Numbered from the stretch's first letter, positions 1 to 64,000 are shown. The stretch: DNA of 64,000 nt from Lysobacterales bacterium (GCA_022844135.1 JALHMG010000005.1:13324-77323); one strand, 5' to 3'. Notes: a model not told the origin generated them from the letters alone. Numbers and translations: made by a program.

Positions 1-569
1 CATCAGCTTGGCGTCCGGCCCGCAAGCACAGCTTGCGGTCGTTCGTGCAGGCGTGGCGCAATGCGCCACAAGCGTGCCTGCTCTCACCCCCAACAGCATT
101 CGCCACTCGGCAAAGTCCAGTAACCATCAGCTTGGCGTCCGGCCCGCAAGCACAGCTTGCGGTCGTTCGTGCAGGCGTGGCGCAATGCGCCACAAGCGTG
201 CCTGCTCTCACCCCCAACAGCATTCGCCACTCGGCAAAGTCCAGTAACCATCAGCTTGGCGTCCGGCCCGCAAGCACAGCTTGCGGTCGTTCGTGCAGGC
301 GTGGCGCAATGCGCCACAAGCGTGCCTGCTCTCACCCCCAACAGCATTCGCCACTCGGCAAAGTCCACTAACCATCAGCTTGGCGTCCGGCCCGCAAGCA
401 CAGCTTGCGGTCGTTCGTGCAGGCGTGGCGCAATGCGCCACAAGCGTGCCTGCTCTCACCCCCAACAGCATTCGCCACTCGGCAAAGTCCACTAACCATC
501 AGCTTGGCGTCCGGCCCGCAAGCACAGCTTGCGGTCGTTCGTGCAGGCGTGGCGCAATGCGCCACAAGC
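1..569. repeat. 124-bp direct tandem array (4 full units and a partial unit), entering from beyond the left edge
   Basis: Units begin at 1, 125, 249, 373 and 497; the last stops near 569. They are almost identical: the visible difference is a G/C change in 'GTCCAG' versus 'GTCCAC', which splits units 1-2 from units 3-4 and suggests recent expansion. Each unit carries two inverted repeats: CGCAAGC-ACA-GCTTGCG (21-37 in unit 1) and GTGGCGCA-A-TGCGCCAC (53-69). The second is enclosed by a weaker GCAGGC/GCCTGC pair. Because 124 is not a multiple of 3, the long ORFs read here change phase in every unit and are not genes. The array lies directly downstream of the Ro60-type gene. Confidence 0.9.
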
Positions 570-584
570 ATTCCCGGTTACCCA

Positions 585-608
585 GCCGGGCGGCCTTCGC
601 CGCCCGGC
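585..608 (-). terminator. strong GC hairpin just downstream of rsr
   Basis: GCCGGGCGGC-CTTC-GCCGCCCGGC forms a perfect 10-bp stem with a 4-nt loop, 5 nt beyond the rsr stop codon. There is no T-run on either side, so it may be a Rho-assisted terminator or an RNA-stabilising 3' end rather than a canonical intrinsic terminator. Confidence 0.45.
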
Positions 609-613
609 GCCGC

Positions 614-2137
614 TCACAACTCCACCCGCTCTATCGCCTGCGTCCAAGCGGTCTTTCCAGACTCGCCGCGCGAGAAGGCAGCCAACACCTCCCATACGGC
701 ATCGCCGAAACCACCAACGTTGAGCACATCTTTAGCGCTCTTGGCCTGGGTATTGGCGTAAGGCTGCAAATCGAGGCACACCAATCGTGCCTGCGAGTTG
801 CGTGCCTTCAGCTTCGCCCACGCCTTCTCCGTCGCCGTCTCGTGACCATTCCGATCATCGATCCAGCTCTGGTTATCGGACACGATCAAGACCATGTCCG
901 GCGCCACGCCAAGGCGGTTCAATGCCTCGATCGGCGCGCTCACCGCCGTTCCACCACCAAGCATCGCCGCCAACGCGGTTGCGTTGTCGATGACACGGGT
1001 GCTCGAGGTACGTAACCACGGCCGCACACTATCGTTGAACGGCAACACCAAGGCACCCGGACATTGCGCCAACACCGATGCCGCCATCAACCCTGCCACA
1101 TCCACACAACGTGTGCTCGTGGTCGCGCCGCGGCGATATCCGGTCACCGGCGATGCCATCGATCCCGACACGTCCACCGCCACGGCGATCGTACCTTTCA
1201 GCGCTGGCACGTTCGCCACCGCGATATCCACGGCATCACCGAGGGCGTCGCGAATCTGCGGCGGCACGTTGGTGGTTGCCTGCCAGGTGGTCAAGAGCTG
1301 ATACGGAAAAGCTTTCGCCTGCCGAATCGAACGCTCGTTGCGCAGCCGCGCCGCGATCGTCTTGACCATCTCGCGCTCGTTGAACACCCCGTGTCGCGCG
1401 AAAGTGTTCAAGTTCATGCGCGTCATCGTATAGCTCGCATGACGCGCGATGGCGATCCAGTGCTGCGTGGTCAACGGCAATGCCGTCAACATCTGGAACG
1501 GCACCTCCGGCACCGGCAAGCGCGGATTGCGCTTGAAAGCGTCCAGATCGCGCAGTGCGCGCGGCAACAACTCGATGTCGACCTCCTTCCCAATCGCATG
1601 CGCATACAGCGCCGACCGTTCTACCGAGGCCGCTCGCGGATGCACCATCTTGATCACATCGCCGAGCGAGGGCGTGTTGCCGACCATCGCTCGGACCAGC
1701 GTCTCATCGCTGGCGCGCTCCAACCACGATTGCACCAACCGTTTCGGCCGCGATCCCAGACTCTTGCGCGCCACCAAACCCGAGCGCAACGCTTGCACGA
1801 AGTTACGCAACTGCGCACCGGAATCGACGACACGATCGAACACCTTCGCGCACATCTCGCCATCGAACGACGCCAACCACGCCAACAACACCACCGGCAC
1901 ATCCTTCATCCGGCCATGCTGACGCGCATACACGGCCGTCTTCGCCACGAAGCTCGGTGCCACCTCGAAGCACGCCGCGAGCAGTGCATCCAACTGCGAA
2001 GCCGCATCGACGTAAAACGTATCGTTCAAGGTGCCGGTCATTGCCAACTGGGCCAGCGTCTGCCGAGCATCCAGGCGATGCGCCCGCGCACCTTCGAGGT
2101 TGAGGTCTTTTGCCGCGTAGAGTTTTGCGTTCAACAT
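614..2137 (-). CDS. rsr: TROVE-domain Ro60-family RNA-binding protein (Rsr)
   Basis: The 507-residue product has the two parts of the Ro60/Rsr family. The first is an N-terminal helical-repeat TROVE ring (residues about 20-310, with a typical segment on AKTAVYARQHGRMKDVP). The second is a C-terminal von Willebrand A domain whose MIDAS motif DVSGSM is intact. Family members bind Y RNAs and misfolded RNAs and, with 3' exonucleases such as PNPase, act in RNA quality control and rRNA processing. The start follows GGGAG about 9 nt upstream. Bacterial rsr genes are often next to Y RNA genes and rtcB/rtcA under sigma-54/RtcR control. No rtc gene is in the window, but a sigma-54-like promoter sits upstream and a structured tandem array lies downstream. 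Family assignment is confident; RNA partners are unknown. Confidence 0.93.
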   Translation of the reverse strand: MLNAKLYAAKDLNLEGARAHRLDARQTLAQLAMTGTLNDTFYVDAASQLDALLAACFEVAPSFVAKTAVYARQHGRMKDVPVVLLAWLASFDGEMCAKVFDRVVDSGAQLRNFVQALRSGLVARKSLGSRPKRLVQSWLERASDETLVRAMVGNTPSLGDVIKMVHPRAASVERSALYAHAIGKEVDIELLPRALRDLDAFKRNPRLPVPEVPFQMLTALPLTTQHWIAIARHASYTMTRMNLNTFARHGVFNEREMVKTIAARLRNERSIRQAKAFPYQLLTTWQATTNVPPQIRDALGDAVDIAVANVPALKGTIAVAVDVSGSMASPVTGYRRGATTSTRCVDVAGLMAASVLAQCPGALVLPFNDSVRPWLRTSSTRVIDNATALAAMLGGGTAVSAPIEALNRLGVAPDMVLIVSDNQSWIDDRNGHETATEKAWAKLKARNSQARLVCLDLQPYANTQAKSAKDVLNVGGFGDAVWEVLAAFSRGESGKTAWTQAIERVEL

Positions 2138-2183
2138 GGCCGGCGCTCCCAGCGCGTAAATGTCCGCGCTTTGATGCGCTCAT

Positions 2184-2199
2184 ATCAAGTGCCGTGCCA
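2184..2199 (-). promoter_or_regulatory. sigma-54-type (-24/-12) promoter candidate for rsr
   Basis: Read on the minus strand, this is TGGCACGGCACTTGAT. It matches TGGCACG-N4-TTGC(A/T) at every consensus position except the -12 C, which is A here. Predicted transcription would begin near 2173, leaving a leader of about 35 nt before the rsr ATG at 2137. Sigma-54 control of rsr is established for RtcR-linked operons in other proteobacteria; here it is inferred from the match and position. Confidence 0.6.
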
Positions 2200-2286
2200 A
2201 CGTCTGCGGTGATGAAAATAATTCTTTAATTTCAAAGCGATAGACGACATTCAGTCGGAGAACGACTAACCGGCGGTTGCCAGAAA

Positions 2287-2304
2287 ACGATAGCGAAATA
2301 TCGT
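2287..2304. promoter_or_regulatory. inverted repeat in enhancer position upstream of the rsr promoter
   Basis: ACGATA (2287-2292), a 6-nt spacer, then TATCGT (2299-2304) form a perfect 6+6 dyad about 100-115 bp upstream of the putative -12 element. That is the usual distance for a sigma-54 activator (bEBP) binding site. Which activator would bind is unknown. Confidence 0.35.
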
Positions 2305-2408
2305 AGTTAGATGTCTAGATCGCTTCTTGTCTCGTTGAACGCCTGGCCAGCGGTTTGGTTTTTCCACCGCGGGCTCCCGCTAAACACCCATGACACGATC
2401 CGGTAGAA

Positions 2409-2428
2409 CGTATATCCTGGACGTATAC
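2409..2428 (+). promoter_or_regulatory. probable VapBC autoregulatory operator
   Basis: GTATA (2410-2414) and TATAC (2424-2428) are inverted halves within the 36 bp before the antitoxin start; ACGTATA also occurs as a direct repeat at 2409 and 2421. VapB antitoxins with AbrB-like folds bind such short dyads over their own promoter. No convincing separate -35/-10 pair could be assigned. Confidence 0.45.
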
Positions 2429-2444
2429 ACATCGAGACGGCGCC

Positions 2445-2669
2445 ATGATCACAGCCAAGGTATTCCAGTCTGGAAACAGCCAAGCTCTGCGACTGCCAAA
2501 AGAATTCCGATTCCATTCAAGCGAAGTGGAGATCTATCGCCGTGGCAACGAAGTGGTGCTGCGAGAGAAGACGCAAAGCCTCAGTCAGTTGCTGGCCAAC
2601 TTGCCAGCCTGGCCTGACGACTTTGTCGAGCCTGACGACGCGCCTCCTCAGGATCGTGAGGCGATGTGA
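2445..2669 (+). CDS. vapB: VapB-type antitoxin (AbrB/SpoVT fold)
   Basis: This 74-residue protein begins MITAKVFQSGNSQALRLPKE, the swapped-hairpin AbrB pattern of VapB antitoxins: DNA binding through residues 1-50 and a flexible acidic C-terminal tail (about 52-70, rich in D/E/P) that wraps the toxin. It overlaps the toxin gene by 4 nt (GTGA), as is usual for coupled translation of TA pairs. The pair is expected to repress its own promoter through the dyad just upstream. It stands alone between rsr and a large surface-protein gene, with no mobile-element scar seen. Confidence 0.92.
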   Translation: MITAKVFQSGNSQALRLPKEFRFHSSEVEIYRRGNEVVLREKTQSLSQLLANLPAWPDDFVEPDDAPPQDREAM

Positions 2670-3076
2670 CTGTGCTGCGCTATCTGCTGGACACCAACAT
2701 CTGCGTCTATGCCGTTTCAGGACGGCACCCACAGGTCACCCACAGGCTCGATCGTCAGAATATCGGTAGCGTCGGCATGTCGGTGATTGTGCTGGGCGAG
2801 CTCATGTTCGGTATCAACAAGAGCTCGCGCCGTGAAGACGCCTTGCTGCGGCTTGAGGCTCTGCAACAGATCGTCGGGGTGACTGCCCTCCCTCCGGAAG
2901 CCGCTGCACATTACGGCGACATTCGCGCGGAACTTGAGCGCGCTGGCACGCCAATCGGCAACAACGATTTATGGATCGCAGCGCATGCGCGAGCGGTCGA
3001 TCTCGTGCTGGTGACGAACAATGTGCGCGAGTTCTCACGCGTATCAGGCCTTGCGCTGCAGAACTGGACGGAATGA
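2666..3076 (+). CDS. vapC: VapC-type PIN-domain ribonuclease toxin
   Basis: This 136-residue PIN-domain protein starts at GTG inside the antitoxin stop. The acidic metal-binding residues expected for an active nuclease are visible: D9 in LLDTN, E45 in LGELMFG and D101 in NNDLWIAA, followed by the strand LVLVTNNVREF. VapC toxins cleave tRNA or rRNA and are neutralised by VapB. Length and motifs are complete, so the module is probably functional. Its exact RNA target cannot be told from sequence. Confidence 0.93.
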   Translation: MTVLRYLLDTNICVYAVSGRHPQVTHRLDRQNIGSVGMSVIVLGELMFGINKSSRREDALLRLEALQQIVGVTALPPEAAAHYGDIRAELERAGTPIGNNDLWIAAHARAVDLVLVTNNVREFSRVSGLALQNWTE

Positions 3077-3204
3077 AGGTCTGAGCAGCCGAGCTGGCAA
3101 TCGTCCCCAGTTTTCAAGAGGATCAGGGCGATCCCACAGATCTGGGATGCCTGGTACACCGTCGCACCCAAGACTGACTGCATCTCACCACAGGGGATGC
3201 ATTC

Positions 3205-6200
3205 ATGAGTTTTCGAGTTTGTCTGGGCGCAGCGATTGCGCTAACTGCGCAATCGGCGCATGCGCTGGATCCGGCGTGGCTGGCGAAGGCCAATGCCAGC
3301 ATTTCCGCGCTTGAATACGCGCCGACGATGACCGCCGACAAGGCGGTGATGAACAACCGCACGCAAGGTTTTCGCAGCGAAGCGATTGCCGATCGAGTGG
3401 AAGTGCGTTCGCGCGAGCACGGAACGGCGCTGGTGGCGTTGACGCTGGAGCGCTTTGGGCGCGATGGCGCGTGGGTCACCCCAGGGGGAGAGACTCAGGC
3501 AGTCAATGGCGACCGACTGGAAATCCGCCGCAGCGATATCGTCGAGTGGTTCGTCAATCGCCCGAGCGGGCTTGAGCAGGGCTTCGACCTGGCGCAGCGC
3601 CCACGTGGGGACGGCGAACTGGTACTGGCGATCGACACCGATCACGCGAGGCTCTCGCTCGATGGTGATCAGGTACTGCTCGACACGGCAAGCGGCACGC
3701 TGCGTTATTCGAAACTGGTCGCATTCGACTCCACCGGAGCGTATTTGCCGGCGACGATGTCGGTGCGCGGCGACAATATCGAGCTGCGTATCGACGACAG
3801 CCAGGCCACCTATCCGCTGGTCATCGACCCGATCCTCACTGGCACCTTTGACGACACGCTGCTCGGATCGCAAGCCGGCGCCGAACTTGGCCGCTCGGCA
3901 GCCATCGTTGGCGATGTCAACTTTAATGGCTTCCCGGACATTGTCATTGGCGCGCCCGAGTGGGATGGCGCCGTTGGCATTGGCGAAGGTGCCTGGTTTT
4001 TGTTCTTGGGTTCGGCGACGGGTTTCCCGGCAGCGCCAAGCGCATCCGTCAGCGGCCAACAGGTCGATGCCAAGCTCGGTTCGAGCATTGCCGCACTCGG
4101 CGATACCAACGGCGATGGCCTGGACGACTTTGCGGTTGCCGCGCCTTTTCAGGACACCTCGAACCCAGGGCAAAACTTTGGGCAGGTAACCATCTACTAC
4201 GGACGCTCCAATCTGGTGTTCAACACCACCGTCATCATCGGCACGCAGCTGGGAGAGTTCTTGGGCTCCAGCGTCGCAGGCGCAGGCGACGTGAATGGCG
4301 ATGGTTACCCGGATGTCGTCGTCGGTTCGCTGGGATTCGACGGCGGCGCCACCAATTCCGGGCGGGCACAAGTGTTCCCTGGTGGCATCGCCGGTATCTC
4401 CACGACGGCGTTGGCGGCGCTGACCACCGGCAGTAGCGACATACGCTTTGGCAGCGCCGTTGCTGGCGTCGGCGACGTCAATGCCGACGGCTTTGCCGAT
4501 ATGCTGATCGGCGCACCGGAATTCGAATCGACCGGTACCGAAACCAATGAGGGCGCTGCGTTCCTGTACCTGGGCGGTGCACCGTTCAACAGCATCATCG
4601 ATGCCACCTTGCAGATCAACCAAACCGAGGCACGTTTCGGCAGCTCGCTATCTGGCGGCGGCGACGTCAATGGCGATGGCTATTCGGACATGCTCGTCGG
4701 CGCGCCATTGCACGATAACGGCACCACCGATGGTGGTTCGGCATTCCTCTATTTCGGCGCGGCGTCTCCGTCGAGCAGCCCAAGCCCCAACGTCACGTAT
4801 TCGGGCAGCCAGACCGGGGCCGATTTTGGCCGCGCCGTGTCGATTCTCGGCGACATCAATGGCGATGGTTACTCCGATGTAGCGGTCTCAGCGCCCTTGT
4901 TCGAAAGCGCGGCGGCGCAAAACGACGAAGGACTGGTCAATGTCTACGTCGGGGCCGCCTCCTCGCCACCAGCGATTCCGATTGTGTCGATCCAGAGTAA
5001 CGAAGCGGGTGCGCGGCTGGGCACTGCGCTGCACGGCGGCCTTGCCAATCGCGATGGCTATGCCGACCTGCTCGTTGGCGCTGCGCTCGCCGATCCCACT
5101 GCTGCACTCGCCGACGCGGGTGCCGGATACTTGTACTTCGGCGGCCCACGCCTGCCTAACGAAACCGCCAGCACCGTGGTGTCTGGAACGCAAGGAAGCA
5201 GCTTCCAAGGCTGGAGCCTGGCGGTTGGTGACTTCAATGCGGATGGCATCGGCGACTTTGCGACGGGCCTCTTTGGCCACGATGCGGTCGGCGCACAGAA
5301 TGCTGGCGCCGTGCGACTCTTCCGCGGGCGAGCCGCAACGCAAGGCGGACCGGTTGCGCTGCCGTTGATCGAATTCAACCAGGCCGACGCTCGCTTCGGT
5401 GCCAGCGTCGCGCTGGGAGATTTGAACAGCGATGGCTATAGCGATCTTCTCGTCGGCGCGCCGTTCTACAGCAACGGGCAGACCGAGGAAGGAGCGGCCA
5501 TGATCTTCTTCAGCAACGCCGGCACCTTTAGCGCAACGCCGAGTGTCATTCTGCAGAGCAACGTCGCTGGCGCGCGCGCTGGCACCAGCGTCGCCGTCGC
5601 GGGCGACATCAACGGCGATGGCAATGTCGACATTCTTGTTGGCGCACCGAACGTGAGCGCCGGCCTGGGCAACCAGGGCGCGGCCTATGTGTATCTCAAT
5701 CAGGGCGGAAGCTTCGCCGCGACGCCGAGTGTGACGTTCAACGGCGGGCAAGCCAACGCGCTGTTCGGCACCACCGTCGCCGGGTTGGGCGATGTCAACG
5801 GCGATGGCCGGGCCGACATCGGCATCGGCGCACCAGGGTTCACCGATATCGTGGCCAACGCCGGTCAGTTGCGCGTGTATTACGGCAGCGCCAACTTCAA
5901 TCCCACGGCGGCCGACTTCATCAAAACCGGCGCCGGGATATCCGGGCGTTTCGCCAGCGCGCTGGCCGGTGCGGATGTGAATGGCGACGGCTTCAGCGAT
6001 CTCTTCGCCGGGGCGCCCGATTACACCGTCGATCAGAACACGGAAGGTGCGGCGTTCTTGTACCTGGGGTCTGCGCAAGGCTTGGATCCGGTGCCCAATG
6101 CTCGTATCGAGTCGAACCAGCTCGGGGCACGGCTGGGCGGCAGTATCGCCAGCGCAGGCGATCTCAACGATGATGGCGCCGCCGACATCATCGTCGGCGT

Positions 6201-6888
6201 CACCGAATTCGACGATGCCGCCGCCGACCAGGGCGCCGGTTTTGTGTATCTCGGCACCCGCGGCGGCGCGTTCAACAGCACGGTTGACCTGGTGTTGGAA
6301 GGCGCTACCACAGCGGTCGCTCGCAGCGGCTTTTCGGTGGCCAGCGGCGATATCAACGGGGATGGCGTCGCCGATCTGCTGATGGGCGTCATCAACGAAG
6401 ACCCGCCGGGCGTCACAGACGCTGGCGCCGTGCGCATCTATCCAGCCAACCTGAGCGGCCAGCTGCAAGCGCGTTCCGCCAATTACAGTGGCGCACCGGG
6501 TGTCGCCATTGATGCCTGGGGCGTGTCCAATGTTGGAAACGGCTTCGTCGTCAATGGCACGGCTTTCAGCGTGCGCGGCCGCGAGCGCACCAAACTGGAG
6601 GTCGAAGCCTGCCCGGCTGGCCAACCCTTCGGCGGCGGCAACTGCATTGTGGAATCTGGTGTCGACTGGCGCCAGATTCTGCCCACCGGCACAGCGCTGA
6701 CGACCGTCGTGTTGGTCCCCGAAGGCATGTATCACTGGCGCGCGCGAAATTTGTACTTGCCATCAGTGGCCGGCACGGGCGATGTCACCTTGGTCGAAGC
6801 GGGCCCATGGCGGCGCCGCCTTGGCGGTGCGGATGTGATCGACGTACGCGTCACCGACAATCTGTTCCGCAATGGCTTCGAGAACTGA
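3205..6888 (+). CDS. large secreted FG-GAP (integrin-alpha-like) repeat protein with NGFE tail
   Basis: The 1227-residue product starts with a signal peptide (MSFRVCLGAAIALTAQSAHA, cleavage after A20). A roughly 180-residue N-terminal module follows, ending TYPLVIDPIL. Then come about fourteen FG-GAP blades with recurring 'GD-x-N-x-DGY-x-D-x-x-VGAP' calcium-binding loops spanning roughly residues 215-1090. A short beta-rich module precedes the C-terminus DNLFRNGFEN. FG-GAP repeats fold as beta-propellers and bind Ca2+; bacterial versions are surface or secreted adhesion or sensing proteins. The start follows GGGGA 9 nt upstream. The tail F-x-N-G-F-E is shared with other secreted proteins in this window. 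Ligand unknown. Confidence 0.9.
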   Translation: MSFRVCLGAAIALTAQSAHALDPAWLAKANASISALEYAPTMTADKAVMNNRTQGFRSEAIADRVEVRSREHGTALVALTLERFGRDGAWVTPGGETQAVNGDRLEIRRSDIVEWFVNRPSGLEQGFDLAQRPRGDGELVLAIDTDHARLSLDGDQVLLDTASGTLRYSKLVAFDSTGAYLPATMSVRGDNIELRIDDSQATYPLVIDPILTGTFDDTLLGSQAGAELGRSAAIVGDVNFNGFPDIVIGAPEWDGAVGIGEGAWFLFLGSATGFPAAPSASVSGQQVDAKLGSSIAALGDTNGDGLDDFAVAAPFQDTSNPGQNFGQVTIYYGRSNLVFNTTVIIGTQLGEFLGSSVAGAGDVNGDGYPDVVVGSLGFDGGATNSGRAQVFPGGIAGISTTALAALTTGSSDIRFGSAVAGVGDVNADGFADMLIGAPEFESTGTETNEGAAFLYLGGAPFNSIIDATLQINQTEARFGSSLSGGGDVNGDGYSDMLVGAPLHDNGTTDGGSAFLYFGAASPSSSPSPNVTYSGSQTGADFGRAVSILGDINGDGYSDVAVSAPLFESAAAQNDEGLVNVYVGAASSPPAIPIVSIQSNEAGARLGTALHGGLANRDGYADLLVGAALADPTAALADAGAGYLYFGGPRLPNETASTVVSGTQGSSFQGWSLAVGDFNADGIGDFATGLFGHDAVGAQNAGAVRLFRGRAATQGGPVALPLIEFNQADARFGASVALGDLNSDGYSDLLVGAPFYSNGQTEEGAAMIFFSNAGTFSATPSVILQSNVAGARAGTSVAVAGDINGDGNVDILVGAPNVSAGLGNQGAAYVYLNQGGSFAATPSVTFNGGQANALFGTTVAGLGDVNGDGRADIGIGAPGFTDIVANAGQLRVYYGSANFNPTAADFIKTGAGISGRFASALAGADVNGDGFSDLFAGAPDYTVDQNTEGAAFLYLGSAQGLDPVPNARIESNQLGARLGGSIASAGDLNDDGAADIIVGVTEFDDAAADQGAGFVYLGTRGGAFNSTVDLVLEGATTAVARSGFSVASGDINGDGVADLLMGVINEDPPGVTDAGAVRIYPANLSGQLQARSANYSGAPGVAIDAWGVSNVGNGFVVNGTAFSVRGRERTKLEVEACPAGQPFGGGNCIVESGVDWRQILPTGTALTTVVLVPEGMYHWRARNLYLPSVAGTGDVTLVEAGPWRRRLGGADVIDVRVTDNLFRNGFEN

Positions 6889-6904
6889 AGCCCTCGCTTG
6901 ATGC

Positions 6905-6965
6905 CTCAGCGCCACGACGGTTGCGCTGAGCGTCTGGATCGCGGGCAGGCTGCGAGCCTGCCCGC
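6905..6965 (+). terminator. tandem hairpins downstream of the FG-GAP gene
   Basis: Two stem-loops follow the stop codon: CTCAGCG (6905-6911) with CGCTGAG (6924-6930), then GCGGGCAGGC (6941-6950), TGCGA loop, GCCTGCCCGC (6956-6965). The second has a perfect 10-bp stem but no T-run. A Rho-assisted terminator is the likeliest reading. The rest of the 223-bp gap to mnmE holds further short GC-rich dyads and no ORF. Confidence 0.4.
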
Positions 6966-7111
6966 GTGAGTGGCCGCCCAATCCGGAATCTGGCCGCGCT
7001 CTGCGGAACCTGCGGAGCGCGTTTGCTCGCGAAGCGAGGCCCGAAACAAAGTCGAATCGCAGCGCCAGCCGGTGCAGTATCGTCCGTCTCGACATTTCGG
7101 GCGATTCAGCA

Positions 7112-8446
7112 ATGCACCAACGCGAGAACTCTTCCGAGTTGATCGTCGCCATCGCCACGCCGCCCGGCCGGGGCGGCGTTGGCGTGGTTCGCCTGTCGGG
7201 TGCTGGCGCTTTGGGACTGGCAGAACGATTCCTGGGACGAGCGCCCACCGCGCGTCACGCGCACTATCTGAAGTTTCGCGACGCCGCCGGCGAGGTCATC
7301 GACGATGGCTTGCTGCTCGCCTTCCCTGCCCCACATTCATTCACTGGCGAAGATGTTGTGGAGCTGCAGGCGCATGGCTCACCCATCGCGCTCGCGGCGC
7401 TGGTGGAACGCTGCGTTGGCCTTGGCGCCCGTCCCGCACGCCCCGGTGAGTTCAGCGAACGCGCTTACCTCAACGGCAAACTGGATCTGGTGCAGGCCGA
7501 AGCCATTGCCGATCTGATCACTGCCGGAAGCCTGGAAGCCGCGCGCGCGGCGCGACGCTCCTTGGATGGCGCCTTCAGCGAACGCGTACACGCGTTGGCG
7601 AACTCGGTACTGCGTTTGCGCGTTTACATCGAAGCCGCCATCGACTTTCCCGAAGAGGAAATCGATTTTCTGCGCACCGATGACGTCCGGCAGCGCTTTG
7701 CCGCCATTGAGTTGGATCTGCACGACATGCTCGCCAAAGCGCGCGGCGGACAACGCCTGCGAGACGGCTTGCATATCGTCGTGCTCGGCGCGCCGAACGT
7801 GGGCAAGTCGAGCTTGTTGAATGCGCTGGCACAGAGCGACCGCGCCATCGTCAGCCCCACCGCCGGCACCACGCGCGATGTGTTGCGCGAGTGGATCGAC
7901 GTCGGCGGGGTGCCAGTGACCCTCGTCGATACCGCCGGGCTTCGCGAGCACACCGAAGATGCCATCGAACGCGAAGGCATGCGTCGCGCCCGCGCCGAAG
8001 CCGAGCGTGCCGATCTGGCCCTTGTCGTGATCGTTGCCGGCGAATCCGCGCCGCCTGTCGCTACCGATTTGCCGCGGATTGTCGTACGCAACAAGATCGA
8101 TCTAGTTGGCGAGCCGCCGCGTCGCGAAAACATAGACGGCATCGTGCACGTGCACCTTTCAGCGCAGCGCGGCGACGGCGTCGATTTGCTGCGCGAAGCG
8201 ATCGTCGCGCACGTGGGCCTCGACGCCGTCGGCGGCACGTTCAGCGCCCGCCAACGCCACCTCGCCGCACTGGTCGCAGCGCAAGACGACATCAAACTTG
8301 CGCGCGAACAGGTCGACGCCGGGTCGGGCGAACTCGCCGCCGAATCCCTGCGCCTCGCGCACCAACACTTAGGCGACATCGTTGGTCAGGTCAGCAGCGA
8401 TCAATTGCTGGGCGAAATCTTCTCGTCGTTTTGCATCGGCAAATAG
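7112..8446 (+). CDS. mnmE: tRNA-modification GTPase MnmE (TrmE)
   Basis: The 444-residue protein matches MnmE along its whole length. The N-terminal tetrahydrofolate-binding domain starts IVAIATPPGRGGVGVVRLSG. A helical domain is interrupted by a G domain with P-loop GAPNVGKSSLLN (about residues 228-239), G2/G3 TAGTTRD and DTAGLRE, and G4 NKID. The C-terminus FCIGK carries the invariant cysteine. With MnmG it installs the cmnm5 group on U34 of certain tRNAs, in the cytoplasm. The Shine-Dalgarno is weak. The gene is usually near yidC/rnpA; here it stands between a surface-protein gene and an unrelated membrane-protein gene. Confidence 0.98.
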   Translation: MHQRENSSELIVAIATPPGRGGVGVVRLSGAGALGLAERFLGRAPTARHAHYLKFRDAAGEVIDDGLLLAFPAPHSFTGEDVVELQAHGSPIALAALVERCVGLGARPARPGEFSERAYLNGKLDLVQAEAIADLITAGSLEAARAARRSLDGAFSERVHALANSVLRLRVYIEAAIDFPEEEIDFLRTDDVRQRFAAIELDLHDMLAKARGGQRLRDGLHIVVLGAPNVGKSSLLNALAQSDRAIVSPTAGTTRDVLREWIDVGGVPVTLVDTAGLREHTEDAIEREGMRRARAEAERADLALVVIVAGESAPPVATDLPRIVVRNKIDLVGEPPRRENIDGIVHVHLSAQRGDGVDLLREAIVAHVGLDAVGGTFSARQRHLAALVAAQDDIKLAREQVDAGSGELAAESLRLAHQHLGDIVGQVSSDQLLGEIFSSFCIGK

Positions 8447-8454
8447 CTGCGACG

Positions 8455-9168
8455 CTAAATGGCATCGGCGGCAGTTGCCGGCGACCCATTCTTGGGCGCA
8501 TCGCTCATCTGGTGCACATAAGGCGGTGGCAGGCAAGCACGGGCCATTGCGATGCGGCGGCTGATGAATTCGGCGCAGGCGCACAGGACGACGAAATGCG
8601 CGGTCAGTTGGTACCCAGCAGGAATGTCAAACCGATGGCTCAGGATCGGCATCAGCCACGCCAATAGCTGCGCCGCCGCGACGCCCACGCCGAAGCGCAG
8701 AAACAGCGCCCTGCTGCGCACCAGTTGCCGGCTGCGCGACTGCAGGCGCCGCCACAAACTGCTGTATTCGCCCAGGAAATGCAGCCGCCCCATCACCAGC
8801 ATGCCCAGCCACGGCCAGGTGCGACGCTGCACCCACACCAGCGCAATGACGGCGATGATGGAAGCCGGCACGGCCCACCAGGTCGGCTCGCGCAGCCACA
8901 GTGCGAGCGGCGCGAATACCGCGTGCACCAGCACACCACCGCCGGTGACGATGGCCAGACCCAGAAACATTCGCGAGGAACGCTCTTCGCCCGTCGTCAG
9001 CGGGTGGGCGGTGCCGGTCAAAATCGCGCGCGCCACGATCAGCAACCAGAGCGCGGGCCAAGCCAGGAACGCGTACGGAGCAGACCACCATCCTGAAACA
9101 AATGTTGTCAGGATCGCGAACATAATCACCGCGGGCTTGTAGAACTTCAGAGCTAAAGTCGAGCGCAT
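8455..9168 (-). CDS. polytopic membrane protein of unknown function
   Basis: This is a 237-residue hydrophobic protein with about five to six membrane segments (for example PALWLLIVARAIL, FLGLAIVTGGGVLVHAVFAPLAL, VPASIIAVIALVWV) and basic loops such as LQSRSRQLVRSRALFLRF. I chose the ATG at 9168 (MRSTLALKFYK...) because the longer reading frame runs into the divergent alpha-2-macroglobulin gene and loses hydrophobic character. An internal Met a little downstream is a possible alternative start. It converges with mnmE. I do not recognise a family. Confidence 0.6.
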   Translation of the reverse strand: MRSTLALKFYKPAVIMFAILTTFVSGWWSAPYAFLAWPALWLLIVARAILTGTAHPLTTGEERSSRMFLGLAIVTGGGVLVHAVFAPLALWLREPTWWAVPASIIAVIALVWVQRRTWPWLGMLVMGRLHFLGEYSSLWRRLQSRSRQLVRSRALFLRFGVGVAAAQLLAWLMPILSHRFDIPAGYQLTAHFVVLCACAEFISRRIAMARACLPPPYVHQMSDAPKNGSPATAADAI

Positions 9169-9302
9169 GCGGCAAGTATGGGCAGGCCCGCCTGCACAAA
9201 CAGACAACGTCGCCGCCGCAGGCGCCAGCAGTCGTCCATTTGTCGTCCTGCGCTTGCCCCAAACTAAGCGCATGATGCCCGCATGTTTGGGGGAACTGAA
9301 CG

Positions 9303-12300
9303 ATGGATACGGACACGCAATGGTCGGTGGGGCAGCGTCTGGTGGGCCGATGGTCGTGGGCGCCGCCGCCGTGGGTGCGATGGCTGTGGCACCACAAATG
9401 GCGGGTGCTCGGCACGCTGGCGCTGCTGGGCGCAATCGGCTACGGCATCTATCGCTGGGTAACCAGACCTATCCCGATTCCGCCCGAAGCAATTTCGGTG
9501 GTGCTGAATGCGCCATCGAAAACCGACTACGCGCAAACGCCCAAAGCCGTGTCGCCGCTGACGATCGATTTCGGCGGGTCGGCGGCGCCGATTGAACTGG
9601 TCGAGAAGACCGCGCGCGGCGTGCTGCTGGAGCCCGCCGTTGCGGGCGATTGGACCTGGGTCAACGATCGCTCGTTGCAGTTCATCCCCAGCGACGACTG
9701 GCCGGTGGGCAAGGACTTCGACGTCAAACTGGATATCGGGCAAGCGATCGCGCCTGGCGTGATTCTGGCGCCGTTTGATCTCACGTTCACCACGGCGCCC
9801 TTTACGGCCGCCGTCACCAGCACCGAGTTCTACCAGGACCCGCAAGACCCAACATTGAAGAAGGCCGTGTTCGGCCTGGAATTCTCGCATCCGGTAGACG
9901 CGCAGCGACTGGAAGCGAGCTTGCGCGCGACGATGCAGGATGGCGCGGGGCGAGCCGCGCCCAATCCGAAGCTGCAGGTGGTTGGCGGAGGCATAAAGGC
10001 ATGGGTGCATACCGAAGCGCTGACGCTGCAGCCCAACGGCGGCGTGGTCGATCTGACCATCGAGCCGAATGTTACGAGCAGTCTGGGTGGTGCGCCGATC
10101 GCCTCGGCGCTGTCCTCACGCGTGTCCCTGCCCGACCTGTACAGCGTGGCGGTCGACAGCGTCGAACCGACGCTGGTCGACAACGAGCGCTTCGAGCCCG
10201 ATCAGGTGTTGATCGTGACCTTCAATCAGGCGCTGAAGAACGCCGACGTAGTGGGCGCGACGAAGGCATGGCTGTTGCCGCAGTACAACCCGAATGTCGA
10301 TCGGGACAAGCAGTCGCCGCCGTATGCCTTCTCGCCCAACGAAATCGACGCCGCAGTGCTCAAGGCGGCAACACCTCTGGAGCTCAAGCCCGATCCCAGC
10401 GAACGCGAGTTCATCGAAATCCATAGCTTCCGCTATCAGGCGCCGCCGAACCGCTACGTGTACTTGCGCATCGACAAGGGGCTCAAGTCTTTCGGCGGAT
10501 TTCTGCTCGGCCAGAATCATGCGCAAGTGCTTTCTGTACCGGAGTTTCCGCGCCTGCTGAGCTTCGTCGGCGAAGGCGCGCTGCTGTCGCTGCGCGGCGA
10601 ACGCCGCGTCACGGTGATTTCGCGCAACCTCGATGCACTGCGCCTGGAAGTCGGGCGCGTCGTGCCCGATCAATTGCATCACCTCGTGCAGTTCAACGAT
10701 GGCACCTATCAGCAGCCCGGCTTATGGACCTTGGGCGAAGACAGCCTGGTTGAGCGCGCGGAAAAGCGCGTCGATTTGCCGAATCTGGATCCGGCGAAAA
10801 ACCATTACGAAGGTATCGATCTGACCCCATTCTTCTCGCCGACGCGCCACGGCGTGTTCTTGCTCAGCCTGCGCACGCTGAGCGATTACGACAAGACGCT
10901 CTCGCCAGCAGAAACGATCGCGAACGACGCCGGCGAGACCATGGATTCGCGGCTCGTGGTACTGACGGACCTCGGCGTCGTGGCCAAACGCTCGCTGGAT
11001 GGCACGCGCGAGATTTTCGTGCAGAGCTTGAGCAGCGGCGCGCCCGTGGTCGGCGCGCGCGTGCGCGCCATTGCGCGCAACGGCGAGACGCTGGTGAGCG
11101 CCGAAACCGATGCTGGCGGTCGCGCCTCGCTGCCGACGCTCGAAGGCTATCGCCGCGAGAAGGAACCGAAATTGCTCACCGTGCAATTCGGCGAGGACTT
11201 ATCGTTCCTGCCGATCGGCGACTACGCGCGGGCGCTCGACACTTCGCGTTTCGATGTCGGCGGCGACGTCAACTCGCTCGATCCCGGAAAACTGAGCGCA
11301 TTCCTGTTCTCCGACCGCGGCCTGTATCGCCCCGGCGACACCGTGAACCTGGGACTGATCGTGCGCGCCAGCGACTGGCGCACGCCGCTCGCCGGCTTGC
11401 CGCTGGAACTCGACTTCACCGATCCCCGCGGCGCGCTGGTGACGCGGCAGTCGATTGCGCTCGATGCCAGCGGCTTCAACGAGTTTTCGCACGCGCCAAG
11501 CGCCGGCGCGCCGAGCGGCACCTACACCGCCGCGCTCTATCTGATCGGCGAAAACCAGCAGCGCATAAATATCGGCAATGTGTCGGTGCAGGTGCGCGAG
11601 TTCCAACCCGACACGATGCGCGTCCGCGCAACGCTGTCGGCAGCGCGCGCGGAAGGTTGGGTCAAACCCGACGGACTGACCGCGACGGTCGATGTCCAGA
11701 ACCTGTTCGGCACACCCGCGCAGGCGCGCCGCGTGGAGGGCTCATTGGTGCTGCGCCCAGCGTATCCAAGTTTCTCGCGCTGGCCGGGTTGGAATTTCTA
11801 CGATCCGCAGCGCGCCAGCGATGGCTTCGACGAGCCACTGACCGAGCAGACGACCAACGCCGATGGCGTTGCGATCTTCGATCTCGACCTCAACCGCTAT
11901 GCGAACGCAACGTACCAGTTGAGTTTTCTCACGCGCGCCTTCGAACCCGGCAGCGGGCGCAATGTCGCCGCGCAAGCCGGCACGCTGGTGTCCGACAACG
12001 AATTCCTGATGGGCTGGCGCAGCGTGGACGATCTGAATTACGTCAAGCGTGGCAGCAAGCGCACCATCGAGTGGGTGACGATCGGCGATGACGTGGCGCC
12101 CAAAGCCGTTGATGGACTGCGCGCGGTGCTCATCGAGCGGCGCTATGTGTCGGTGCTGACGCGCGAGGATTCGGGCCTGTATCGCTACGCGTCGCAAGAG
12201 CGCCGGCTTACGGTCAACGAGACTGCACTGAAGGCCGGCGACAGCGTGCAGAACTACGCGCTGAAGACCGATCAGCCGGGCACTTTCGTCGTCGAGATTC

Positions 12301-15038
12301 GCCAAGGCGATACGCTGCTCAATAGCCTGCAATATCAAGTGGCCGGCGACGCCAACGTGTCGCGCTCGCTGGAGCGCAACGCCGAGCTGCAGATGACCTT
12401 GTCCAAACAAGACTACGCGGTTGGCGAAGAGATCGAGATCAGCCTTCGCGCGCCGTACACCGGCAGCGGCTTGATCACCATCGAACGCGAACGCGTGTAC
12501 ACGCACGTCTGGTTCAAAGCCGATACCACCAGCAGCGTGCAGCGCATCCGCGTGCCGGCCGACATCGAAGGCGGCGGCTACGTGTCGGTGCAATTCCTGC
12601 GCGACCCGATGTCGGACGAGGTATTCATGAGTCCGCTCAGTTACGCCATCGCGCCGTTCTCCGTCGACCGCGGCGCGCGTACCGAGAAACTCACGCTGAA
12701 GGTACCCGCGGTGAGCAAGCCCGGCGCCGAGATCAAACTCGACGTCACCTCCGGCACGTCGACCAAAGTCATCGCGTTCGCAATCGACGAGGGCATCCTG
12801 CAGGTTGCGCGCTACCAGCTCGCCGACCCGCTCGATCACTTCTTCAAGAAGAAGATGCACGATGTATCGACCGATCAGATTCTGGATTTACTGTTGCCGG
12901 AATTCTCGCGACTGGTGTCGGCTTCGGCACCCGGCGGCGACGGCGAAGGCGCGATGGGCAAACACTTGAATCCGTTCAAGCGCAAGAGCGAAAAACCCGC
13001 GGTGTGGTGGTCCGGCATCACCGAGGTGGATGGTGCGCACACCTTTACTTTCACCATGCCCGATCACTTCAACGGCGAGCTGCGGGTCATGGCGGTGGCG
13101 GTGTCTAACGAGCGCATCGGCATTGCGCAGACCAAGGCCACCGTGCGCGGCGATTTCGTGCTCACGCCGACGTTGCCCACGCACGTTGCGCCGGGGGACG
13201 AGTTCGAGCTGCCGATTGGCATCGCCAACACCATCGAGGGCGGCAAGGACGCACTACCGGTGAGCTTGAGCGTCAAACTCGGAGAGGGCCTGAGCCAGGT
13301 GGGCGAATCGCCCGCAGCGATCAGCATTGCGCCGGGCAGCGAGAGCGCGGCGCGCATTCGGTTGAAGGCGGGCGAGCGCCTCGGTGCCGTGCCGGTGACG
13401 TTGATTGCGAGCAGCGGCAAGTACCGCGCGCAGCGCGTGATCGAGCTGTCGCTGCGACCGGCGATTGTCGAGCGCAGCGATCTGAAACTGGTGCGCGCCG
13501 ATCGCCGCCGCGAGATCAAGGATCTGCGCGTGATGTTCGAGCAGCGCGCGCGTCGCGAACTGGCCGCGAGCACCTCGCCGCTGGTCGCCATCGATGGCGT
13601 CTCGGCGTACTTGCGCGACTATCCGCACCTTTGCACCGAACAACTGGTCAGTCAGGCGATCCCTGCGCTGGTCGCACGCTCGCGTCCGGAGTTCGCCAAG
13701 TCTGTTGAGGGCTACGATCCGAACGGACTGATCTCCGTGCTGCGCTCGCGGCAAAACGACGAAGGCGGACTGGGGCTTTGGGTCGCCACACCCGATGCCG
13801 ATGACTTTGCAACGCCATACGCTGCGCTGTATCTGATCGAAGCGCGCGAACGCGGCGAGGCCGTGCCCGTGGACTTGCTGCGCTCGCTCAACCGCTATTT
13901 GGAGACCATGGCAGGCAACGCTGCATTGAGCTCGCTCGCCGAATTGCGTTCGCGCGCACTCGCCGCGTACGTGCTGATCCGCCAGGGCGACGCACGCTAT
14001 GCGCCGCTGCTCGGTACCATTCGCGAGCAACTCGATCGCGATCACCCCAAAGTGTGGCAGCGCGATGTCGCGGCAATGCTGCTGGCGTCGAGCTACGCCA
14101 TGCTCAAGCAGGAGAAAGCCGCGCGCGATCTCGCCAAACCGGTGTTGACGATGCTTGGCGCAACACCCGAATGGGGCGTCCAGGGCTACATCGATTACTA
14201 CGATCCCGGTATCGCCTCGGCATGGGCCGTGTATCTGGCCTTCAAGCATTTCCCGGCCGAGTCTAAACGCGTGTCGATCAAGGCCCTCGAAGCCCTGCTC
14301 GCGCCGTTGCAGAACAACAGCTACAACACGCTCTCCAGCGCGCTGATCACGCTGGCGCTCGACGCCTACAGCGAAGCGGTGGCTGGTCAAGGCACGCCGG
14401 TGCTGAAAGCCAGCAGCGACGGCAAAGCCTGGCGCGCCTTCGGGCAAGCGCAAGGCCTGCTGATGCGCGGCGCCTTCACCAGCACCGATACGCTCCTCAG
14501 TGTGGAACCGCCGAAGGACGTGCCGGCGTGGGCGGTGCTGACGCAGAACGGCTTCGACAAAGCTATTCCTGCCGCCACGCAAACACTCGGCATCGAAGTG
14601 CTGCGCGAGTATCTCGACGACGCCGGGCAGCCGATCACGCAGGCCGCGCTGGGCCAGGAAATCACCGTACGCCTGCGGCTGCGTTCGCTCAGCGCGATGA
14701 ACTACAGCAGCATCGCCGTGATCGATCTGTTGCCCGGTGCCTTCGAGCCGATCACGCAAATCCCGCCGTCCACAGGCGACAGCGACGATCCCAGCGCCAG
14801 CGTACCCGCCGGTAGCGTACGCCTGGATGGCAGCACGATGAGCACCGAGCACATCGAACCCCGCGAAGACCGCATCGTGCTCTACACGTATGCAGGGCCG
14901 GATGTGAGCACCTTCTTGTACAAGATCAAGCCGAGCAATCCCGGGCGCTTCGTCATCCCGCCCGCCTATGCCGAATCCATGTACGAGCGCGGCGTGTATG
15001 CGCAGGGCGCGGCGGCAGGTTTGTTGGAGGTGAAGTAG
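9303..15038 (+). CDS. bacterial alpha-2-macroglobulin family protein (YfhM-like), inner-membrane anchored
   Basis: This 1911-residue protein has the architecture of bacterial alpha-2-macroglobulins: successive MG beta-sandwich domains, a bait/MG7-like region, and a thioester domain with the sequence HLC-TEQ, the Cys being residue 1444. The Cys and Gln of C-x-E-Q form the reactive thioester that traps proteases attacking the cell. E. coli YfhM is a lipoprotein. Here the N-terminus instead shows basic residues and one membrane helix (about residues 28-50), so it should be tethered to the inner membrane and face the periplasm. The usual partner pbpC (penicillin-binding protein 1C) is not adjacent. 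The Shine-Dalgarno GGGGGA is well placed. Confidence 0.92.
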   Translation: MDTDTQWSVGQRLVGRWSWAPPPWVRWLWHHKWRVLGTLALLGAIGYGIYRWVTRPIPIPPEAISVVLNAPSKTDYAQTPKAVSPLTIDFGGSAAPIELVEKTARGVLLEPAVAGDWTWVNDRSLQFIPSDDWPVGKDFDVKLDIGQAIAPGVILAPFDLTFTTAPFTAAVTSTEFYQDPQDPTLKKAVFGLEFSHPVDAQRLEASLRATMQDGAGRAAPNPKLQVVGGGIKAWVHTEALTLQPNGGVVDLTIEPNVTSSLGGAPIASALSSRVSLPDLYSVAVDSVEPTLVDNERFEPDQVLIVTFNQALKNADVVGATKAWLLPQYNPNVDRDKQSPPYAFSPNEIDAAVLKAATPLELKPDPSEREFIEIHSFRYQAPPNRYVYLRIDKGLKSFGGFLLGQNHAQVLSVPEFPRLLSFVGEGALLSLRGERRVTVISRNLDALRLEVGRVVPDQLHHLVQFNDGTYQQPGLWTLGEDSLVERAEKRVDLPNLDPAKNHYEGIDLTPFFSPTRHGVFLLSLRTLSDYDKTLSPAETIANDAGETMDSRLVVLTDLGVVAKRSLDGTREIFVQSLSSGAPVVGARVRAIARNGETLVSAETDAGGRASLPTLEGYRREKEPKLLTVQFGEDLSFLPIGDYARALDTSRFDVGGDVNSLDPGKLSAFLFSDRGLYRPGDTVNLGLIVRASDWRTPLAGLPLELDFTDPRGALVTRQSIALDASGFNEFSHAPSAGAPSGTYTAALYLIGENQQRINIGNVSVQVREFQPDTMRVRATLSAARAEGWVKPDGLTATVDVQNLFGTPAQARRVEGSLVLRPAYPSFSRWPGWNFYDPQRASDGFDEPLTEQTTNADGVAIFDLDLNRYANATYQLSFLTRAFEPGSGRNVAAQAGTLVSDNEFLMGWRSVDDLNYVKRGSKRTIEWVTIGDDVAPKAVDGLRAVLIERRYVSVLTREDSGLYRYASQERRLTVNETALKAGDSVQNYALKTDQPGTFVVEIRQGDTLLNSLQYQVAGDANVSRSLERNAELQMTLSKQDYAVGEEIEISLRAPYTGSGLITIERERVYTHVWFKADTTSSVQRIRVPADIEGGGYVSVQFLRDPMSDEVFMSPLSYAIAPFSVDRGARTEKLTLKVPAVSKPGAEIKLDVTSGTSTKVIAFAIDEGILQVARYQLADPLDHFFKKKMHDVSTDQILDLLLPEFSRLVSASAPGGDGEGAMGKHLNPFKRKSEKPAVWWSGITEVDGAHTFTFTMPDHFNGELRVMAVAVSNERIGIAQTKATVRGDFVLTPTLPTHVAPGDEFELPIGIANTIEGGKDALPVSLSVKLGEGLSQVGESPAAISIAPGSESAARIRLKAGERLGAVPVTLIASSGKYRAQRVIELSLRPAIVERSDLKLVRADRRREIKDLRVMFEQRARRELAASTSPLVAIDGVSAYLRDYPHLCTEQLVSQAIPALVARSRPEFAKSVEGYDPNGLISVLRSRQNDEGGLGLWVATPDADDFATPYAALYLIEARERGEAVPVDLLRSLNRYLETMAGNAALSSLAELRSRALAAYVLIRQGDARYAPLLGTIREQLDRDHPKVWQRDVAAMLLASSYAMLKQEKAARDLAKPVLTMLGATPEWGVQGYIDYYDPGIASAWAVYLAFKHFPAESKRVSIKALEALLAPLQNNSYNTLSSALITLALDAYSEAVAGQGTPVLKASSDGKAWRAFGQAQGLLMRGAFTSTDTLLSVEPPKDVPAWAVLTQNGFDKAIPAATQTLGIEVLREYLDDAGQPITQAALGQEITVRLRLRSLSAMNYSSIAVIDLLPGAFEPITQIPPSTGDSDDPSASVPAGSVRLDGSTMSTEHIEPREDRIVLYTYAGPDVSTFLYKIKPSNPGRFVIPPAYAESMYERGVYAQGAAAGLLEVK

Positions 15039-15154
15039 TCAGCGCCTGATATGGATTTCTTTGACCCGACGACGCTGGCGAACAGTCAAGCTCCCAAGAT
15101 CGGACACCTGGGCATTGGCTATCATCCGAGCGAGATCAGAGAGAGGGTTAGTCG

Positions 15155-15715
15155 ATGTCCGCAAGCGCGAAAATTCAGCCTTCGATGTCGGTTGCCGAGT
15201 ACCTCGCGTTTGAGGAACAAAGTCCGGTCAAACACGAATATGCCGCCGGCCAGGTGTTTGCCATGGCCGGCGCGAGCGTGCGGCATAACCGGATTTCCCT
15301 CAACATCGGCGCCCGATTGCACCAAGCCACCCGTACTGGGCCGTGCGAAGCGTTCATTGCCGACGTGCGCGTCCAAATCGACGAGGTGATCTATTACCCG
15401 GATGTGATGGTGTGTTGCGACCCGAACGACCGCGATCCCTATTTGAAGACGCAGCCTTGTCTGGTCGTAGAAGTGCTGTCCGACAGCACCGAACGCATCG
15501 ACCGTGGCGAAAAGCTCTACAACTACCAGCGCATTCCCACGCTCGAAGCGTACTTGCTGGTCAGCCAGGACCAACTGCGCGTCGATCTCTATCGCCGCGC
15601 CGGCAACGTTTGGCAGTTCACCACCTACAGCCAATGGGAAGACCAAATTACTCTGCCGTGCCCTGAAACCACGCTCGCGCTCAGCGAGATTTACGAACGC
15701 ATCGCGTTTAACTGA
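15155..15715 (+). CDS. Uma2-family (DUF820) putative endonuclease
   Basis: This 186-residue protein has the Uma2/DUF820 pattern: SVAEYLAFEEQSPVKHEYAAGQV near the N-terminus, then the PD-(D/E)xK-like core with YPDVMV and PCLVVEVLSDSTE, followed by the RGEKLYNYQRIPTLEAYLLV helix-strand. The family is restriction-endonuclease-like; its biological role is not established. It lies 117 bp after the alpha-2-macroglobulin gene with its own GAGAGGG-like ribosome site and converges on the sigma-factor gene. No associated toxin-antitoxin partner is seen. Confidence 0.85.
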   Translation: MSASAKIQPSMSVAEYLAFEEQSPVKHEYAAGQVFAMAGASVRHNRISLNIGARLHQATRTGPCEAFIADVRVQIDEVIYYPDVMVCCDPNDRDPYLKTQPCLVVEVLSDSTERIDRGEKLYNYQRIPTLEAYLLVSQDQLRVDLYRRAGNVWQFTTYSQWEDQITLPCPETTLALSEIYERIAFN

Positions 15716-15757
15716 TCGCAGCGACGGCTACAGCGCCGATTCGCACGCCACCATCGT

Positions 15758-16312
15758 TCAAGTCGCCAGCTCCTTGGCCAGAAACGCCTTGGCCGTGCGT
15801 GTGTCGCGTTTGATGGTGGGTTCGGAGACGCCGAGCAGTTCTGCTACTTCTGTCACTTCAAGGCCGGCGAAGAAGCGCAGCTCAACGACTTCCGCGAGGC
15901 GCGGATCGAGTTCGGCGAGTTGCTTGAGCGCCATATCCATGCGCACCAGATGATCGGCCTGGGCTTCCACCGGCAGCGGCATATCGCCAATCTCATCCAG
16001 CGACAGCGGCACCTGTCCGCCACCGCGAATCTCGGTGAGTTTGGAGCGCGCGTGGTCGATGACCACCTGGCGCATCGCGCGGGCGGCGGTGGCGAAAAAA
16101 TGCTTGCGATTGTCGAAGGCGGCTTCGTGCTGAGCAAATAGTTTGAGGTATGCCTCGTTGACCAGCGCCCGCGTGTTCAACGTATTGCCGCGCCGATGGC
16201 GGTTCAACTCGGCGCGCGCGATGCCGAGCAAGTCCTGGTACACAGCGCTCAGCGCCGCATCGCGGTCTTTGGCATTGCGCGGGTGAGACAGGCGTTCGGT
16301 GATGTCGTCCAT
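15758..16312 (-). CDS. ECF-type RNA polymerase sigma factor (group often paired with Ser/Thr kinases)
   Basis: This 184-residue sigma factor has region 2 around TRALVNEAYLKLF and FFATAARAMRQVVIDHARSK, and region 4 with LDPRLAEVVELRFFAGLEVTEVAELLGVSEPTIKRD, the helix-turn-helix for -35 recognition. The 'DHAR' sequence and overall pattern match the ECF subgroup commonly encoded beside kinase-TPR proteins rather than classic anti-sigma factors. No anti-sigma gene is adjacent. It is divergent from the pentapeptide/ADYC/kinase genes across a 128-bp intergenic region, suggesting shared control. AGGGG lies at a good distance before the ATG. Confidence 0.9.
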   Translation of the reverse strand: MDDITERLSHPRNAKDRDAALSAVYQDLLGIARAELNRHRRGNTLNTRALVNEAYLKLFAQHEAAFDNRKHFFATAARAMRQVVIDHARSKLTEIRGGGQVPLSLDEIGDMPLPVEAQADHLVRMDMALKQLAELDPRLAEVVELRFFAGLEVTEVAELLGVSEPTIKRDTRTAKAFLAKELAT

Positions 16313-16440
16313 TGCAGACCCCTGACTGCACGGGTTTTAAGCATACGGCGAAAAGTGTCCGGCCGATGATCTCTGCGCGTGTGGCTTCCCGTATGTGCTC
16401 ATGACCGCCCATTCCGGCGCGGGAAAACGGGAGTATCGAG

Positions 16441-16953
16441 ATGATTCGCACACTGCTTGCAGCCGCATTCTTGGTCGCCACCGCCAGCGCCCATGCTGAG
16501 GTCGCGTCCAATAGCATCAAGTGGAATGGTATTTCGCTGAATGGCGCAAGATTCAACGGCATCAGCCTCAACAGCGCAAAATTCAATGGCATCAGCATCA
16601 ACAGCCTAAGGCTCAACGGCATCACGCTTAACGGCATCACGCTGAACGGCATCACGCTGAACGGCCGCGTGCTCAACGGTCGTAGGTTCAATGGGCCCAT
16701 ATCGCAGGGTGTCAGCTTGCAAGGCGTCAAGTTGCAAGGCGTCAAGTTGCAAGGCGTCAAGCTGCAGGGCATCCAATCGCAAGGCATTGCGGCTGAGCTT
16801 CCGGTGGTCGCTCTGGGTGCGGTCCAGGGTGTCGCCCTCGCGGATATCCATCGTGTAGCGCCCATCGTCGATGACATCGACAATCCGTGCGCGAGCGCGA
16901 CGCTCTGCACGGCAATCGATGCGCGCAGCATCCGCGCACGGCTGGCGGAGTGA
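16441..16953 (+). CDS. secreted pentapeptide-repeat protein with Asn-then-Gln ladder
   Basis: The 170-residue protein has a signal peptide (MIRTLLAAAFLVATASAHA). About eighteen consecutive pentapeptides then cover residues 24-114. The first twelve or so read (L/F/I)N(G/S)xx, for example FNGIS, LNGIT, LNGRV. The last five switch to LQGVK/LQGIQ. Such repeats form a right-handed quadrilateral beta-helix, so one face would carry an asparagine ladder that becomes a glutamine ladder. A non-repetitive C-terminal segment of about 55 residues follows. It precedes the ADYC-domain gene by 3 bp and probably forms an operon with it and the kinase. Function unknown; an extracellular or periplasmic structural/binding role is inferred. 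Confidence 0.8.
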   Translation: MIRTLLAAAFLVATASAHAEVASNSIKWNGISLNGARFNGISLNSAKFNGISINSLRLNGITLNGITLNGITLNGRVLNGRRFNGPISQGVSLQGVKLQGVKLQGVKLQGIQSQGIAAELPVVALGAVQGVALADIHRVAPIVDDIDNPCASATLCTAIDARSIRARLAE

Positions 16954-16956
16954 GCC

Positions 16957-17706
16957 ATGCGCGCGACGCTGCTTGCGGCGTGCCTGATCTCCAGCGCAGC
17001 GAACGCCGCGCTGGAGATCGATGGTACGGAATTCGTCTTCGTCGAACGCGGACAAACTTTGCGCAGCCAGGACCTGGTCGGCACCGTGCTCGATCTCGGC
17101 AACGGCCTGAGCGTTCGCATCGCCTCCGTGCAGCGCGATACGGACGACAAAGACATCTGGTGGCACCGCTTTGAGGTGCTGGGCGAGAAAGGCTGGCAGG
17201 ATTTGTGCGAGCCGGACTTGGAAGGTCTTTCGCGCGGCTTCCCGCTGGCCGGCGACTTCAGCGCCGATGGTCGCTATCTGGCCACGCCCGGCACGCTGTC
17301 GCTGACGTGCAGCAGCGGCGCGCAGGGCAAGTGCGTGCGCTTTGGCTATGCGCCGTTCAAACGTGCCGCACACGGCGAATCGCTGATCGCGCACTACGCT
17401 GCGTGCCTGCGCATGGTCCGCGGCGACTATTGCGGAGACGGCGAAGCCACGACGCGCGATGGCACGACCATCGACATCTACGACGACGTCGGCGTGCAGC
17501 AGCCGGCCACCGGCGCAGACTTCCACTTCGAAGCGGGCTGGACGCCGGAGGGCGCGGTCTGCGTGCACCACCCACGCATCCCCGAGCATCTGGACCTGAC
17601 CGCGCTGGCGCAAAGCTGCCCGCGACTCGCCGGCGCCCTCGGCGCGTCGTGCACGGAAAGCGCAGCGCGCGAACGCGGCGCGGTGCTGTTCAATCGCTCG
17701 CGATAG
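16957..17706 (+). CDS. secreted ADYC-domain protein
   Basis: This 249-residue protein has a signal peptide ending SSAANA. Its Cys-containing body includes QDLCEPD, LTCSSGAQGKCVRFGYAPFK, HYAACLRMVRGDYCGDGEA and AQSCPRLAGALGASC. The RGDYCGDG segment corresponds to the signature of the ADYC domain, found in secreted proteins of unknown function mainly in proteobacteria and myxobacteria. Several cysteine pairs suggest disulfides in the periplasm or outside the cell. It is 3 bp downstream of the pentapeptide gene and 41 bp upstream of the kinase gene, so the three are likely co-transcribed. Domain recognition is from memory of the motif. Confidence 0.72.
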   Translation: MRATLLAACLISSAANAALEIDGTEFVFVERGQTLRSQDLVGTVLDLGNGLSVRIASVQRDTDDKDIWWHRFEVLGEKGWQDLCEPDLEGLSRGFPLAGDFSADGRYLATPGTLSLTCSSGAQGKCVRFGYAPFKRAAHGESLIAHYAACLRMVRGDYCGDGEATTRDGTTIDIYDDVGVQQPATGADFHFEAGWTPEGAVCVHHPRIPEHLDLTALAQSCPRLAGALGASCTESAARERGAVLFNRSR

Positions 17707-17747
17707 CCGCACCGATGGCATGATCGCCGGAACGCGGTGAGGGCGTC

Positions 17748-20270
17748 ATGGAACCGACACGCTGGCAGCGATTGCGCGAACTGTTTGAGCAGGCGATCGA
17801 TATGCCGCCAGGGCAGCGCGCGGCGTTTTTGCAGACCGCGTGCGGCAATGATGAGACTCTGCGTTCCGACGTGCAGGCGATGCTCGATGCCGATGATGGC
17901 GACGATGCGCTGGACGACTTGAGCGTTCGCGCCAAGGATCTGCTGAGCAGCGGCGAAGCCACACCCGACCTCCGCTGGAGCGGCGCGCGCCTTGGCCCGT
18001 GGCGTTTGCTTCGCGAAGTGGGGCGCGGCGGAATGGGCGCGGTCTGGCTCGCCGAGCGCAGCGATGGCGCCTATGTCGGACAGGCGGCGATCAAACTGAT
18101 GCGCGCAGGCAGCGATGCCGACGACCTCAGCAAGCGCTTTCGTGCCGAACGCCAGATACTGGCGCAACTGGACCACCCGAACATCGCGCGGCTGATCGAC
18201 GCCGGCCAGAGTACCGATGGTGTGCCATATCTGGCGATGGAATACGTCGACGGCGAACCGCTTGTGTCCTGGTGCGATCGGCGCCGACTGACCATCGAAC
18301 AGCGCGTCGGAGTGCTGCGCGCCGTGGCCGATGCCGTCGCGCACGCGCATCAGCGGCTCGTCGTACATCGCGACTTGAAGCCTTCCAACGTGCTGGTTAC
18401 GGCCGAGGGCCGCGTGCGGCTGCTTGATTTTGGCATCGCCAAACTGCTGGGCGACGACAGCGCCGCCACCGGCACCGGCTTGCAGCTATTCACCCCGGAA
18501 TACGCCGCGCCGGAACAAATTCGCGGCGAGGCGCCGACCACAGCGGTCGATATCTACGCACTCGGCGTGATGCTCTTCGAATTGCTTTGCGGCCAGCGCC
18601 CGTACCAGATCGACACGCCGAGCAGCCAGGCGCTGACGCGCGCGGTGCTGGAGCAGGAACCGCAGCGCCCTAGTCAGGCGTTGACCCGTCGCCACGTGGC
18701 CGATCCCGAATCGCTGGCGCTGAATCGGCGCAGCACACCGCAACGATTGCGGCAGCGCCTGCGCGGCGACCTGGATGCGATCGCACTCAAAGCGCTGCGC
18801 AAGGCGCCGAGCGCGCGCTACGCATCGGCGCACGCGCTGATCGCCGATCTCGACGCCTGGCTGGATCGGCGCCCGGTCGCCGCGCGGCGCGGTCAGCGCT
18901 CATATGTGATCGCGCGGTGGCTGCAGCGCCATGCGCTCGTCGCGGCGCTCGCCGGCGCAGCTGTGGCATCGTTGTTGGTCGGACTCGGTGGCGCGCTCTG
19001 GCAGGCGCGCGAGGCGTACGCGCAGCGCGCGCTCGCCGACGCCGCCCGCCGCACTGCCGAAACCGAGCGCAGCGCCGCACAGGCGCAGGCTAAACGCGCC
19101 GAATCCACGGTGAACTTCCTGACCGAGGTATTCGCCAAGGCCGATCCCGGTAGCACCGACGGTGCCGAGGTGACGGCGCGCGATCTGCTGCGCGCCGGCG
19201 AACGCGAAATGGCTGCCGACACAGAACTCGACGCCAGTTCGCGCATCGCGCTGATGGTCGCCATCGCCCGCGCCTACATGGGTCTGGGCGACGATCAGCG
19301 CATGCTGGAGCTGATGAAATCGATCGAGCCCGAACTGAACCGCGCCGATCCGCGTACAGCGCTCGACGGGTTAATAAACCTTGGCGTTGCGCTCAATCGC
19401 AACGGCAACCGTAGCAGCGCCTTCTCGACCTTCCAGGCCGCTGAAGCGTGGGCACGCGAGCATGGACTTAGCGATCCGCTGGTGCAGGCGCGGCTCGACT
19501 TGCTGATCGCCATAGAGCTCAGCAACCTCGACCGCGATGCCGAAGCGCTAGAGCGTATGCAACGTTCGCATCGGATTTATCTTTCGGAAACCGGCCCCGT
19601 GTCGCACGAGACCGTCAATGGTCTGGATGTGCTGATCGTTCTGCTCGAAGCGCAAGGTCGCAGCAGCGAAGGCGTCGCAGCGACGCAGCCCAGTGTCGAG
19701 GCGCTGGCGGCACATCCGGAAATCCCGCTGGCGCGTCGCGGCAGCATACTCGCGGCGCACGCCGGGGCGCTGCACCGCGCCGACAGGGCAGAGCAAGCCG
19801 AACCGTTCATGCGCGAGGCGCTGGCGTTAGACGAGAAGGTCTACGGCCCCGAGCACTGCGATGTTTCCTTCTCGCTGTCGAAACTGGTCGCGATTTTGCG
19901 CAAACAGCAACGCGGCGCCGAGGCGCTGCCCATCGCCGAGCGCTTTGTGGCGCTTCGTCGTCGCTGCTATCCCGCCTCCAGCACCATGTTGGCGTCGGCG
20001 CTGGTCGCGCTCGCCCAAGTGCAATTGCTGGCCGATCAGGCGGCTGCAGCGCAGGCCAACAGCGACGAGGCGCTGTCCATTTACCGCGCCATGGCAGCCA
20101 ATTCGAAATCCCTGGCATCGGCGCTGCTGCTGGCTGGAGAAATCCGCGTCGCCAGGAATGATCGCCCTGCACTCAAGCGCTTGATCGACGAGCTGGCACC
20201 CCTCAAAAGCATCCTCTCGCCCAGCGATCTGCGACGTTTGACGGCACTTCAGGCGGCGACAGAGCCATAA
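17748..20270 (+). CDS. transmembrane Ser/Thr protein kinase with TPR tail
   Basis: This 840-residue protein has an N-terminal helical leader (1-80) and a Hanks-type kinase domain (about 83-370) with the glycine loop GRGGMGAVW, catalytic HRDLKPSN, DFG and YAAPEQ, all intact. One membrane helix follows (about 395-417), then an Ala/Arg-rich probable coiled coil (420-470) and TPR-like helices (480-830). The kinase would be cytoplasmic and the TPR region periplasmic. Proteins of this form are habitually encoded beside ECF sigma factors of the type found at 15758-16312. The locus looks like a sensor kinase, sigma factor and secreted effectors; that link is inference. Confidence 0.92.
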   Translation: MEPTRWQRLRELFEQAIDMPPGQRAAFLQTACGNDETLRSDVQAMLDADDGDDALDDLSVRAKDLLSSGEATPDLRWSGARLGPWRLLREVGRGGMGAVWLAERSDGAYVGQAAIKLMRAGSDADDLSKRFRAERQILAQLDHPNIARLIDAGQSTDGVPYLAMEYVDGEPLVSWCDRRRLTIEQRVGVLRAVADAVAHAHQRLVVHRDLKPSNVLVTAEGRVRLLDFGIAKLLGDDSAATGTGLQLFTPEYAAPEQIRGEAPTTAVDIYALGVMLFELLCGQRPYQIDTPSSQALTRAVLEQEPQRPSQALTRRHVADPESLALNRRSTPQRLRQRLRGDLDAIALKALRKAPSARYASAHALIADLDAWLDRRPVAARRGQRSYVIARWLQRHALVAALAGAAVASLLVGLGGALWQAREAYAQRALADAARRTAETERSAAQAQAKRAESTVNFLTEVFAKADPGSTDGAEVTARDLLRAGEREMAADTELDASSRIALMVAIARAYMGLGDDQRMLELMKSIEPELNRADPRTALDGLINLGVALNRNGNRSSAFSTFQAAEAWAREHGLSDPLVQARLDLLIAIELSNLDRDAEALERMQRSHRIYLSETGPVSHETVNGLDVLIVLLEAQGRSSEGVAATQPSVEALAAHPEIPLARRGSILAAHAGALHRADRAEQAEPFMREALALDEKVYGPEHCDVSFSLSKLVAILRKQQRGAEALPIAERFVALRRRCYPASSTMLASALVALAQVQLLADQAAAAQANSDEALSIYRAMAANSKSLASALLLAGEIRVARNDRPALKRLIDELAPLKSILSPSDLRRLTALQAATEP

Positions 20271-20536
20271 CCCGACGGCGCTCACGTGCTCGCAAAAGCG
20301 GGAATCCAGCGCCTTCGATCTTGCCTGTCGCGCCGAGGAAATCACTGGCTCCATGCTTTCGCGGGGATGACCTGCTGGATCATACGTTCTGGAAACGTGC
20401 CCAGGGCTCACGGCCGAGGAAAGGCTCGCGCCTGGCGAGAATTTTTCTAAGTCCGTGTCGTTTCGTTCGCGCCGCCGCGAAACCGGCAGCAATCGCAAGA
20501 TGACTTGCGAGAACTCCAATCTCAAGGACACTGACC
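20271..20536. other. intergenic region with a degenerate dispersed-repeat motif
   Basis: No gene is seen in these 266 bp. The segment 20290-20370 contains GCGGGAATCCAG and a divergent TTTCGCGGGGATGACC. These resemble the two halves of the common proteobacterial intergenic repeat built on 'ATTCCCGC...GCGGGAATGAC'. The ribosome site AAGGA for the following gene lies at the right end. Confidence 0.35.
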
Positions 20537-20881
20537 ATGAAAGCCCATACGATCATTCTTTCCCTCATTGCCGGCCTGACTCTGGCCGTCAGCGCCAGCG
20601 CCAACGTCACTTACAGCAACCAGAAAATCACGCAAATCGCGTCCGGCGGCGTGTACAACGGCGATGTCGTGATCCGGCTGTCCGGGCACGGCACGTTGGC
20701 GCCGCCCAATTGCCACACGGACAGCTATTGGTCGCTGCGCTTCGATGGCACCACAGAAGCCGGCAAGCAGGCGCTGTCGATGGCGGTGCTGGCGCAAAGC
20801 ACCGGCGTGACTATCGATATTGCCGGCGAAAACCTCTGCTTGAGCGGCGCTCAGCAACTGCGCTGGATTCGCTTGAAGTGA
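20537..20881 (+). CDS. small secreted protein of unknown function
   Basis: This is a 114-residue protein with a clear signal peptide (MKAHTIILSLIAGLTLAVSASA). The mature chain is about 92 residues with two cysteines (in PPNCHTD and ENLCLSG), likely disulfide-bonded, and beta-strand-rich character (YSNQKITQIASGGVYNGDVVIRLSG). AAGGA precedes the ATG. It lies 56 bp upstream of a secreted serine hydrolase and could be co-transcribed with it. I do not recognise the family. Confidence 0.7.
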   Translation: MKAHTIILSLIAGLTLAVSASANVTYSNQKITQIASGGVYNGDVVIRLSGHGTLAPPNCHTDSYWSLRFDGTTEAGKQALSMAVLAQSTGVTIDIAGENLCLSGAQQLRWIRLK

Positions 20882-20937
20882 CCATGCGTCCGCGCGCAAG
20901 CATTCGCCGCGGACGGCCACCCCGACAAGGAACCAAC

Positions 20938-22197
20938 ATGCTCACAATCAAACAATGCCTGCCGGTCGCGCTTTCGCTGGCAATGAGTCCGCTCTGGGCT
21001 TGCGGCACACCGATCTACAACCCCACCGCGGTCACCGGGCGCGCCAGCGCGATGGATACCGAAGTCTTCGCCAGCGCGCTGATTGCCATTCTCGGCGAAA
21101 CACCGAACAAAGGCTGGTCTGCCACCCTGCGCAACAAGGAAAATCTGCAGGTGGCGACGGTCAACCATGGCCTCGCACGCACCGCCTGCGACGAGGATGG
21201 CGCCCAGGCCTTTACCAGCGCCACAGAGACGCCCTGGGGCAGCGTCAGCAAGCTGATCACCACGGCGTCCGCGTTGCGTGTGGCGAAACTGCGTAACGTC
21301 AGTCTCGACGAGCCGCTGGTCGAGCACTTGCCGTATCGCTGGCGCAATCTCGTTCACAACCGCATCGAACTTGGCGAGAACGGCTCAGGCCCGGTGACGC
21401 TGCGCATGATGTTGCAGCATCGCGGCGGCTTCCATCACAGCAGTTGCTTTAATCGCAACATCAAAGATCGTTTGATCGATGGCGATATGGTGAACTGCGG
21501 AACCGCGCAGGAACCTAACTGGCCGCCCGCCGTGGGCCAACGTTCCTACGCCAATATGTCCCAGGCCATATTTCAGATCGCGCTGGCTTACATGGACAAT
21601 CCGCTCGCCATGAACTTCTACGAAGTCCAGTGGGACGACATCCCGATCGCCAACTACGATGCGCAAATCCAGGCCATCACCAATGCGTTTTACGTCAACT
21701 ATGTCAAAGACAATCTGTTCGCGCCGATCGGCATCACCGGCACCTGCGATCTGTCCGACGTGGCCAGCGTTCCGGGGTCGAACTACACCCTTTGGTACAG
21801 CAACGCTGCCGACACGTCGGGCACGGCGGTACCGAACGGCAGCAGCAGTTGCGCTGCCGGCGCCTGGAGCATGTCGAGCGGCGAGATGTCGCATTTCTTG
21901 AATCGACTGAAGTTCGGCAATCTGATCGACGCCGACAGCTACGCGCTGATGGAGCAAGGTTCGCTCGACAGCCTCGGCTGGTGGAAGAGCGATTGGAGCA
22001 TCGGCACGGTGTACTCGCATAACGGTGCCTGGGGCAACACACGATCGGAGGTACGCGCGTTGCCCGGCGGATACACCGCAACGCTGGTCACCAACTCGGC
22101 GCCTTACGACATCCTCGCCACCGCACTCAACGAGGCCGCCGTCGCCTCGCGCGTCAAAGGAATCAGCGACATCCATAGCGTCTTGTATCGCCAATAA
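20938..22197 (+). CDS. secreted serine hydrolase of the beta-lactamase/PBP fold
   Basis: The 419-residue product has a signal peptide (MLTIKQCLPVALSLAMSPLWA) and the three active-site motifs of the family: SVSK (S-x-x-K) in PWGSVSKLIT, the tyrosine motif YAN in RSYANMSQ, and HNG in YSHNGAWG. Members include esterases, D-aminopeptidases and penicillin-recognising enzymes; the substrate cannot be assigned. Several Cys suggest disulfides in the periplasm. I chose the ATG at 20938, preceded by AAGGA, over an upstream in-frame ATG at 20884 that lacks a secretion signal at its start. One of three paralogous serine hydrolases in the window. Confidence 0.85.
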   Translation: MLTIKQCLPVALSLAMSPLWACGTPIYNPTAVTGRASAMDTEVFASALIAILGETPNKGWSATLRNKENLQVATVNHGLARTACDEDGAQAFTSATETPWGSVSKLITTASALRVAKLRNVSLDEPLVEHLPYRWRNLVHNRIELGENGSGPVTLRMMLQHRGGFHHSSCFNRNIKDRLIDGDMVNCGTAQEPNWPPAVGQRSYANMSQAIFQIALAYMDNPLAMNFYEVQWDDIPIANYDAQIQAITNAFYVNYVKDNLFAPIGITGTCDLSDVASVPGSNYTLWYSNAADTSGTAVPNGSSSCAAGAWSMSSGEMSHFLNRLKFGNLIDADSYALMEQGSLDSLGWWKSDWSIGTVYSHNGAWGNTRSEVRALPGGYTATLVTNSAPYDILATALNEAAVASRVKGISDIHSVLYRQ

Positions 22198-22211
22198 AGC
22201 AGACACACCGA

Positions 22212-22235
22212 CGCGGATTGCAACTGCAGTCCGCG
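22212..22235 (+). terminator. stem-loop after the serine hydrolase gene
   Basis: CGCGGATTGCA, AC loop, TGCAGTCCGCG form an 11-bp stem containing one G-U pair, 14 bp after the stop codon. No T-run follows, so its efficiency as an intrinsic terminator is uncertain. Confidence 0.4.
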
Positions 22236-22260
22236 ATCGGCTCGGTGCGTAAGGCGCCAG

Positions 22261-22569
22261 CTAGCGAACGCGGGAGGAGCTGTTGCCAGTGCTGGCCTTG
22301 CTCATCGAGTTGGCAATTGAGGATACGCATGTCGCCAGCACCTTCCAATCGCACCGGCGATCCGCACGTGCACCGTCAATCAGCACCGAACCATCACGCG
22401 AAACGTGGATGTCCGCACGCGCAGAACCACAGGTCGTCGGGTTCAAGTTGAATCCCGTGCGTGCCGGAATCGCTGGCGACATCGACGGCAGCGATGTGGC
22501 GTCGATCCGATGACAAAGGTCGACTACGAACAGCGCGCCATCAGAACGCTGTGACGGGCTCCGTCTCAT
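22261..22569 (-). pseudogene. possible remnant of a small secreted-protein gene
   Basis: The minus frame stays open for 102 codons and overlaps the end of the upstream regulator gene. It contains FNLNPTTCGSARADIHV and CDWKVLATC. A hydrophobic-poor N-terminus and no signal peptide or ribosome site are visible. The 'NPTTCGSA' stretch resembles the cysteine motif of small secreted proteins, so this may be a decayed relative whose 5' end is lost. Weak evidence; it could be chance. Confidence 0.22.
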
Positions 22570-24574
22570 GGAGCATGAGAGACACGTCTTCGACGCTGGT
22601 GGTGGCGTAGAGAATCGTGCCGGCCGTGGTCACCGCGAGGCCCGAGCGGAAGTAGAAATCGTCCAGGTCCGCGATAGCGTCGTCCACACCCGTGTTGGGA
22701 TCGAGGCGGCGCAACACCGCGCGATCGGGCGGTTCGCGGCGGATATAGATCACCCGGCCCTGCGCAACTGCGACGTTCGCCCAGTCCGATGGCGCCGTGG
22801 CCGGCGTGAGTAACTTCGGCGGCGCATCCGTGCGCTTCAAATCGATCCGATAGAGGCCGCCTTTCACGGGATCGACCGTGACCAGTTCTTGTGCGCTCAG
22901 CACATAGACTGCGCGTGCGGGCGTTTCGGCGACGCGCGTCGCCATCCCTTTTTCGACGTCGACCTGCCAGACGCGCCACGTGCCGTCGCGGTCGGACGCG
23001 AAGTAGATCGCGCGGCCGTCTGGCGACCAAGCCGGCGACATGTCGTTGGCGGCGTGGTCCGTGAGGCGCTTCTGCACACCATCCCGGTTCACCAGATAAA
23101 GGTTGAAGTGCCCGCGCTGTGGCGCCGAGAAGGCGATCGCCTTGCCGTCCGGTGCGAATTTTGGCGTGTGAATGTAGGCGTCGCCGAAGTGCGTGAGTTG
23201 CTTAGGGTTGGGTCCTTCTGCAAGCCACACCTCGGGGGCGCCGCCACGATCGGAGACAAAAGCAATTGCACCGTCGCTCGCGATGTCGGGATGCCATTCA
23301 AGACGCGTCGAGTCCGGCGGTAGCGCGACCGAGCTCTGCCCGAAGAGTTTCAATCCGCCCGATTCCGTCCACGCTTCGTAGGCGATGCGCGCGCCCGAGA
23401 CCGAGGGGTTCTCGACATCTTGCAGCGACGGCAGAACCGACGTCGACACGCGACCTCCGATCGGGACGCGATACAAGCCAAAACTGCCGCCGCGATTGGA
23501 ACCATAGACGATTGCACGACTGTCGCTCGTCCAGTCGAGACCGTGGACCTTTGAGTTGTCGAAGGTGATGCGGGTCAGAGTGCCGGTCGCCGTGTCGATC
23601 GAATAGACGTCCTCCGCACCAATCGCCGTGGACAACGTGAGAGCGAGCGCGGTGCCGTCGGGACTGAAGCGCGCGTCTTCGGCACCCCGCGTTCGATCGA
23701 TAGAGAATTGCGGTGCGTCGCCATCAAACGCGATGAGCGCCAGCTGCGCTGGCTCAAGGCGTTCGTCGGCGCGGGTGAGCGCCAAGAGCCGCCCGTCAGG
23801 CGACCAGTCGAGCGAGTGGATGAACTTTGCCCCGCACGCGGCGGCGCGTCGTGCGTTGCCTCCGGGGACGGCCATACGCATTACGTCGCATGCTTCGCCC
23901 TCTCGGCGGATGAACACGAGTTCATCGCCGGTCTGCGACCAAACCGGGTGTTGCTCGCGTGCGGCATCGTTGGTGAGCCGTTGCGGCTCGCCGCCCGCGA
24001 CGCTCTTTAGATAGAGATCCCATCGACCCCCAGCGTCGCGGTGCGCGAAAGCGAGTTGGCCACCTGCTGGCGCCAGGGCGGGATAGAGTTCCAGGCCAGG
24101 AAGCGCAGTCAGCGGGCGAACGCGGCCACCCATGTCTGCGCCCGGCGGCGTTCGGAATGACAAGACAGCGGCCGCGCCGATCGAAAAGGCAACTGCCACT
24201 GCAATCACGACAGCAGCTGGCGAAATGGACGTGGATGCCTGATTCGTTTGGACCGGCGATCCAGCCTCCGCAACAAGTAGATATCCAAGCTTGGGCAGGG
24301 ACTTGATTTCGACGCCCTGCCCCTGACCGAACACACGCCTGAGCGACGAAATGCAGCGGGTCAGCGCGTCGTCGGTGACGACGCGTCCCTCCCACACCTC
24401 TTCGAAGAGTTTTTCGCGCGATACGGTTTCGCCGGGTGTCCTCGCCAGGGCGACCAGTACGGCCATTACCTTCGGCTCGAGGCGCGTCACGGTTTCGCCA
24501 AGCCTGACCTCGCCGCGCGCGGGCGCGATCTCGAAGGCGCCAAGTCGGAACGGTCCGACGGCGATCAGGTCCAT
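22541..24574 (-). CDS. CadC-like transmembrane regulator: winged helix plus TolB-like (PD40) beta-propeller
   Basis: The 677-residue product has an OmpR/CadC-type winged-helix DNA-binding domain (residues about 5-105: LEPKVMAVLVALARTPGETVSREKL, then DDALTRCISSLRRVFG, then IKSLPKLGYLL). One membrane helix follows (about 124-146). A long periplasmic region then carries repeated PD40/WD40-like blades such as 'HPVWSQTGDELVFI', 'SPDGRLLALTR' and 'SPAWSPDGRAIYFASDRDG'. Such proteins are one-component membrane regulators that act without a phosphorelay; the propeller probably senses a ligand or partner. It is divergent from the PDZ-hydrolase at 24720, its likeliest target. The ligand is unknown. Confidence 0.88.
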   Translation of the reverse strand: MDLIAVGPFRLGAFEIAPARGEVRLGETVTRLEPKVMAVLVALARTPGETVSREKLFEEVWEGRVVTDDALTRCISSLRRVFGQGQGVEIKSLPKLGYLLVAEAGSPVQTNQASTSISPAAVVIAVAVAFSIGAAAVLSFRTPPGADMGGRVRPLTALPGLELYPALAPAGGQLAFAHRDAGGRWDLYLKSVAGGEPQRLTNDAAREQHPVWSQTGDELVFIRREGEACDVMRMAVPGGNARRAAACGAKFIHSLDWSPDGRLLALTRADERLEPAQLALIAFDGDAPQFSIDRTRGAEDARFSPDGTALALTLSTAIGAEDVYSIDTATGTLTRITFDNSKVHGLDWTSDSRAIVYGSNRGGSFGLYRVPIGGRVSTSVLPSLQDVENPSVSGARIAYEAWTESGGLKLFGQSSVALPPDSTRLEWHPDIASDGAIAFVSDRGGAPEVWLAEGPNPKQLTHFGDAYIHTPKFAPDGKAIAFSAPQRGHFNLYLVNRDGVQKRLTDHAANDMSPAWSPDGRAIYFASDRDGTWRVWQVDVEKGMATRVAETPARAVYVLSAQELVTVDPVKGGLYRIDLKRTDAPPKLLTPATAPSDWANVAVAQGRVIYIRREPPDRAVLRRLDPNTGVDDAIADLDDFYFRSGLAVTTAGTILYATTSVEDVSLMLHETEPVTAF

Positions 24575-24719
24575 AAGCTTCCGGCGTCAGATCGGGCAAC
24601 CATTCTGGGGATAGCACCTGCCAATCGCAAATATCGGCTTTTCATCGGGCGTTCGTCGGGACATTGAGATCGGTCGTTTGTCATTTTCCGCAACTCGATC
24701 AGCCTCAAGGGACATCCTC

Positions 24720-26075
24720 ATGCGTTACACAATCGTGATCCTCTCTTTGCTCGCTGCGCTCGCGGCGACCGGCGCCGCTCAAGCCGCCGCTCACATGGCA
24801 GGCGACTTGCCACGGCGCGCTGCTCTGGGTTTCGCGGTCGAACCAGACGATGGTGCAATAAAAGTGGTCCAAGTGGACGAAGCGTCCGCTGCGGCCGCGG
24901 CCGGGCTTCGTGTCGGCGATCAGATCATGTCGATCAGCAGTGGCTGGACCGGAAACGTGCTCGACGATGTGGATCGGATCCGCCGGACACCTGGCAATAG
25001 CGAACTTGGGTTGACCGTCTCGCGCCAAGCGCAACGGCTGGACCTGAAATTCACAGTGCCGCCGAGGCCGCTGGAAGACATGCCAGGCATGGACAGTTAC
25101 TACGACGTCGCCGAGGTGGGCGGCGCGAGGCTTCGCACGATCACGGCCGTGCCAGCCGGTTCGAGCGGTCGCCTGCCCGTTCTGTTGCTGACGCAATGGG
25201 TGTCCTGCGGTTCGATCGAGCACAATGCGCAAAGCCCGTGGCGGCGCGCCGCCGCGCAGTTCGTGCGCGCGCAGAAGATCGCCCTCGTGCGGGTCGAGCG
25301 CGCCTCCGACGGCGACAGCGAGGGGCCGGCTTGCCATAAGCTCGATTACGATACCGAGGTTCGACACTACGTCGAAGCCTTCGATGCCGTGCTGTTGTCG
25401 AACAACCGGCTGGATCCTTCTCGCGTGTTCATCATGGGATCGAGCCTCGGCAGCACCACGGCACCCTTGGTCGGACTTGCGCTGCAGGAGCGTGGGCGGC
25501 GTGTGCTCGGCGCCGCCGTGCAGGGCGGCGGTGCGGTCACCTATTTTGAGCGCATGATGCACTTCGAACGCTTCTATCTGGAACGGCGGCCGGACGCTGT
25601 GAAGCCGCACGAGATTCACGATCAGATGATGAAGCGTATCCACTTTCTACATGAGTACTTGATCGCGGGCCGTTCGCCGGACGAGATCGTGCGCGACGAT
25701 GCGGAGATGGCGGCTCTGCGAAAGGACATTCGTGGACTCGGGGCTGGTGAGCACTATGGGAGGCCCTACGCGTGGCACCAACAAGCGGCGCGACGCAATT
25801 TCCTGGCCGCGTGGGCCGCACTGGATGCTCGAGTGCTGGTCGTTTTCGGCGAATACGATCAGTTCGAAACGGCCCACGGGCACGCGATCATTGCGCAAAT
25901 GGTCAACAGGTTGCGCCCGGGAACCGCACGTTATCTGGAGATTAAGGGCGCCGACCATGATCTCGTCATGCACCGCACAGCTGAAGAGGCGTACGCGGAT
26001 GCGGAGAGCACGCAGCGGCGAGACAAAGAGTTTTTCGACGCGCTCGCCCAGATGATGCGACAGGCGATGCGTTAG
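24720..26075 (+). CDS. secreted PDZ-domain alpha/beta-hydrolase
   Basis: The 451-residue product has a signal peptide (MRYTIVILSLLAALAATGAAQA). A PDZ-like domain follows (residues about 35-115, LGFAVEPDDGAIKVVQVDEASAAAAAGLRVGDQI). The alpha/beta-hydrolase domain has nucleophile elbow MGSSLGS (G-S-S-L-G), an acid candidate in FGEYDQFE and a histidine candidate in KGADHDLVMH. The combination suggests a periplasmic esterase or peptidase whose PDZ part recruits a partner. AAGGGA precedes the chosen ATG; a longer frame upstream lacks a secretion signal at its N-terminus. It is divergent from the winged-helix/propeller regulator across 145 bp. Confidence 0.85.
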   Translation: MRYTIVILSLLAALAATGAAQAAAHMAGDLPRRAALGFAVEPDDGAIKVVQVDEASAAAAAGLRVGDQIMSISSGWTGNVLDDVDRIRRTPGNSELGLTVSRQAQRLDLKFTVPPRPLEDMPGMDSYYDVAEVGGARLRTITAVPAGSSGRLPVLLLTQWVSCGSIEHNAQSPWRRAAAQFVRAQKIALVRVERASDGDSEGPACHKLDYDTEVRHYVEAFDAVLLSNNRLDPSRVFIMGSSLGSTTAPLVGLALQERGRRVLGAAVQGGGAVTYFERMMHFERFYLERRPDAVKPHEIHDQMMKRIHFLHEYLIAGRSPDEIVRDDAEMAALRKDIRGLGAGEHYGRPYAWHQQAARRNFLAAWAALDARVLVVFGEYDQFETAHGHAIIAQMVNRLRPGTARYLEIKGADHDLVMHRTAEEAYADAESTQRRDKEFFDALAQMMRQAMR

Positions 26076-26173
26076 GACGCCTTCATTACAACGGGGCCGC
26101 CCGACACAGGAGTAGCATCCTGCAATCGTTCTCGATCACCAGACCGTAGAGCGCGTTACCGATCGCTGAGCCA

Positions 26174-26383
26174 ATGACCAAAGAACTCGAAACCTTCGTC
26201 ACCGCCTGGCGCGAGGTCGCGCCGATCCTCGAAGCAATGCGCGATGAAGAATTGCGCGCCACACCGCTGCCCGTGGCGATGGCGCAACTGTCCAGCATGA
26301 TCGACTCTGCCGTGTTCCTAAAACCGCTAACGGACACCTCGGGCTTGGTCGAAATGCAGCGCATTTTCGCCAAGCTGCGATGA
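26174..26383 (+). CDS. small hypothetical protein
   Basis: This 69-residue, largely helical, charged protein (MTKELETFVTAWREVAPILE...) has no signal peptide or recognised motif. It overlaps the next tiny ORF by 4 nt (ATGA), which suggests translational coupling. No strong ribosome site was seen. Could be a real small cytoplasmic protein or a remnant. Confidence 0.4.
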   Translation: MTKELETFVTAWREVAPILEAMRDEELRATPLPVAMAQLSSMIDSAVFLKPLTDTSGLVEMQRIFAKLR

Positions 26384-26478
26384 ACGTCCTGATCGATGCG
26401 GCGATAGCGGTGCAACGCGATTCGCAGGCGCTGGACGAGTTCGAACGACTGGTGGCGCGGGTGCGCTCGACGACTTGA
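26380..26478 (+). CDS. very small ORF coupled to the preceding one
   Basis: A 32-residue ORF (MNVLIDAAIAVQRDSQALDE...ARVRSTT) starts in the ATGA overlap with the preceding gene. The amphipathic helical pattern is plausible, but nothing identifies it. It may be the separated C-terminal part of a longer protein. Confidence 0.25.
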   Translation: MNVLIDAAIAVQRDSQALDEFERLVARVRSTT

Positions 26479-26535
26479 GGGCCGGCGGCGGAAACCGCGC
26501 CGACGGATCACGGCACGGTCATTGGATTTCGGCGC

Positions 26536-26597
26536 GCGGGTTCCGCCCTACGTCTGCACACCGCGTACGGCGGATTCCCGCGTAGGGTGGAACCCGC
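26536..26597. repeat. long near-perfect inverted repeat
   Basis: Left arm GCGGGTTCCGCCCTACG (26536-26552) and right arm CGTAGGGTGGAACCCGC (26581-26597) pair at 16 of 17 positions across a 28-nt spacer. It lies between the small ORFs and the convergent ankyrin-lipoprotein gene. It may act as a bidirectional transcription end or be a dispersed 'GTAGGGTGGAACC'-type intergenic repeat. Confidence 0.6.
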
Positions 26598-26624
26598 ACA
26601 AGCTTCATCGTGCGGATTCCACCG

Positions 26625-27586
26625 TCAGGCGCTCGGCGCCAGGCGAATCCAAACCAGACATGCCAGATCGAGCTCGAACATTGCGTCGTTGTCGCTATGC
26701 GCATCATCGCCACGGTCGATGCGACCACCGAATACGCGAATGCGCCCGGTCGGCGTCAGCACGGCGCGGTGCCGGTAGATGGAACCTGAAGCGTCGCCGC
26801 TGGTTTCCAATCGGGTGATGCGCAGCGTGCGCGTATCGAGTGCGAACACGGGCGTCTCGCTCTGAACACGCTGGTGCTGATAGCCGAGCGAGCCGATGAG
26901 GTAAATCGTGTCGCCCACGAGCGTGGCCGTGTGGAAATCGGTCGGCGGAAAAACTTCCGCTGGATAGCCGTAGATTTCGATGCGGCCATCCGGGTAGTGC
27001 ACAAACACATCGTTGTAGATGCAGAAGTCCGGGTCGTAGCCGTCCTCGTGCTCGCCCGCTATCTGGATGATTCGCCCGTCGGGCAGAAAACTGATCGACT
27101 GACCGAATCGCTCCGCGCACCACACCGGATGCTCAATGGACGACGGTTTGTCGCTGAACTGCGTTCGCGCCAGCCAGGCACTGATCCCGGATCGCACCAT
27201 GGCCATCCAGAATGGATCGTCCATGCGCTCAGGATTGCTAACGCCGAAGCGCCGCTGCGCGCCGCGCGAGAAGGCCTCAGGCGTCGCATCGAAATGGCGC
27301 ACGCTGGGTTCGGCGGGCAGTCCAACCAGCGCACGCCGAATCTCGAACTGCAGGTTGTTCGGGTCCGCGCCAGCGTCGAGCAACGCCCGTGCCGTCGTCG
27401 CTCACGACAGCAATACAGTGCGTTGAGATGGCCCTGATGTTGATCCGTGGTGGGTCGGACGACGGACGCTACCTTGAAGGCTTCGATCTGGCTGACATCG
27501 TGGATCAGGATGTCGCGATCGCGCGGCTGGCCGCAGGCTGCCAATGCGCCTGTCGCCAGCAGTAATTGTCGACGACGATGATCCAA
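26625..27586 (-). pseudogene. frameshifted lipoprotein with ankyrin remnant and kelch-like region
   Basis: The 5' part begins at a TTG immediately after the upstream stop codon and reads MDHRRRQLLLATGALAACGQ, a lipoprotein signal with lipobox LAAC. It continues through VRPTTDQHQGHLNALYCC, the start of an ankyrin repeat. At about 27390-27405 the frame must change to join TARALLDAGADPNN, the expected continuation of the same ankyrin repeat. The rest (to 26625) is 252 residues with kelch-like strands (RIIQIAG, DTIYLIGSLGY, RIRVFGG). A single-base loss explains the break. It could be a real pseudogene, a sequencing error or a programmed shift. It is the last gene of the SdpR-like/cupin operon. 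Confidence 0.7.
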
Positions 27587-28951
27587 CTATCCGTTTCTCA
27601 GCGCCAAACCCGCTGGCAACGAGAGCGCGCCGTTTACTGCCGTTCGCAGCAGCGTTGGCGTGACGTAGTGCCGATGCACGCGGTCGATGACTGCCATGTA
27701 GAAGCGCCCGAAGGCATTGCGTACGACCACGCGCGTGCCGAGCGTGATAAGCGCGTTGCCGTCGGCGTCGATGCGGACTGCCACACATGAGCGGAACTTG
27801 AGATGCTTGTCGTCGGCACCGAGGACGACTTCGGCCAGACGTTCGTTGCTTTGTTGGCCGTGAACCGGGAAACGTCCTGCGAATTGGCACGTACTGCTGC
27901 CGAGCAGGGATGACACGGGACAGCCCAGGGGCGATGTGCGCAGGCCCAGTGGGCGGACCAGCAGGTTGCGCACGCGCATCATCAGCGACACGCTCGTGGG
28001 ACGGTGCTCGAGAAATGCATCGAGGACCATCGCCAGGATCGCAGCCGGCGAGCCGTTCGGCAGCTCCGCCGCCGCGAGACGAACGGCGAAGCAATCGTCG
28101 TGATAAGGCGCCGCATCGAACTGCAGGCGCTGCATCGAATCGGCCGGCACATCGATCGCACGAACGGGGCGCAATGCCAGCCCGTCTTCGATGAATCCGG
28201 CGACGCGTCGGCGCAGCGCAACGCGCAGCGCGCCAGCGCGGCGGCGTATTGAGGCGCAGGCGCGCCCGGCCAATGAACGCGTCGGGGCGGTGAACGACAA
28301 CGCGCGGGCCGGGTTGGAGGCGAAATCGTGCTGCGCCACGGCAGACTGCACCGCCTCGGGCAGCAATTCCGTGAGCGCGGGAATCGAAGCGACGCCAGCC
28401 GCGACCTGCGCGCGCAGCTCTGGCAGCAGGGCGCCCGCAAGTTCGTTGGTATGGCAAGACAACGCGAACAAGGCCGCGTGGCCGGGCGCTCGCGGTACGA
28501 ACTGGTGCCAGGTCTCGCTGCCGAAGCGCACGGTGAACAATGCGTCTGGCGGAATGTCGACGCACTGCACGGAGCGCAGAAACTCTGCGCTGTCGGCCAC
28601 TACGGGCAATCCGGAGAAGCGCAACTGCGCCCCACTGCTGCCGGCGACTGCGGTGAACACTCGCGGCCCGGCATGCCGATGAAACGGATGGCCGCGCTCG
28701 CCAACTACGAACGCATACAACGAGGAGAAATCGCCGCCAGCCGGCGCCATGCCATGCAAACGCGTCGAGGGCTCATCCAGCTCATCGCGAAACTCCGGAT
28801 GCGCGCTTTGGCAATCGGCGGTATTGGCGATCAAAGCATCGCCGGCGCCAGGTCCGAGCTGCGCGATGAGCGTCACTTCAACCGGTTGCTGCAGCCCCGT
28901 CAGCGGCAGTGTGGCATTCGGAAACGATCGCACCGCGACTGCATTCGACAT
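27587..28951 (-). CDS. cupin-like/DUF2867-type fusion protein
   Basis: In this 454-residue protein the N-terminal half looks cupin-like: GHPFHRHAGPRVFTAV, then ALFTVRFGSETWHQFVPR, giving several candidate metal-binding His. The C-terminal half (about residues 300-450) matches the DUF2867 pattern (VRNLLVRPLGLRTS, HLKFRSCVAVR, RVVVRNAFGRFYMAVIDRVHR). Function of DUF2867 is unknown. The start overlaps the regulator stop by one base (TAATG) and its stop abuts the TTG of the lipoprotein gene, so the three are one transcription unit. Confidence 0.75.
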   Translation of the reverse strand: MSNAVAVRSFPNATLPLTGLQQPVEVTLIAQLGPGAGDALIANTADCQSAHPEFRDELDEPSTRLHGMAPAGGDFSSLYAFVVGERGHPFHRHAGPRVFTAVAGSSGAQLRFSGLPVVADSAEFLRSVQCVDIPPDALFTVRFGSETWHQFVPRAPGHAALFALSCHTNELAGALLPELRAQVAAGVASIPALTELLPEAVQSAVAQHDFASNPARALSFTAPTRSLAGRACASIRRRAGALRVALRRRVAGFIEDGLALRPVRAIDVPADSMQRLQFDAAPYHDDCFAVRLAAAELPNGSPAAILAMVLDAFLEHRPTSVSLMMRVRNLLVRPLGLRTSPLGCPVSSLLGSSTCQFAGRFPVHGQQSNERLAEVVLGADDKHLKFRSCVAVRIDADGNALITLGTRVVVRNAFGRFYMAVIDRVHRHYVTPTLLRTAVNGALSLPAGLALRNG

Positions 28952-29280
28952 TATTCAGCCCCTACTGTTGCGGCACGTTTTGCGCGCGCCTTGCTTTCGC
29001 GTTTGAGTGGTCCGGCAACCGGACATAGCTCGGCCGCCCACGCAAACACGGTGTTCGCAACGCGGTCTCGCTGCAAGCGAAAGAACACGAACTGGCCGCG
29101 CTTCTCGCGTTCGATCAGGCCGGCTTCCTCGAGTATCCGCAGGTGTCCCGATAGCGCCGGTTTCGAGAAGTCGAAACGCTCTGCGATCTCGCCGGCCGTC
29201 AGTTCGCCATCGTTGAGAAACGCGAGGATCTTGCGCCGCGCCGTGGACGCCAGGGCCTCGAAAACGCGCTCCATGGTCAT
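28951..29280 (-). CDS. ArsR/SdpR-family transcriptional regulator
   Basis: This 109-residue winged-helix protein has the ArsR-like signature: VFEALASTARRKILAFL, then GELTAGEIAERFDFSKPALSGHLRILEEAGLIEREKRGQ. It is closest to the SdpR autorepressor group, and no metal-binding Cys pair is present in the recognition helix. In Bacillus, SdpR is paired with the immunity protein SdpI; here it leads a cupin-DUF2867 gene instead. A palindrome overlapping its own transcription start suggests autorepression. MTM at the N-terminus gives two nearby start choices. Confidence 0.88.
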   Translation of the reverse strand: MTMERVFEALASTARRKILAFLNDGELTAGEIAERFDFSKPALSGHLRILEEAGLIEREKRGQFVFFRLQRDRVANTVFAWAAELCPVAGPLKRESKARAKRAATVGAE

Positions 29281-29288
29281 TTCATTAA

Positions 29289-29341
29289 TTAACTACTTAG
29301 TTAAGTACGCAAAGACTATTTCACCCGAGAGGCGGCGTCAA
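29289..29341 (-). promoter_or_regulatory. sigma-70 promoter and overlapping palindromic operator of the SdpR-like operon
   Basis: On the minus strand TTGACG (29341-29336) and TAGTCT (29318-29313) are separated by exactly 17 bp. Transcription would start near 29305, inside the palindrome TTAACT-ACTT-AGTTAA (29289-29304), which overlaps a second dyad ACTTA-GT-TAAGT. A repressor bound here would block initiation, as expected for an autoregulated ArsR/SdpR-type protein. The leader to the ATG at 29280 is short, with no obvious Shine-Dalgarno. Confidence 0.65.
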
Positions 29342-29378
29342 CCTGCGGTAGCGTTATCGATCCGGCGGAAACGCCAGC

Positions 29379-30938
29379 CTACTTCGGCCGCCCAATACAG
29401 ATGATGGTCAAATCGTCGGTCGAACGGTCTTTGCCAACGAATTCGAGCAGGGACTTGCGCAGCGCTTCGTTGATCTCGGCGGGGCTTTCGCAGCTTGTGA
29501 GCACCTGATCGCGGCGCTTTTTGCCGTACGGCTCGCGCTTGTCGTTTTCGCCCTCGTCGACGCCATCGGTGGTCATTAGCAGGCAATCGCCAGGCGCAAG
29601 CTGCAGGCGCTGTTCGCGCAGATTGGGAGTCGATTCGGCGCCAAGCGGCGAGCCGGGATCGAGGCCCATCTCGATGACTTTGCGCGTGGCGGAGCGCAAG
29701 ACGGGGGGCGAGTGTCCGGCCAGCGCGACGCGGCACAGGCCGCTTTGCAGATCGATGTACACCGCGCACACGGTGGCGAACATGCCGGTCTCGAGCACCG
29801 GCGCCATCGCTTCCTGCAGCTCGATCAGCAGCTCTGCGGGGCCCGGCACGTTGGGGATCAGCAGGCGCAGGTCGGCCACCACATAGGCCATGTACAAGGA
29901 GGCGGAAATGCCCTTGCCGGACACATCGCCGATGACCACGACCAGCTCGTCGGCGCCACGCTTTTCGATGTGATAGAAGTCGCCGCCGATCATCAGCGCC
30001 GGTGTATACGACAGCGCCATTTCGAAACCGTTGAGATCCGCCGGCGGTTTCGATAGCAGGCGCATCTGGATGCGTTGTGCGAGGCGCAAATCCGCGTCTC
30101 TCAGCTTGCGCGAACCCGCCGCCGTCTGCATGCGGATGCCCGACACGGGAATGCGCAGCAGCAGCATCGCTTCGCGAAAATCGGCCAGCGCGATGCGCTG
30201 GACAACTTGCGTTTCCTGCTGGCCGCCGCCTTCGACGAGCAAACCGACTTTGTCGTCGACCGGCAAGGCAATCAGCGGCTCCAGATCGGGGGCTGCGATT
30301 TGCGCTGCGAGCCGACGCACTTCATCCTGCGACCAGACCACGGCACCGGCGCTGTCGGCCTTGAGCAGCGACATGGCGCGAAACAACGCATTGCGCGACA
30401 TATCGCCATCGCGCGGGTAGCGCGCCAGCGCCCAGCCGGCGCGCCAGTCCACGAGGCTGGCGCGCAGCGCGCCGGGGAGTAACTTGACGATCACCTCCAG
30501 CAAGGCCACCGCCTGCGCTTGTGGATCGTTGCTGGCCTGCTGCAGCGCCGCCATCAGCGCGGGCGCCAGCTCGTCCTTGAGCGGCTTCGCTGGCGGCATC
30601 AGCGTGCGCTCCATGGTTTGTCCGACCGGCGATGGCGCCGTCGATGTCGCCGCCAATTGCTGGTTATAGACCAGCGTGGCGCGGCCGAGGCCCACAACAT
30701 CGCCTTCGCGCAACAGGCGATCGCCGATCAACCGCGAGCCGTTGATTTCGGTGCCGTTGGCGCTGCCAAGGTCGCGCAACCGCCAACCGTCGGCGGACGC
30801 GATCACTTCGGCGTGGCGTCGCGACACAGTGGGATCGTCGATCGGATAGGTCACGCCCGGATCGCGACCGATCACACCATCGCGCTCGATGGTGATCACC
30901 CGACCTTGTGCTTTGCCGCTCAGTACCACCAAATACAT
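29379..30938 (-). CDS. FHA-domain SpoIIE/RsbU-type PP2C phosphatase
   Basis: The 519-residue product has an N-terminal FHA domain (about 1-95: VIGRDPGVTYPIDDPTVSRRHAEV, LRDLGSANGTEINGSRL), which binds phosphothreonine. A central sensor-like segment follows. The C-terminal SpoIIE phosphatase (about 300-519) contains MIGGDFYHIEKRGADELVVVIGDVSGKG, TTDGVDEGEN and DDLTIICIGR with the metal-binding Asp residues. Such phosphatases dephosphorylate STAS anti-anti-sigma factors in partner-switching modules. An RsbW-like kinase lies 1.6 kb away, but no STAS gene is in the window. I use the ATG at 30938, where the FHA fold begins, rather than 30986. Confidence 0.9.
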   Translation of the reverse strand: MYLVVLSGKAQGRVITIERDGVIGRDPGVTYPIDDPTVSRRHAEVIASADGWRLRDLGSANGTEINGSRLIGDRLLREGDVVGLGRATLVYNQQLAATSTAPSPVGQTMERTLMPPAKPLKDELAPALMAALQQASNDPQAQAVALLEVIVKLLPGALRASLVDWRAGWALARYPRDGDMSRNALFRAMSLLKADSAGAVVWSQDEVRRLAAQIAAPDLEPLIALPVDDKVGLLVEGGGQQETQVVQRIALADFREAMLLLRIPVSGIRMQTAAGSRKLRDADLRLAQRIQMRLLSKPPADLNGFEMALSYTPALMIGGDFYHIEKRGADELVVVIGDVSGKGISASLYMAYVVADLRLLIPNVPGPAELLIELQEAMAPVLETGMFATVCAVYIDLQSGLCRVALAGHSPPVLRSATRKVIEMGLDPGSPLGAESTPNLREQRLQLAPGDCLLMTTDGVDEGENDKREPYGKKRRDQVLTSCESPAEINEALRKSLLEFVGKDRSTDDLTIICIGRPK

Positions 30939-31062
30939 TCGTCTTTGTCCAATTGCGATGGCGCATCGGCGCCGCGTGCGGATCACACATCACACCGGGC
31001 GCCGACGCAAGCTCGAATAGTGCAAGAATCTGCGCTTCGTGCGGCCAGCCGGGGGAACAGCA

Positions 31063-31440
31063 ATGACGATTGCGTTGTGGTGTGTGTTGATCGCGGCTTT
31101 TTTGCCGATCGTATTCACAGGCATCGCCAAGTTCAGCGGGCCGGGTTTCAGCAACCGGAATCCGCGCGATTTCCAGGCGCGCCTGACCGGATTTCGCCAG
31201 CGCGCGCATGCGGCGCACCTGAACTCCTTCGAGGCGTTTCCACCCTTCGCCGCAGCCGTGGTCATCGCGCATATGCTGGGCGCCGATCGCGAATGGTCGG
31301 ACGGGTTGGCGATGGGCTTTATCGCCCTGCGCCTCGGTTATGGCGCAGCGTACATCGCCGACAAACCGACCCTGCGCAGCCTGCTGTGGTTGGGAGCGGT
31401 GTTTTGCTGGGTGGCATTGTTCGTGATCGCCGCGCTTTGA
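31063..31440 (+). CDS. MAPEG-family membrane protein
   Basis: This 125-residue protein has four hydrophobic helices and the MAPEG-type features NPRDFQARLTGFRQRAHAAHLNSFEAFPPFAAAV and LRLGYGAAYIADKPTLRSL. Eukaryotic relatives are glutathione-dependent membrane enzymes; bacterial members are mostly uncharacterised. GGGGGAA stands at the right distance from the ATG at 31063, preferred over the longer frame from 31039. Confidence 0.9.
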   Translation: MTIALWCVLIAAFLPIVFTGIAKFSGPGFSNRNPRDFQARLTGFRQRAHAAHLNSFEAFPPFAAAVVIAHMLGADREWSDGLAMGFIALRLGYGAAYIADKPTLRSLLWLGAVFCWVALFVIAAL

Positions 31441-31517
31441 TTTCGCATCGCGCAGCTATGGCGCGTCCGCCGAAAAATGCGGATGCTTGGCAGGTCGAGA
31501 CTGGGTGATACGAGCCG

Positions 31518-31982
31518 ATGGGCCTCTTTGATTTTGTGCGCAACATGCTGGGCGGCGGGGCGGCAAAAGACGACCGCCGGAACCGACCGCGCAGTTCCGT
31601 CAAGCGCGGCACGCAAATCCTGATCATCGACGACTCGACAACCGTCGTGACCATGTTGCGGCGCATGCTTGAACAGAATGGCTACGAACCGCTCGAAGCC
31701 TTCGATGCGGAGAGCGGCATTCAAATCGCCAAGGAAAACCTGCCGAGACTGATTTTTCTCGACATCGTGCTGCCCGGCATGAACGGCTTTGCCGCGTTGC
31801 GCACGCTACGGCGCGACCCGCTGACAGCAGAGATCCCAGTGATCATGATGAGCGGTAACGAGCAGGCCACCGAGCAGTTCTGGGCACAAAAGATCGGCGC
31901 CGACGACTTTATGAAGAAGCCATTCTCACGGCCTGAGGTGTTCGCGCGGGTGGATAAGTTGGTGAAGGGGCGGGAAGGTTAG
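31518..31982 (+). CDS. single-domain response regulator (CheY/PilG-like)
   Basis: The 154-residue protein has an unusual basic linker (residues 1-33, rich in Arg/Lys after MGLFDFVRNMLGGG). A receiver domain follows with acid pocket D38-D39, phospho-acceptor D82 in FLDIVLPG, S112 and K134 in MKKPFS. There is no output domain, so it acts by protein contact, as PilG/CheY-type regulators do. No histidine kinase is adjacent. It lies between the FHA-phosphatase and RsbW/kinase genes and could belong to that signalling group. It is convergent with the RsbW-like gene across the hairpin array. Confidence 0.9.
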   Translation: MGLFDFVRNMLGGGAAKDDRRNRPRSSVKRGTQILIIDDSTTVVTMLRRMLEQNGYEPLEAFDAESGIQIAKENLPRLIFLDIVLPGMNGFAALRTLRRDPLTAEIPVIMMSGNEQATEQFWAQKIGADDFMKKPFSRPEVFARVDKLVKGREG

Positions 31983-32067
31983 ATCGGAGCGCGGATTAAG
32001 CTGGCGATTTCAGAAAGTCACCCGGAAACGCAATCCGCGCCGTTGTTCGGTCTGAACAGAGGCCGCG

Positions 32068-32455
32068 ATGCCGTGGTTCGCAGGCTTTTTGGTACGCGGA
32101 CCCACGGTCCGCAGGCTTTTTTGGTACGCGGACCCACGGTCCGCAGGCTTTTTGGTACGCGGACCCACGGTCCGCAGGCTTTTTGGTACGCGGACCCACG
32201 GTCCGCAGGCTTTTTTTGGTACGCGGACCCACGGTCCGCAGGCTTTAAGTACTCGGAGCTATGGTCCGCAGGCCTTTGGTATTTTTCAACAAAACCAAGC
32301 AACATCAACAGCATGCGGACCATGGGTCCGCGTACCAAAAGCCAAGCCAAGCAACATCAACAGCCTTCGGACCACAGGTCCGAGTACCTAAAGCCTTCGG
32401 ACCACAGGTCCGAGTACCTAAAGCCTGCGGACCACGGGTCCGTGTACCTAAAGCT
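32068..32455. repeat. two-armed inverted array of terminator-like hairpin repeats
   Basis: Left arm: five clean units start at 32091, 32123, 32154, 32185 and 32218. Each reads GGTAC, then GCGGACCCACGGTCCGC (7-bp stem, CAC loop), then AGGC and a T-run of 5-7. A degenerate unit flanks each side. Right arm: the same consensus recurs in the opposite orientation near 32315, 32368, 32398 and 32427, with looser T/A-runs. The array separates the convergent response-regulator and RsbW-like genes. Each arm is oriented so that hairpin then T-run faces the incoming transcript, as in an intrinsic terminator. No spacers of constant length and no cas genes are present, so it is not a CRISPR. Confidence 0.85.
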
Positions 32456-32577
32456 AAGCAAAGCCACTTCGACAGAATGCGAACTATGGGTCCGTGACCC
32501 TGGTATGCGGACCAGGGCATTGCAGCACGTCCTTGGTGTCAGCGTCTTCTGGCGCTTCCGCAGCGTGGAGCCGAGCG

Positions 32578-33048
32578 TTACCAACCCTTCCCCAACCGAA
32601 TCACGTTACGCCCCTCCTCGAAGGCGTAGGTAAACTCGTCCATCATCGATTTCACCAGATGCAGGCCCAGGCCGCCGGTGCCACGCTCGTGCAGGCCAGC
32701 CTCGACATCCGGCGCCTCGGTTTGCGTCGGATCGAAGGGCCGGCCGCCGTAACTGACAATCGAACGCAGCGCGCTGGTGCCAACGATCAGATCGACCTGC
32801 ATGGGATCGTCGAGCGTGACTTCGCCGTGGGTAATCGCGTTGGTCAGCAACTCATCGAGCGCGATCTGCATCGCACGCATCGCCGGCTCGGGCACGTTGC
32901 CGGCCAACACCGCGCGCTCCAGCGCATCGTTCACCGCGCCGATCTCGGCGCGGCCGCCGCGAATCCGAAAGTTCCACACTTGCGGTTCGGCCTCCGCCAC
33001 GGCGGGCGCTTTTGCTCGGCGAAACCAGCGCTTTATCCACTGCCACAT
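32578..33048 (-). CDS. RsbW-like anti-sigma/ATP-binding Ser kinase (HATPase_c_2)
   Basis: This 156-residue GHKL ATPase-type protein has the N-box ALDELLTNAITHG, a G1-like YGGRPFDP and G2 GTGGLGLHLVKSMMDEF. These are the features of RsbW/SpoIIAB kinases, which hold a sigma factor or phosphorylate a STAS partner. I chose the ATG at 33048 (MWQWIKRWFRRAK), since the longer frame adds a Cys/His-rich segment without similarity. The FHA-SpoIIE phosphatase at 29379-30938 is the matching opposing enzyme. No STAS protein is found here. Confidence 0.85.
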   Translation of the reverse strand: MWQWIKRWFRRAKAPAVAEAEPQVWNFRIRGGRAEIGAVNDALERAVLAGNVPEPAMRAMQIALDELLTNAITHGEVTLDDPMQVDLIVGTSALRSIVSYGGRPFDPTQTEAPDVEAGLHERGTGGLGLHLVKSMMDEFTYAFEEGRNVIRLGKGW

Positions 33049-33219
33049 GGCGCGAACACCGTTTTCACAAGTATGGGCAAACATGCCCGGAAATGTGTTT
33101 CGGCACAAGCGTTAGCGTTGGAGCCTCGCGATGTGTGGATCTGTCGGCGCTCCGCTATGCATCGCACCCCGACAAAACCACCATCGCTGAAACCATCCAC
33201 CATCAAACCGCAGCCGCTC

Positions 33220-34626
33220 TCAAGGCCGGGCACCGAGTTTGGCCTCAAGCTCAGTCCAATCTCCCGGCACGAGTTTGCTCTTGGCCAAATCGAGCAATCT
33301 GAAGGCTTCTGATCGATTGCCGCGCGCGGCGAGGCGCTCGATTTCCTGGCGTGCGGCGCTGCCGAGCTTTTCGAATCCGTGCTTCACCGTTGCCTGATCC
33401 ACCGGTTGCATCGATAAGCGATTGAGCACTTCAAACGCGTTGTCGCCGGCGGGCTCGAACAGTTGCCCCTGCGCCAGCAAACGCTCGGCGCGCGCCATCT
33501 CTGCGGTTAGATTGCCTTGCGTTGCGGCGAGCTGCCGGGTCGCTGGCGCCGGCTCTGCCGGCGCTGGCGGCGCCGGACGCGCCATCCACCAGACGACGCC
33601 AGCCACAATGGCCGCCAGCACCAGAAGCACCAAAGCGATGCGCATTATCGCTTTGCGCGGATTGCTCTTGGGCACCGGCGCGGCGCGCGAGGGCAGTACA
33701 TTCGGGACCACAGGCTGCTGCACTGTCGGCGGCGCGCTGGGTGGCGTCGCGACGGGTGGCACAACTTTGGTCTCTTTTTGTTTAGAAGTTTTTGGCGCGG
33801 CGGCGGGCAGCTCGACCGCGCGCAACTCGCGCACTGTCTTGGGATCGAGATAACCATCGATCGCAGCGATCAGCTCGCGTGCGTTGGCAAAGCGCGCATC
33901 GGCGAGCTTGGCAAGCGTTTTGTCGACCAGCGGCTGGTACAGCGAGATCGAATCGGGCAACTTTGGCACCGGCTCCGACAGATGCTTGCCGATGACCACG
34001 AACGGGTCGTCGGCATCGAAAGGCGGGCGGCCGGTCAGCATTTCGAACAGCACCACACCCAAGCTGTAAAGATCCGAACGCCCATCGCCCGTGGCGCCTT
34101 CGATTTGCTCCGGACTCATGTAGTGCGGCGAGCCCATCATCATCGACGGGCCCTCGTTCTGCGCTCTGAGGATGCCGAGATCGCCAAGTACGGCGCCGCC
34201 ATCGGCGCGGAACATGATGTTCGCAGGCTTGATATCGCGATGTACGACGCCCTGCGCATGCGCGTAGTCCAGGGCACTGGCCAACTCGCGCGTGATGCGC
34301 AACGCCTCGGCCGGCGCCATCGGCTGCTGCATACGTTCGCGCAAACTGCCGCCGCTAACGAACTCGGTGGCGATGAATGGGTAACCGCCCGCAGAGCCGA
34401 TGTCGAAAACCGCAAGCACATGCGGGTGGTTCAGCCGCGCCGCGCTTTTGCCCTCGTCGACAAAACGTTGGCGTAAGCCAGGATCGTCGAAAAACTCTTC
34501 GCTTAAGACCTTGAGCGCCACCTGACGCGCAAGCGACTGCTGTTCGGCCAGAAAGGTGGTCGAACGCTTACTGGCTTTCAGCTGTTTCAACAGGCGATAG
34601 CCCGGAATCTCCGGCATTTGCGCCAT
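33220..34626 (-). CDS. transmembrane Ser/Thr protein kinase with atypical glycine loop
   Basis: The 468-residue product has an N-terminal kinase domain (about 8-265) with the VALKVL lysine, HRDIKPAN, a DLG variant of DFG (LGDLGILR), YMSPEQ and SDLYSLGVVLFE. The usual glycine-rich loop G-x-G-x-x-G is absent (LLKQLKASKRSTTFLAE), so ATP binding may be altered. A Pro/Lys linker, one membrane helix (IMRIALVLLVLAAIVAGVVWWM) and a helical extracytoplasmic tail follow. It is 171 bp downstream of no other gene on its strand except the cytochrome gene, and probably has its own promoter. Confidence 0.88.
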   Translation of the reverse strand: MAQMPEIPGYRLLKQLKASKRSTTFLAEQQSLARQVALKVLSEEFFDDPGLRQRFVDEGKSAARLNHPHVLAVFDIGSAGGYPFIATEFVSGGSLRERMQQPMAPAEALRITRELASALDYAHAQGVVHRDIKPANIMFRADGGAVLGDLGILRAQNEGPSMMMGSPHYMSPEQIEGATGDGRSDLYSLGVVLFEMLTGRPPFDADDPFVVIGKHLSEPVPKLPDSISLYQPLVDKTLAKLADARFANARELIAAIDGYLDPKTVRELRAVELPAAAPKTSKQKETKVVPPVATPPSAPPTVQQPVVPNVLPSRAAPVPKSNPRKAIMRIALVLLVLAAIVAGVVWWMARPAPPAPAEPAPATRQLAATQGNLTAEMARAERLLAQGQLFEPAGDNAFEVLNRLSMQPVDQATVKHGFEKLGSAARQEIERLAARGNRSEAFRLLDLAKSKLVPGDWTELEAKLGARP

Positions 34627-34661
34627 TCGCTACTCCGCACCCCAGCGAGCCGGAGAACCTA

Positions 34662-35972
34662 TCATGGCGCTTGGGCCCGTAGCGCCTTCAGGGCCGCAAC
34701 AAACTGATTCATGTCGTACTTGTCGCCATTCTCGACGGTCTTGTAAACGCGATCGACGCCGGCCTGCAACTGCTTGGCGGCTGCCTCGTCGAGCTGTTTG
34801 GCAGTCTCGAACGCCACGACGACGGATTGGGCCGCCAGCGCGGCCTGCTCGGCTGCGGCGAAGTCGCGGAATTCGCCACGTTCGGCGTCGCGCACCAGGC
34901 TCCCGAGAACCTTGCCGAGCGTGTCTTCGCCGAAGGTATATCCAGCCACTTGATCGAGCGAGGATTCGATATCGGCTTTCACTTTGCGTGCTGCGGCCAT
35001 GGTCTGATCCCGGCCTGCCAGCGTAGCGCGGTGCAAGGCTTTGGTATCGGCCAGCAGCTTTTCTGCGGCGCCGGGATTCACCACGCTGAGCACATGGCGA
35101 TACATCACAAGATTGCTATCGCCCAACCGCACAACGCCAGGACCGAGGCCAGTGCCAGGGCGCGGCCCCCACTGCTTACCGTCCATCGGACGGTGGCAGG
35201 CATGGCAGTCGAACAGGACGAGCTCGGGGAAGATGCCATTCCAACCGTGATTCGGATCGAGCAGCACATCAAGCAGATTCGCCGCAGCAATGCCCTGCCC
35301 CAGCGCCCAATCGCGACTGCCGTTGAACTCTCCCTTGCGCTCGATGTAATCGGCGTCGATTTCGTAGTGCGGATTGAGCCAGGTAAAGGTATCGAGCTCA
35401 AAGGACAAACGTGGATGCCCGGCACCCATGATTTCATGCGTGATCATGCGATCGGTGGTGCCCATATGGCAGGTCAGGCACAACTTGCCGCGGGCAACAG
35501 GATCGTTGGTTGGATACAACCCATCGGCGATTAACTTGGTGCGATCGGCGTTGGGATCGGCATGGGCAGCGACCCATTTCTCCGAGCCGCCATGACAAGC
35601 CTCGCATGACACACCATCGTCGACCAGAAACTTCTCGCCGCGCATCGCATCGGGGACGTTATGTGTATGGCAGTCCAGGCACACCTTCGCTTTCGTCGCG
35701 TCGCCCAGCCCCAGCTTTCGCGCGATGGCTTGGGATTCTGGTGTCGATAACGTTGCGAACGACTTCGCGTGCGGATCGACTTGCTGCCAGATGCTGAACT
35801 CGTTGCCGAGTATGGGCGAGTCGGCGCTGCGCTGATTGGCGCCGTGGCACACCGAACTGGCGCAACTGGCGGCGCCCAAGTGCTTGTGCGCAAAGATGGT
35901 GTCCACCGTGCCGGCGAATGCCGGTCCGAACACCAATCCAAATACGCCAACGATCAACCGTGCCAATCGCAT
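34662..35972 (-). CDS. periplasmic multiheme c-type cytochrome (c554-like)
   Basis: The 436-residue product has a signal peptide (MRLARLIVGVFGLVFGPAFA) and five heme-attachment candidates: one C-x4-CH (CASSVCH) and four C-x2-CH (CLDCH, CEACH, CLTCH, CHACH). Several additional His are available as distal ligands. The spacing resembles cytochrome c554/perihelical multiheme electron-transfer proteins. The C-terminal half after about residue 270 is helical and heme-free. GGGAG precedes the ATG at 35972, chosen over an upstream frame with no secretion signal. No partner oxidoreductase is adjacent; the electron donor and acceptor are unknown. Confidence 0.87.
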   Translation of the reverse strand: MRLARLIVGVFGLVFGPAFAGTVDTIFAHKHLGAASCASSVCHGANQRSADSPILGNEFSIWQQVDPHAKSFATLSTPESQAIARKLGLGDATKAKVCLDCHTHNVPDAMRGEKFLVDDGVSCEACHGGSEKWVAAHADPNADRTKLIADGLYPTNDPVARGKLCLTCHMGTTDRMITHEIMGAGHPRLSFELDTFTWLNPHYEIDADYIERKGEFNGSRDWALGQGIAAANLLDVLLDPNHGWNGIFPELVLFDCHACHRPMDGKQWGPRPGTGLGPGVVRLGDSNLVMYRHVLSVVNPGAAEKLLADTKALHRATLAGRDQTMAAARKVKADIESSLDQVAGYTFGEDTLGKVLGSLVRDAERGEFRDFAAAEQAALAAQSVVVAFETAKQLDEAAAKQLQAGVDRVYKTVENGDKYDMNQFVAALKALRAQAP

Positions 35973-36049
35973 CCCGATCTCCCGCAGCTTCCCCAAGCTC
36001 CCCGCATTCTGCCACGCCCGAAAGCAAAGTGGAGAAATGGTGAAGCGAT

Positions 36050-37276
36050 TCAGCGCAACTCGTCTTTTTCCGGATACCGGCCCATCGTCAACAGCAACAA
36101 CGCCCCGACGACAAAGAATCCTGCAATCCACGGTAGCGCAGGGTTGTAGCTGCCGTAATGATCGAAGACCTTCCCGGCCAGAAACGGGGCGAGACCCGAA
36201 GCGAGGCCAAAAGCCGCATATTGCACGCCATAAATGCGCCCGTAGTGTTTGAGGCCGAAATAACGCGCCGCGAGAAACGCCAGAAGGTCAGACTCGGCGC
36301 CAGCAGCGGCGCCAACCAGGGCCGCAGCGATCAGTGCTTGCGTGGTGGTGATGTGATCCTGCATCAACAACCAGGCCGCTAATGCGGGCAACGCGAGCAA
36401 CGGCAAAGTGATGCCGGGCGCCCAGAATCGATCGATCAGCCAACCGGTCACCAAACGGCCGACGATGATGCTGATGCCGATGGCGCCAGCGACCTGCGCC
36501 GCGGCTTTGGGATCAAACCCCTTGTCGATCAACATGGGTTGAAAATTGATGAACAATCCGCCGATGCCAAGCGCGACCAGCAGTATCGACAGCATCATCG
36601 CCCAGAAACGCCACTGTCGGGCTGCCTGTCCGAGCGTCACGCCGCCAGCGAGCGCCTGGGCGTGCGGCGCCAGGCCAATGTGCGTCGGGGCGGATTTCAA
36701 ATAGCGCCAGGCGAGCGGCAGCGCAATCAGTACCGGCATTGCGGCAATCGCCAAAACCGCTTTACGCCACCCGAATTCGGCAATCAACCACGCCGCCAGA
36801 CTCGGCAAGAACGCAGCCGTCAAGCCGGTTCCCATCAGCGCAATCGCCAGCGCCAGACCGCGATTGACCGGAAACCAGTCGTTGATTGCGCGTGTCCAGG
36901 AGATCGGCGTCGAACCTGCACCGACGATGCCGATCAGCACCCATATTGCGTAGAACACGAATAAATTGTTCGGCGCCAATGCCATCAACGCCAGCGCGCC
37001 TGTATAGGCCGCCGTGGCGCCGATCGCCACCTGACGTACGCCGATACGATCCATCAGCGCGCCGATAAACGGAATCGTCGCCACTGCGGCCAGCGTGAAG
37101 CAGAACAGCGCCAACTGCATATCGCCGCGCCCCCAGCCAAACTCGCTGGTGATCGGCAAAGTGAACGTGCCGACCATGTTGAACGGCACCGGCGAGGCGC
37201 CCAGCGCGATGCCAACCGTGCACGCGAGCAGCACTGTTTTGCCGACGGCAAATTCCTGGTAGCGAGAATTGGTCAT
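36050..37276 (-). CDS. major facilitator superfamily transporter
   Basis: This 408-residue protein has twelve predicted membrane helices in two halves. The first-half loop DRIGVRQVAIGA corresponds to the MFS motif A region; WTRAINDWFPVNRGLALAIALMGTGLTAAF is typical of the monocarboxylate/oxalate-formate-like branch. Substrate is not determinable from sequence. It is 77 bp upstream of the cytochrome gene on the same strand, and a bidirectional terminator separates it from the rplS operon. Confidence 0.9.
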   Translation of the reverse strand: MTNSRYQEFAVGKTVLLACTVGIALGASPVPFNMVGTFTLPITSEFGWGRGDMQLALFCFTLAAVATIPFIGALMDRIGVRQVAIGATAAYTGALALMALAPNNLFVFYAIWVLIGIVGAGSTPISWTRAINDWFPVNRGLALAIALMGTGLTAAFLPSLAAWLIAEFGWRKAVLAIAAMPVLIALPLAWRYLKSAPTHIGLAPHAQALAGGVTLGQAARQWRFWAMMLSILLVALGIGGLFINFQPMLIDKGFDPKAAAQVAGAIGISIIVGRLVTGWLIDRFWAPGITLPLLALPALAAWLLMQDHITTTQALIAAALVGAAAGAESDLLAFLAARYFGLKHYGRIYGVQYAAFGLASGLAPFLAGKVFDHYGSYNPALPWIAGFFVVGALLLLTMGRYPEKDELR

Positions 37277-37489
37277 CGCTCAGAGCCGCTCAAATTCTTC
37301 GATAGACGTCCCGGCAGATTAGACGATCGAAGCGAGCGTGTAACTGTTCGCGGGGTGTTTTGCGCGATGGCAAGCATTCGGACGCCGACTGCGACGTGCC
37401 GACTGTGGCGAACAAGGCAACACCCGGCTCATGCAGAACCAGAATGACCATGGAAAGGCCATGGCCCGGAGGCTGCGGCATAACGGGCG

Positions 37490-37519
37490 AAAAAAAGGCG
37501 CCCACTGGGCGCCTTTTTT
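37490..37519. terminator. bidirectional intrinsic terminator after rplS
   Basis: An A-run precedes GGCGCCC (37497-37503), loop ACT, GGGCGCC (37507-37513), followed by TTTTTT. The stem is perfect and both strands have a U-tract, so it can end transcription of the rplS operon on the minus strand and also plus-strand reads. Confidence 0.9.
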
Positions 37520-37537
37520 GGCAACTCGCGAAATGCC

Positions 37538-37897
37538 TCAGCCTTTGGCGGCCGACAGGTCTTCGCGAATGCGCGCAGCCTTGCCTTCCAGTTCGCGAAG
37601 GTAGTACAGCTTCGCAGCGCGCACTTTGCCGCGGCGCTTGATCTGTACCGAATCGATGGTCGGGCTGTAGGTCTGGAACACGCGCTCGACGCCCTCGCCG
37701 TGCGAAATCTTGCGCACCGTGAACGAGGAATTGAGGCCGCGGCTCTTCACTGCAATGACCACGCCTTCATAGGCCTGCAAGCGCTCGCGCGCGCCTTCCT
37801 TGACTTTGACATTGACGATCACCGTGTCGCCCGGCGTGAAGCCCGGCACAGGACGATTCATCTGCTCAGCTTCCAGTTGCTGAATGATTTTGCTCAT
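37538..37897 (-). CDS. rplS: 50S ribosomal protein L19
   Basis: This 119-residue protein matches L19 over its length ([14 protein letters not shown], then [29 protein letters not shown], then [15 protein letters not shown]). It binds 23S rRNA at the subunit interface. The true start is the ATG at 37897; upstream extension of the frame is spurious. It is last in the rpsP-rimM-trmD-rplS order that is conserved in proteobacteria and is followed by a strong terminator. Confidence 0.98.
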
Positions 37898-37970
37898 GGC
37901 ACCTAACCCTAAGACGACACTTGGAACGATTGGACGCTCGGCGACGCCACGGGCATACGCAGAGAGCCGG

Positions 37971-38723
37971 CTATTGTACACCGTTTTTATCTCGGTGCGC
38001 GGCTATGAACGCGTCGAGCAACGTCTGATCGCGTTTATTCAGCGTCAACTTGGCGAGCAGGTCGGGGCGTCGTAGCCAGGTCGCGCCGAGCGATTGCTGC
38101 CGGCGCCACCTGGCGATCTCGGCGTGATTGCCGGAGAGCAGAATCGGCGGCACATCGCCGAGCGGATGCTGCGGCGGACGCGTGTAATGCGGACAGTCGA
38201 GCACGCCATCCATGAAACTATCCTCGAGGGCGCTCTGGTCGGTGTGCAGAACACCGGGCATGAGGCGCGTGGCCGCATCGATCATGGTCAGCGCCGGCAA
38301 TTCTCCACCTGAGGTCACGAAATCGCCGAGCGACACTTCCTCATCGACCTGCGTGTCCACAAAGCGCTGATCGATGCCCTCGTAACGGCCGCAGACGAAG
38401 ATGATCTCTGCACGCGTCGAATACTCGATGGCCAGCGCCTGATCGAACCGCCTGCCTTGCGGCGACATAGATACGACGCGCGCGTCCGGCAACACCGACC
38501 TGGCGGCACCGAGCGCGCGCATCAGCGGCTCGATCAACATCACCATTCCCGGACCGCCGCCGAAGGGCCGATCGTCGACGGTGCGGTAATTATCGGTGGT
38601 GTAATCGCGCGGGTTGAAACAGTGCAACTGCAACTGCCCGCGTTCGAGCGCGCGACCCACAACGCCCATCGTCAAGGTCTGTCGAACCAGGTCCGGGAAT
38701 AACGTCAGCAGCGCAACCTTCAC
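37971..38723 (-). CDS. trmD: tRNA (guanine-N1)-methyltransferase
   Basis: The 250-residue product is a SPOUT-class enzyme that methylates G37 of tRNAs with S-adenosylmethionine, preventing +1 frameshifts. Visible hallmarks are [13 protein letters not shown], the knotted-fold segment [29 protein letters not shown] and the C-terminal [13 protein letters not shown]. The start is GTG at 38723, in a 4-nt GTGA overlap with rimM. Confidence 0.97.
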
Positions 38724-39205
38724 GGGGCATCCCAGTCGACATCGATGCGCCCGGCGTCCAGATCGACGCGATCGACGTGCCGCCCGATCGCAAACGGCAC
38801 CATGCACTCACGCTCGCCGCGCACCACCAGAATGGGGTGGCTGCCATTACTAAAAACATGATCGACGACGCCGAGCACGACGCCCTCGCGATTGACGACA
38901 TTGAGACCCTCAAGATCGGCCCAGTAGTACTCGCCGTCGAGCGTCGGCAACTGGCTTCGGGCAACGCTGACGATTTTGCCGCGAAAGCGCAGCGCCGCAT
39001 CGCGATCCGCTACACCTTCGAGAATGATGAGCGCGTGCGCCCCCGCCATACGCCCGCTGATGCGCTGCTGGGTGCCGTCGATAACGACGCTCTGAAACGA
39101 CAAAAGCCGCTCCGGCGGATCGCAGAACGATTCCGCCTTGAGCTGGCCTTTGATGCCGTGGGGCGACAGGATGCGCCCCACCTCGATCAAGCGTTCCGCG
39201 GCCAT
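38720..39205 (-). CDS. rimM: ribosome maturation factor RimM
   Basis: The 161-residue product matches RimM: N-terminal VGRILSPHGIKGQLKAESF and the PRC-barrel-like C-terminal part EYYWADLEGLNVVNREGVVLGVV with PFAIGRHVDRVDLDAGRIDVDW. It assists 30S head assembly by contacting S19. It overlaps trmD by 4 nt and is 13 bp downstream of rpsP, so translation is likely coupled in the operon. Confidence 0.96.
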   Translation of the reverse strand: MAAERLIEVGRILSPHGIKGQLKAESFCDPPERLLSFQSVVIDGTQQRISGRMAGAHALIILEGVADRDAALRFRGKIVSVARSQLPTLDGEYYWADLEGLNVVNREGVVLGVVDHVFSNGSHPILVVRGERECMVPFAIGRHVDRVDLDAGRIDVDWDAP

Positions 39206-39218
39206 GGCCGCGACCCGC

Positions 39219-39482
39219 TTAAGCAGCAGCCGCGGGCTGCGACTTCTGCGCGAGTTTGATCAGCTGGCGAACTTTTTCGGTCGGCTGCGCGCCGACACCT
39301 TGCCAATGCGCGACGCGACCCAGGTCCAGCGACAGCGGCACTTCCTTGCCTTGCGCGATCGGGTTGTAAAAGCCCACACGCTCAATGCTGCGACCATCGC
39401 GGGAATAGCGCTCGTCGGCGACGACGATGTGATAAAACGGACGCTTCTTGGCGCCACCGCGTGCCAGGCGAATCTTGACCAT
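39219..39482 (-). CDS. rpsP: 30S ribosomal protein S16
   Basis: This 87-residue protein is S16 ([41 protein letters not shown]). First gene of the ribosomal/tRNA-modification operon, with an AAGG-type ribosome site at the ATG. Length is normal for the family. Confidence 0.98.
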
Positions 39483-39526
39483 CCTTGGATCCCTTCTACT
39501 GAAACTTGCGAGGAAGTAAGAGCGAG

Positions 39527-39532
39527 ATTGTA
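39527..39532 (-). promoter_or_regulatory. -10 candidate for the rpsP operon
   Basis: TACAAT on the minus strand lies about 45 nt upstream of the rpsP start. The -35 region at 16-18 bp spacing is poor (TTCGTT-like), so the assignment rests mainly on the -10 match and position. Confidence 0.35.
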
Positions 39533-39638
39533 GCCCGGCAACGATTGAAAACGAAAGGGGCTGCGCTGAAGGACTTCTGAATGAAACGGGATCGGACAGC
39601 GCCGGACTGGGCGGTCAACGCCCGAATCGCCGCAAATT

Positions 39639-40730
39639 TCAATCCTCAAAATCGGCCACCAACAACTCGTCGTTGCGACTCAAATAACCGCACTGCCCGG
39701 TGTCCCACTCGGATGCGATGCTTGCCAGCATCGCGTTGTAGATCGGCACCGAGACGCTGTTGATGCCTGCGTCGCCGCGGATCATGAACACGCCGTACAA
39801 CTCGCGCTCGAAATCGAGCCAGGGGAAAAACCCGAATGCACCCAGACTGTGGATCAACGGTTTGGCAGGCGCGATGCGGACGTTGTCGTGCCAGCTTCCC
39901 AGGCCATAGCGAATCGGTGGCTCGGCGTTGCCCGGCGCATAGGCAATGGGCAAGTTGCCAACCAGATTGACCTGCAGTTGCGCCACACTCGAGGCTCGCA
40001 ATACCTTTTGCCCGTTGCCGCGCCCGCGATTGGCGAGCATCGCCAGCACGCGCCCGTAGTCGCGCAGATTGCTGCGTGCACTCCCCGCGATGCCGTAGTT
40101 GGTGGTCGGGCCAAACGCCAGCCAATCGATGCTGGTGGCACCCAGCGGTGCGCCTATCTCCGCCTGCCAACGCGCCTGCCAGTCGCCGCCGCCGCGCACT
40201 TCGGCGACTCGCCCGGCGATATGCATCGACACTCCGCCGTATGAGAACTGCCCGCCGACGCTGTAGCCGGCGTTGAGCGGACGGCAACAGGCAATCTGAT
40301 CGACTGCCTGCGCCAATGTGATGTTGGTATTGAACAGCACCAACGAACCCGAGTCGTCGCCATAGCCTGCGGTGTGACTGAACATCTGGCGAAGCGTCAT
40401 CGTGCCCTTCTCGCCCGTGAACTGCGGCAAGTAGCTGACCACGGGCTCGTCCAGCGACACTTGACCGCGCTCGGCGAGCTGCAAGATGCGTAGCGCACTG
40501 AGTAGCTTGGAGGCCGAGGCGATCGCAAGCACCGTGTTGGCGTCGTAGCCGCCCAGATAGTCTTCAGCAAGCACCCCGCGCCGATCGCCGATCAGCAAAC
40601 CGCCACCGGGCAGATTCTGACTGCCGATCAATTGCGAAAAACTCTGCCGGGCATCAGCGAACTGGCAGGTGGGATTGGCCGACGCGAATGCGGGCAAGAA
40701 ACAACAAAGCAGAAGATGGGCAAATCGCAT
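39639..40730 (-). CDS. secreted serine hydrolase of the beta-lactamase/PBP fold with DFED end
   Basis: The 363-residue product has a signal peptide (MRFAHLLLCCFLPAFASA). Motif S-x-x-K is SASK in IASASKLLSA; a Y-S/Y-G type tyrosine motif is likely in GQFSYGGVSMHIAG; and HSLGAFG near the C-terminus is the probable third motif. The protein ends NDELLVADFED, which resembles the F-x-N-G-F-E tail of other exported proteins here. GGAGG is ideally placed before the ATG. It is divergent from the sialidase-like gene across 141 bp, so the two may share control. Substrate unknown. Confidence 0.83.
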   Translation of the reverse strand: MRFAHLLLCCFLPAFASANPTCQFADARQSFSQLIGSQNLPGGGLLIGDRRGVLAEDYLGGYDANTVLAIASASKLLSALRILQLAERGQVSLDEPVVSYLPQFTGEKGTMTLRQMFSHTAGYGDDSGSLVLFNTNITLAQAVDQIACCRPLNAGYSVGGQFSYGGVSMHIAGRVAEVRGGGDWQARWQAEIGAPLGATSIDWLAFGPTTNYGIAGSARSNLRDYGRVLAMLANRGRGNGQKVLRASSVAQLQVNLVGNLPIAYAPGNAEPPIRYGLGSWHDNVRIAPAKPLIHSLGAFGFFPWLDFERELYGVFMIRGDAGINSVSVPIYNAMLASIASEWDTGQCGYLSRNDELLVADFED

Positions 40731-40871
40731 GAAACCTCCGAACTCGACCTGCGCTACAACTCCCGATCGCGCCTGCGGTTGACGTTCCGCAGGGCCCTTA
40801 CTCAAAGTCTGGCGATCACGCGCATGCAATTCGCTCATACAATGCGGGCAATTCACGCCGGGAGAACCACG

Positions 40872-42119
40872 ATGGTCCGGAATTTCCTGGCAGCGGCGTT
40901 TCTGACGACCGGCGCGAACGCCACCGCACTGAGCATTGAGCCGCTCGCACTCGATTCGATTGGCGCCGCCGCGCAACCGAGTCTGGCGCACGACGGATCG
41001 GACGGATTTGTTCTTTCGTGGCAGTCCAGGCTGGACGATGGCTGTGTGGCGTTGCGTGCGGCCACTCTGTCGGCGCAAGGCGGACTCGGACCTGTCCGCG
41101 AAGTGGCCCGCGGCTGCGACTGGTTCGTCAACTGGGCCGATTTTCCGTCGTTGTTGGTTGCCGATAACGGCGACTGGGTCAGCTTCTGGTTACAGAAATC
41201 TGGCGAGGGCACCTACGCTTACGACGTGCGCAGCACGCGCTCGCGCGATCGCGGCCGCAGCTGGTCTGCGCCAACCACGATTCACGATGATGGCACGCCA
41301 ACGGAACATGGCTTCGTTTCGATGGCGCCCGCAGGCGGCGACAAGGTGCTGATGGTCTGGCTGGACGGTCGCCACACCGGCGGCGCGCATGATCACGGCG
41401 ATCATCACCCCGGTATCGGCGGCAACATGACGCTGCGCAGCGCCGTGCTGTCGCGCGAAGCGGTCATGAACCACGAGCTGGAGATTGACGACAACGTTTG
41501 CTCCTGCTGCCCTACCGATCTGGTGCGCCTGCACAACGACGAACATCGGGTGGTGTTCCGCAACCGAACCGACCAGGAGATCCGCGACATCGGCATGGCG
41601 CGCTTCGATGGCAAAACCTGGCACGACGAGGGCATCGTGCATCCCGACCAGTGGACCATTGCCGCGTGTCCGGTCAACGGCCCTGCGATCGCCGCCCGCG
41701 GCGCTGAGACGCTGGTGGCCTGGGCGACCATGGGTGGCGGCGAAGGCTTGGCCATTCGTGCGAAATTGCTCAACGGCGAAATGCTGGAGCTGGAGCGCGG
41801 CGATGCGCTGGGTCGCCTTGATGCGGCAGTGTTCGGCGAAGATTGGCTGATCAGTTGGCTCGGAAATGGGGAATCTGGAACAACGCTGCGCCTGGGCCGA
41901 TTCGATGCGGGGCTGCGCGAGCGTTCGCGACACGACGTCGCCACTTTGCCGCGAGGTCGCGATATCGGCATGCCCAGGCTGGCCGCCAACCGTTTGGTCG
42001 CGATGATGGTATGGACCGAATCGGGCGCACAGGGGCCGCGCGTCGTCGGCCGGCGCGTGACCACCGCCAGCCAGGTTAGTCGCGGCTCATCAGTCGAATC
42101 CAAGGTGCGCCGCCCCTGA
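40872..42119 (+). CDS. secreted sialidase-like (BNR-type propeller) protein
   Basis: The 415-residue product has a signal peptide (MVRNFLAAAFLTTGANA). Its beta-propeller-type repeats have Asp-box-like segments (TRSRDRGRSWSAP) and family-typical blocks PSLLVADNGDWVSFWLQ, VLMVWLDGRHTGG and IDDNVCSCCPTDLV. The C-S-C-C motif with the nearby His-rich HDHGDHHPG could bind metal. Catalytic sialidase residues (Arg triad, Tyr/Glu pair) cannot be confirmed, so a glycosidase activity is not claimed. GGGAGA precedes the ATG, preferred over a longer frame. Confidence 0.75.
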   Translation: MVRNFLAAAFLTTGANATALSIEPLALDSIGAAAQPSLAHDGSDGFVLSWQSRLDDGCVALRAATLSAQGGLGPVREVARGCDWFVNWADFPSLLVADNGDWVSFWLQKSGEGTYAYDVRSTRSRDRGRSWSAPTTIHDDGTPTEHGFVSMAPAGGDKVLMVWLDGRHTGGAHDHGDHHPGIGGNMTLRSAVLSREAVMNHELEIDDNVCSCCPTDLVRLHNDEHRVVFRNRTDQEIRDIGMARFDGKTWHDEGIVHPDQWTIAACPVNGPAIAARGAETLVAWATMGGGEGLAIRAKLLNGEMLELERGDALGRLDAAVFGEDWLISWLGNGESGTTLRLGRFDAGLRERSRHDVATLPRGRDIGMPRLAANRLVAMMVWTESGAQGPRVVGRRVTTASQVSRGSSVESKVRRP

Positions 42120-42171
42120 GCGCCATTCATGCGCAGCGAGACTATGCTGGGAAAAAGTTTGGAGGCCCGAC

Positions 42172-42897
42172 ATGCGCACCGCCCTGGTGACCAACGCCAC
42201 CCAATATGCCGGCCCTGGCGCGGTGCGCGCCCTGCTGCAGCTGCCGATGCGCGTGTTGTGCCACGATCGCTCGTTCTGCGAAGCGGCAAAGCGCGACGCC
42301 TTCGCCGCCGAGATGATCGGCGCCGAATGCCTGCGCGGCGCGACACCCGTCGAGCTGGCCGATGAGCTTCGCGCTGGCAATCTGGCGATCGACGCATTCG
42401 TCTCAAACGATGCTCACCCGATCACACGCGCGGCGATCGGCGAGATCGCCCTGGACGACCTGCGAAACACCTTCGAGGCGTTGCTGGTGTTTCCAGTGCA
42501 ACTCACGCAGTTGCTGCTGCCAGCAATGAAGGCACGCCGCAGCGGCAGCATCGTCTTTGTCACCTCCGCAAGGCCGCTCAAACCGGAGCCGGGGTTTGCT
42601 GTGCCAACCACCATCCGCGCTGGCGCCAGCGCTTTCTCGCATGCGCTGGCGCATGAGGTGGCGAGTTTCGGCATCCAGGTCAACGCCGTCGCACCGAACT
42701 ACTTGTACAGCGAAATGTACTACCCGCGGGCACGCTTCATCGACGACCCGGCGGGCCGCGAACAGATCGCACAATTGGTGCCGATGGGTCGGCTCGGTTC
42801 GCCAGAGGAGATCGGCGAGCTGATCGCCTTTCTGGTCTCGGGCCGATCCACGTTTCTCACCGGGCAAACCGTTCACTTTACCGGTGGCTGGCCGTAG
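42172..42897 (+). CDS. halohydrin-dehalogenase-like short-chain dehydrogenase lacking the catalytic Tyr
   Basis: The 241-residue protein tracks the halohydrin dehalogenase (HheC-type) branch of the SDR family: MRTALVTNATQYAGPGA in place of a classical Gly-rich NAD site, CHDRSF, FVSND, IVFVTSARP, IRAGASAFSHALAHEV and NAVAPNYLYSE. Ser132 and Arg149 of the catalytic set Ser132-Tyr145-Arg149 (HheC numbering, which coincides here) are present, but position 145 is Pro in AVPTTIR. Classical SDR function also needs the Tyr, so the enzyme is inactive, altered or regulatory. No NAD(P)-binding Gly pattern is seen. It follows the sialidase-like gene by 52 bp. Confidence 0.82.
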   Translation: MRTALVTNATQYAGPGAVRALLQLPMRVLCHDRSFCEAAKRDAFAAEMIGAECLRGATPVELADELRAGNLAIDAFVSNDAHPITRAAIGEIALDDLRNTFEALLVFPVQLTQLLLPAMKARRSGSIVFVTSARPLKPEPGFAVPTTIRAGASAFSHALAHEVASFGIQVNAVAPNYLYSEMYYPRARFIDDPAGREQIAQLVPMGRLGSPEEIGELIAFLVSGRSTFLTGQTVHFTGGWP

Positions 42898-43075
42898 GAA
42901 CGACGCCTTGTCTTTGCGGCACGGCGGCATCACATCGTCAGGCCACGTCGCTCACGGCCCGCGGCGATGCTTGCAGCAATCCACTCGTCAGCAACCTTCA
43001 ACGCCGACCGCAATCGGCCTGCAACGATCCATCAAGGCACGCGCGTTCCGCGGGCCCTTCGCTTGCGCCGTCGAC

Positions 43076-43951
43076 TCACGGCAACAAGCGCAGTTCGATG
43101 ATTTTGCTGCCTGCCAACTTGAGCTGCACCTTGGCTCCCTCGGTCAGCGGCATGGACTGCGCAACGGATGCTTTGTAGCCGCATTCGGACATCGAGTTGA
43201 GTCCAGCGGATTGGAATGTCTCGCCGTTGATGACGATTTCAAACTGCTGGCGCGTGCGGCGGGTCCTGGATGTCACGCGCTCGATCGTGCCGCCAAACGA
43301 TCGAACCTTGGCAACCTCCGGGTTCAGACAGCTTGGCGTTTCGGGCCAGGTTTGGTTGAGGTTGATATGCGCGACCAGGCCGAACAACGCGCCGGCGGGC
43401 AGGATCATGGCGAGGCTCTGCATCAGATCGCGCCGCAGCCTGCGTATGCCGAAGAAGATCAGGACCGATGCGAAAACGACCAGTGGCGCCATCCCAAACG
43501 CCGGGTACCAGTCCCAGCTCGCCGTTTGTGCAGCGTAGTGCACGCGGGAGGCGTCAAAGCTGATGCGCTGGATACGCGCCGAGAGCATCGATAGCCCAAT
43601 AAACAACGCGATGCCAAGCCCGGGTGCGACCAGTGCGATTGGCAACCACCAAAGCATCAGTCCGGTGTCGTGGCGGGCGAGGCCGGGTTTTGCCTCTGGA
43701 TAGAGCAACGGCAAGTTGTCGCCAATTCCAAGATCGGAGGTGCGCGGCGACGTTGGCAAGTTCACGCGGATACGCTGTCCCTCGGCATGAAAATCCACAA
43801 CCCACTGGCGCGCAGATGGATCGCTCGGTCTCAGCCCTACCACGGTGCCCGTTACCCGCGTTGCGCGTCTCAACCAGCGCCAGCGCCAGATCGCAACACC
43901 GATGCCAGCGGCGGGCATCAGCACAAACAACACCAGCGCAACGGTATTCAA
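43076..43951 (-). CDS. membrane protein with DUF3592-like extracytoplasmic loop
   Basis: The 291-residue protein has an N-terminal helix (VALVLFVLMPAAGIGVAIW). A loop follows with TRVTGTVVGLRPSD and a QRIRVNLPTSPRTSDLGIGDNLPLLYPE pattern typical of DUF3592-type proteins. Then come helices around 100-130, 150-170 and 180-200, and a C-terminal soluble beta region. Function unknown. The 178 bp after the SDR gene and the 164 bp before the next gene hold no further ORF I trust. Confidence 0.65.
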   Translation of the reverse strand: MNTVALVLFVLMPAAGIGVAIWRWRWLRRATRVTGTVVGLRPSDPSARQWVVDFHAEGQRIRVNLPTSPRTSDLGIGDNLPLLYPEAKPGLARHDTGLMLWWLPIALVAPGLGIALFIGLSMLSARIQRISFDASRVHYAAQTASWDWYPAFGMAPLVVFASVLIFFGIRRLRRDLMQSLAMILPAGALFGLVAHINLNQTWPETPSCLNPEVAKVRSFGGTIERVTSRTRRTRQQFEIVINGETFQSAGLNSMSECGYKASVAQSMPLTEGAKVQLKLAGSKIIELRLLP

Positions 43952-44115
43952 GGCGACTTTCCGATGTTGTGGGTGGATGCAGCCAGAAGCTCGAAACGAT
44001 GGCAGACGCCGGGACTTTTCCGAGCGACACAGCTATCGACACATTGTCGAGAGGCAACGGTCAGACCGCGGCACAACACGACGTGGACACAGCCGCGCTG
44101 TCGACGGCAGGTGTT

Positions 44116-44901
44116 TCAATCCAAGGCCGGCCAAGTCGATGCATCCAGCGTCTCCCGATACGCGTGCCATGTCGAATACGCCAGCCAAGGCATGATCAAC
44201 ACCAGACCCAGATACAGTGTTGCGAATCCGACCGCGGTTAGCATCGCGATGAGCGCGGCCCACAAAAGCATCGTCGTTTTGTTGCGCAACACTGCGTTGA
44301 CGCTGGAGACGCAGGCGGTGACCATGTCGACGTCGCGGTCGGCAATCATCGGCAACGAGAACGCGGCGGTGGCGAAGGTGAACGCGGCAAACACCGACCC
44401 CACCGCCGAGCCGATGGCCAGAAATTCGAGCAGAGCGGACAAGTCGCCCTCCGGCATCGGCACGAAGACCGTGACCAACATGCCGGCGCGCGACCACACC
44501 AGCAGAATGACCAGTTGCATCAACGCAAACACGCCGGCCTGGCCGACGACGCGACGCGCCAGCACAAAGGATTTGCCGAGCTTTGGCCTGCGCCCCGCTT
44601 CCAGCTCGCGACTGACGCAATACAAGCCCACCGCAATCAACGGGGCGACGAACACAAAACCCGATAGCAACGCCGCCAACAAGGCAAAGCGGCCCAGCTC
44701 CCAGGCCAATATCGAAACACCGACGCTGACCAGCAAAATCACGACGCCAAAGAGCAGCGTCAATCCCGGCGCCCGGCGTACATCGCCCCAACCTGCCCTC
44801 AGCCAGCGCCAAGGCGCCTCGAACCCAAGGTCCGCGCAGGGCACGACGAACGGCCGAGCGTTGTTTTTGTCTACAACCTCAGAGTGTTGTTCAGACTCCA
44901 T
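44116..44901 (-). CDS. DUF2189-family integral membrane protein
   Basis: This 261-residue protein has about six membrane helices and the DUF2189 arrangement: an RPFVVPCADLGFEAPWRWLRAGWGDVRRAPGLTLLFGV N-terminal block, central LYCVSRELEAGRRP and GSAVGSVFAAFTFATAAFSLPMIADRDVDMVTA. The family is widespread in proteobacteria and uncharacterised. No transport signature. Confidence 0.85.
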   Translation of the reverse strand: MESEQHSEVVDKNNARPFVVPCADLGFEAPWRWLRAGWGDVRRAPGLTLLFGVVILLVSVGVSILAWELGRFALLAALLSGFVFVAPLIAVGLYCVSRELEAGRRPKLGKSFVLARRVVGQAGVFALMQLVILLVWSRAGMLVTVFVPMPEGDLSALLEFLAIGSAVGSVFAAFTFATAAFSLPMIADRDVDMVTACVSSVNAVLRNKTTMLLWAALIAMLTAVGFATLYLGLVLIMPWLAYSTWHAYRETLDASTWPALD

Positions 44902-44934
44902 CGTCGCACCGGCGCGGGTGGCGCTGGCGCTATC

Positions 44935-45075
44935 TTAGCCCGATACCTCGGCGCTGGCGACGCGCGCGACCGGTCCGCCTGGTCGGCGATCGGAATAGCG
45001 CAATTCGAAATCGCTCGCCTCGTACATGCCGCGCTCGATTGCCAACAAGGCGCGCACATTACCGACTTTCGCCAT
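44935..45075 (-). CDS. short ORF of uncertain reality
   Basis: A 46-residue ORF (MAKVGNVRALLAIERGMYEA...) is preceded by GGGAA. It could be a small protein or the C-terminal leftover of a larger gene, since the frame remains open upstream to a GTG at 45117. Nothing identifies it. Confidence 0.3.
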   Translation of the reverse strand: MAKVGNVRALLAIERGMYEASDFELRYSDRRPGGPVARVASAEVSG

Positions 45076-45395
45076 CACAGTTCCCGACGTTCGACCTTCA
45101 CGAATCCAGCTCTTCACAGCAGGTGACCCGGTGATTCGGCGAACCCGTCATGGCGATGGACGATATCGGGGTGCGGGCGCTTGTAGCGCCGGTCCACGAG
45201 GGCAACGATGCGACCTGGCATGGAGGATTGGCTGCGGTTAGTGGAGTTGCCAACGCGCGGCAATTGCCGCGCATCCCGTTGTACCTGGTGCTGTCCCTCG
45301 TCGCTGCAATTTTCACATGTGCCCGAGGGTTCGATCAGTATCCTCAGCGGGCGTACAAACACGGCTGTTGTTGAGGCGTTCTTGCGAGATTTGAT
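45076..45395. other. 320-bp stretch without a convincing gene
   Basis: Short frames exist on both strands, but none has a ribosome site, compositional support or recognisable motif. No clear promoter was identified for the winged-helix/kinase pseudogene that follows. Confidence 0.5.
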
Positions 45396-46489
45396 TTGAG
45401 CATGATCGAAGCAAATCCTGCGAATGATGATCGATATCTCGACCATCCTTACGAGCTTGCCGGCCGCCTGATCGACCCGGTTCCGGGTACGCTCAGTTGG
45501 CAAGGTCAAACAACGCATTTACGCCGCAAAGAACTTGAGGTGCTGGCGATTCTGGCGAATGCTGCCGGTGCGCCAGTCACGCGCCAGACTTTCGTTGCAG
45601 CAGTGTGGAATGGCAATGATCTGGTTGGCGATCGTGGTTTGACCGACACCATTTTTTCCTTACGCCGTGCCCTACGCGACGACGATCCAACGCTGGCGCT
45701 GATCCGCACCATTCCGCACCGTGGTTATCAGCTATCGGTGTCAGTGCGGCCCGTTGCAACGCCGCCGCCCAGGCTCCTGCCCGGTGCCGAGGTGCTGCAT
45801 AGTTCGGGTTGGCGTTTGCTGCGCAAGCTCGGCGAATCGTCGCTCAGCGAGACTTGGTTGGCGGAGCCATCGGAATACAACGCGGAAGTCGAAAACACCG
45901 CTCGTCGGGTATTTCGTTTTTGTCGCTCTGAGAGCTACCTGCGACGCTTGCAGCGCGAAGTGACGTTGCTGCGTTACGTCAATCAAAGCCTGTCCGAGCA
46001 CCCTGGCTTCGCGGTGATCCGCGATTGGCAGTTAGACCAACCGCCGTACTTCCTGGCACGCGATTTCGCTCGATACGGCAGCCTGGGCGAGTGGACCCAG
46101 GCGCAAGGCATGCCGCCAGCGCCGCCACTGCGCCTGATGATGGAACTAAGCGAAGCGCTGGCAGCGTTACATCAACTCGGCATCGTGCACCAGGACTTGA
46201 GCGTGGATCGAATTCTGGTCGACGAGACCGATGCCGGGCCGCAGTTCAGAATTAGCGCGCTCGGCTTAGGCGCTCTGGCTGATCGCAGCAAACTGGCGCC
46301 GCTGCGGATCACCGCGTTGGGATTGACGGTTATATCGAGCTTTATGCGCAGAAGCACAAAATCCAGCCGCAGCTGGACTACGATACGAAAGCTGGGCCGT
46401 GGCGACGGATGATCGAAGTGATGCAGAAAGATCCAGATCGCCCAGCTGCAGAAGTACTCTCCGGACAAACTGGAAGTACGCGCAAGTAG
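45396..46489 (+). pseudogene. internally deleted copy of the winged-helix/kinase/TPR gene at 48831
   Basis: The 5' part (start TTG 45396 or ATG 45402) encodes the winged-helix domain (DDRYLDHPYELAGR through RTIPHRGYQLSVSV) and most of the degenerate kinase domain, up to ITALGLT at 46327. The sequence then jumps to the far C-terminus of the paralogue. In a +2 frame, 46328-46489 encodes GYIELYAQKHKIQPQLDYDT and WRRMIEVMQKDPDRPAAEVL, homologous to AYIDLYARRHELRP and WRKILEAMKQDPARPVAEIL of the intact protein. About 1,000 codons (second kinase, membrane helix, TPRs) are gone. The current ORF ends with a frameshifted tail at 46412. The truncated product could still be made as a cytosolic DNA-binding/pseudokinase protein. 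Confidence 0.9.
45949..46328 (+). repeat. 380-bp near-identical tract shared with 49384-49763
   Basis: The two segments are in direct orientation at an offset of 3,435 bp and differ at only five positions that I can count. The sequence immediately upstream, in the same pair of genes, is clearly more divergent. The tract ends exactly at the deletion joint of the truncated copy (46328). Sharp edges inside homologous genes indicate recent gene conversion or recombination between the paralogues. Confidence 0.9.
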
Positions 46490-46650
46490 GTCACGGGTCC
46501 TGGCGCAAGCGTCAGAGCTGGTCTGGCGGGCAACGGTAGGGAAACCTGCACCGACCTCAGGGGTACTGAGGCCGGTGTGAACCTTGAGCGGAAGGACTTA
46601 CTTCTTCATCCGCAAGAACTGCTGGCTCGAGTGGCTAAACCGCGAACTTC

Positions 46651-48201
46651 TCAAAAAATCGCCTCGCTGGTGCACAGCTCGCTGAAGTCCTCAACGAAGA
46701 TTTGATCCTGGCCATCTAAGATAACAATCGGCGCGATGCTGCGTCCTGGAAGCAGCTGTCCGTTCGAATCAGTCAAGCGCAAGACAAAGCGTTCAGGTGA
46801 CTCAACAACCTGGTCATCAATGATTGGAACATCTACTCGTTTGAATTCCGCATTGCCTGCAACCCAATTCAGGACACCCGAGGTGCTCGTATAGTCGCTG
46901 CCGGCAAGCGCGGTGCCATCTTGCGTTGCAAAATTGACCGACAATGCGCCTGACGTATCTCCAGTGCGTCTGACCAGCAGTCTCGCGTTTGAATCACCCT
47001 CTTGAACGAAAGGTCGACAAGGAACAATAAACGCACTCACTGGAGCAGGTGGCGGCGATGCGGGGCGATCGCTGATTGTGAGAAGGACGAAGTTTCGTTG
47101 CAAAACCACGCCCTCGGGTGCCGCGATCGTGAATGCCACAAACTCGAGCCCCTCACTTTGGTTATCGGCGAGAATTCTGAAAGGAATATCCTTGACCAAA
47201 TCCCCCACCGCAAAATTGAGTTCGCCTGTGATTGGGCCGATAAAATCGACACCCGCGGTTGCCGTGGCGTCAGGGTTTGCGGCAAACGTAAAGCGCAGCG
47301 CTTGCGTCGCTGGCCGATCCAGCCGCAGAGCCAGCCGTGCCTCCGACTCACCTGCAGCCGGCTCTGTCGCAAATGCATCGAACGGGATAGCAAAAGGTGC
47401 CGGCGGCGGCGGTCGCACACCATCGTCATCAAAAATTCCGCCGAAGCCGATTTGTGGTGGAATCGTCGTCGTCGGATCAGACACCTCAAGCCTGAAGCTT
47501 TCGAAATTCTCGGCGGTGGTGTCGCCAATGACATTCACCGTAACCTCGACGCTGGCCTGATTAGGTTGCAAAGTTATGTCGCCGTTGGTGCCTTGAAAAT
47601 CCGATCCAGCTGTCGCACTGTCGGCAACCGTACGAAACCGCAAGTTCAGCGCCGAGTTGGCCGACTGTGAATTGGTTCGCGATACCGTGAAGCGCAGCGG
47701 CGTGGTGCCAGAATCGCCTTCGAGCACAGCCTCACCGCGAACGGAAAAGGTAACGCCGGGCGGTGGTGGCATGACATCGTCGTTATCAATGCCGCCAATC
47801 GCAACCGCGACAGGTGGCGCGCCGGGCGCGGCCGCGGGATCACGTAACACCAGACGAAGAACTTCAAACGGTTCCGGCTCTGTATCGCCGATCACCGACA
47901 CCGGAATTTCGGCGAAGGTTGCCGTTGGGGATAAGGTCACGGTGCCTTGAGCGGCCTCGTAGTCCTCCCCGGACGTCGCGTTGTCGTCTTCAGTGCTGTA
48001 GGCCAAGGTGATTGTCTGGCCGGCGGCGAACGGAGCCAGACCAATGCGAAACAACATGGGGCGCGTGCCGGAATTGCCCTCTTGGACGACCTCGCCCCGA
48101 GCCAACACGGCTTGGGGCGGATTAGTTGTGGGTTCTTCTGCACGAAGCAGATCGCTAAGAAAAAGAAGAGCAGTTAGGACGGATATCTTTGCGGCTGACA
48201 T
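46651..48201 (-). CDS. secreted Calx-beta repeat protein
   Basis: The 516-residue product has a signal peptide (MSAAKISVLTALLFLSDLLRA) and four Calx-beta-like Ca2+-binding repeats of about 110 residues, each with 'EG(D/N)SG...F...' and 'A..G.DY/F...G.(V/I)T(L/V)' and 'E..E.F.L.L' elements (for example AVLEGDSGTTPLRFTVSRTN, FVQEGDSNARLLVRRTGDTS). Its C-terminus, IFVEDFSELCTSEAIF, is a longer variant of the N-G-F-E-type tail. GGAGA precedes the ATG at 48201; the longer frame upstream is not credible. The first CGA-box element lies 110-147 bp upstream. The 161 bp after its stop contain no assignable gene. Confidence 0.85.
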   Translation of the reverse strand: MSAAKISVLTALLFLSDLLRAEEPTTNPPQAVLARGEVVQEGNSGTRPMLFRIGLAPFAAGQTITLAYSTEDDNATSGEDYEAAQGTVTLSPTATFAEIPVSVIGDTEPEPFEVLRLVLRDPAAAPGAPPVAVAIGGIDNDDVMPPPPGVTFSVRGEAVLEGDSGTTPLRFTVSRTNSQSANSALNLRFRTVADSATAGSDFQGTNGDITLQPNQASVEVTVNVIGDTTAENFESFRLEVSDPTTTIPPQIGFGGIFDDDGVRPPPPAPFAIPFDAFATEPAAGESEARLALRLDRPATQALRFTFAANPDATATAGVDFIGPITGELNFAVGDLVKDIPFRILADNQSEGLEFVAFTIAAPEGVVLQRNFVLLTISDRPASPPPAPVSAFIVPCRPFVQEGDSNARLLVRRTGDTSGALSVNFATQDGTALAGSDYTSTSGVLNWVAGNAEFKRVDVPIIDDQVVESPERFVLRLTDSNGQLLPGRSIAPIVILDGQDQIFVEDFSELCTSEAIF

Positions 48202-48310
48202 ACGACTCTCCGAAAAAATCAAGAGGAAGTGAAGGACAGACATGTGCCACTGAGCGTGTCGAATCCAGGTTGCCGCTCGATTCGAGCAGGCAAGGTTCGG
48301 TTTTTCAAAT

Positions 48311-48348
48311 CGAATAAACCCGAATGCGTGCCATTCGAGTTTTTTCGA
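48311..48348 (+). promoter_or_regulatory. CGA-box element copy A (10-15-10 spacing)
   Basis: CGA triplets, mostly within TTCGA/TCGAA, occur at 48311, 48321, 48336 and 48346. This makes two direct-repeat pairs with 10-bp pitch separated by 15 bp. The element is 110-147 bp upstream of the Calx-beta gene (minus strand). Winged-helix regulators of the OmpR/CadC type commonly bind direct repeats with 10-11-bp pitch. The surrounding 629-bp gap (48202-48830) holds no ORF I trust. Confidence 0.65.
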
Positions 48349-48830
48349 GATGTCCGCCAGCAAAACCACGCTCGAAAAAGCGCTGCGCGATCTCGGTATC
48401 GAACGGCCGCTCACGATTCGTCGACATCTAGCCCGACGACCGGCGGAACGCGAGGTTGTTTGGTGTTCCTGCAAGCTCGAGCTTGCGCGCCAAACGTTCA
48501 CATCAAGATCGCGAAACGGCCTGGCGCAATCTTCACGCTCTACGACGTGACGAGCTCGTCTGATCGAGTCCCAGAACGATGCTCCGAGGCGTTCGAATGG
48601 GATCACGGTGTGATATGCGCTCTTCGATCGACACCTGGCAGCGCGCAAGTGCTCGATCCATGGATAGCGAGGGGCCTGAGGAAAGGCACGAGGAGCGTCA
48701 TGGCGCATGGCGACCACGAGCAACGCGACATTCGTGCCGAAAGGTGCGGAAAAATTCCAGTTACTTCTATGTCACCGCACTAGACTATCCTGCAGAAGCG
48801 GGGTTGTTTCAGACTTTTGCGGGGTAGCGG

Positions 48831-51800
48831 TTGAACAAGCTCGAAGCGTTCACGACGATCGATGATCGATATCTCGACCATCCTTACGAGCTTGCCGGTC
48901 GTTCGATCGACCCGTTGGCGGGAACGTTGAGCTGGCAAGCGCAAACAACACATCTGCGGCGCAAAGAACTTGAGGTGCTGGCGGTGCTGGCCAGTGCTGA
49001 GGGCGCCACAGTATCGCGCCAAACATTTGTCAAGGCGGTGTGGGACGGCAATGATCTGGTTGGTGATCGTGGCGTAAGCGACACCATTTTTTCCCTGCGC
49101 CGCGCTTTGTGTGATGATGACCCTAAGCTGCCGCTGATCCGCACCATTCCCCGTCGGGGATATCAACTTTGCGTGCCCGTGAAGTCCGTCGCGGCGTCGC
49201 CGAACGCATTTATGCCTGATTACGAGTTGTTGCATAGCTCGGGATGGCGTTTGGTGCGCAAGCTCGGCGAATCGGCGCAAAGCGAGACGTGGCTCGGCGA
49301 GCCATCCGTATACAACGGCGAACTGGAAAACACGGCCCCGCGCGTGTTTCGTTTTTGTCGCTCGCAAGCGTATCTACGACGCCTGCAGCGCGAAGTGACG
49401 TTGCTGCGTTACGTCAATCAAAGCCTGTCCGAGCACCCTGGCTTCGCGGTGATCCGCGATTGGCAGTTGGACGAACCGCCGTACTTCCTGGCACGCGATT
49501 TCGCTCGATACGGCAGCCTGGGCGAGTGGACCCAGGCGCAAGGCATGCCGCCAGCGCCGCCACTGCGCCTGATGATGGAACTAAGCGAAGCGCTGGCAGC
49601 GTTACATCAACTCGGCATCGTGCACCAGGACTTGAGCGTGGATCGAATTCTGGTCGACGAGACCGATGCCGGGCCGCAGTTCAAAATGAGCGCGCTCGGC
49701 TTAGGCGCTCTGGCTGATCGCAGCAAACTGGCGCCGCTGCAGATCACCGCGTTGGGATTGACGATGGGTGCCGAGGAGGCAGGCGCGCAAGCGAGTTCTG
49801 CAGACGACGTTGCCGCACTCGGGTTGGTGTTCTTGCAGCTCTCGGTCGGCGATTGGCACGCCAAGCCCAATGAAACCTGGCTCGGACGCGTGACGGACAC
49901 GGATCTTCAAACGCTGCTTAGGCAGTGCCTGGGCGCGGCAGAGGCACGTCCGAGTGCAATCGAGCTTGCGCGACAACTGCGCGCACTGACGCCAGGCGCG
50001 ACGGTTGACGCGCAAGCGAATCCTGTTGCTCCGCAATCGGGTCCCGAAAACGCGCTTGCCGTGGCGTCGATCCAGCCTGTTAAGCGGCCTTCGGCGCCTG
50101 AAACCATCGGCCGCTACCGCTTGTTGGATCGCCTCGGCGAAGGCGGCATGGGCATGGTCTATCTGGCCGAACAACGCGACCCGTATCGCAAGGTTGCGCT
50201 GAAAATCATCCGCTCAGGTTTGGATGGCCAACAAATTCTGAGTCGATTTGAGGCCGAACGCCAAGCCCTGGCGATGATGAATCATCCCAATGTGGCCAGT
50301 GTGCTCGATTCTGGCCTGGCCGACGATGGTCGGCCCTATTTTGCGATGGAGTACATCGCCGGCGAAGACATCAAGGGCTACAGCGACCGCCACCATTTGA
50401 ACATCGGTGCGCGCGTCAAACTGTTCTTGCAGGTCTGCGATGGTGTGCTGCATGCGCATCAAAAAGGCGTACTGCATCGCGACATCAAGCCCAGCAATTT
50501 GATGGTAGCCGCTACAACGGACCAGGCGGGCATAGTGAAGGTAATCGACTTTGGCCTGGCCAAGTCGCTGCATGGCAAGCTCGCGACGCAGACCTTGCAC
50601 ACCAGCTTCGGCGCCTTTGTCGGCACACCCGTTTACAGCAGTCCCGAGCACGTTTCCGGCAGCGCTGCAGGCGTGGATACGCGCAGCGATATTTATTCCC
50701 TGGGCGTAGTCCTCTATGAGCTGCTGGTTGGCATGACCCCGATTGCCAGCGAGTCGCTCAACAATCTTGAGCCAGAAAAAATCCGCGAGATCGTCTGCAA
50801 ATCCAAACTGCCTACGATGCGGGAACAGCTGCAAAACACCTCGGCGGACAGGCGAGAACAACTTGCCCAGCACCGTTCGATCAAAGTGGACGAGCTGCCC
50901 AAGGCACTCGAAGGCGATTTGTCCTGGGTCGTCGGCAAATGCCTGGAGCGCGACCCAAACGATCGATATGCCTCGGTGCTGGCGTTGAAGGATGACCTGG
51001 AGCGCTGGCTGGACTTGCGGCCGGTCGAGGCAAGGCCTACCTCCGGTTGGTATCGCTTTCGCAAGTTGGTGCAGCGCAATCGCGGACCGGCGCTGTTGAT
51101 CGCGTGCGCTGCAGCAGCATTGTTGATGACAACCACAGCCGCAGTCGTTGGCTATCTGCGAGCGGAGCGCGCATTGGAAACATCGCGTTTGGCGGAAGCC
51201 GAAGCGACCAAGGCCGCTGATTTTCAGGTCAGGCAGATGCAATCGGTCGATCCGGCTGCGATGGGCCTGAGCCTGCGGGAACGCTTGGTCGATGCGGTAA
51301 AAGAACGAGGCGCCGAACGCGGCTGGGATCCGGTGGCGGTGACGCAGGGCGAGCAGGCGTTGGGCAGACTGATCGAAGGCGTGAACTTCACCGATCTGTC
51401 GCTGGAGCAGCTAGAAGCGCATCAGTTCCGACCGACACTGGCCAGCATCACAAACGACTTCAAAGACCAACCGCTCTTGCAGGCGCGCCTCTGGCAAAGC
51501 CTGGCCGATAGCCTGGTCAAACTTGGGCGCATCGAGGCCGCTACCGAGCCGCAGCGACTGGCGCTGGAGCAGCGTCAGCGCTTGCTCGGAAAGGATGACC
51601 CTCTATCGCTGATCTCGTTGCGCAGCCAAGGATCGCTGCTGTTGAAGAAGGGCCAGCACCCACAGGCTGAGGCCGATCTGCGAACCGCGGCAACGTCTAT
51701 GCGGCGCGTCTTGGGGAGCCGTCACCCGGAGACCCTGGCGTCGCAAATGAAGCTCTGCGAGGCATTGTTTGCACAAGATCGCATCGAAGAAGCGCTGGTG

Positions 51801-53030
51801 CCGGCACAGGAAGTACTGGACGCGTCGCGACAGGCGCTCGGCGAAGATGATCGGACAACACTCGATGCCAAGTTGTTGATGGGCAATATCCTGTTCCGGC
51901 TTCAACGGTATGCGGAAGTCGAAGCCTATTACCAGGAGGCTCTTGATGGTTACAAGCGGGTGCATGGCAACCAGCATCCCGAAACCTGGAAGCCGATGAA
52001 CAACCTGGCGGCAGTTTTCCTGATAACGGGCCGATACGCCCAGGCCGAGACCGTCCTGGCGCAGTTGTTGTCCGATCAGCGCTTGCGACTTGGCAACGAT
52101 CACGAGAGTACCTTGACGACTCAGTTGAATCTGACGACCGCCCTCAGATACCAAGGGCGATTAGCCGAATCCGAAGATATGACGCGCAAGCTCCTGCTCA
52201 TCGTGCAGCAAACGTTGGGCAAGGAGCATCCGAAATCCCTGGAGATCGAATCGAACCTGGCGCGACTGCTGCTCGAACAAGGCAAGGTCGATGATTCGAT
52301 CGCGCTCTACAAGGGTCTCTTGGCGACGACCCGTCGCACGCTGAGCAGAGACGATCGGACCTCCGACAGATATGTGATTTTCTTGGCGATTGCATTGCGG
52401 AAGAATGGCGAATTCAACGACGCCCAGCGTTTGCTCAGCGATCTGCTGCGGGCGCAACGTAGCGAGTTGGGCGATTCGCACCGCAACACGCTGGCGACGA
52501 TGGCCGAATTGGCAAACGTTTCTGAAGCGCAAGGCGATGTCGACGCAGCGGAATCCATGCTCCGGGAAGCATTGGCCGGCCGGCGAGCGCTTTTTGGCAA
52601 CACCAGCCGGGACACGCTGAACACTCTCGATCAACTCGGCCAGTTTCTTCGCAGGCGGGGAAAACTGGAAGAAGCTGCGACGATGGGCCAGGAGGCCATC
52701 AACGGCGCTTCTAACCAACCCTATCCGCAGAATCCGATCGGTCTTTATCTCATTCACCAGGCCGGAACGCTGATGGACCTGCAGCGAATCGACGATGCCG
52801 AAAGCCTGCTGGACAAGGCCAGAACCCGGTTGTCTCAGGATGCTTACCCGTCGAGGAATTCGGTAGAAGAGCTTGCCGAGGCTTACATTGATCTTTACGC
52901 CAGAAGACACGAACTCCGGCCGGAGCCTGGCTTGGTCTTGGAAGCGGAGTCGTGGCGAAAAATACTCGAAGCCATGAAACAAGATCCCGCTCGACCGGTC
53001 GCCGAAATATTGTTGACCAAGACCGATTGA
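48831..53030 (+). CDS. winged-helix / pseudokinase / Ser-Thr kinase / membrane / TPR fusion protein
   Basis: The 1399-residue product starts at TTG. Residues about 8-113 form an OmpR/CadC-type winged helix (LRRKELEVLAVLASAEGATV, TIFSLRRALCDD, RTIPRRGYQL). Residues about 137-330 resemble a kinase but lack essentials: HQDLS replaces HRD-x-K, and no DFG is present. Residues 426-720 are a complete kinase: GEGGMGMVY loop, VALKII, HRDIKPSN (H549), DFG (D573) and SSPEH. A membrane helix follows at about 752-778, then a long TPR region to about 1340. The DNA-binding and kinase parts should be cytoplasmic and the TPRs periplasmic. Such a fusion suggests a one-protein sensor-kinase-transcription factor. 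Targets are unknown; the CGA-box elements nearby are candidates. Confidence 0.88.
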   Translation: MNKLEAFTTIDDRYLDHPYELAGRSIDPLAGTLSWQAQTTHLRRKELEVLAVLASAEGATVSRQTFVKAVWDGNDLVGDRGVSDTIFSLRRALCDDDPKLPLIRTIPRRGYQLCVPVKSVAASPNAFMPDYELLHSSGWRLVRKLGESAQSETWLGEPSVYNGELENTAPRVFRFCRSQAYLRRLQREVTLLRYVNQSLSEHPGFAVIRDWQLDEPPYFLARDFARYGSLGEWTQAQGMPPAPPLRLMMELSEALAALHQLGIVHQDLSVDRILVDETDAGPQFKMSALGLGALADRSKLAPLQITALGLTMGAEEAGAQASSADDVAALGLVFLQLSVGDWHAKPNETWLGRVTDTDLQTLLRQCLGAAEARPSAIELARQLRALTPGATVDAQANPVAPQSGPENALAVASIQPVKRPSAPETIGRYRLLDRLGEGGMGMVYLAEQRDPYRKVALKIIRSGLDGQQILSRFEAERQALAMMNHPNVASVLDSGLADDGRPYFAMEYIAGEDIKGYSDRHHLNIGARVKLFLQVCDGVLHAHQKGVLHRDIKPSNLMVAATTDQAGIVKVIDFGLAKSLHGKLATQTLHTSFGAFVGTPVYSSPEHVSGSAAGVDTRSDIYSLGVVLYELLVGMTPIASESLNNLEPEKIREIVCKSKLPTMREQLQNTSADRREQLAQHRSIKVDELPKALEGDLSWVVGKCLERDPNDRYASVLALKDDLERWLDLRPVEARPTSGWYRFRKLVQRNRGPALLIACAAAALLMTTTAAVVGYLRAERALETSRLAEAEATKAADFQVRQMQSVDPAAMGLSLRERLVDAVKERGAERGWDPVAVTQGEQALGRLIEGVNFTDLSLEQLEAHQFRPTLASITNDFKDQPLLQARLWQSLADSLVKLGRIEAATEPQRLALEQRQRLLGKDDPLSLISLRSQGSLLLKKGQHPQAEADLRTAATSMRRVLGSRHPETLASQMKLCEALFAQDRIEEALVPAQEVLDASRQALGEDDRTTLDAKLLMGNILFRLQRYAEVEAYYQEALDGYKRVHGNQHPETWKPMNNLAAVFLITGRYAQAETVLAQLLSDQRLRLGNDHESTLTTQLNLTTALRYQGRLAESEDMTRKLLLIVQQTLGKEHPKSLEIESNLARLLLEQGKVDDSIALYKGLLATTRRTLSRDDRTSDRYVIFLAIALRKNGEFNDAQRLLSDLLRAQRSELGDSHRNTLATMAELANVSEAQGDVDAAESMLREALAGRRALFGNTSRDTLNTLDQLGQFLRRRGKLEEAATMGQEAINGASNQPYPQNPIGLYLIHQAGTLMDLQRIDDAESLLDKARTRLSQDAYPSRNSVEELAEAYIDLYARRHELRPEPGLVLEAESWRKILEAMKQDPARPVAEILLTKTD

Positions 53031-53142
53031 GTCGGGTTGAAGTCGCCAGGCGCCGGTGCACGCAACCCGTGTATTGCTCAGTCGCAACGCCGACGCATCC
53101 TGTCGCCAGGCATTCCCGCACACAGCGCAACGATCTTCAATC

Positions 53143-53180
53143 TGAATCGTCTCGAAATTGAGCGATTCGAGAAGTTTCGA
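53143..53180 (+). promoter_or_regulatory. CGA-box element copy B (10-15-10 spacing, first box TGA)
   Basis: Boxes at 53143 (TGA), 53153, 53168 and 53178 keep the same spacing and strand as copy A and share CGAGATGTC(C/G)G after the last box. It lies 113 bp after the kinase gene and about 260 bp upstream of the secreted-protein gene at 53441. No minus-strand gene starts at the distance seen for copies A and C. The remaining gap to 53441 shows no ORF. Confidence 0.55.
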
Positions 53181-53440
53181 GATGTCGGCACGCCCACGAC
53201 TCTGGTACGTTCCAGTTTTTGGAGACGCTTATGCGTGGGCTTGCCGTTTGCCAAAGTCTGTCGCGGGCCGTGCGGCAGTTTTCGCCCCTCCGCCGCCGGG
53301 ACGGGAAGTCGGTTGTGTGCCGATCGCCATCAGGCAGTAATGAGCCCGTCGCGGCAATGAGCCTACGAGCGGCCAGCTGACCCACTCAATGGCGTACGGA
53401 GCTCCACTGTTCGCCACCTCATTTCTGGAGGACCACGCTC

Positions 53441-53986
53441 ATGACCCATCTCAGTACGTTAGCCTTCGCCATGCTTGCTATGTCCGTCTCTGCCGCCGCC
53501 AGGGCCTGCCCATCTGATTTGCCGACCGTGCTGTCGCTCACGGTTGTGCCCGGCGAGATTCGCGGACTGGAGCACGTGCTGCACGTTGGCATGCAAGGCG
53601 ATGGCTGCCTGCGTGTGCGACGGCCCGAGCATTGGCCTGAACCGGGGCGGTTCGGCGGCGTAAGGGCTGCGCCATCGCTGCGCGCATCGCCGGCGACGTC
53701 GCAAATGCACCTGCTCGCGGGATTCGATGGTGAAAAGGTCGCCGCTGAACTCGCTGCGCTGGAGGAGGCGCGCGGGCAGGCCTTCGCCGTCTTGGGTGCT
53801 GATCGCTATGTGCTGCGCTGGACCGACGATCTCGGGCGAGGCTTTGAGGCGGCTTTCCCGGGCGTTTTCCAATATGCCGAACGGTATCCCGAACGCGCGG
53901 ATTTGGCGGCGTTCTCGGCGCTGGTTTCGATGCTGCAGGCCGAAGCCGAACGCGACGATCTGGTGGAAATGGAGGCCACACCATGA
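53441..53986 (+). CDS. secreted hypothetical protein
   Basis: The 181-residue product has a signal peptide (MTHLSTLAFAMLAMSVSAAARA) and a mature protein with two Cys (ACPSDL, GDGCLRV) and an amphipathic C-terminal half. GGAGGA gives a strong ribosome site. It overlaps the metalloprotease gene by 4 nt (ATGA), so the two are translationally coupled. An inhibitor, chaperone or processing partner of that protease is one possibility, from context only. Confidence 0.7.
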   Translation: MTHLSTLAFAMLAMSVSAAARACPSDLPTVLSLTVVPGEIRGLEHVLHVGMQGDGCLRVRRPEHWPEPGRFGGVRAAPSLRASPATSQMHLLAGFDGEKVAAELAALEEARGQAFAVLGADRYVLRWTDDLGRGFEAAFPGVFQYAERYPERADLAAFSALVSMLQAEAERDDLVEMEATP

Positions 53987-55362
53987 GCCGGCAACCGCGA
54001 GTTACTCGATGGGCCCTGTCACGCCGACGTACAACGACTGCGATTGCGATCATCCTGGGAATCTGCTGGCAAGCCCCCGCGTCTGCCGGCGCCTATGTGT
54101 TTGCCAACGCCTCGCGATTGGACAGCGTCACCCACCCGCAGGTCTACTCCGGAACCGGCGGTACGCTGGCTGACCTGACGATCTGCATCGACGTCAGCGT
54201 CAATCCTGCACTCGCGGCGCAGGCCGAAGGTTCGGTTCTGAAAGCCGTGGCCACCCACAATCGCTTCGTGTCATTGCCGGCAGACACACTGGCGTTCAAT
54301 GCGGCGACAGACATTCCCACGGGCCAGGTCGACTTCGAGTCGACCCTGCTGCACGAGATAGGCCACTGCATCGGACTGGCCCATCCCAACCACGCGACCG
54401 AGTCTGGCATCGCCGAGCCCGGCCGAAATGGCACCAAGAGCGCGGTCGGCGCGAATGGAAATTTCGACCAGAACGCAGGCTTGGACGGACTGCACGGATC
54501 GAGCGATGATCTTCGCGGCGACGACATCAATCTGCATTGGTACATCCGCAACCAGAACAATCCGGGCCTGCTGCCACCGATTGTCGACTCCACCAGCATG
54601 ATCCGCGAACTCACCGCGCTGCCCGCCGGACATCTGTTCGCGGCCAATGCGGATCGCAACGTGATGGCCGCACTCGGCTTCGCCAACAGCGAAGCCGTGA
54701 TGCAGCAGGGCGCAGGATTCAATGAGGCGCAGCGGCACTTCCAGCATGACGATCTCGCCACATTGCTTCTCGCCCGCGCCGGCCTCGACCGCGTGGCCGG
54801 CACGAGCGACGACTATCGCTACGCGCTACGCTATGTCGGGCAATTGAACAACCCGTCGAATGCCAACTGCAACCTGCGCGTTCGACTTGACACCAGCACC
54901 GGATTCGCAGTGTGCGGGGTCGGCAGCCAGGCGCTGGGCAATGGTGATCTGCGGATCACCAGCGCCAATCTGGCGTTCAACAGCAACACGGCGTGGTTCT
55001 TCACGCCAGGACCGAACACGCTGACAACGATCACGGCCGACACGCCGGACCCAAGTCCGGTCGGCCAGCCATATACGGTAAACGTGACCGTGCGCGAGGC
55101 GGCTGGCATCGCGATCACCGGCGAGCCGCGCGGCACCGTCGTCGTCACTGATGGAGCGCCGGCGCCGAATACGGCGACGTGCACGATCAGCTTGTCGGGT
55201 ACCGCCAACGAAACCGGGAGTTGCCAGCTCACCTCAACCCTCGCGGGCACGCGCGATCTCACCGCCGACTTCGTCGGTTTCGCTGGTTGGGACGGCAGCC
55301 GCGGCACTGCGCCGCACAGCACGGGCACAGTGGACGCGCTGTTCAGCAACGGCTTCGAATAG
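53983..55362 (+). CDS. secreted zincin metalloprotease-like protein with Ig-like domain and NGFE tail
   Basis: The 459-residue product has an Arg-rich leader and hydrophobic signal (TTTAIAIILGICWQAPASAG). The zinc-binding site is LHEIGHCIGLAHPNH, an exact H-E-x-x-H-x-x-G-x-x-H metzincin motif at about residues 124-134. A Met-turn cannot be placed with certainty. An Ig-like/bacterial beta-sandwich domain (about 355-445: ADTPDPSPVGQPYTVNVTV, SGTANETGSCQLTSTLAG) follows, ending DALFSNGFE. A secreted peptidase role is likely; substrate unknown. The upstream coupled gene may assist it. The stop lies only 10 bp before the MITE target duplication. Confidence 0.82.
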   Translation: MSRQPRVTRWALSRRRTTTAIAIILGICWQAPASAGAYVFANASRLDSVTHPQVYSGTGGTLADLTICIDVSVNPALAAQAEGSVLKAVATHNRFVSLPADTLAFNAATDIPTGQVDFESTLLHEIGHCIGLAHPNHATESGIAEPGRNGTKSAVGANGNFDQNAGLDGLHGSSDDLRGDDINLHWYIRNQNNPGLLPPIVDSTSMIRELTALPAGHLFAANADRNVMAALGFANSEAVMQQGAGFNEAQRHFQHDDLATLLLARAGLDRVAGTSDDYRYALRYVGQLNNPSNANCNLRVRLDTSTGFAVCGVGSQALGNGDLRITSANLAFNSNTAWFFTPGPNTLTTITADTPDPSPVGQPYTVNVTVREAAGIAITGEPRGTVVVTDGAPAPNTATCTISLSGTANETGSCQLTSTLAGTRDLTADFVGFAGWDGSRGTAPHSTGTVDALFSNGFE

Positions 55363-55375
55363 GGATCCGTGCTAG

Positions 55376-55619
55376 CCCGCATATTTCATGAGGGAACGCG
55401 GAAGATCGCGAAGGGTGAGAGAGGGCAAGCTTGCATCGCATGCGATGCGCCGCCGAACGCCAGCGCATGGATGCGCTGGCCGGAGGGGCAAAGCAGGAAG
55501 CGCAGCCGTGTTAGCGAGGAAATGGCGGCGAACACTCTTTCAGTACGACAAACTCGATGATTTCCACGCTGTAACAACGAAATCAAGCCATTTCATCGCG
55601 ACCTAATGAAATATGCGGG
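55376..55619. mobile_element. MITE-like element copy 1 (244 bp, IS1380-type ends)
   Basis: Inverted ends read CCCGCATATTTCAT inwards from both sides, and the element is flanked by a 4-bp target duplication CTAG (55372-55375 and 55620-55623). No transposase is encoded. The end type and 4-bp duplication resemble IS1380-family elements. The outer parts are shared with copy 2 at 58463-58707, but the core is different: it holds palindromes GCATCGCATGCGATGC and CCAGCGCATGGATGCGCTGG. Confidence 0.85.
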
Positions 55620-55668
55620 CTAGCAACTTGACGCGCACGACGGAGCCTTTCATTTTCTCGCCGAAGCC

Positions 55669-56218
55669 ATGACGTTGCGGCATGCATTCGGGCATGCAGT
55701 CCTGATCGTGCTGCTGTGTGCGCTGACCGGAGTCGGTTGCATGGATGTTGTCAGCGTTGAATACGAAGAATTCGTTCAACCGTTAGACGACGACAGTGAG
55801 CTGGCCGTCAGCACCTACGCGGCGTGGTTCCCAAGGGAGAGCGTCAGCCTCGCGCCCCTCTACGTCAGACTGCGCACGGATGACTATGTCGCGCTTAAGT
55901 TTCACGTCAGGGACCGCAATAGCAGCGGGAATACAGGACCGAGAATCGAATCCGTCCACGTTCATCGGCTGGCCTATCGGCTGGACATCGGGCCGGAAAC
56001 CGTGGTCCTGACGGATTTCCGCGATGCCTTCTGGATGCAGGAGACTGGAACCTATCGCGATCGAACGACGAACGGAATTCCCTATCGCGAACACTCAGTC
56101 TTGCAATATCACGGCAGAGCTGACCTTGAATGGCGAGCGCTACTTGATCGCCGGGGACATGCCGGCCCGTCGAAACTTGAGCCGCTACCCGATCATCTTC
56201 CATTACCTGGGTCGATAG
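55669..56218 (+). pseudogene. frameshifted gene for an exported hypothetical protein
   Basis: The first frame from 55669 encodes an N-terminal hydrophobic signal (HAVLIVLLCALTGVGCMDVV, possible but non-canonical lipobox) and a coherent chain through GTYRDRTTNGIPYREHS. Near 56085-56110 the coherent reading moves to the +1 frame, CNITAELTLNGERYLIAGD then RYPIIFHYLGR, ending TAG at 56216. The original frame continues into Arg/Pro-rich nonsense. One inserted base explains it. Family not recognised. It lies just right of MITE copy 1. Confidence 0.65.
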
Positions 56219-56435
56219 TGGCAAACTGGGTCGCGCGGCGGCGTCGGACGCTTACCGCGCGGCAGCCCGTAGCGGTCGATTGCTGGCCATCGTGTAGCGG
56301 ATCAGCGACGGCTTGCCGATGGTGCAATTCTCCCTGCTGTGTTTTTGACGAGCTGTCTGCACGGCACCTTCCAGGATCACAACCGGCGCCCGACAGTTGC
56401 TCGTCCCTGCGATTCGCTGCTGATGCGTCCAGGGC

Positions 56436-56499
56436 GCCCGACACTGACACCGCTTCTCGCCTCGAAGGGAACAAGTTGCGCGCCCAGTCAGTGTCGGGC
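56436..56499. repeat. 13-bp perfect inverted repeat
   Basis: GCCCGACACTGAC (56436-56448) and GTCAGTGTCGGGC (56487-56499) flank 38 bp in the 339-bp region between the frameshifted gene and the convergent secreted-protein gene. An A-run follows on the plus strand, so it is not oriented as an intrinsic terminator for either neighbour. No ORF here is convincing. Confidence 0.6.
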
Positions 56500-56557
56500 A
56501 AAAACTGTTGCGGCTTGGGCGAATGCCGCCTTGTCGGCCTGGTGCCGTGTCGTGCCT

Positions 56558-58042
56558 TTACTCGAAGCCGTTCACCAGCACGCGCTGGCGTTGCACCGCG
56601 CCCTGATCGATCCAGTCGCGAATCAGGCGCTGCTCATCGAGGCTGAGCGCGGCGCGGCCAAGCGGCATGCGCGAGCCGACGCCGGGTGCGTTGCAGTTGA
56701 CCTTGCGGAACAGCAGGCTCGCGCCTGATGAAAACGGGACGACGCGCTTGATGGTGGGATCCTGCGAAGAGTCGACATTGACCAGCGCCGCGAAGGAGTT
56801 CTCGGGCGCAAACGAGAGCCCTGCAGAGACATTCGGAGAGTGACACGTTGTGCATCGGGCTGGTTGCCCTGGGCCGCCGGTAAAGATGGCTTGGATCGAC
56901 TCGTACTCGACGCTGGCGTCCAACGGCGCAGGATCGAGCGTATCGCAACCTGGATCCGGTGCCGTCCAGATCAACGCCTCGGTTCGATTGTTAGCCGTGT
57001 TGAAACCGTAACCGGAAATGATCAAGAACCCGTTCACTGTGGAGATATCGGTTGCCGTGCTCGACGAGAACTCCGATGGCACAAAGGTGTGCAGATTGAC
57101 CCACGACGCAGCGGTTCCACGCCACAGGCTCGCGCGTTCACCCATGGCCGTTTGGGCGGACCCCACCTGCAAGCCGTTGAAGACGCCGTTCGCTCGGGAG
57201 GACGATGCGCCTGCCGGGTTGAGGTTCACCCAGGATGCCGCCGAACCCGTCCAAAGACTCGCAACTTCTGGACGGTCGCCACCGGGCTCTGAAGCTGGCA
57301 GTTGGACCCACCCTACCTGCTGACCTCGACTCACGGCAGTTGCCCGGGAAAGCAAACCGCTTGGCGGATGGAGATCGACATGCGAGGCCGCCGTTCCTGA
57401 CCACAACGATGCCCTTAGGGCCGAACTCCCACCAAAACCCCCAACCCACGTTCCCACCTGCTGCACGCCGTCGGTACCCAGGGCTTGCGAGGCGCCGGTT
57501 CCATTGGGCGGGTCGAGTCGGACAAAGGACTCCGCCGACCCAGTCCACATGACTGCGGAGCTGACAAAGGCAGCGGAGAACTGGGCGACACCAACCTGCT
57601 GCCCGCCGGCAGCGTCAAACGCCTCAGAAAAGGCCCAGCCTTCTGGGTGGAGGTCCACCATGGAGCTTGCGCTCCCGGTCCAGAGCATCGCACGAGTCGG
57701 CACCGTCAGACTGGTAAAACTGGCCCGTCCCACCTGCTGCCCATCGCCGCCGCCCTGCACCAACGAGCGCGTCGAACCGGGCGGATGGAGATTAACCATT
57801 GAGCTCGGCGTCCCGTCCCAAACTGCAGCGTTTTGAACGCCAACACCGAGTGTGATGTATCCCCCTTGCAGCGGGCCAGCGCTTTCCAGGCGAGAGGCCG
57901 TCGCGGCTCCCGGCGGATGGAGCGTGGTCACCGTCCACGTTGATTGTGCGTTCGCGTGGGCGACCATACCCAATACCGAAATGGTCGCGAATACGGCGGA
58001 GCGAATCGAATACGGCTTTGCTGACTTGCCCTTTGGACTCAT
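56558..58042 (-). CDS. secreted repeat protein with a C-terminal CxxCH module and NGFE tail
   Basis: The 494-residue product has a signal peptide ending VAHANA. About seven repeats of roughly 45 residues follow, with the pattern A-x-LW-x-G-(S/T)-A-x-S-x-V-(D/N)-L-(H/N)-P-x-G ... Q-Q-V-G, probably a beta-propeller-like HAF-type repeat. From about residue 390 there is a c-type heme motif (RCTTCHSPN) and a RMPLG...LSLDEQRLIRDWIDQGA segment seen in cytochrome-like modules of secreted proteins. The end is VLVNGFE. GAGG is placed before the ATG. The CGA-box copy C lies 104-141 bp upstream. Confidence 0.82.
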   Translation of the reverse strand: MSPKGKSAKPYSIRSAVFATISVLGMVAHANAQSTWTVTTLHPPGAATASRLESAGPLQGGYITLGVGVQNAAVWDGTPSSMVNLHPPGSTRSLVQGGGDGQQVGRASFTSLTVPTRAMLWTGSASSMVDLHPEGWAFSEAFDAAGGQQVGVAQFSAAFVSSAVMWTGSAESFVRLDPPNGTGASQALGTDGVQQVGTWVGGFGGSSALRASLWSGTAASHVDLHPPSGLLSRATAVSRGQQVGWVQLPASEPGGDRPEVASLWTGSAASWVNLNPAGASSSRANGVFNGLQVGSAQTAMGERASLWRGTAASWVNLHTFVPSEFSSSTATDISTVNGFLIISGYGFNTANNRTEALIWTAPDPGCDTLDPAPLDASVEYESIQAIFTGGPGQPARCTTCHSPNVSAGLSFAPENSFAALVNVDSSQDPTIKRVVPFSSGASLLFRKVNCNAPGVGSRMPLGRAALSLDEQRLIRDWIDQGAVQRQRVLVNGFE

Positions 58043-58145
58043 GTAAGGATCCTCAATTTGAAATTGGCATCAATTGACCGGCGCTTACCCATCAGCCAGC
58101 TCCGATGGGTCCAGATTTCCTCACGCACGACCTTTACGTTCAAAT

Positions 58146-58183
58146 CGAAAAACCTCGAATACTGGCAGTTCGAAAAGATTCGA
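58146..58183 (+). promoter_or_regulatory. CGA-box element copy C (10-15-10 spacing)
   Basis: CGA boxes at 58146, 58156, 58171 and 58181 have the spacing and strand of the other copies, at 104-141 bp from the start codon of the secreted gene at 58042. That nearly equals the distance of copy A from its gene. Between 58043 and 58862 there is no gene; the region holds this element, MITE copy 2 and copy D. Confidence 0.65.
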
Positions 58184-58462
58184 GAGCGAGCGCCGCTTCT
58201 CTACAGGGGGTAGACTTCGCTTTGATGGCGACGGCCGACTCGGCAGCGCCACTGGGTCGATACCTTCCTTTCACCGCGCAAGGATTTCGATCAGGCTGTC
58301 CAAGCCTCGCAATCACCGCGACGAACTAAGCTGCCATCGCCCTGGCGGCGAATACCCGCGCAGACGACACCAGCGCAGCCAGGTGAACCTGCGGCTGCTC
58401 AGTTCGCCCTTCACCATGCAGCACCTCAGCGGAAACGGCTCCTCACCGCCACGCGGGTTAAC

Positions 58463-58707
58463 CCGCATATTTCATGAGGGAACGCGGAAGATCGCGAAGG
58501 GCTTTGCGCCGGAATCGAGGCGGGAGGAGAAGGAATGGTTGTTCCATTGCGACGACGAGCAACGAAGAGTCCGGCGCAAAGAACGAGCGAGGGCCGTGTT
58601 AGCGAGGAAATGGCAGCGAACACTCTGTCAGTACGACCAACTCGATGATTTCCGGGCTGCAACAACGAAACTAAGCCATTTCATTGCGACCTCATGAAAT
58701 ATGCGGG
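58463..58707. mobile_element. MITE-like element copy 2 (245 bp, IS1380-type ends)
   Basis: The inverted ends are the same as in copy 1. The target duplication is TTAA (58459-58462 and 58708-58711), within GCGGGTTAACCCGC-type junctions. The outer left part of about 40 bp and the right part of about 120 bp match copy 1, but the core differs and carries its own long dyad CTTTGCGCCGG/CCGGCGCAAAG. No transposase. Different cores in identical ends suggest exchange of the central segment. Confidence 0.85.
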
Positions 58708-58737
58708 TTAACCTCCCAAAGGCCATCGATTCCAATC

Positions 58738-58775
58738 CGAATCGTCTCGAATCAGGCGAATTCGAGAGAATTCGA
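58738..58775 (+). promoter_or_regulatory. CGA-box element copy D (10-15-10 spacing)
   Basis: CGA boxes at 58738, 58748, 58763 and 58773, with the shared CGAATCGTCTCGAA start seen in copy B. It sits immediately right of MITE copy 2, between the MITE and the convergent end of the permease gene. No gene starts at the expected distance on the minus strand; insertion of the MITE may have separated it from its target. Confidence 0.55.
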
Positions 58776-58861
58776 AAACCAGGGAAGCCTTGGAAGGCGC
58801 TCGGCCTTCGAATCGAAGCGAGGGGCTTATTCACCGCGGCGGTCGGCGGCAAGGGAGCCTT

Positions 58862-60148
58862 TCACTGCTTTTTGCGCGCCACGACATAGAGCACGCTGCC
58901 GATCGCCAACAGTGCCGCCGTTGCAACCACGGCGCGCACATCGACCTGAGTAAGCAGCGCAACGCACACGGCGGCCGCAAGCAAGGGAATGCACCAGCCA
59001 CCCGGCAAACGCATCAGTTGCGCCGCTCCGGCCTGACGACGAACCGCAGGCATCGACGCGATGCAGCTCAAGTAGAGCAGCAAGCGAGTCAGCACGCTCA
59101 CCACCGCCAACCACACAAAACTGCCGCTCGCGGCCAGCGCAAAGGCCGCGATTCCGTAGCACAGTATCGAATTCGCTGGCGTGGCGTGCCGCGCGTGGAC
59201 CTGCGCAAACCAGTCTGGCAGCTGCTGGTCCAGGCCTAGCCGATAGCTGATGCGCGCAGTGGTGAACATGTTGCTCAAGAGATTGCCGCCAACGGAGGTC
59301 AGAATGCCAAGCGCTACCACCGCCACACCGACGGACCCCAGCCAGGCCCCGCCGGCGGCCAGCAGCGGTTTTTCGACATCGCCCAGATTTGCCACCAACT
59401 GCTGCGCCGCCAGTTGGATCAACGCGTAGAGCACGGCAACGGTCAACAGCGCCCACAGCAGAGCGCGCGGCAGATCGCGCTGCGGGTTGCGTGCCTCACC
59501 GGCGGCGACCACACTCGCCTCAAAGCCGACGAAGGCATAGATCACCAACAGCAACCCCGCGCCGAGATCCCCGGCTGGCGGCATCGCCGGCGACGGCAGC
59601 GTGCCGACACAACTGGCGCCATATGCAGCCAGCGCCAACAGCGGCATTAACTTCAGCAAGGTCAAAGCACCGAGCGATACCATTGCCGCCCGCGCGCCGA
59701 CCACATTGACCCAGACCATCGCTGCCGTCAGTACCGCCAGCAGCGCGATGCGTATCCCAGGCTCGTCCGCCGCCGGCCAAAAGTAGCCGAAGGAAACCAC
59801 CAGCAAATTGAGATTCGCCGCGAAGGCAGTCAAACGCGCGATGTAGTAGGCCCAACCCGCTTGAAATCCGGCGAATGGACCGAAGGCCGTGCGCACGTAA
59901 ACCACCGGCCCGCCGGTGTTGCCGAAGGCACTCGAAAGCTCTGCGAAACAAAGCACGACCGGGGCGATCAGCAACGCACACAGTACAAACAACCACGGAC
60001 TAAAGTCGCCCACCAGTGCCTGCGCGCTGGCCGGAATGCCGAAGATACCGGCGCCGATGATGCCGTTGATCGCCAGCAGCCACAGCGCGGTGACCGAGAG
60101 CTTTCGTGGCAACGATTCGGATTCGATCGGGCGGATATCGGTGTTCAA
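58862..60148 (-). CDS. APC-family amino-acid permease
   Basis: The 428-residue product has twelve hydrophobic helices and the APC signature in the first helices (LWLLAINGIIGAGIFGIPASAQALVG, FAELSSAFGNTGGPVVYVRTAFGP), then FVGFEASVVAAGEARNPQRDLPRAL in the central loop. These proteins exchange or import amino acids or amines; the substrate is not determinable. I use TTG at 60148 (LNTDIRPIESE...), preceded by a GGGA-type site, because the longer frame adds a basic, non-membrane segment. Confidence 0.88.
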   Translation of the reverse strand: MNTDIRPIESESLPRKLSVTALWLLAINGIIGAGIFGIPASAQALVGDFSPWLFVLCALLIAPVVLCFAELSSAFGNTGGPVVYVRTAFGPFAGFQAGWAYYIARLTAFAANLNLLVVSFGYFWPAADEPGIRIALLAVLTAAMVWVNVVGARAAMVSLGALTLLKLMPLLALAAYGASCVGTLPSPAMPPAGDLGAGLLLVIYAFVGFEASVVAAGEARNPQRDLPRALLWALLTVAVLYALIQLAAQQLVANLGDVEKPLLAAGGAWLGSVGVAVVALGILTSVGGNLLSNMFTTARISYRLGLDQQLPDWFAQVHARHATPANSILCYGIAAFALAASGSFVWLAVVSVLTRLLLYLSCIASMPAVRRQAGAAQLMRLPGGWCIPLLAAAVCVALLTQVDVRAVVATAALLAIGSVLYVVARKKQ

Positions 60149-60279
60149 CGAAATCCCGCATGTTCCATCAGGCCGCAAGAAAGTGCGCGGCGTTGCAACG
60201 GCGCGCAAATCCCCACGCCCATTGGCTTCGCAGCATGTCAGCCGGTGCGCACCCCTGACTTTGGATGCGCAACGGACGC

Positions 60280-62478
60280 TCAGTACACCGGTGCCGCAAA
60301 CACCCGCCAATGCCACAGCAAGAATGCCAGCAGCGCCATTGTCAGAGCGAAAGCGGTGAAGTGCAATCGCCGCACCAGACCCCAACCGCTCGCTTGCCAC
60401 GCGGGCAGGAGCGCAAGAATCTGCAAGCCCGCAGCGCCTGCCATGGCCCACCCTGCATAGTGCGTGTGCAGCATTGATGGCGGTGGATAGCTACCGGGCA
60501 TCAGGGCGATGTCGAGGCTCTCCAAGTCACCCAGCATCAGCGCCACAGCGACCACAAATCCGATCACGCAAAGCGCGGAAAAGATGTTCGAAAACGCAGC
60601 AATGCCGGCGGCAACGCCATGGCCATAGTCGGCGCCGCGGCCAAGACGCCACCAATAGCCGAGCAGTGTCGTGAGCGCCAGCAGCACCGCCGCGGCGAGC
60701 GCTGCGAAGAGCGCACTCGGATGACCGAGTACACCGACTTTCTCGTAAGTGTGAACACCAGAACCGTCTGCGAGCGCGACCACCGCGTTGCCCTCGCGCA
60801 GGAACGCAATGCGCGCGCCGTCAGCGGCTTCGAAGGTATCGCGTCCCGATGCCGCACGCCGGTATAGAGTTGCCTGCCCGTTCAACGTCAGCAGCAGTGC
60901 GTCGGCGGATATCGGCGCGACATTCGCCGTGGCGGTCAATGCAAACGTCGCGGCGAAACTGGAGAACACACGGCGATTTTGCACGTAAGTGCCCGCGAAA
61001 TCGGACAGGCCGCCAGGCTCTGTAGGGGCGACCGCCAAGGTCGGCGCAAAGCCCTTGCCGCTGACGCGATCGACGATCAGCTCTGGCAACTGGCTGACCG
61101 ATACCCTCGTCTGTTGACTGCTTTGCGACACGAAAATGCCAAGCGACAATTCCGGAACCAACACCATATTGGTGAAGAACGAGGCCGTGGCGCCGCCATG
61201 CCCGAGCAGCCGCAGCCCGCGGTAACTGCGATCCTGAAATCCATGCGCCAGATCGGGCGCGTCTGGCCGATCGTCGAAGCCGCGCGTCCACATGGCCTGA
61301 TGCGTCTGCGCGCTCATCAGTCGCGCGCCATCCAGCTCGCCACCGTTCAAATGAAAGCGCATCCAGCGCGCCATGTCGGTGGCGGTCGATGCGATGCCGC
61401 CCGCCGGCCAATAGGCGCCAAGCTGCATATAGTCCTGCGTTCCGAGCGCACCCTTGTCGGCCTTGTAGCCGATCGCCAGTCTGGCGCGCGTGTCGGCATC
61501 CATTTTCGAAGGCGCCTGCCAGACGGTAGCACGCATACCGAGTGGTTCGAGAATTTCGCGGCGCAAAAAATCCTCATAGGGCACGCCGCTGACGTCGGCG
61601 ACGATCTGCGCCGCGAGGGCCGACCCCCAGTTCGAGTACGAAGTGCGCAAGCCAGGAGCGTAAACCCGCGCCGGCTGTTGTTCGACCAGCACCTCGATCA
61701 GCGTGCGCGGATCGTCGTCGCCGACGGCGAAGACGCGCATCGAATCCTCGAAGCCAGCGCGATGGTGCATCAGATGGCGCATGGTCACCGGCGCGCCAAA
61801 AGCCTCGGCTATCCGCACCGATTTTAAGTACGTGTTGATGTCGGTATCGAGATTCAGCTGGTCGCGCTCGACCAGCATCATCACCGCCGTCCAGGTGAAG
61901 GTCTTCGACACCGACCCGATGTGGAATAGCGTGGAATCGGCCAAAACCGGACGCTGCTCGGCGACATCGGCGAACCCATATCCGCGTGCCATCGTCAGCG
62001 CATTGTCCTTGACCACGGAAGCAGTCATCGCGGCAATGCCGTGCTCGCGCTGGAAAGTGCTGGCGACGCCGTCCAGATAACCGGCAAGTACGAGCTTGTC
62101 CTCGCTGCCATCCGGTGCGCGAGCGAGCGCCGCGCTGATCAAAGCGTCGACGTTGACGTCAGCGCCGGGCGCTGGCCGCAGCTCGTCCTGCGCAGCAGAT
62201 GATGAGTCTTCGCCGATTGCGCGCGATCCAGGCACAGCCGCGCTCTGGTCGCTTGCGTCGTCCGCGACCTCCGCTATCGGCGCCTCGGCCGGCAGTACCT
62301 GCGCTGGCACTTCTGCGGTCTGGGCCGTTGGATCTTCAACCACCGGCGCCTCGACAGCGCGCTCCTGCAACTGCTCGGCCACCGAGGTTTCCGGCGGCGA
62401 AGGCGACTGCGCCCGCATCGGCGCTGCCTGCAGAGCACACAAGGCGAGAACAATATGCGTGGCGCGGACAACAAGCAT
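60280..62478 (-). CDS. large exported serine hydrolase (beta-lactamase fold) with C-terminal membrane helices
   Basis: The 732-residue product has a signal sequence (MLVVRATHIVLALCALQAAPMRA). An Ala/Pro/Glu-rich linker runs over about residues 25-120. The beta-lactamase-fold domain has SVSK (GSVSKTFTW), YSN (TSYSNWGSA) and GHGG. A beta-barrel-like region follows, then four membrane helices at the C-terminus (about 590-732). The catalytic part would face the periplasm. GGAG is placed before the ATG at 62478, favouring it over the upstream TTG at 62511. Substrate unknown. Confidence 0.86.
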   Translation of the reverse strand: MLVVRATHIVLALCALQAAPMRAQSPSPPETSVAEQLQERAVEAPVVEDPTAQTAEVPAQVLPAEAPIAEVADDASDQSAAVPGSRAIGEDSSSAAQDELRPAPGADVNVDALISAALARAPDGSEDKLVLAGYLDGVASTFQREHGIAAMTASVVKDNALTMARGYGFADVAEQRPVLADSTLFHIGSVSKTFTWTAVMMLVERDQLNLDTDINTYLKSVRIAEAFGAPVTMRHLMHHRAGFEDSMRVFAVGDDDPRTLIEVLVEQQPARVYAPGLRTSYSNWGSALAAQIVADVSGVPYEDFLRREILEPLGMRATVWQAPSKMDADTRARLAIGYKADKGALGTQDYMQLGAYWPAGGIASTATDMARWMRFHLNGGELDGARLMSAQTHQAMWTRGFDDRPDAPDLAHGFQDRSYRGLRLLGHGGATASFFTNMVLVPELSLGIFVSQSSQQTRVSVSQLPELIVDRVSGKGFAPTLAVAPTEPGGLSDFAGTYVQNRRVFSSFAATFALTATANVAPISADALLLTLNGQATLYRRAASGRDTFEAADGARIAFLREGNAVVALADGSGVHTYEKVGVLGHPSALFAALAAAVLLALTTLLGYWWRLGRGADYGHGVAAGIAAFSNIFSALCVIGFVVAVALMLGDLESLDIALMPGSYPPPSMLHTHYAGWAMAGAAGLQILALLPAWQASGWGLVRRLHFTAFALTMALLAFLLWHWRVFAAPVY

Positions 62479-62520
62479 CGGTGCAACTCCAATCACTTGG
62501 ACCGATTGCAAACTACACCA

Positions 62521-62550
62521 GTCCCCGGCGCGCGGGCAGTGCGCGGGGAC
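62521..62550 (-). terminator. GC-rich dyad between the NGFE gene and the serine hydrolase gene
   Basis: GTCCCCGGCGCGC and TGCGCGGGGAC can pair imperfectly, in the 130-bp gap downstream of the gene ending at 62609. No T-run; weak as a terminator call. Confidence 0.3.
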
Positions 62551-62608
62551 ACGGTCTCCGGTTCAAGGAGCGCTCCACCTGCCCTGTTGCACTGACCAAC
62601 GGTTGGGC

Positions 62609-63160
62609 TCATTCAAACCCATTGGCGAACATCGGCAGCTCAACCATTGCGATGTCGTCGACGTCGAACTGTGCCGGTGTTCCATTGGCGCACAGGATCA
62701 CCAGCTCAACGGATGCGACACCCGCACCCACAACGGGCTGGCCCTGGAATCGCGTGAAGGACTGGGTGTTGACCGCCACTGGCGTGCCAGAGACGAAGTT
62801 GCCGTTCGGCGCTGCGCAATTGGGCTGCACATGTTCGTCGAAGCCAACAAAACAAGTTTCCGCCGCTATCGCTCTGAAACTCGCGCCGAGACGATACTGG
62901 CCGCGACTTGCGTTCACGCAGGTCTCTGCTTCTGCCTCGTTGTTGCCATCGGCATTGGTATCGGTCACGCGCATTGCGCCGGGCGATGTGGCGCCAACGT
63001 TGGCGACGAATTCGATGGTATCTCCGGGCTCTTGCGGCGAATACCCGGCCGTCGAGGAGTTGAAGCCGCAGTTGCCCACCAGATTGAAAGCGCTGGGGCA
63101 GTCTTGCGCCAACGCGTACATGGGCATCAGCAATAACACCCACAAAGCCAACTTACGCAT
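62609..63160 (-). CDS. small secreted protein with carbohydrate-binding-like fold and NGFE tail
   Basis: The 183-residue product has a signal peptide (MRKLALWVLLLMPMYALA). The mature beta-rich domain has three or more Cys (DCPSAFNLVGNCGF, AETCVNAS, AETCFVGFDE) and a pattern of strands like small carbohydrate-binding modules (GQYRLGASFRAIAAETC, TPAQFDVDDIAMVELP). The C-terminus is MFANGFE, the clearest case here of the shared tail after a beta-sandwich. Ligand unknown. Confidence 0.72.
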   Translation of the reverse strand: MRKLALWVLLLMPMYALAQDCPSAFNLVGNCGFNSSTAGYSPQEPGDTIEFVANVGATSPGAMRVTDTNADGNNEAEAETCVNASRGQYRLGASFRAIAAETCFVGFDEHVQPNCAAPNGNFVSGTPVAVNTQSFTRFQGQPVVGAGVASVELVILCANGTPAQFDVDDIAMVELPMFANGFE

Positions 63161-63240
63161 ACCAACCCCTGAAATTGCGAAACCGGCGCCGATACTATCG
63201 CCATGGTCCGCTCAGCAACGTCAAGCATCGTACGCATTTA

Positions 63241-64000
63241 TCAGTGCCGCGCCCGCAGCCTGAAACGTTCGCGATAATCGTTCGGCGTCAGCGAGGTGGC
63301 ACGTTTGAACAGCTTGCGAAAGCTGGACGTGTCGCGATAACCGCAGCGCTCGACGACTTCGTCGAATCCCAGATGCGTGGTCTCGAGGAGCGCTTTAGCG
63401 CGCTCGACGCGCAGGCGCTGGATGTATTCGAGTGGAGAGCACCCGTAGTGCGCTTTGAAGTGGCGTAGCAGATTGCGTTCGCTGGTGTCGCACTGTTCGG
63501 CGAGCAGCGCCACCGAAATGTCTTTATCGAGCGTGCGCCGCAACACGCGCTCGGCCTTCTCGGCGAGCGAGGTGCGCGGCCGTTCGATCAGCGCCATGCT
63601 CACATAAGGCGCCTGGCTCTGGCGCTCGCTATCGATCACCAGCATGCGCCCTACCTGCGAGGCCAACTCTTGCCCGGCCACCTCGCCGATCAGCCGTACG
63701 ACGAGATTCAGAATCGCTGTCGCCGCGCCCGTGGTAATGATGCGTTCGTCTTCGACGAGGATCTGGTCGATATCGAGCTTCACTTTTGGAAAATGCTGAC
63801 GGAACTGCGCGCCCAACCACCAGCTCGTTGTCGCGCGCCTGCCGTCGAGCAGCCCGGTGCGGGCCAGCAGAATGGTGCCGCTGCAGGACGCGGCGATGCG
63901 CACGCCGCGGGCATGCATGGCGCGGATGTAATCGATCTCCGGTTGCAGCGTGGCGGCATCCAGCAGTCCACGCGGATGCTCGCCCATCGAGCCGGGGACC
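63241..64000 (-). CDS. GlxA/DJ-1-AraC-type transcriptional regulator (5' end beyond the window)
   Basis: The frame is open through the right edge (VPGSMGEHPRG precedes the first Met at 63987), so the N-terminus is missing. The visible part includes the DJ-1/PfpI-like segment with AASCSGTILLARTGLLDGRRATTSW. The nucleophile-position Cys lies in SCSGT. A C-terminal AraC double helix-turn-helix follows (about the last 110 residues: DISVALLAEQCDTSERNLLRHFKAHYG and VVERCGYRDTSSFRKLFKRATSLTPNDYR). The family (GlxA/FtrA-like) regulates metabolic genes in response to small molecules; target unknown. Confidence 0.9.
   Translation of the reverse strand, partial: VPGSMGEHPRGLLDAATLQPEIDYIRAMHARGVRIAASCSGTILLARTGLLDGRRATTSWWLGAQFRQHFPKVKLDIDQILVEDERIITTGAATAILNLVVRLIGEVAGQELASQVGRMLVIDSERQSQAPYVSMALIERPRTSLAEKAERVLRRTLDKDISVALLAEQCDTSERNLLRHFKAHYGCSPLEYIQRLRVERAKALLETTHLGFDEVVERCGYRDTSSFRKLFKRATSLTPNDYRERFRLRARH

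Follow-up and report, generated by a model that had tools for sequence, protein, structure and literature searches.

A putative winged-helix receptor protein of Lysobacterales that carries a pseudokinase and an intact Hanks-type kinase in one chain

Introduction

What can a single protein do when it carries a winged-helix (wHTH) DNA-binding domain, a degenerate kinase, an intact kinase, a membrane helix and an array of TPRs, and where did its degenerate kinase come from? These questions are raised by an open reading frame of a Lysobacterales bacterium, located at 48831..53030 (+) of the window, by which we mean the whole 64 000-nucleotide stretch of DNA that was analysed. No published description of wHTH-kinase or wHTH-pseudokinase-kinase-TPR proteins was found in the open-access full-text literature, and neither is described in a survey of prokaryotic kinase architectures (PMC1262709).

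Domain organization of the window protein

The reading frame starts with TTG, immediately 3' of an in-frame stop, and encodes 1399 aa. Five parts follow one another on the + strand, those of the wHTH and the two kinases being delimited by HMMs built on the family's own sequences: an OmpR/ToxR/CadC-type winged-helix domain (residues 20-120, 48888..49190; 129 bits), a first kinase-like domain, K1 (residues 128-390, 49212..50000; 324 bits), an intact Hanks-type kinase, K2 (residues 424-734, 50100..51032; 365 bits), a single transmembrane helix found by hydropathy and basic on its N side (residues 755-773, 51093..51149), and a TPR array, predicted to be periplasmic, at about residues 951-1331 (51681..52823). 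Pfam assigns PF00486 (Trans_reg_C) to residues 38-113 (E 4.2e-13), Pkinase to two stretches (best 429-716, total E 3.6e-53) and TPR_12 to seven stretches (E 1.6e-55). The original prediction, made from the DNA alone, had thus placed the five parts and their order correctly. Domain calls cover the window protein and six other members, and since the same order was found in nine proteins, a chance arrangement is dismissed.

When a wHTH-K1 profile was searched against known structures, the wHTH part matched ToxR (7nmb, 1.6e-16) and CadC (5ju7, 6e-15), and the kinase part matched GCN2, TYK2, RIPK1, StkP, PknA and PknB. CadC/ToxR regulators likewise have an N-terminal OmpR-type wHTH; their one transmembrane helix and C-terminal sensor part would have counterparts here in the hydropathy helix and the TPR array predicted to be periplasmic. 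However, they have no enzymatic domain between the wHTH and the membrane, whereas in the window protein two kinase domains stand there. A relationship to defence kinases was considered and rejected: the MAD6 and PglW models gave 168 bits against a cut-off of 460 and 93 against 990, and the likeness is confined to the kinase domain, with no other part in common. Judged by its domains, the protein would be a membrane-bound regulator of the Hanks-kinase type that incorporates a putative DNA-binding pseudokinase module, and its parts are shared with known systems.

K1 as a pseudokinase

K2 has a complete set of motifs (GEGGMG, VALK, HRDIKPSN, DFG and SPE). In K1, by alignment, the Lys of the beta-3 (VAIK) motif is replaced by R174 (49350..49352, +), an Arg found in all nine double-kinase proteins; HRDxKxxN is replaced by HQDLSVDR (residues 265-272, 49623..49646, +); and ALG occupies the DFG position (residues 288-290, 49692..49700, +), with the APE segment missing downstream. 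The glycine loop is also lost in an alignment of the double-kinase proteins. The HxD aspartate is kept in the K1 of the window copy, and the HRD Asp is lost in seven of the nine. Judged on its sequence, K1 is therefore a pseudokinase, as was first proposed from HQDLS in place of the catalytic motif and the absence of DFG, to which the alignment adds the missing beta-3 Lys.

The initial proposal would have fallen without a kinase fold in residues 130-340, and such a fold is present according to HMM, Pfam and structure prediction. An AlphaFold2 model of residues 1-400, run with five sequences, reached a mean pLDDT of 67, with the wHTH and the kinase C-lobe well predicted and the N-lobe weak (pLDDT 50-65); in a Foldseek search of the PDB with this model, the best 50 matches were all protein kinases. 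A model of residues 1-780, spanning K1 and K2, had a mean pLDDT of 50, too poor for reading contacts between the two domains.

Double-kinase and single-kinase families

Full-length paralogues of the window protein are encoded on three other contigs of the same genome (C10, C6 and C58; 1522, 1272 and 1392 aa), and five more double-kinase proteins occur beyond it in Lysobacterales or unplaced genomes: one in a Lysobacterales MAG of the same family as the window organism (L103/L070), one in a Rhodanobacteraceae MAG (L104), one in an unplaced pond MAG (L105) and two in genomes from another family of the order (L106 and L107), with L105 and L107 cut by contig ends. The same domain order was thus recovered in other genomes, as the original prediction had suggested looking for. 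The double form was carried by 4 of 398 sampled genomes of the order and was seen in none of the class and phylum samples outside it, counts that are lower bounds because scoring was confined to a few top candidates in each genome. A search of viral contigs returned no relatives. The genes around the double-kinase loci show no conserved neighbourhood, except for genes encoding a J-domain-like protein upstream in two f9 genomes (loci L133 and L134), the second of which also has a gene for a DnaK-like ATPase upstream of the double-kinase gene.

The three intact paralogues are strong evidence that the architecture has been duplicated, which had been deduced from a truncated copy upstream of the window gene. 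That copy is real, although it is the weakest evidence of the duplication. Sequence comparison and Pfam place it at 45396..46412 (+), where the wHTH and part of K1 are followed by an internal deletion and a frameshift; it is about 84% identical to the window protein across 313 aa. Past the deletion lies the C-terminal end of the gene, out of frame (GYIELYAQKHKIQPQ..., 46330..46489, +; C5:59645-59791 matches residues 1349-1397). The damaged and full genes are 58-87% identical per 60 bp up to 45968 and about 99% identical across the next 360 bp (45969-46328 versus 49404-49763), up to the deletion point. The likely origin of this patch is a recent event of gene conversion or recombination whose tract stops at the deletion, and the damaged copy, by the same comparison, is probably a pseudogene.

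Between the two copies lies a gene (46651-48723, -) that reads like a secreted protein with Calx-beta repeats. Two secreted-looking proteins farther downstream (53983-55362, +, and 56558-58042, -) end in ...LFSNGFE and ...VLVNGFE, and similar FxNGFE-like ends are found beside other paralogues (L130 and L132), perhaps a shared C-terminal sorting signal.

The same profile also finds wHTH-kinase-TM proteins with one kinase, mostly of 850-1000 aa. Matches to one or other form came from up to 26 of the 98 genera sampled in the order, with the double form accounting for no more than a few of these matches. The single form also occurs in five genomes outside the order and three times in the window genome (contigs C39, C16 and C7). 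By these profile matches, the wHTH-kinase-TM protein with one intact kinase is widespread in the order and reaches a few genomes beyond. Its wHTH and kinase are homologous end to end to the wHTH-K1 of the double form, and in both forms the transmembrane helix follows the kinase. A TPR match is confirmed by Pfam in the C16 protein, one of the few single-kinase proteins whose C-terminal part was scanned. In contrast to the double form, however, the second kinase is absent and K1 is catalytically intact in nearly all; the five from outside the order read VFKF or VVKL, HKD[LI]KPxN and DFG. Three single-kinase proteins (L085, L112 and L113) have about 170 extra residues separating the wHTH and the kinase.

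Origin of the pseudokinase

A midpoint-rooted maximum-likelihood tree of 75 kinase domains, whose bootstrap was not fully settled, unites the K1 domains of the double-kinase proteins in a clade (100/98) with the single wHTH-kinases next to it (100/94), and sets these two groups apart from the plain kinase-TPR enzymes (100/100). The K2 domains also form one clade (100/99), nested among the genome's plain kinase-TPR enzymes, and the well-supported pairs of the K1 subtree recur in that of K2. The simplest reading of these trees is that the N terminus of a wHTH-kinase was fused once to a PknS-type kinase-TM-TPR protein and that the product has been passed on whole. The pseudokinase had first been described as an extra piece between two known families, and here the phylogeny and domain distribution point the other way: it is the wHTH's native kinase, and K2-TM-TPR (PknS/ECF43 type) is the addition.

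Residue counts from the alignment follow the same division. The beta-3 Lys is kept in none of the nine double-form K1 domains (Arg in all), compared with 31 of 32 single-form K1 domains and 9 of 9 K2 domains; for the DFG Asp the figures are 0/9, 31/32 and 9/9, and for the catalytic Asn 0/9, 32/32 and 9/9. The HRD Asp of K2 is likewise kept in all nine. Because all double-kinase proteins share one origin, the uniform loss in K1 is largely one evolutionary event. Moreover, loss in K1 need not follow the gain of K2, since one single-kinase protein (L038; contig C7:99034; 469-3228, +) has a degenerate kinase, with HQSLNARN and NLG, and no second kinase; it is an independent pseudokinase.

PknS-type kinases and the sigma-gene neighbourhood

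The nearest solved structure to K2 is PknS (9EED, E 2.6e-51). PknS (XAC4127) of Xanthomonas citri is a membrane-spanning kinase whose TPRs lie in the periplasm. It phosphorylates the ECF43 sigma factor EcfK directly, and its periplasmic TPR part modulates, and appears to restrain, autophosphorylation (PMC13147305). Like PknS-EcfK and other ECF43-associated Hanks kinases, the window protein has an intact K2-type kinase, one transmembrane helix followed by C-terminal TPRs, and a predicted transcriptional output. Unlike them, it has an N-terminal wHTH-pseudokinase and no adjacent ECF43 sigma gene, the nearest PF07638 sigma gene lying 32.5 kb away.

This difference extends to the other wHTH-linked kinases. 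Of the 26 strong PF07638 sigma genes in the window genome, 25 have a kinase no more than 2 kb away; conversely, such a gene is found near 25 of 51 plain kinase matches, compared with none of 7 wHTH-linked kinases (p = 0.016). A sequence search of fetched loci found an ECF43-type sigma gene in 12 of 25 plain versus 0 of 43 wHTH-linked loci (Fisher p = 7e-7), counts in which related loci are not independent and all plain loci come from the window genome. Since sigma genes are missing beside wHTH-linked kinases, the fused wHTH seems to be the output here, in the role that the sigma factor otherwise has.

The signalling set of the window genome is very large, with roughly 58 kinase-domain loci, 26 strong ECF43-type sigma genes and 35 PF00486 matches in 5.3 Mb. 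It includes an apparently decaying pair (L010; G000:C10:36027-37247), in which a kinase gene with two in-frame stops lies beside an ECF43-type sigma gene.

A model for the double-kinase receptor and its alternatives

These observations may be combined in a model, to which we give a probability of about 0.5, of a membrane transcription regulator that is complete in itself. In the periplasm, the C-terminal TPR array would sense a ligand or protein, and its signal would cross the one membrane helix to control K2, presumably an active PknS-type Ser/Thr kinase. K2 would then act on the N-terminal wHTH-K1, either in cis or between dimer partners. K1, which in an ancestral wHTH-kinase-TM receptor was the kinase and has since lost catalysis, may now serve as a docking or gating domain between K2 and the wHTH, and the fused wHTH would provide the output by binding promoters, in place of a separate ECF43 sigma factor that is phosphorylated. 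One candidate mark of such signalling, a conserved Ser/Thr phosphosite in wHTH-K1, was set aside: T105 is invariant but lies within the common OmpR wing motif and is thus uninformative.

The eukaryotic regulators JAK (JH2-JH1) and GCN2 place a pseudokinase immediately before an active kinase on the same polypeptide. The tandem arrangement of the window protein is alike by analogy, whereas its origin is independent and its kinase group, sensor and output differ. More tentatively than the model itself, one may regard these proteins as a receptor family with a promoter-binding domain, an allosteric pseudokinase and an active kinase in one chain, that is, a prokaryotic counterpart of JAK-type gating, which could have arisen through the joining of an active wHTH-kinase receptor to one of PknS type, after which the first kinase was freed from catalysis.

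One may argue instead that K1 is no more than an inactive relic serving as a spacer, which would make the protein essentially a PknS-like receptor kinase to which a wHTH is tethered. The strength of selection bears on this. In three pairs from different genomes, K1 dN/dS (NG86) was 0.20-0.24, against 0.04-0.16 for K2 and 0.09-0.19 for the wHTH, with dS values near saturation limiting these ratios. K1 exceeded K2 in every pair (0.24 versus 0.11, 0.20 versus 0.04 and 0.21 versus 0.16), as a spacer might, and the substitutes at its degenerate positions vary by member (the DFG Asp to E, G or A; the Asn to S, T, A or R), which suggests continued drift. In addition, the lost APE/activation segment of the window K1 is as expected of a decaying domain and would speak against gating by K1. 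Nevertheless, the dN/dS of K1 stays close to 0.2, all nine proteins preserve the fold and length of K1, and each has Arg at the beta-3 position, which is not random. By these ratios K1 is retained under selection, weaker than that on K2, and the spacer reading appears rather unlikely.

More doubtful still is the possibility that the main function of the protein is to phosphorylate other targets as a Ser/Thr kinase, with wHTH-K1 having given up DNA binding to serve as a docking platform for substrates. It would agree with the fully intact K2 motifs and with the phosphorylation of separate proteins by PknS-type kinases (PMC13147305), but not with the low dN/dS of the wHTH, the near invariance of its wing (TIPRxGYQL) or the lack of a sigma-factor partner encoded nearby. 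Finally, it is very improbable that K1 keeps a non-canonical nucleotide-dependent activity, like some pseudokinase-fold enzymes, since the shared beta-3 Arg would fit such an activity but the DFG Asp and catalytic Asn are lost in every member, the glycine loop is gone, and elsewhere K1 has no common replacement residues.

Implications

The self-contained regulator outlined above would give PknS-type kinases a second route to transcription, through a DNA-binding domain in the same chain rather than a phosphorylated sigma factor. Moreover, the double-kinase and single-kinase proteins together provide a natural before-and-after series for the birth of a pseudokinase, with a first kinase that is intact in many genera and has lost catalysis in the clade that gained a second kinase. 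The pseudokinase of the double form traces back to an intact kinase that many related bacteria carry joined to the same wHTH, and these proteins thus appear to be an obscure signalling family in which the formation of a pseudokinase can be followed.
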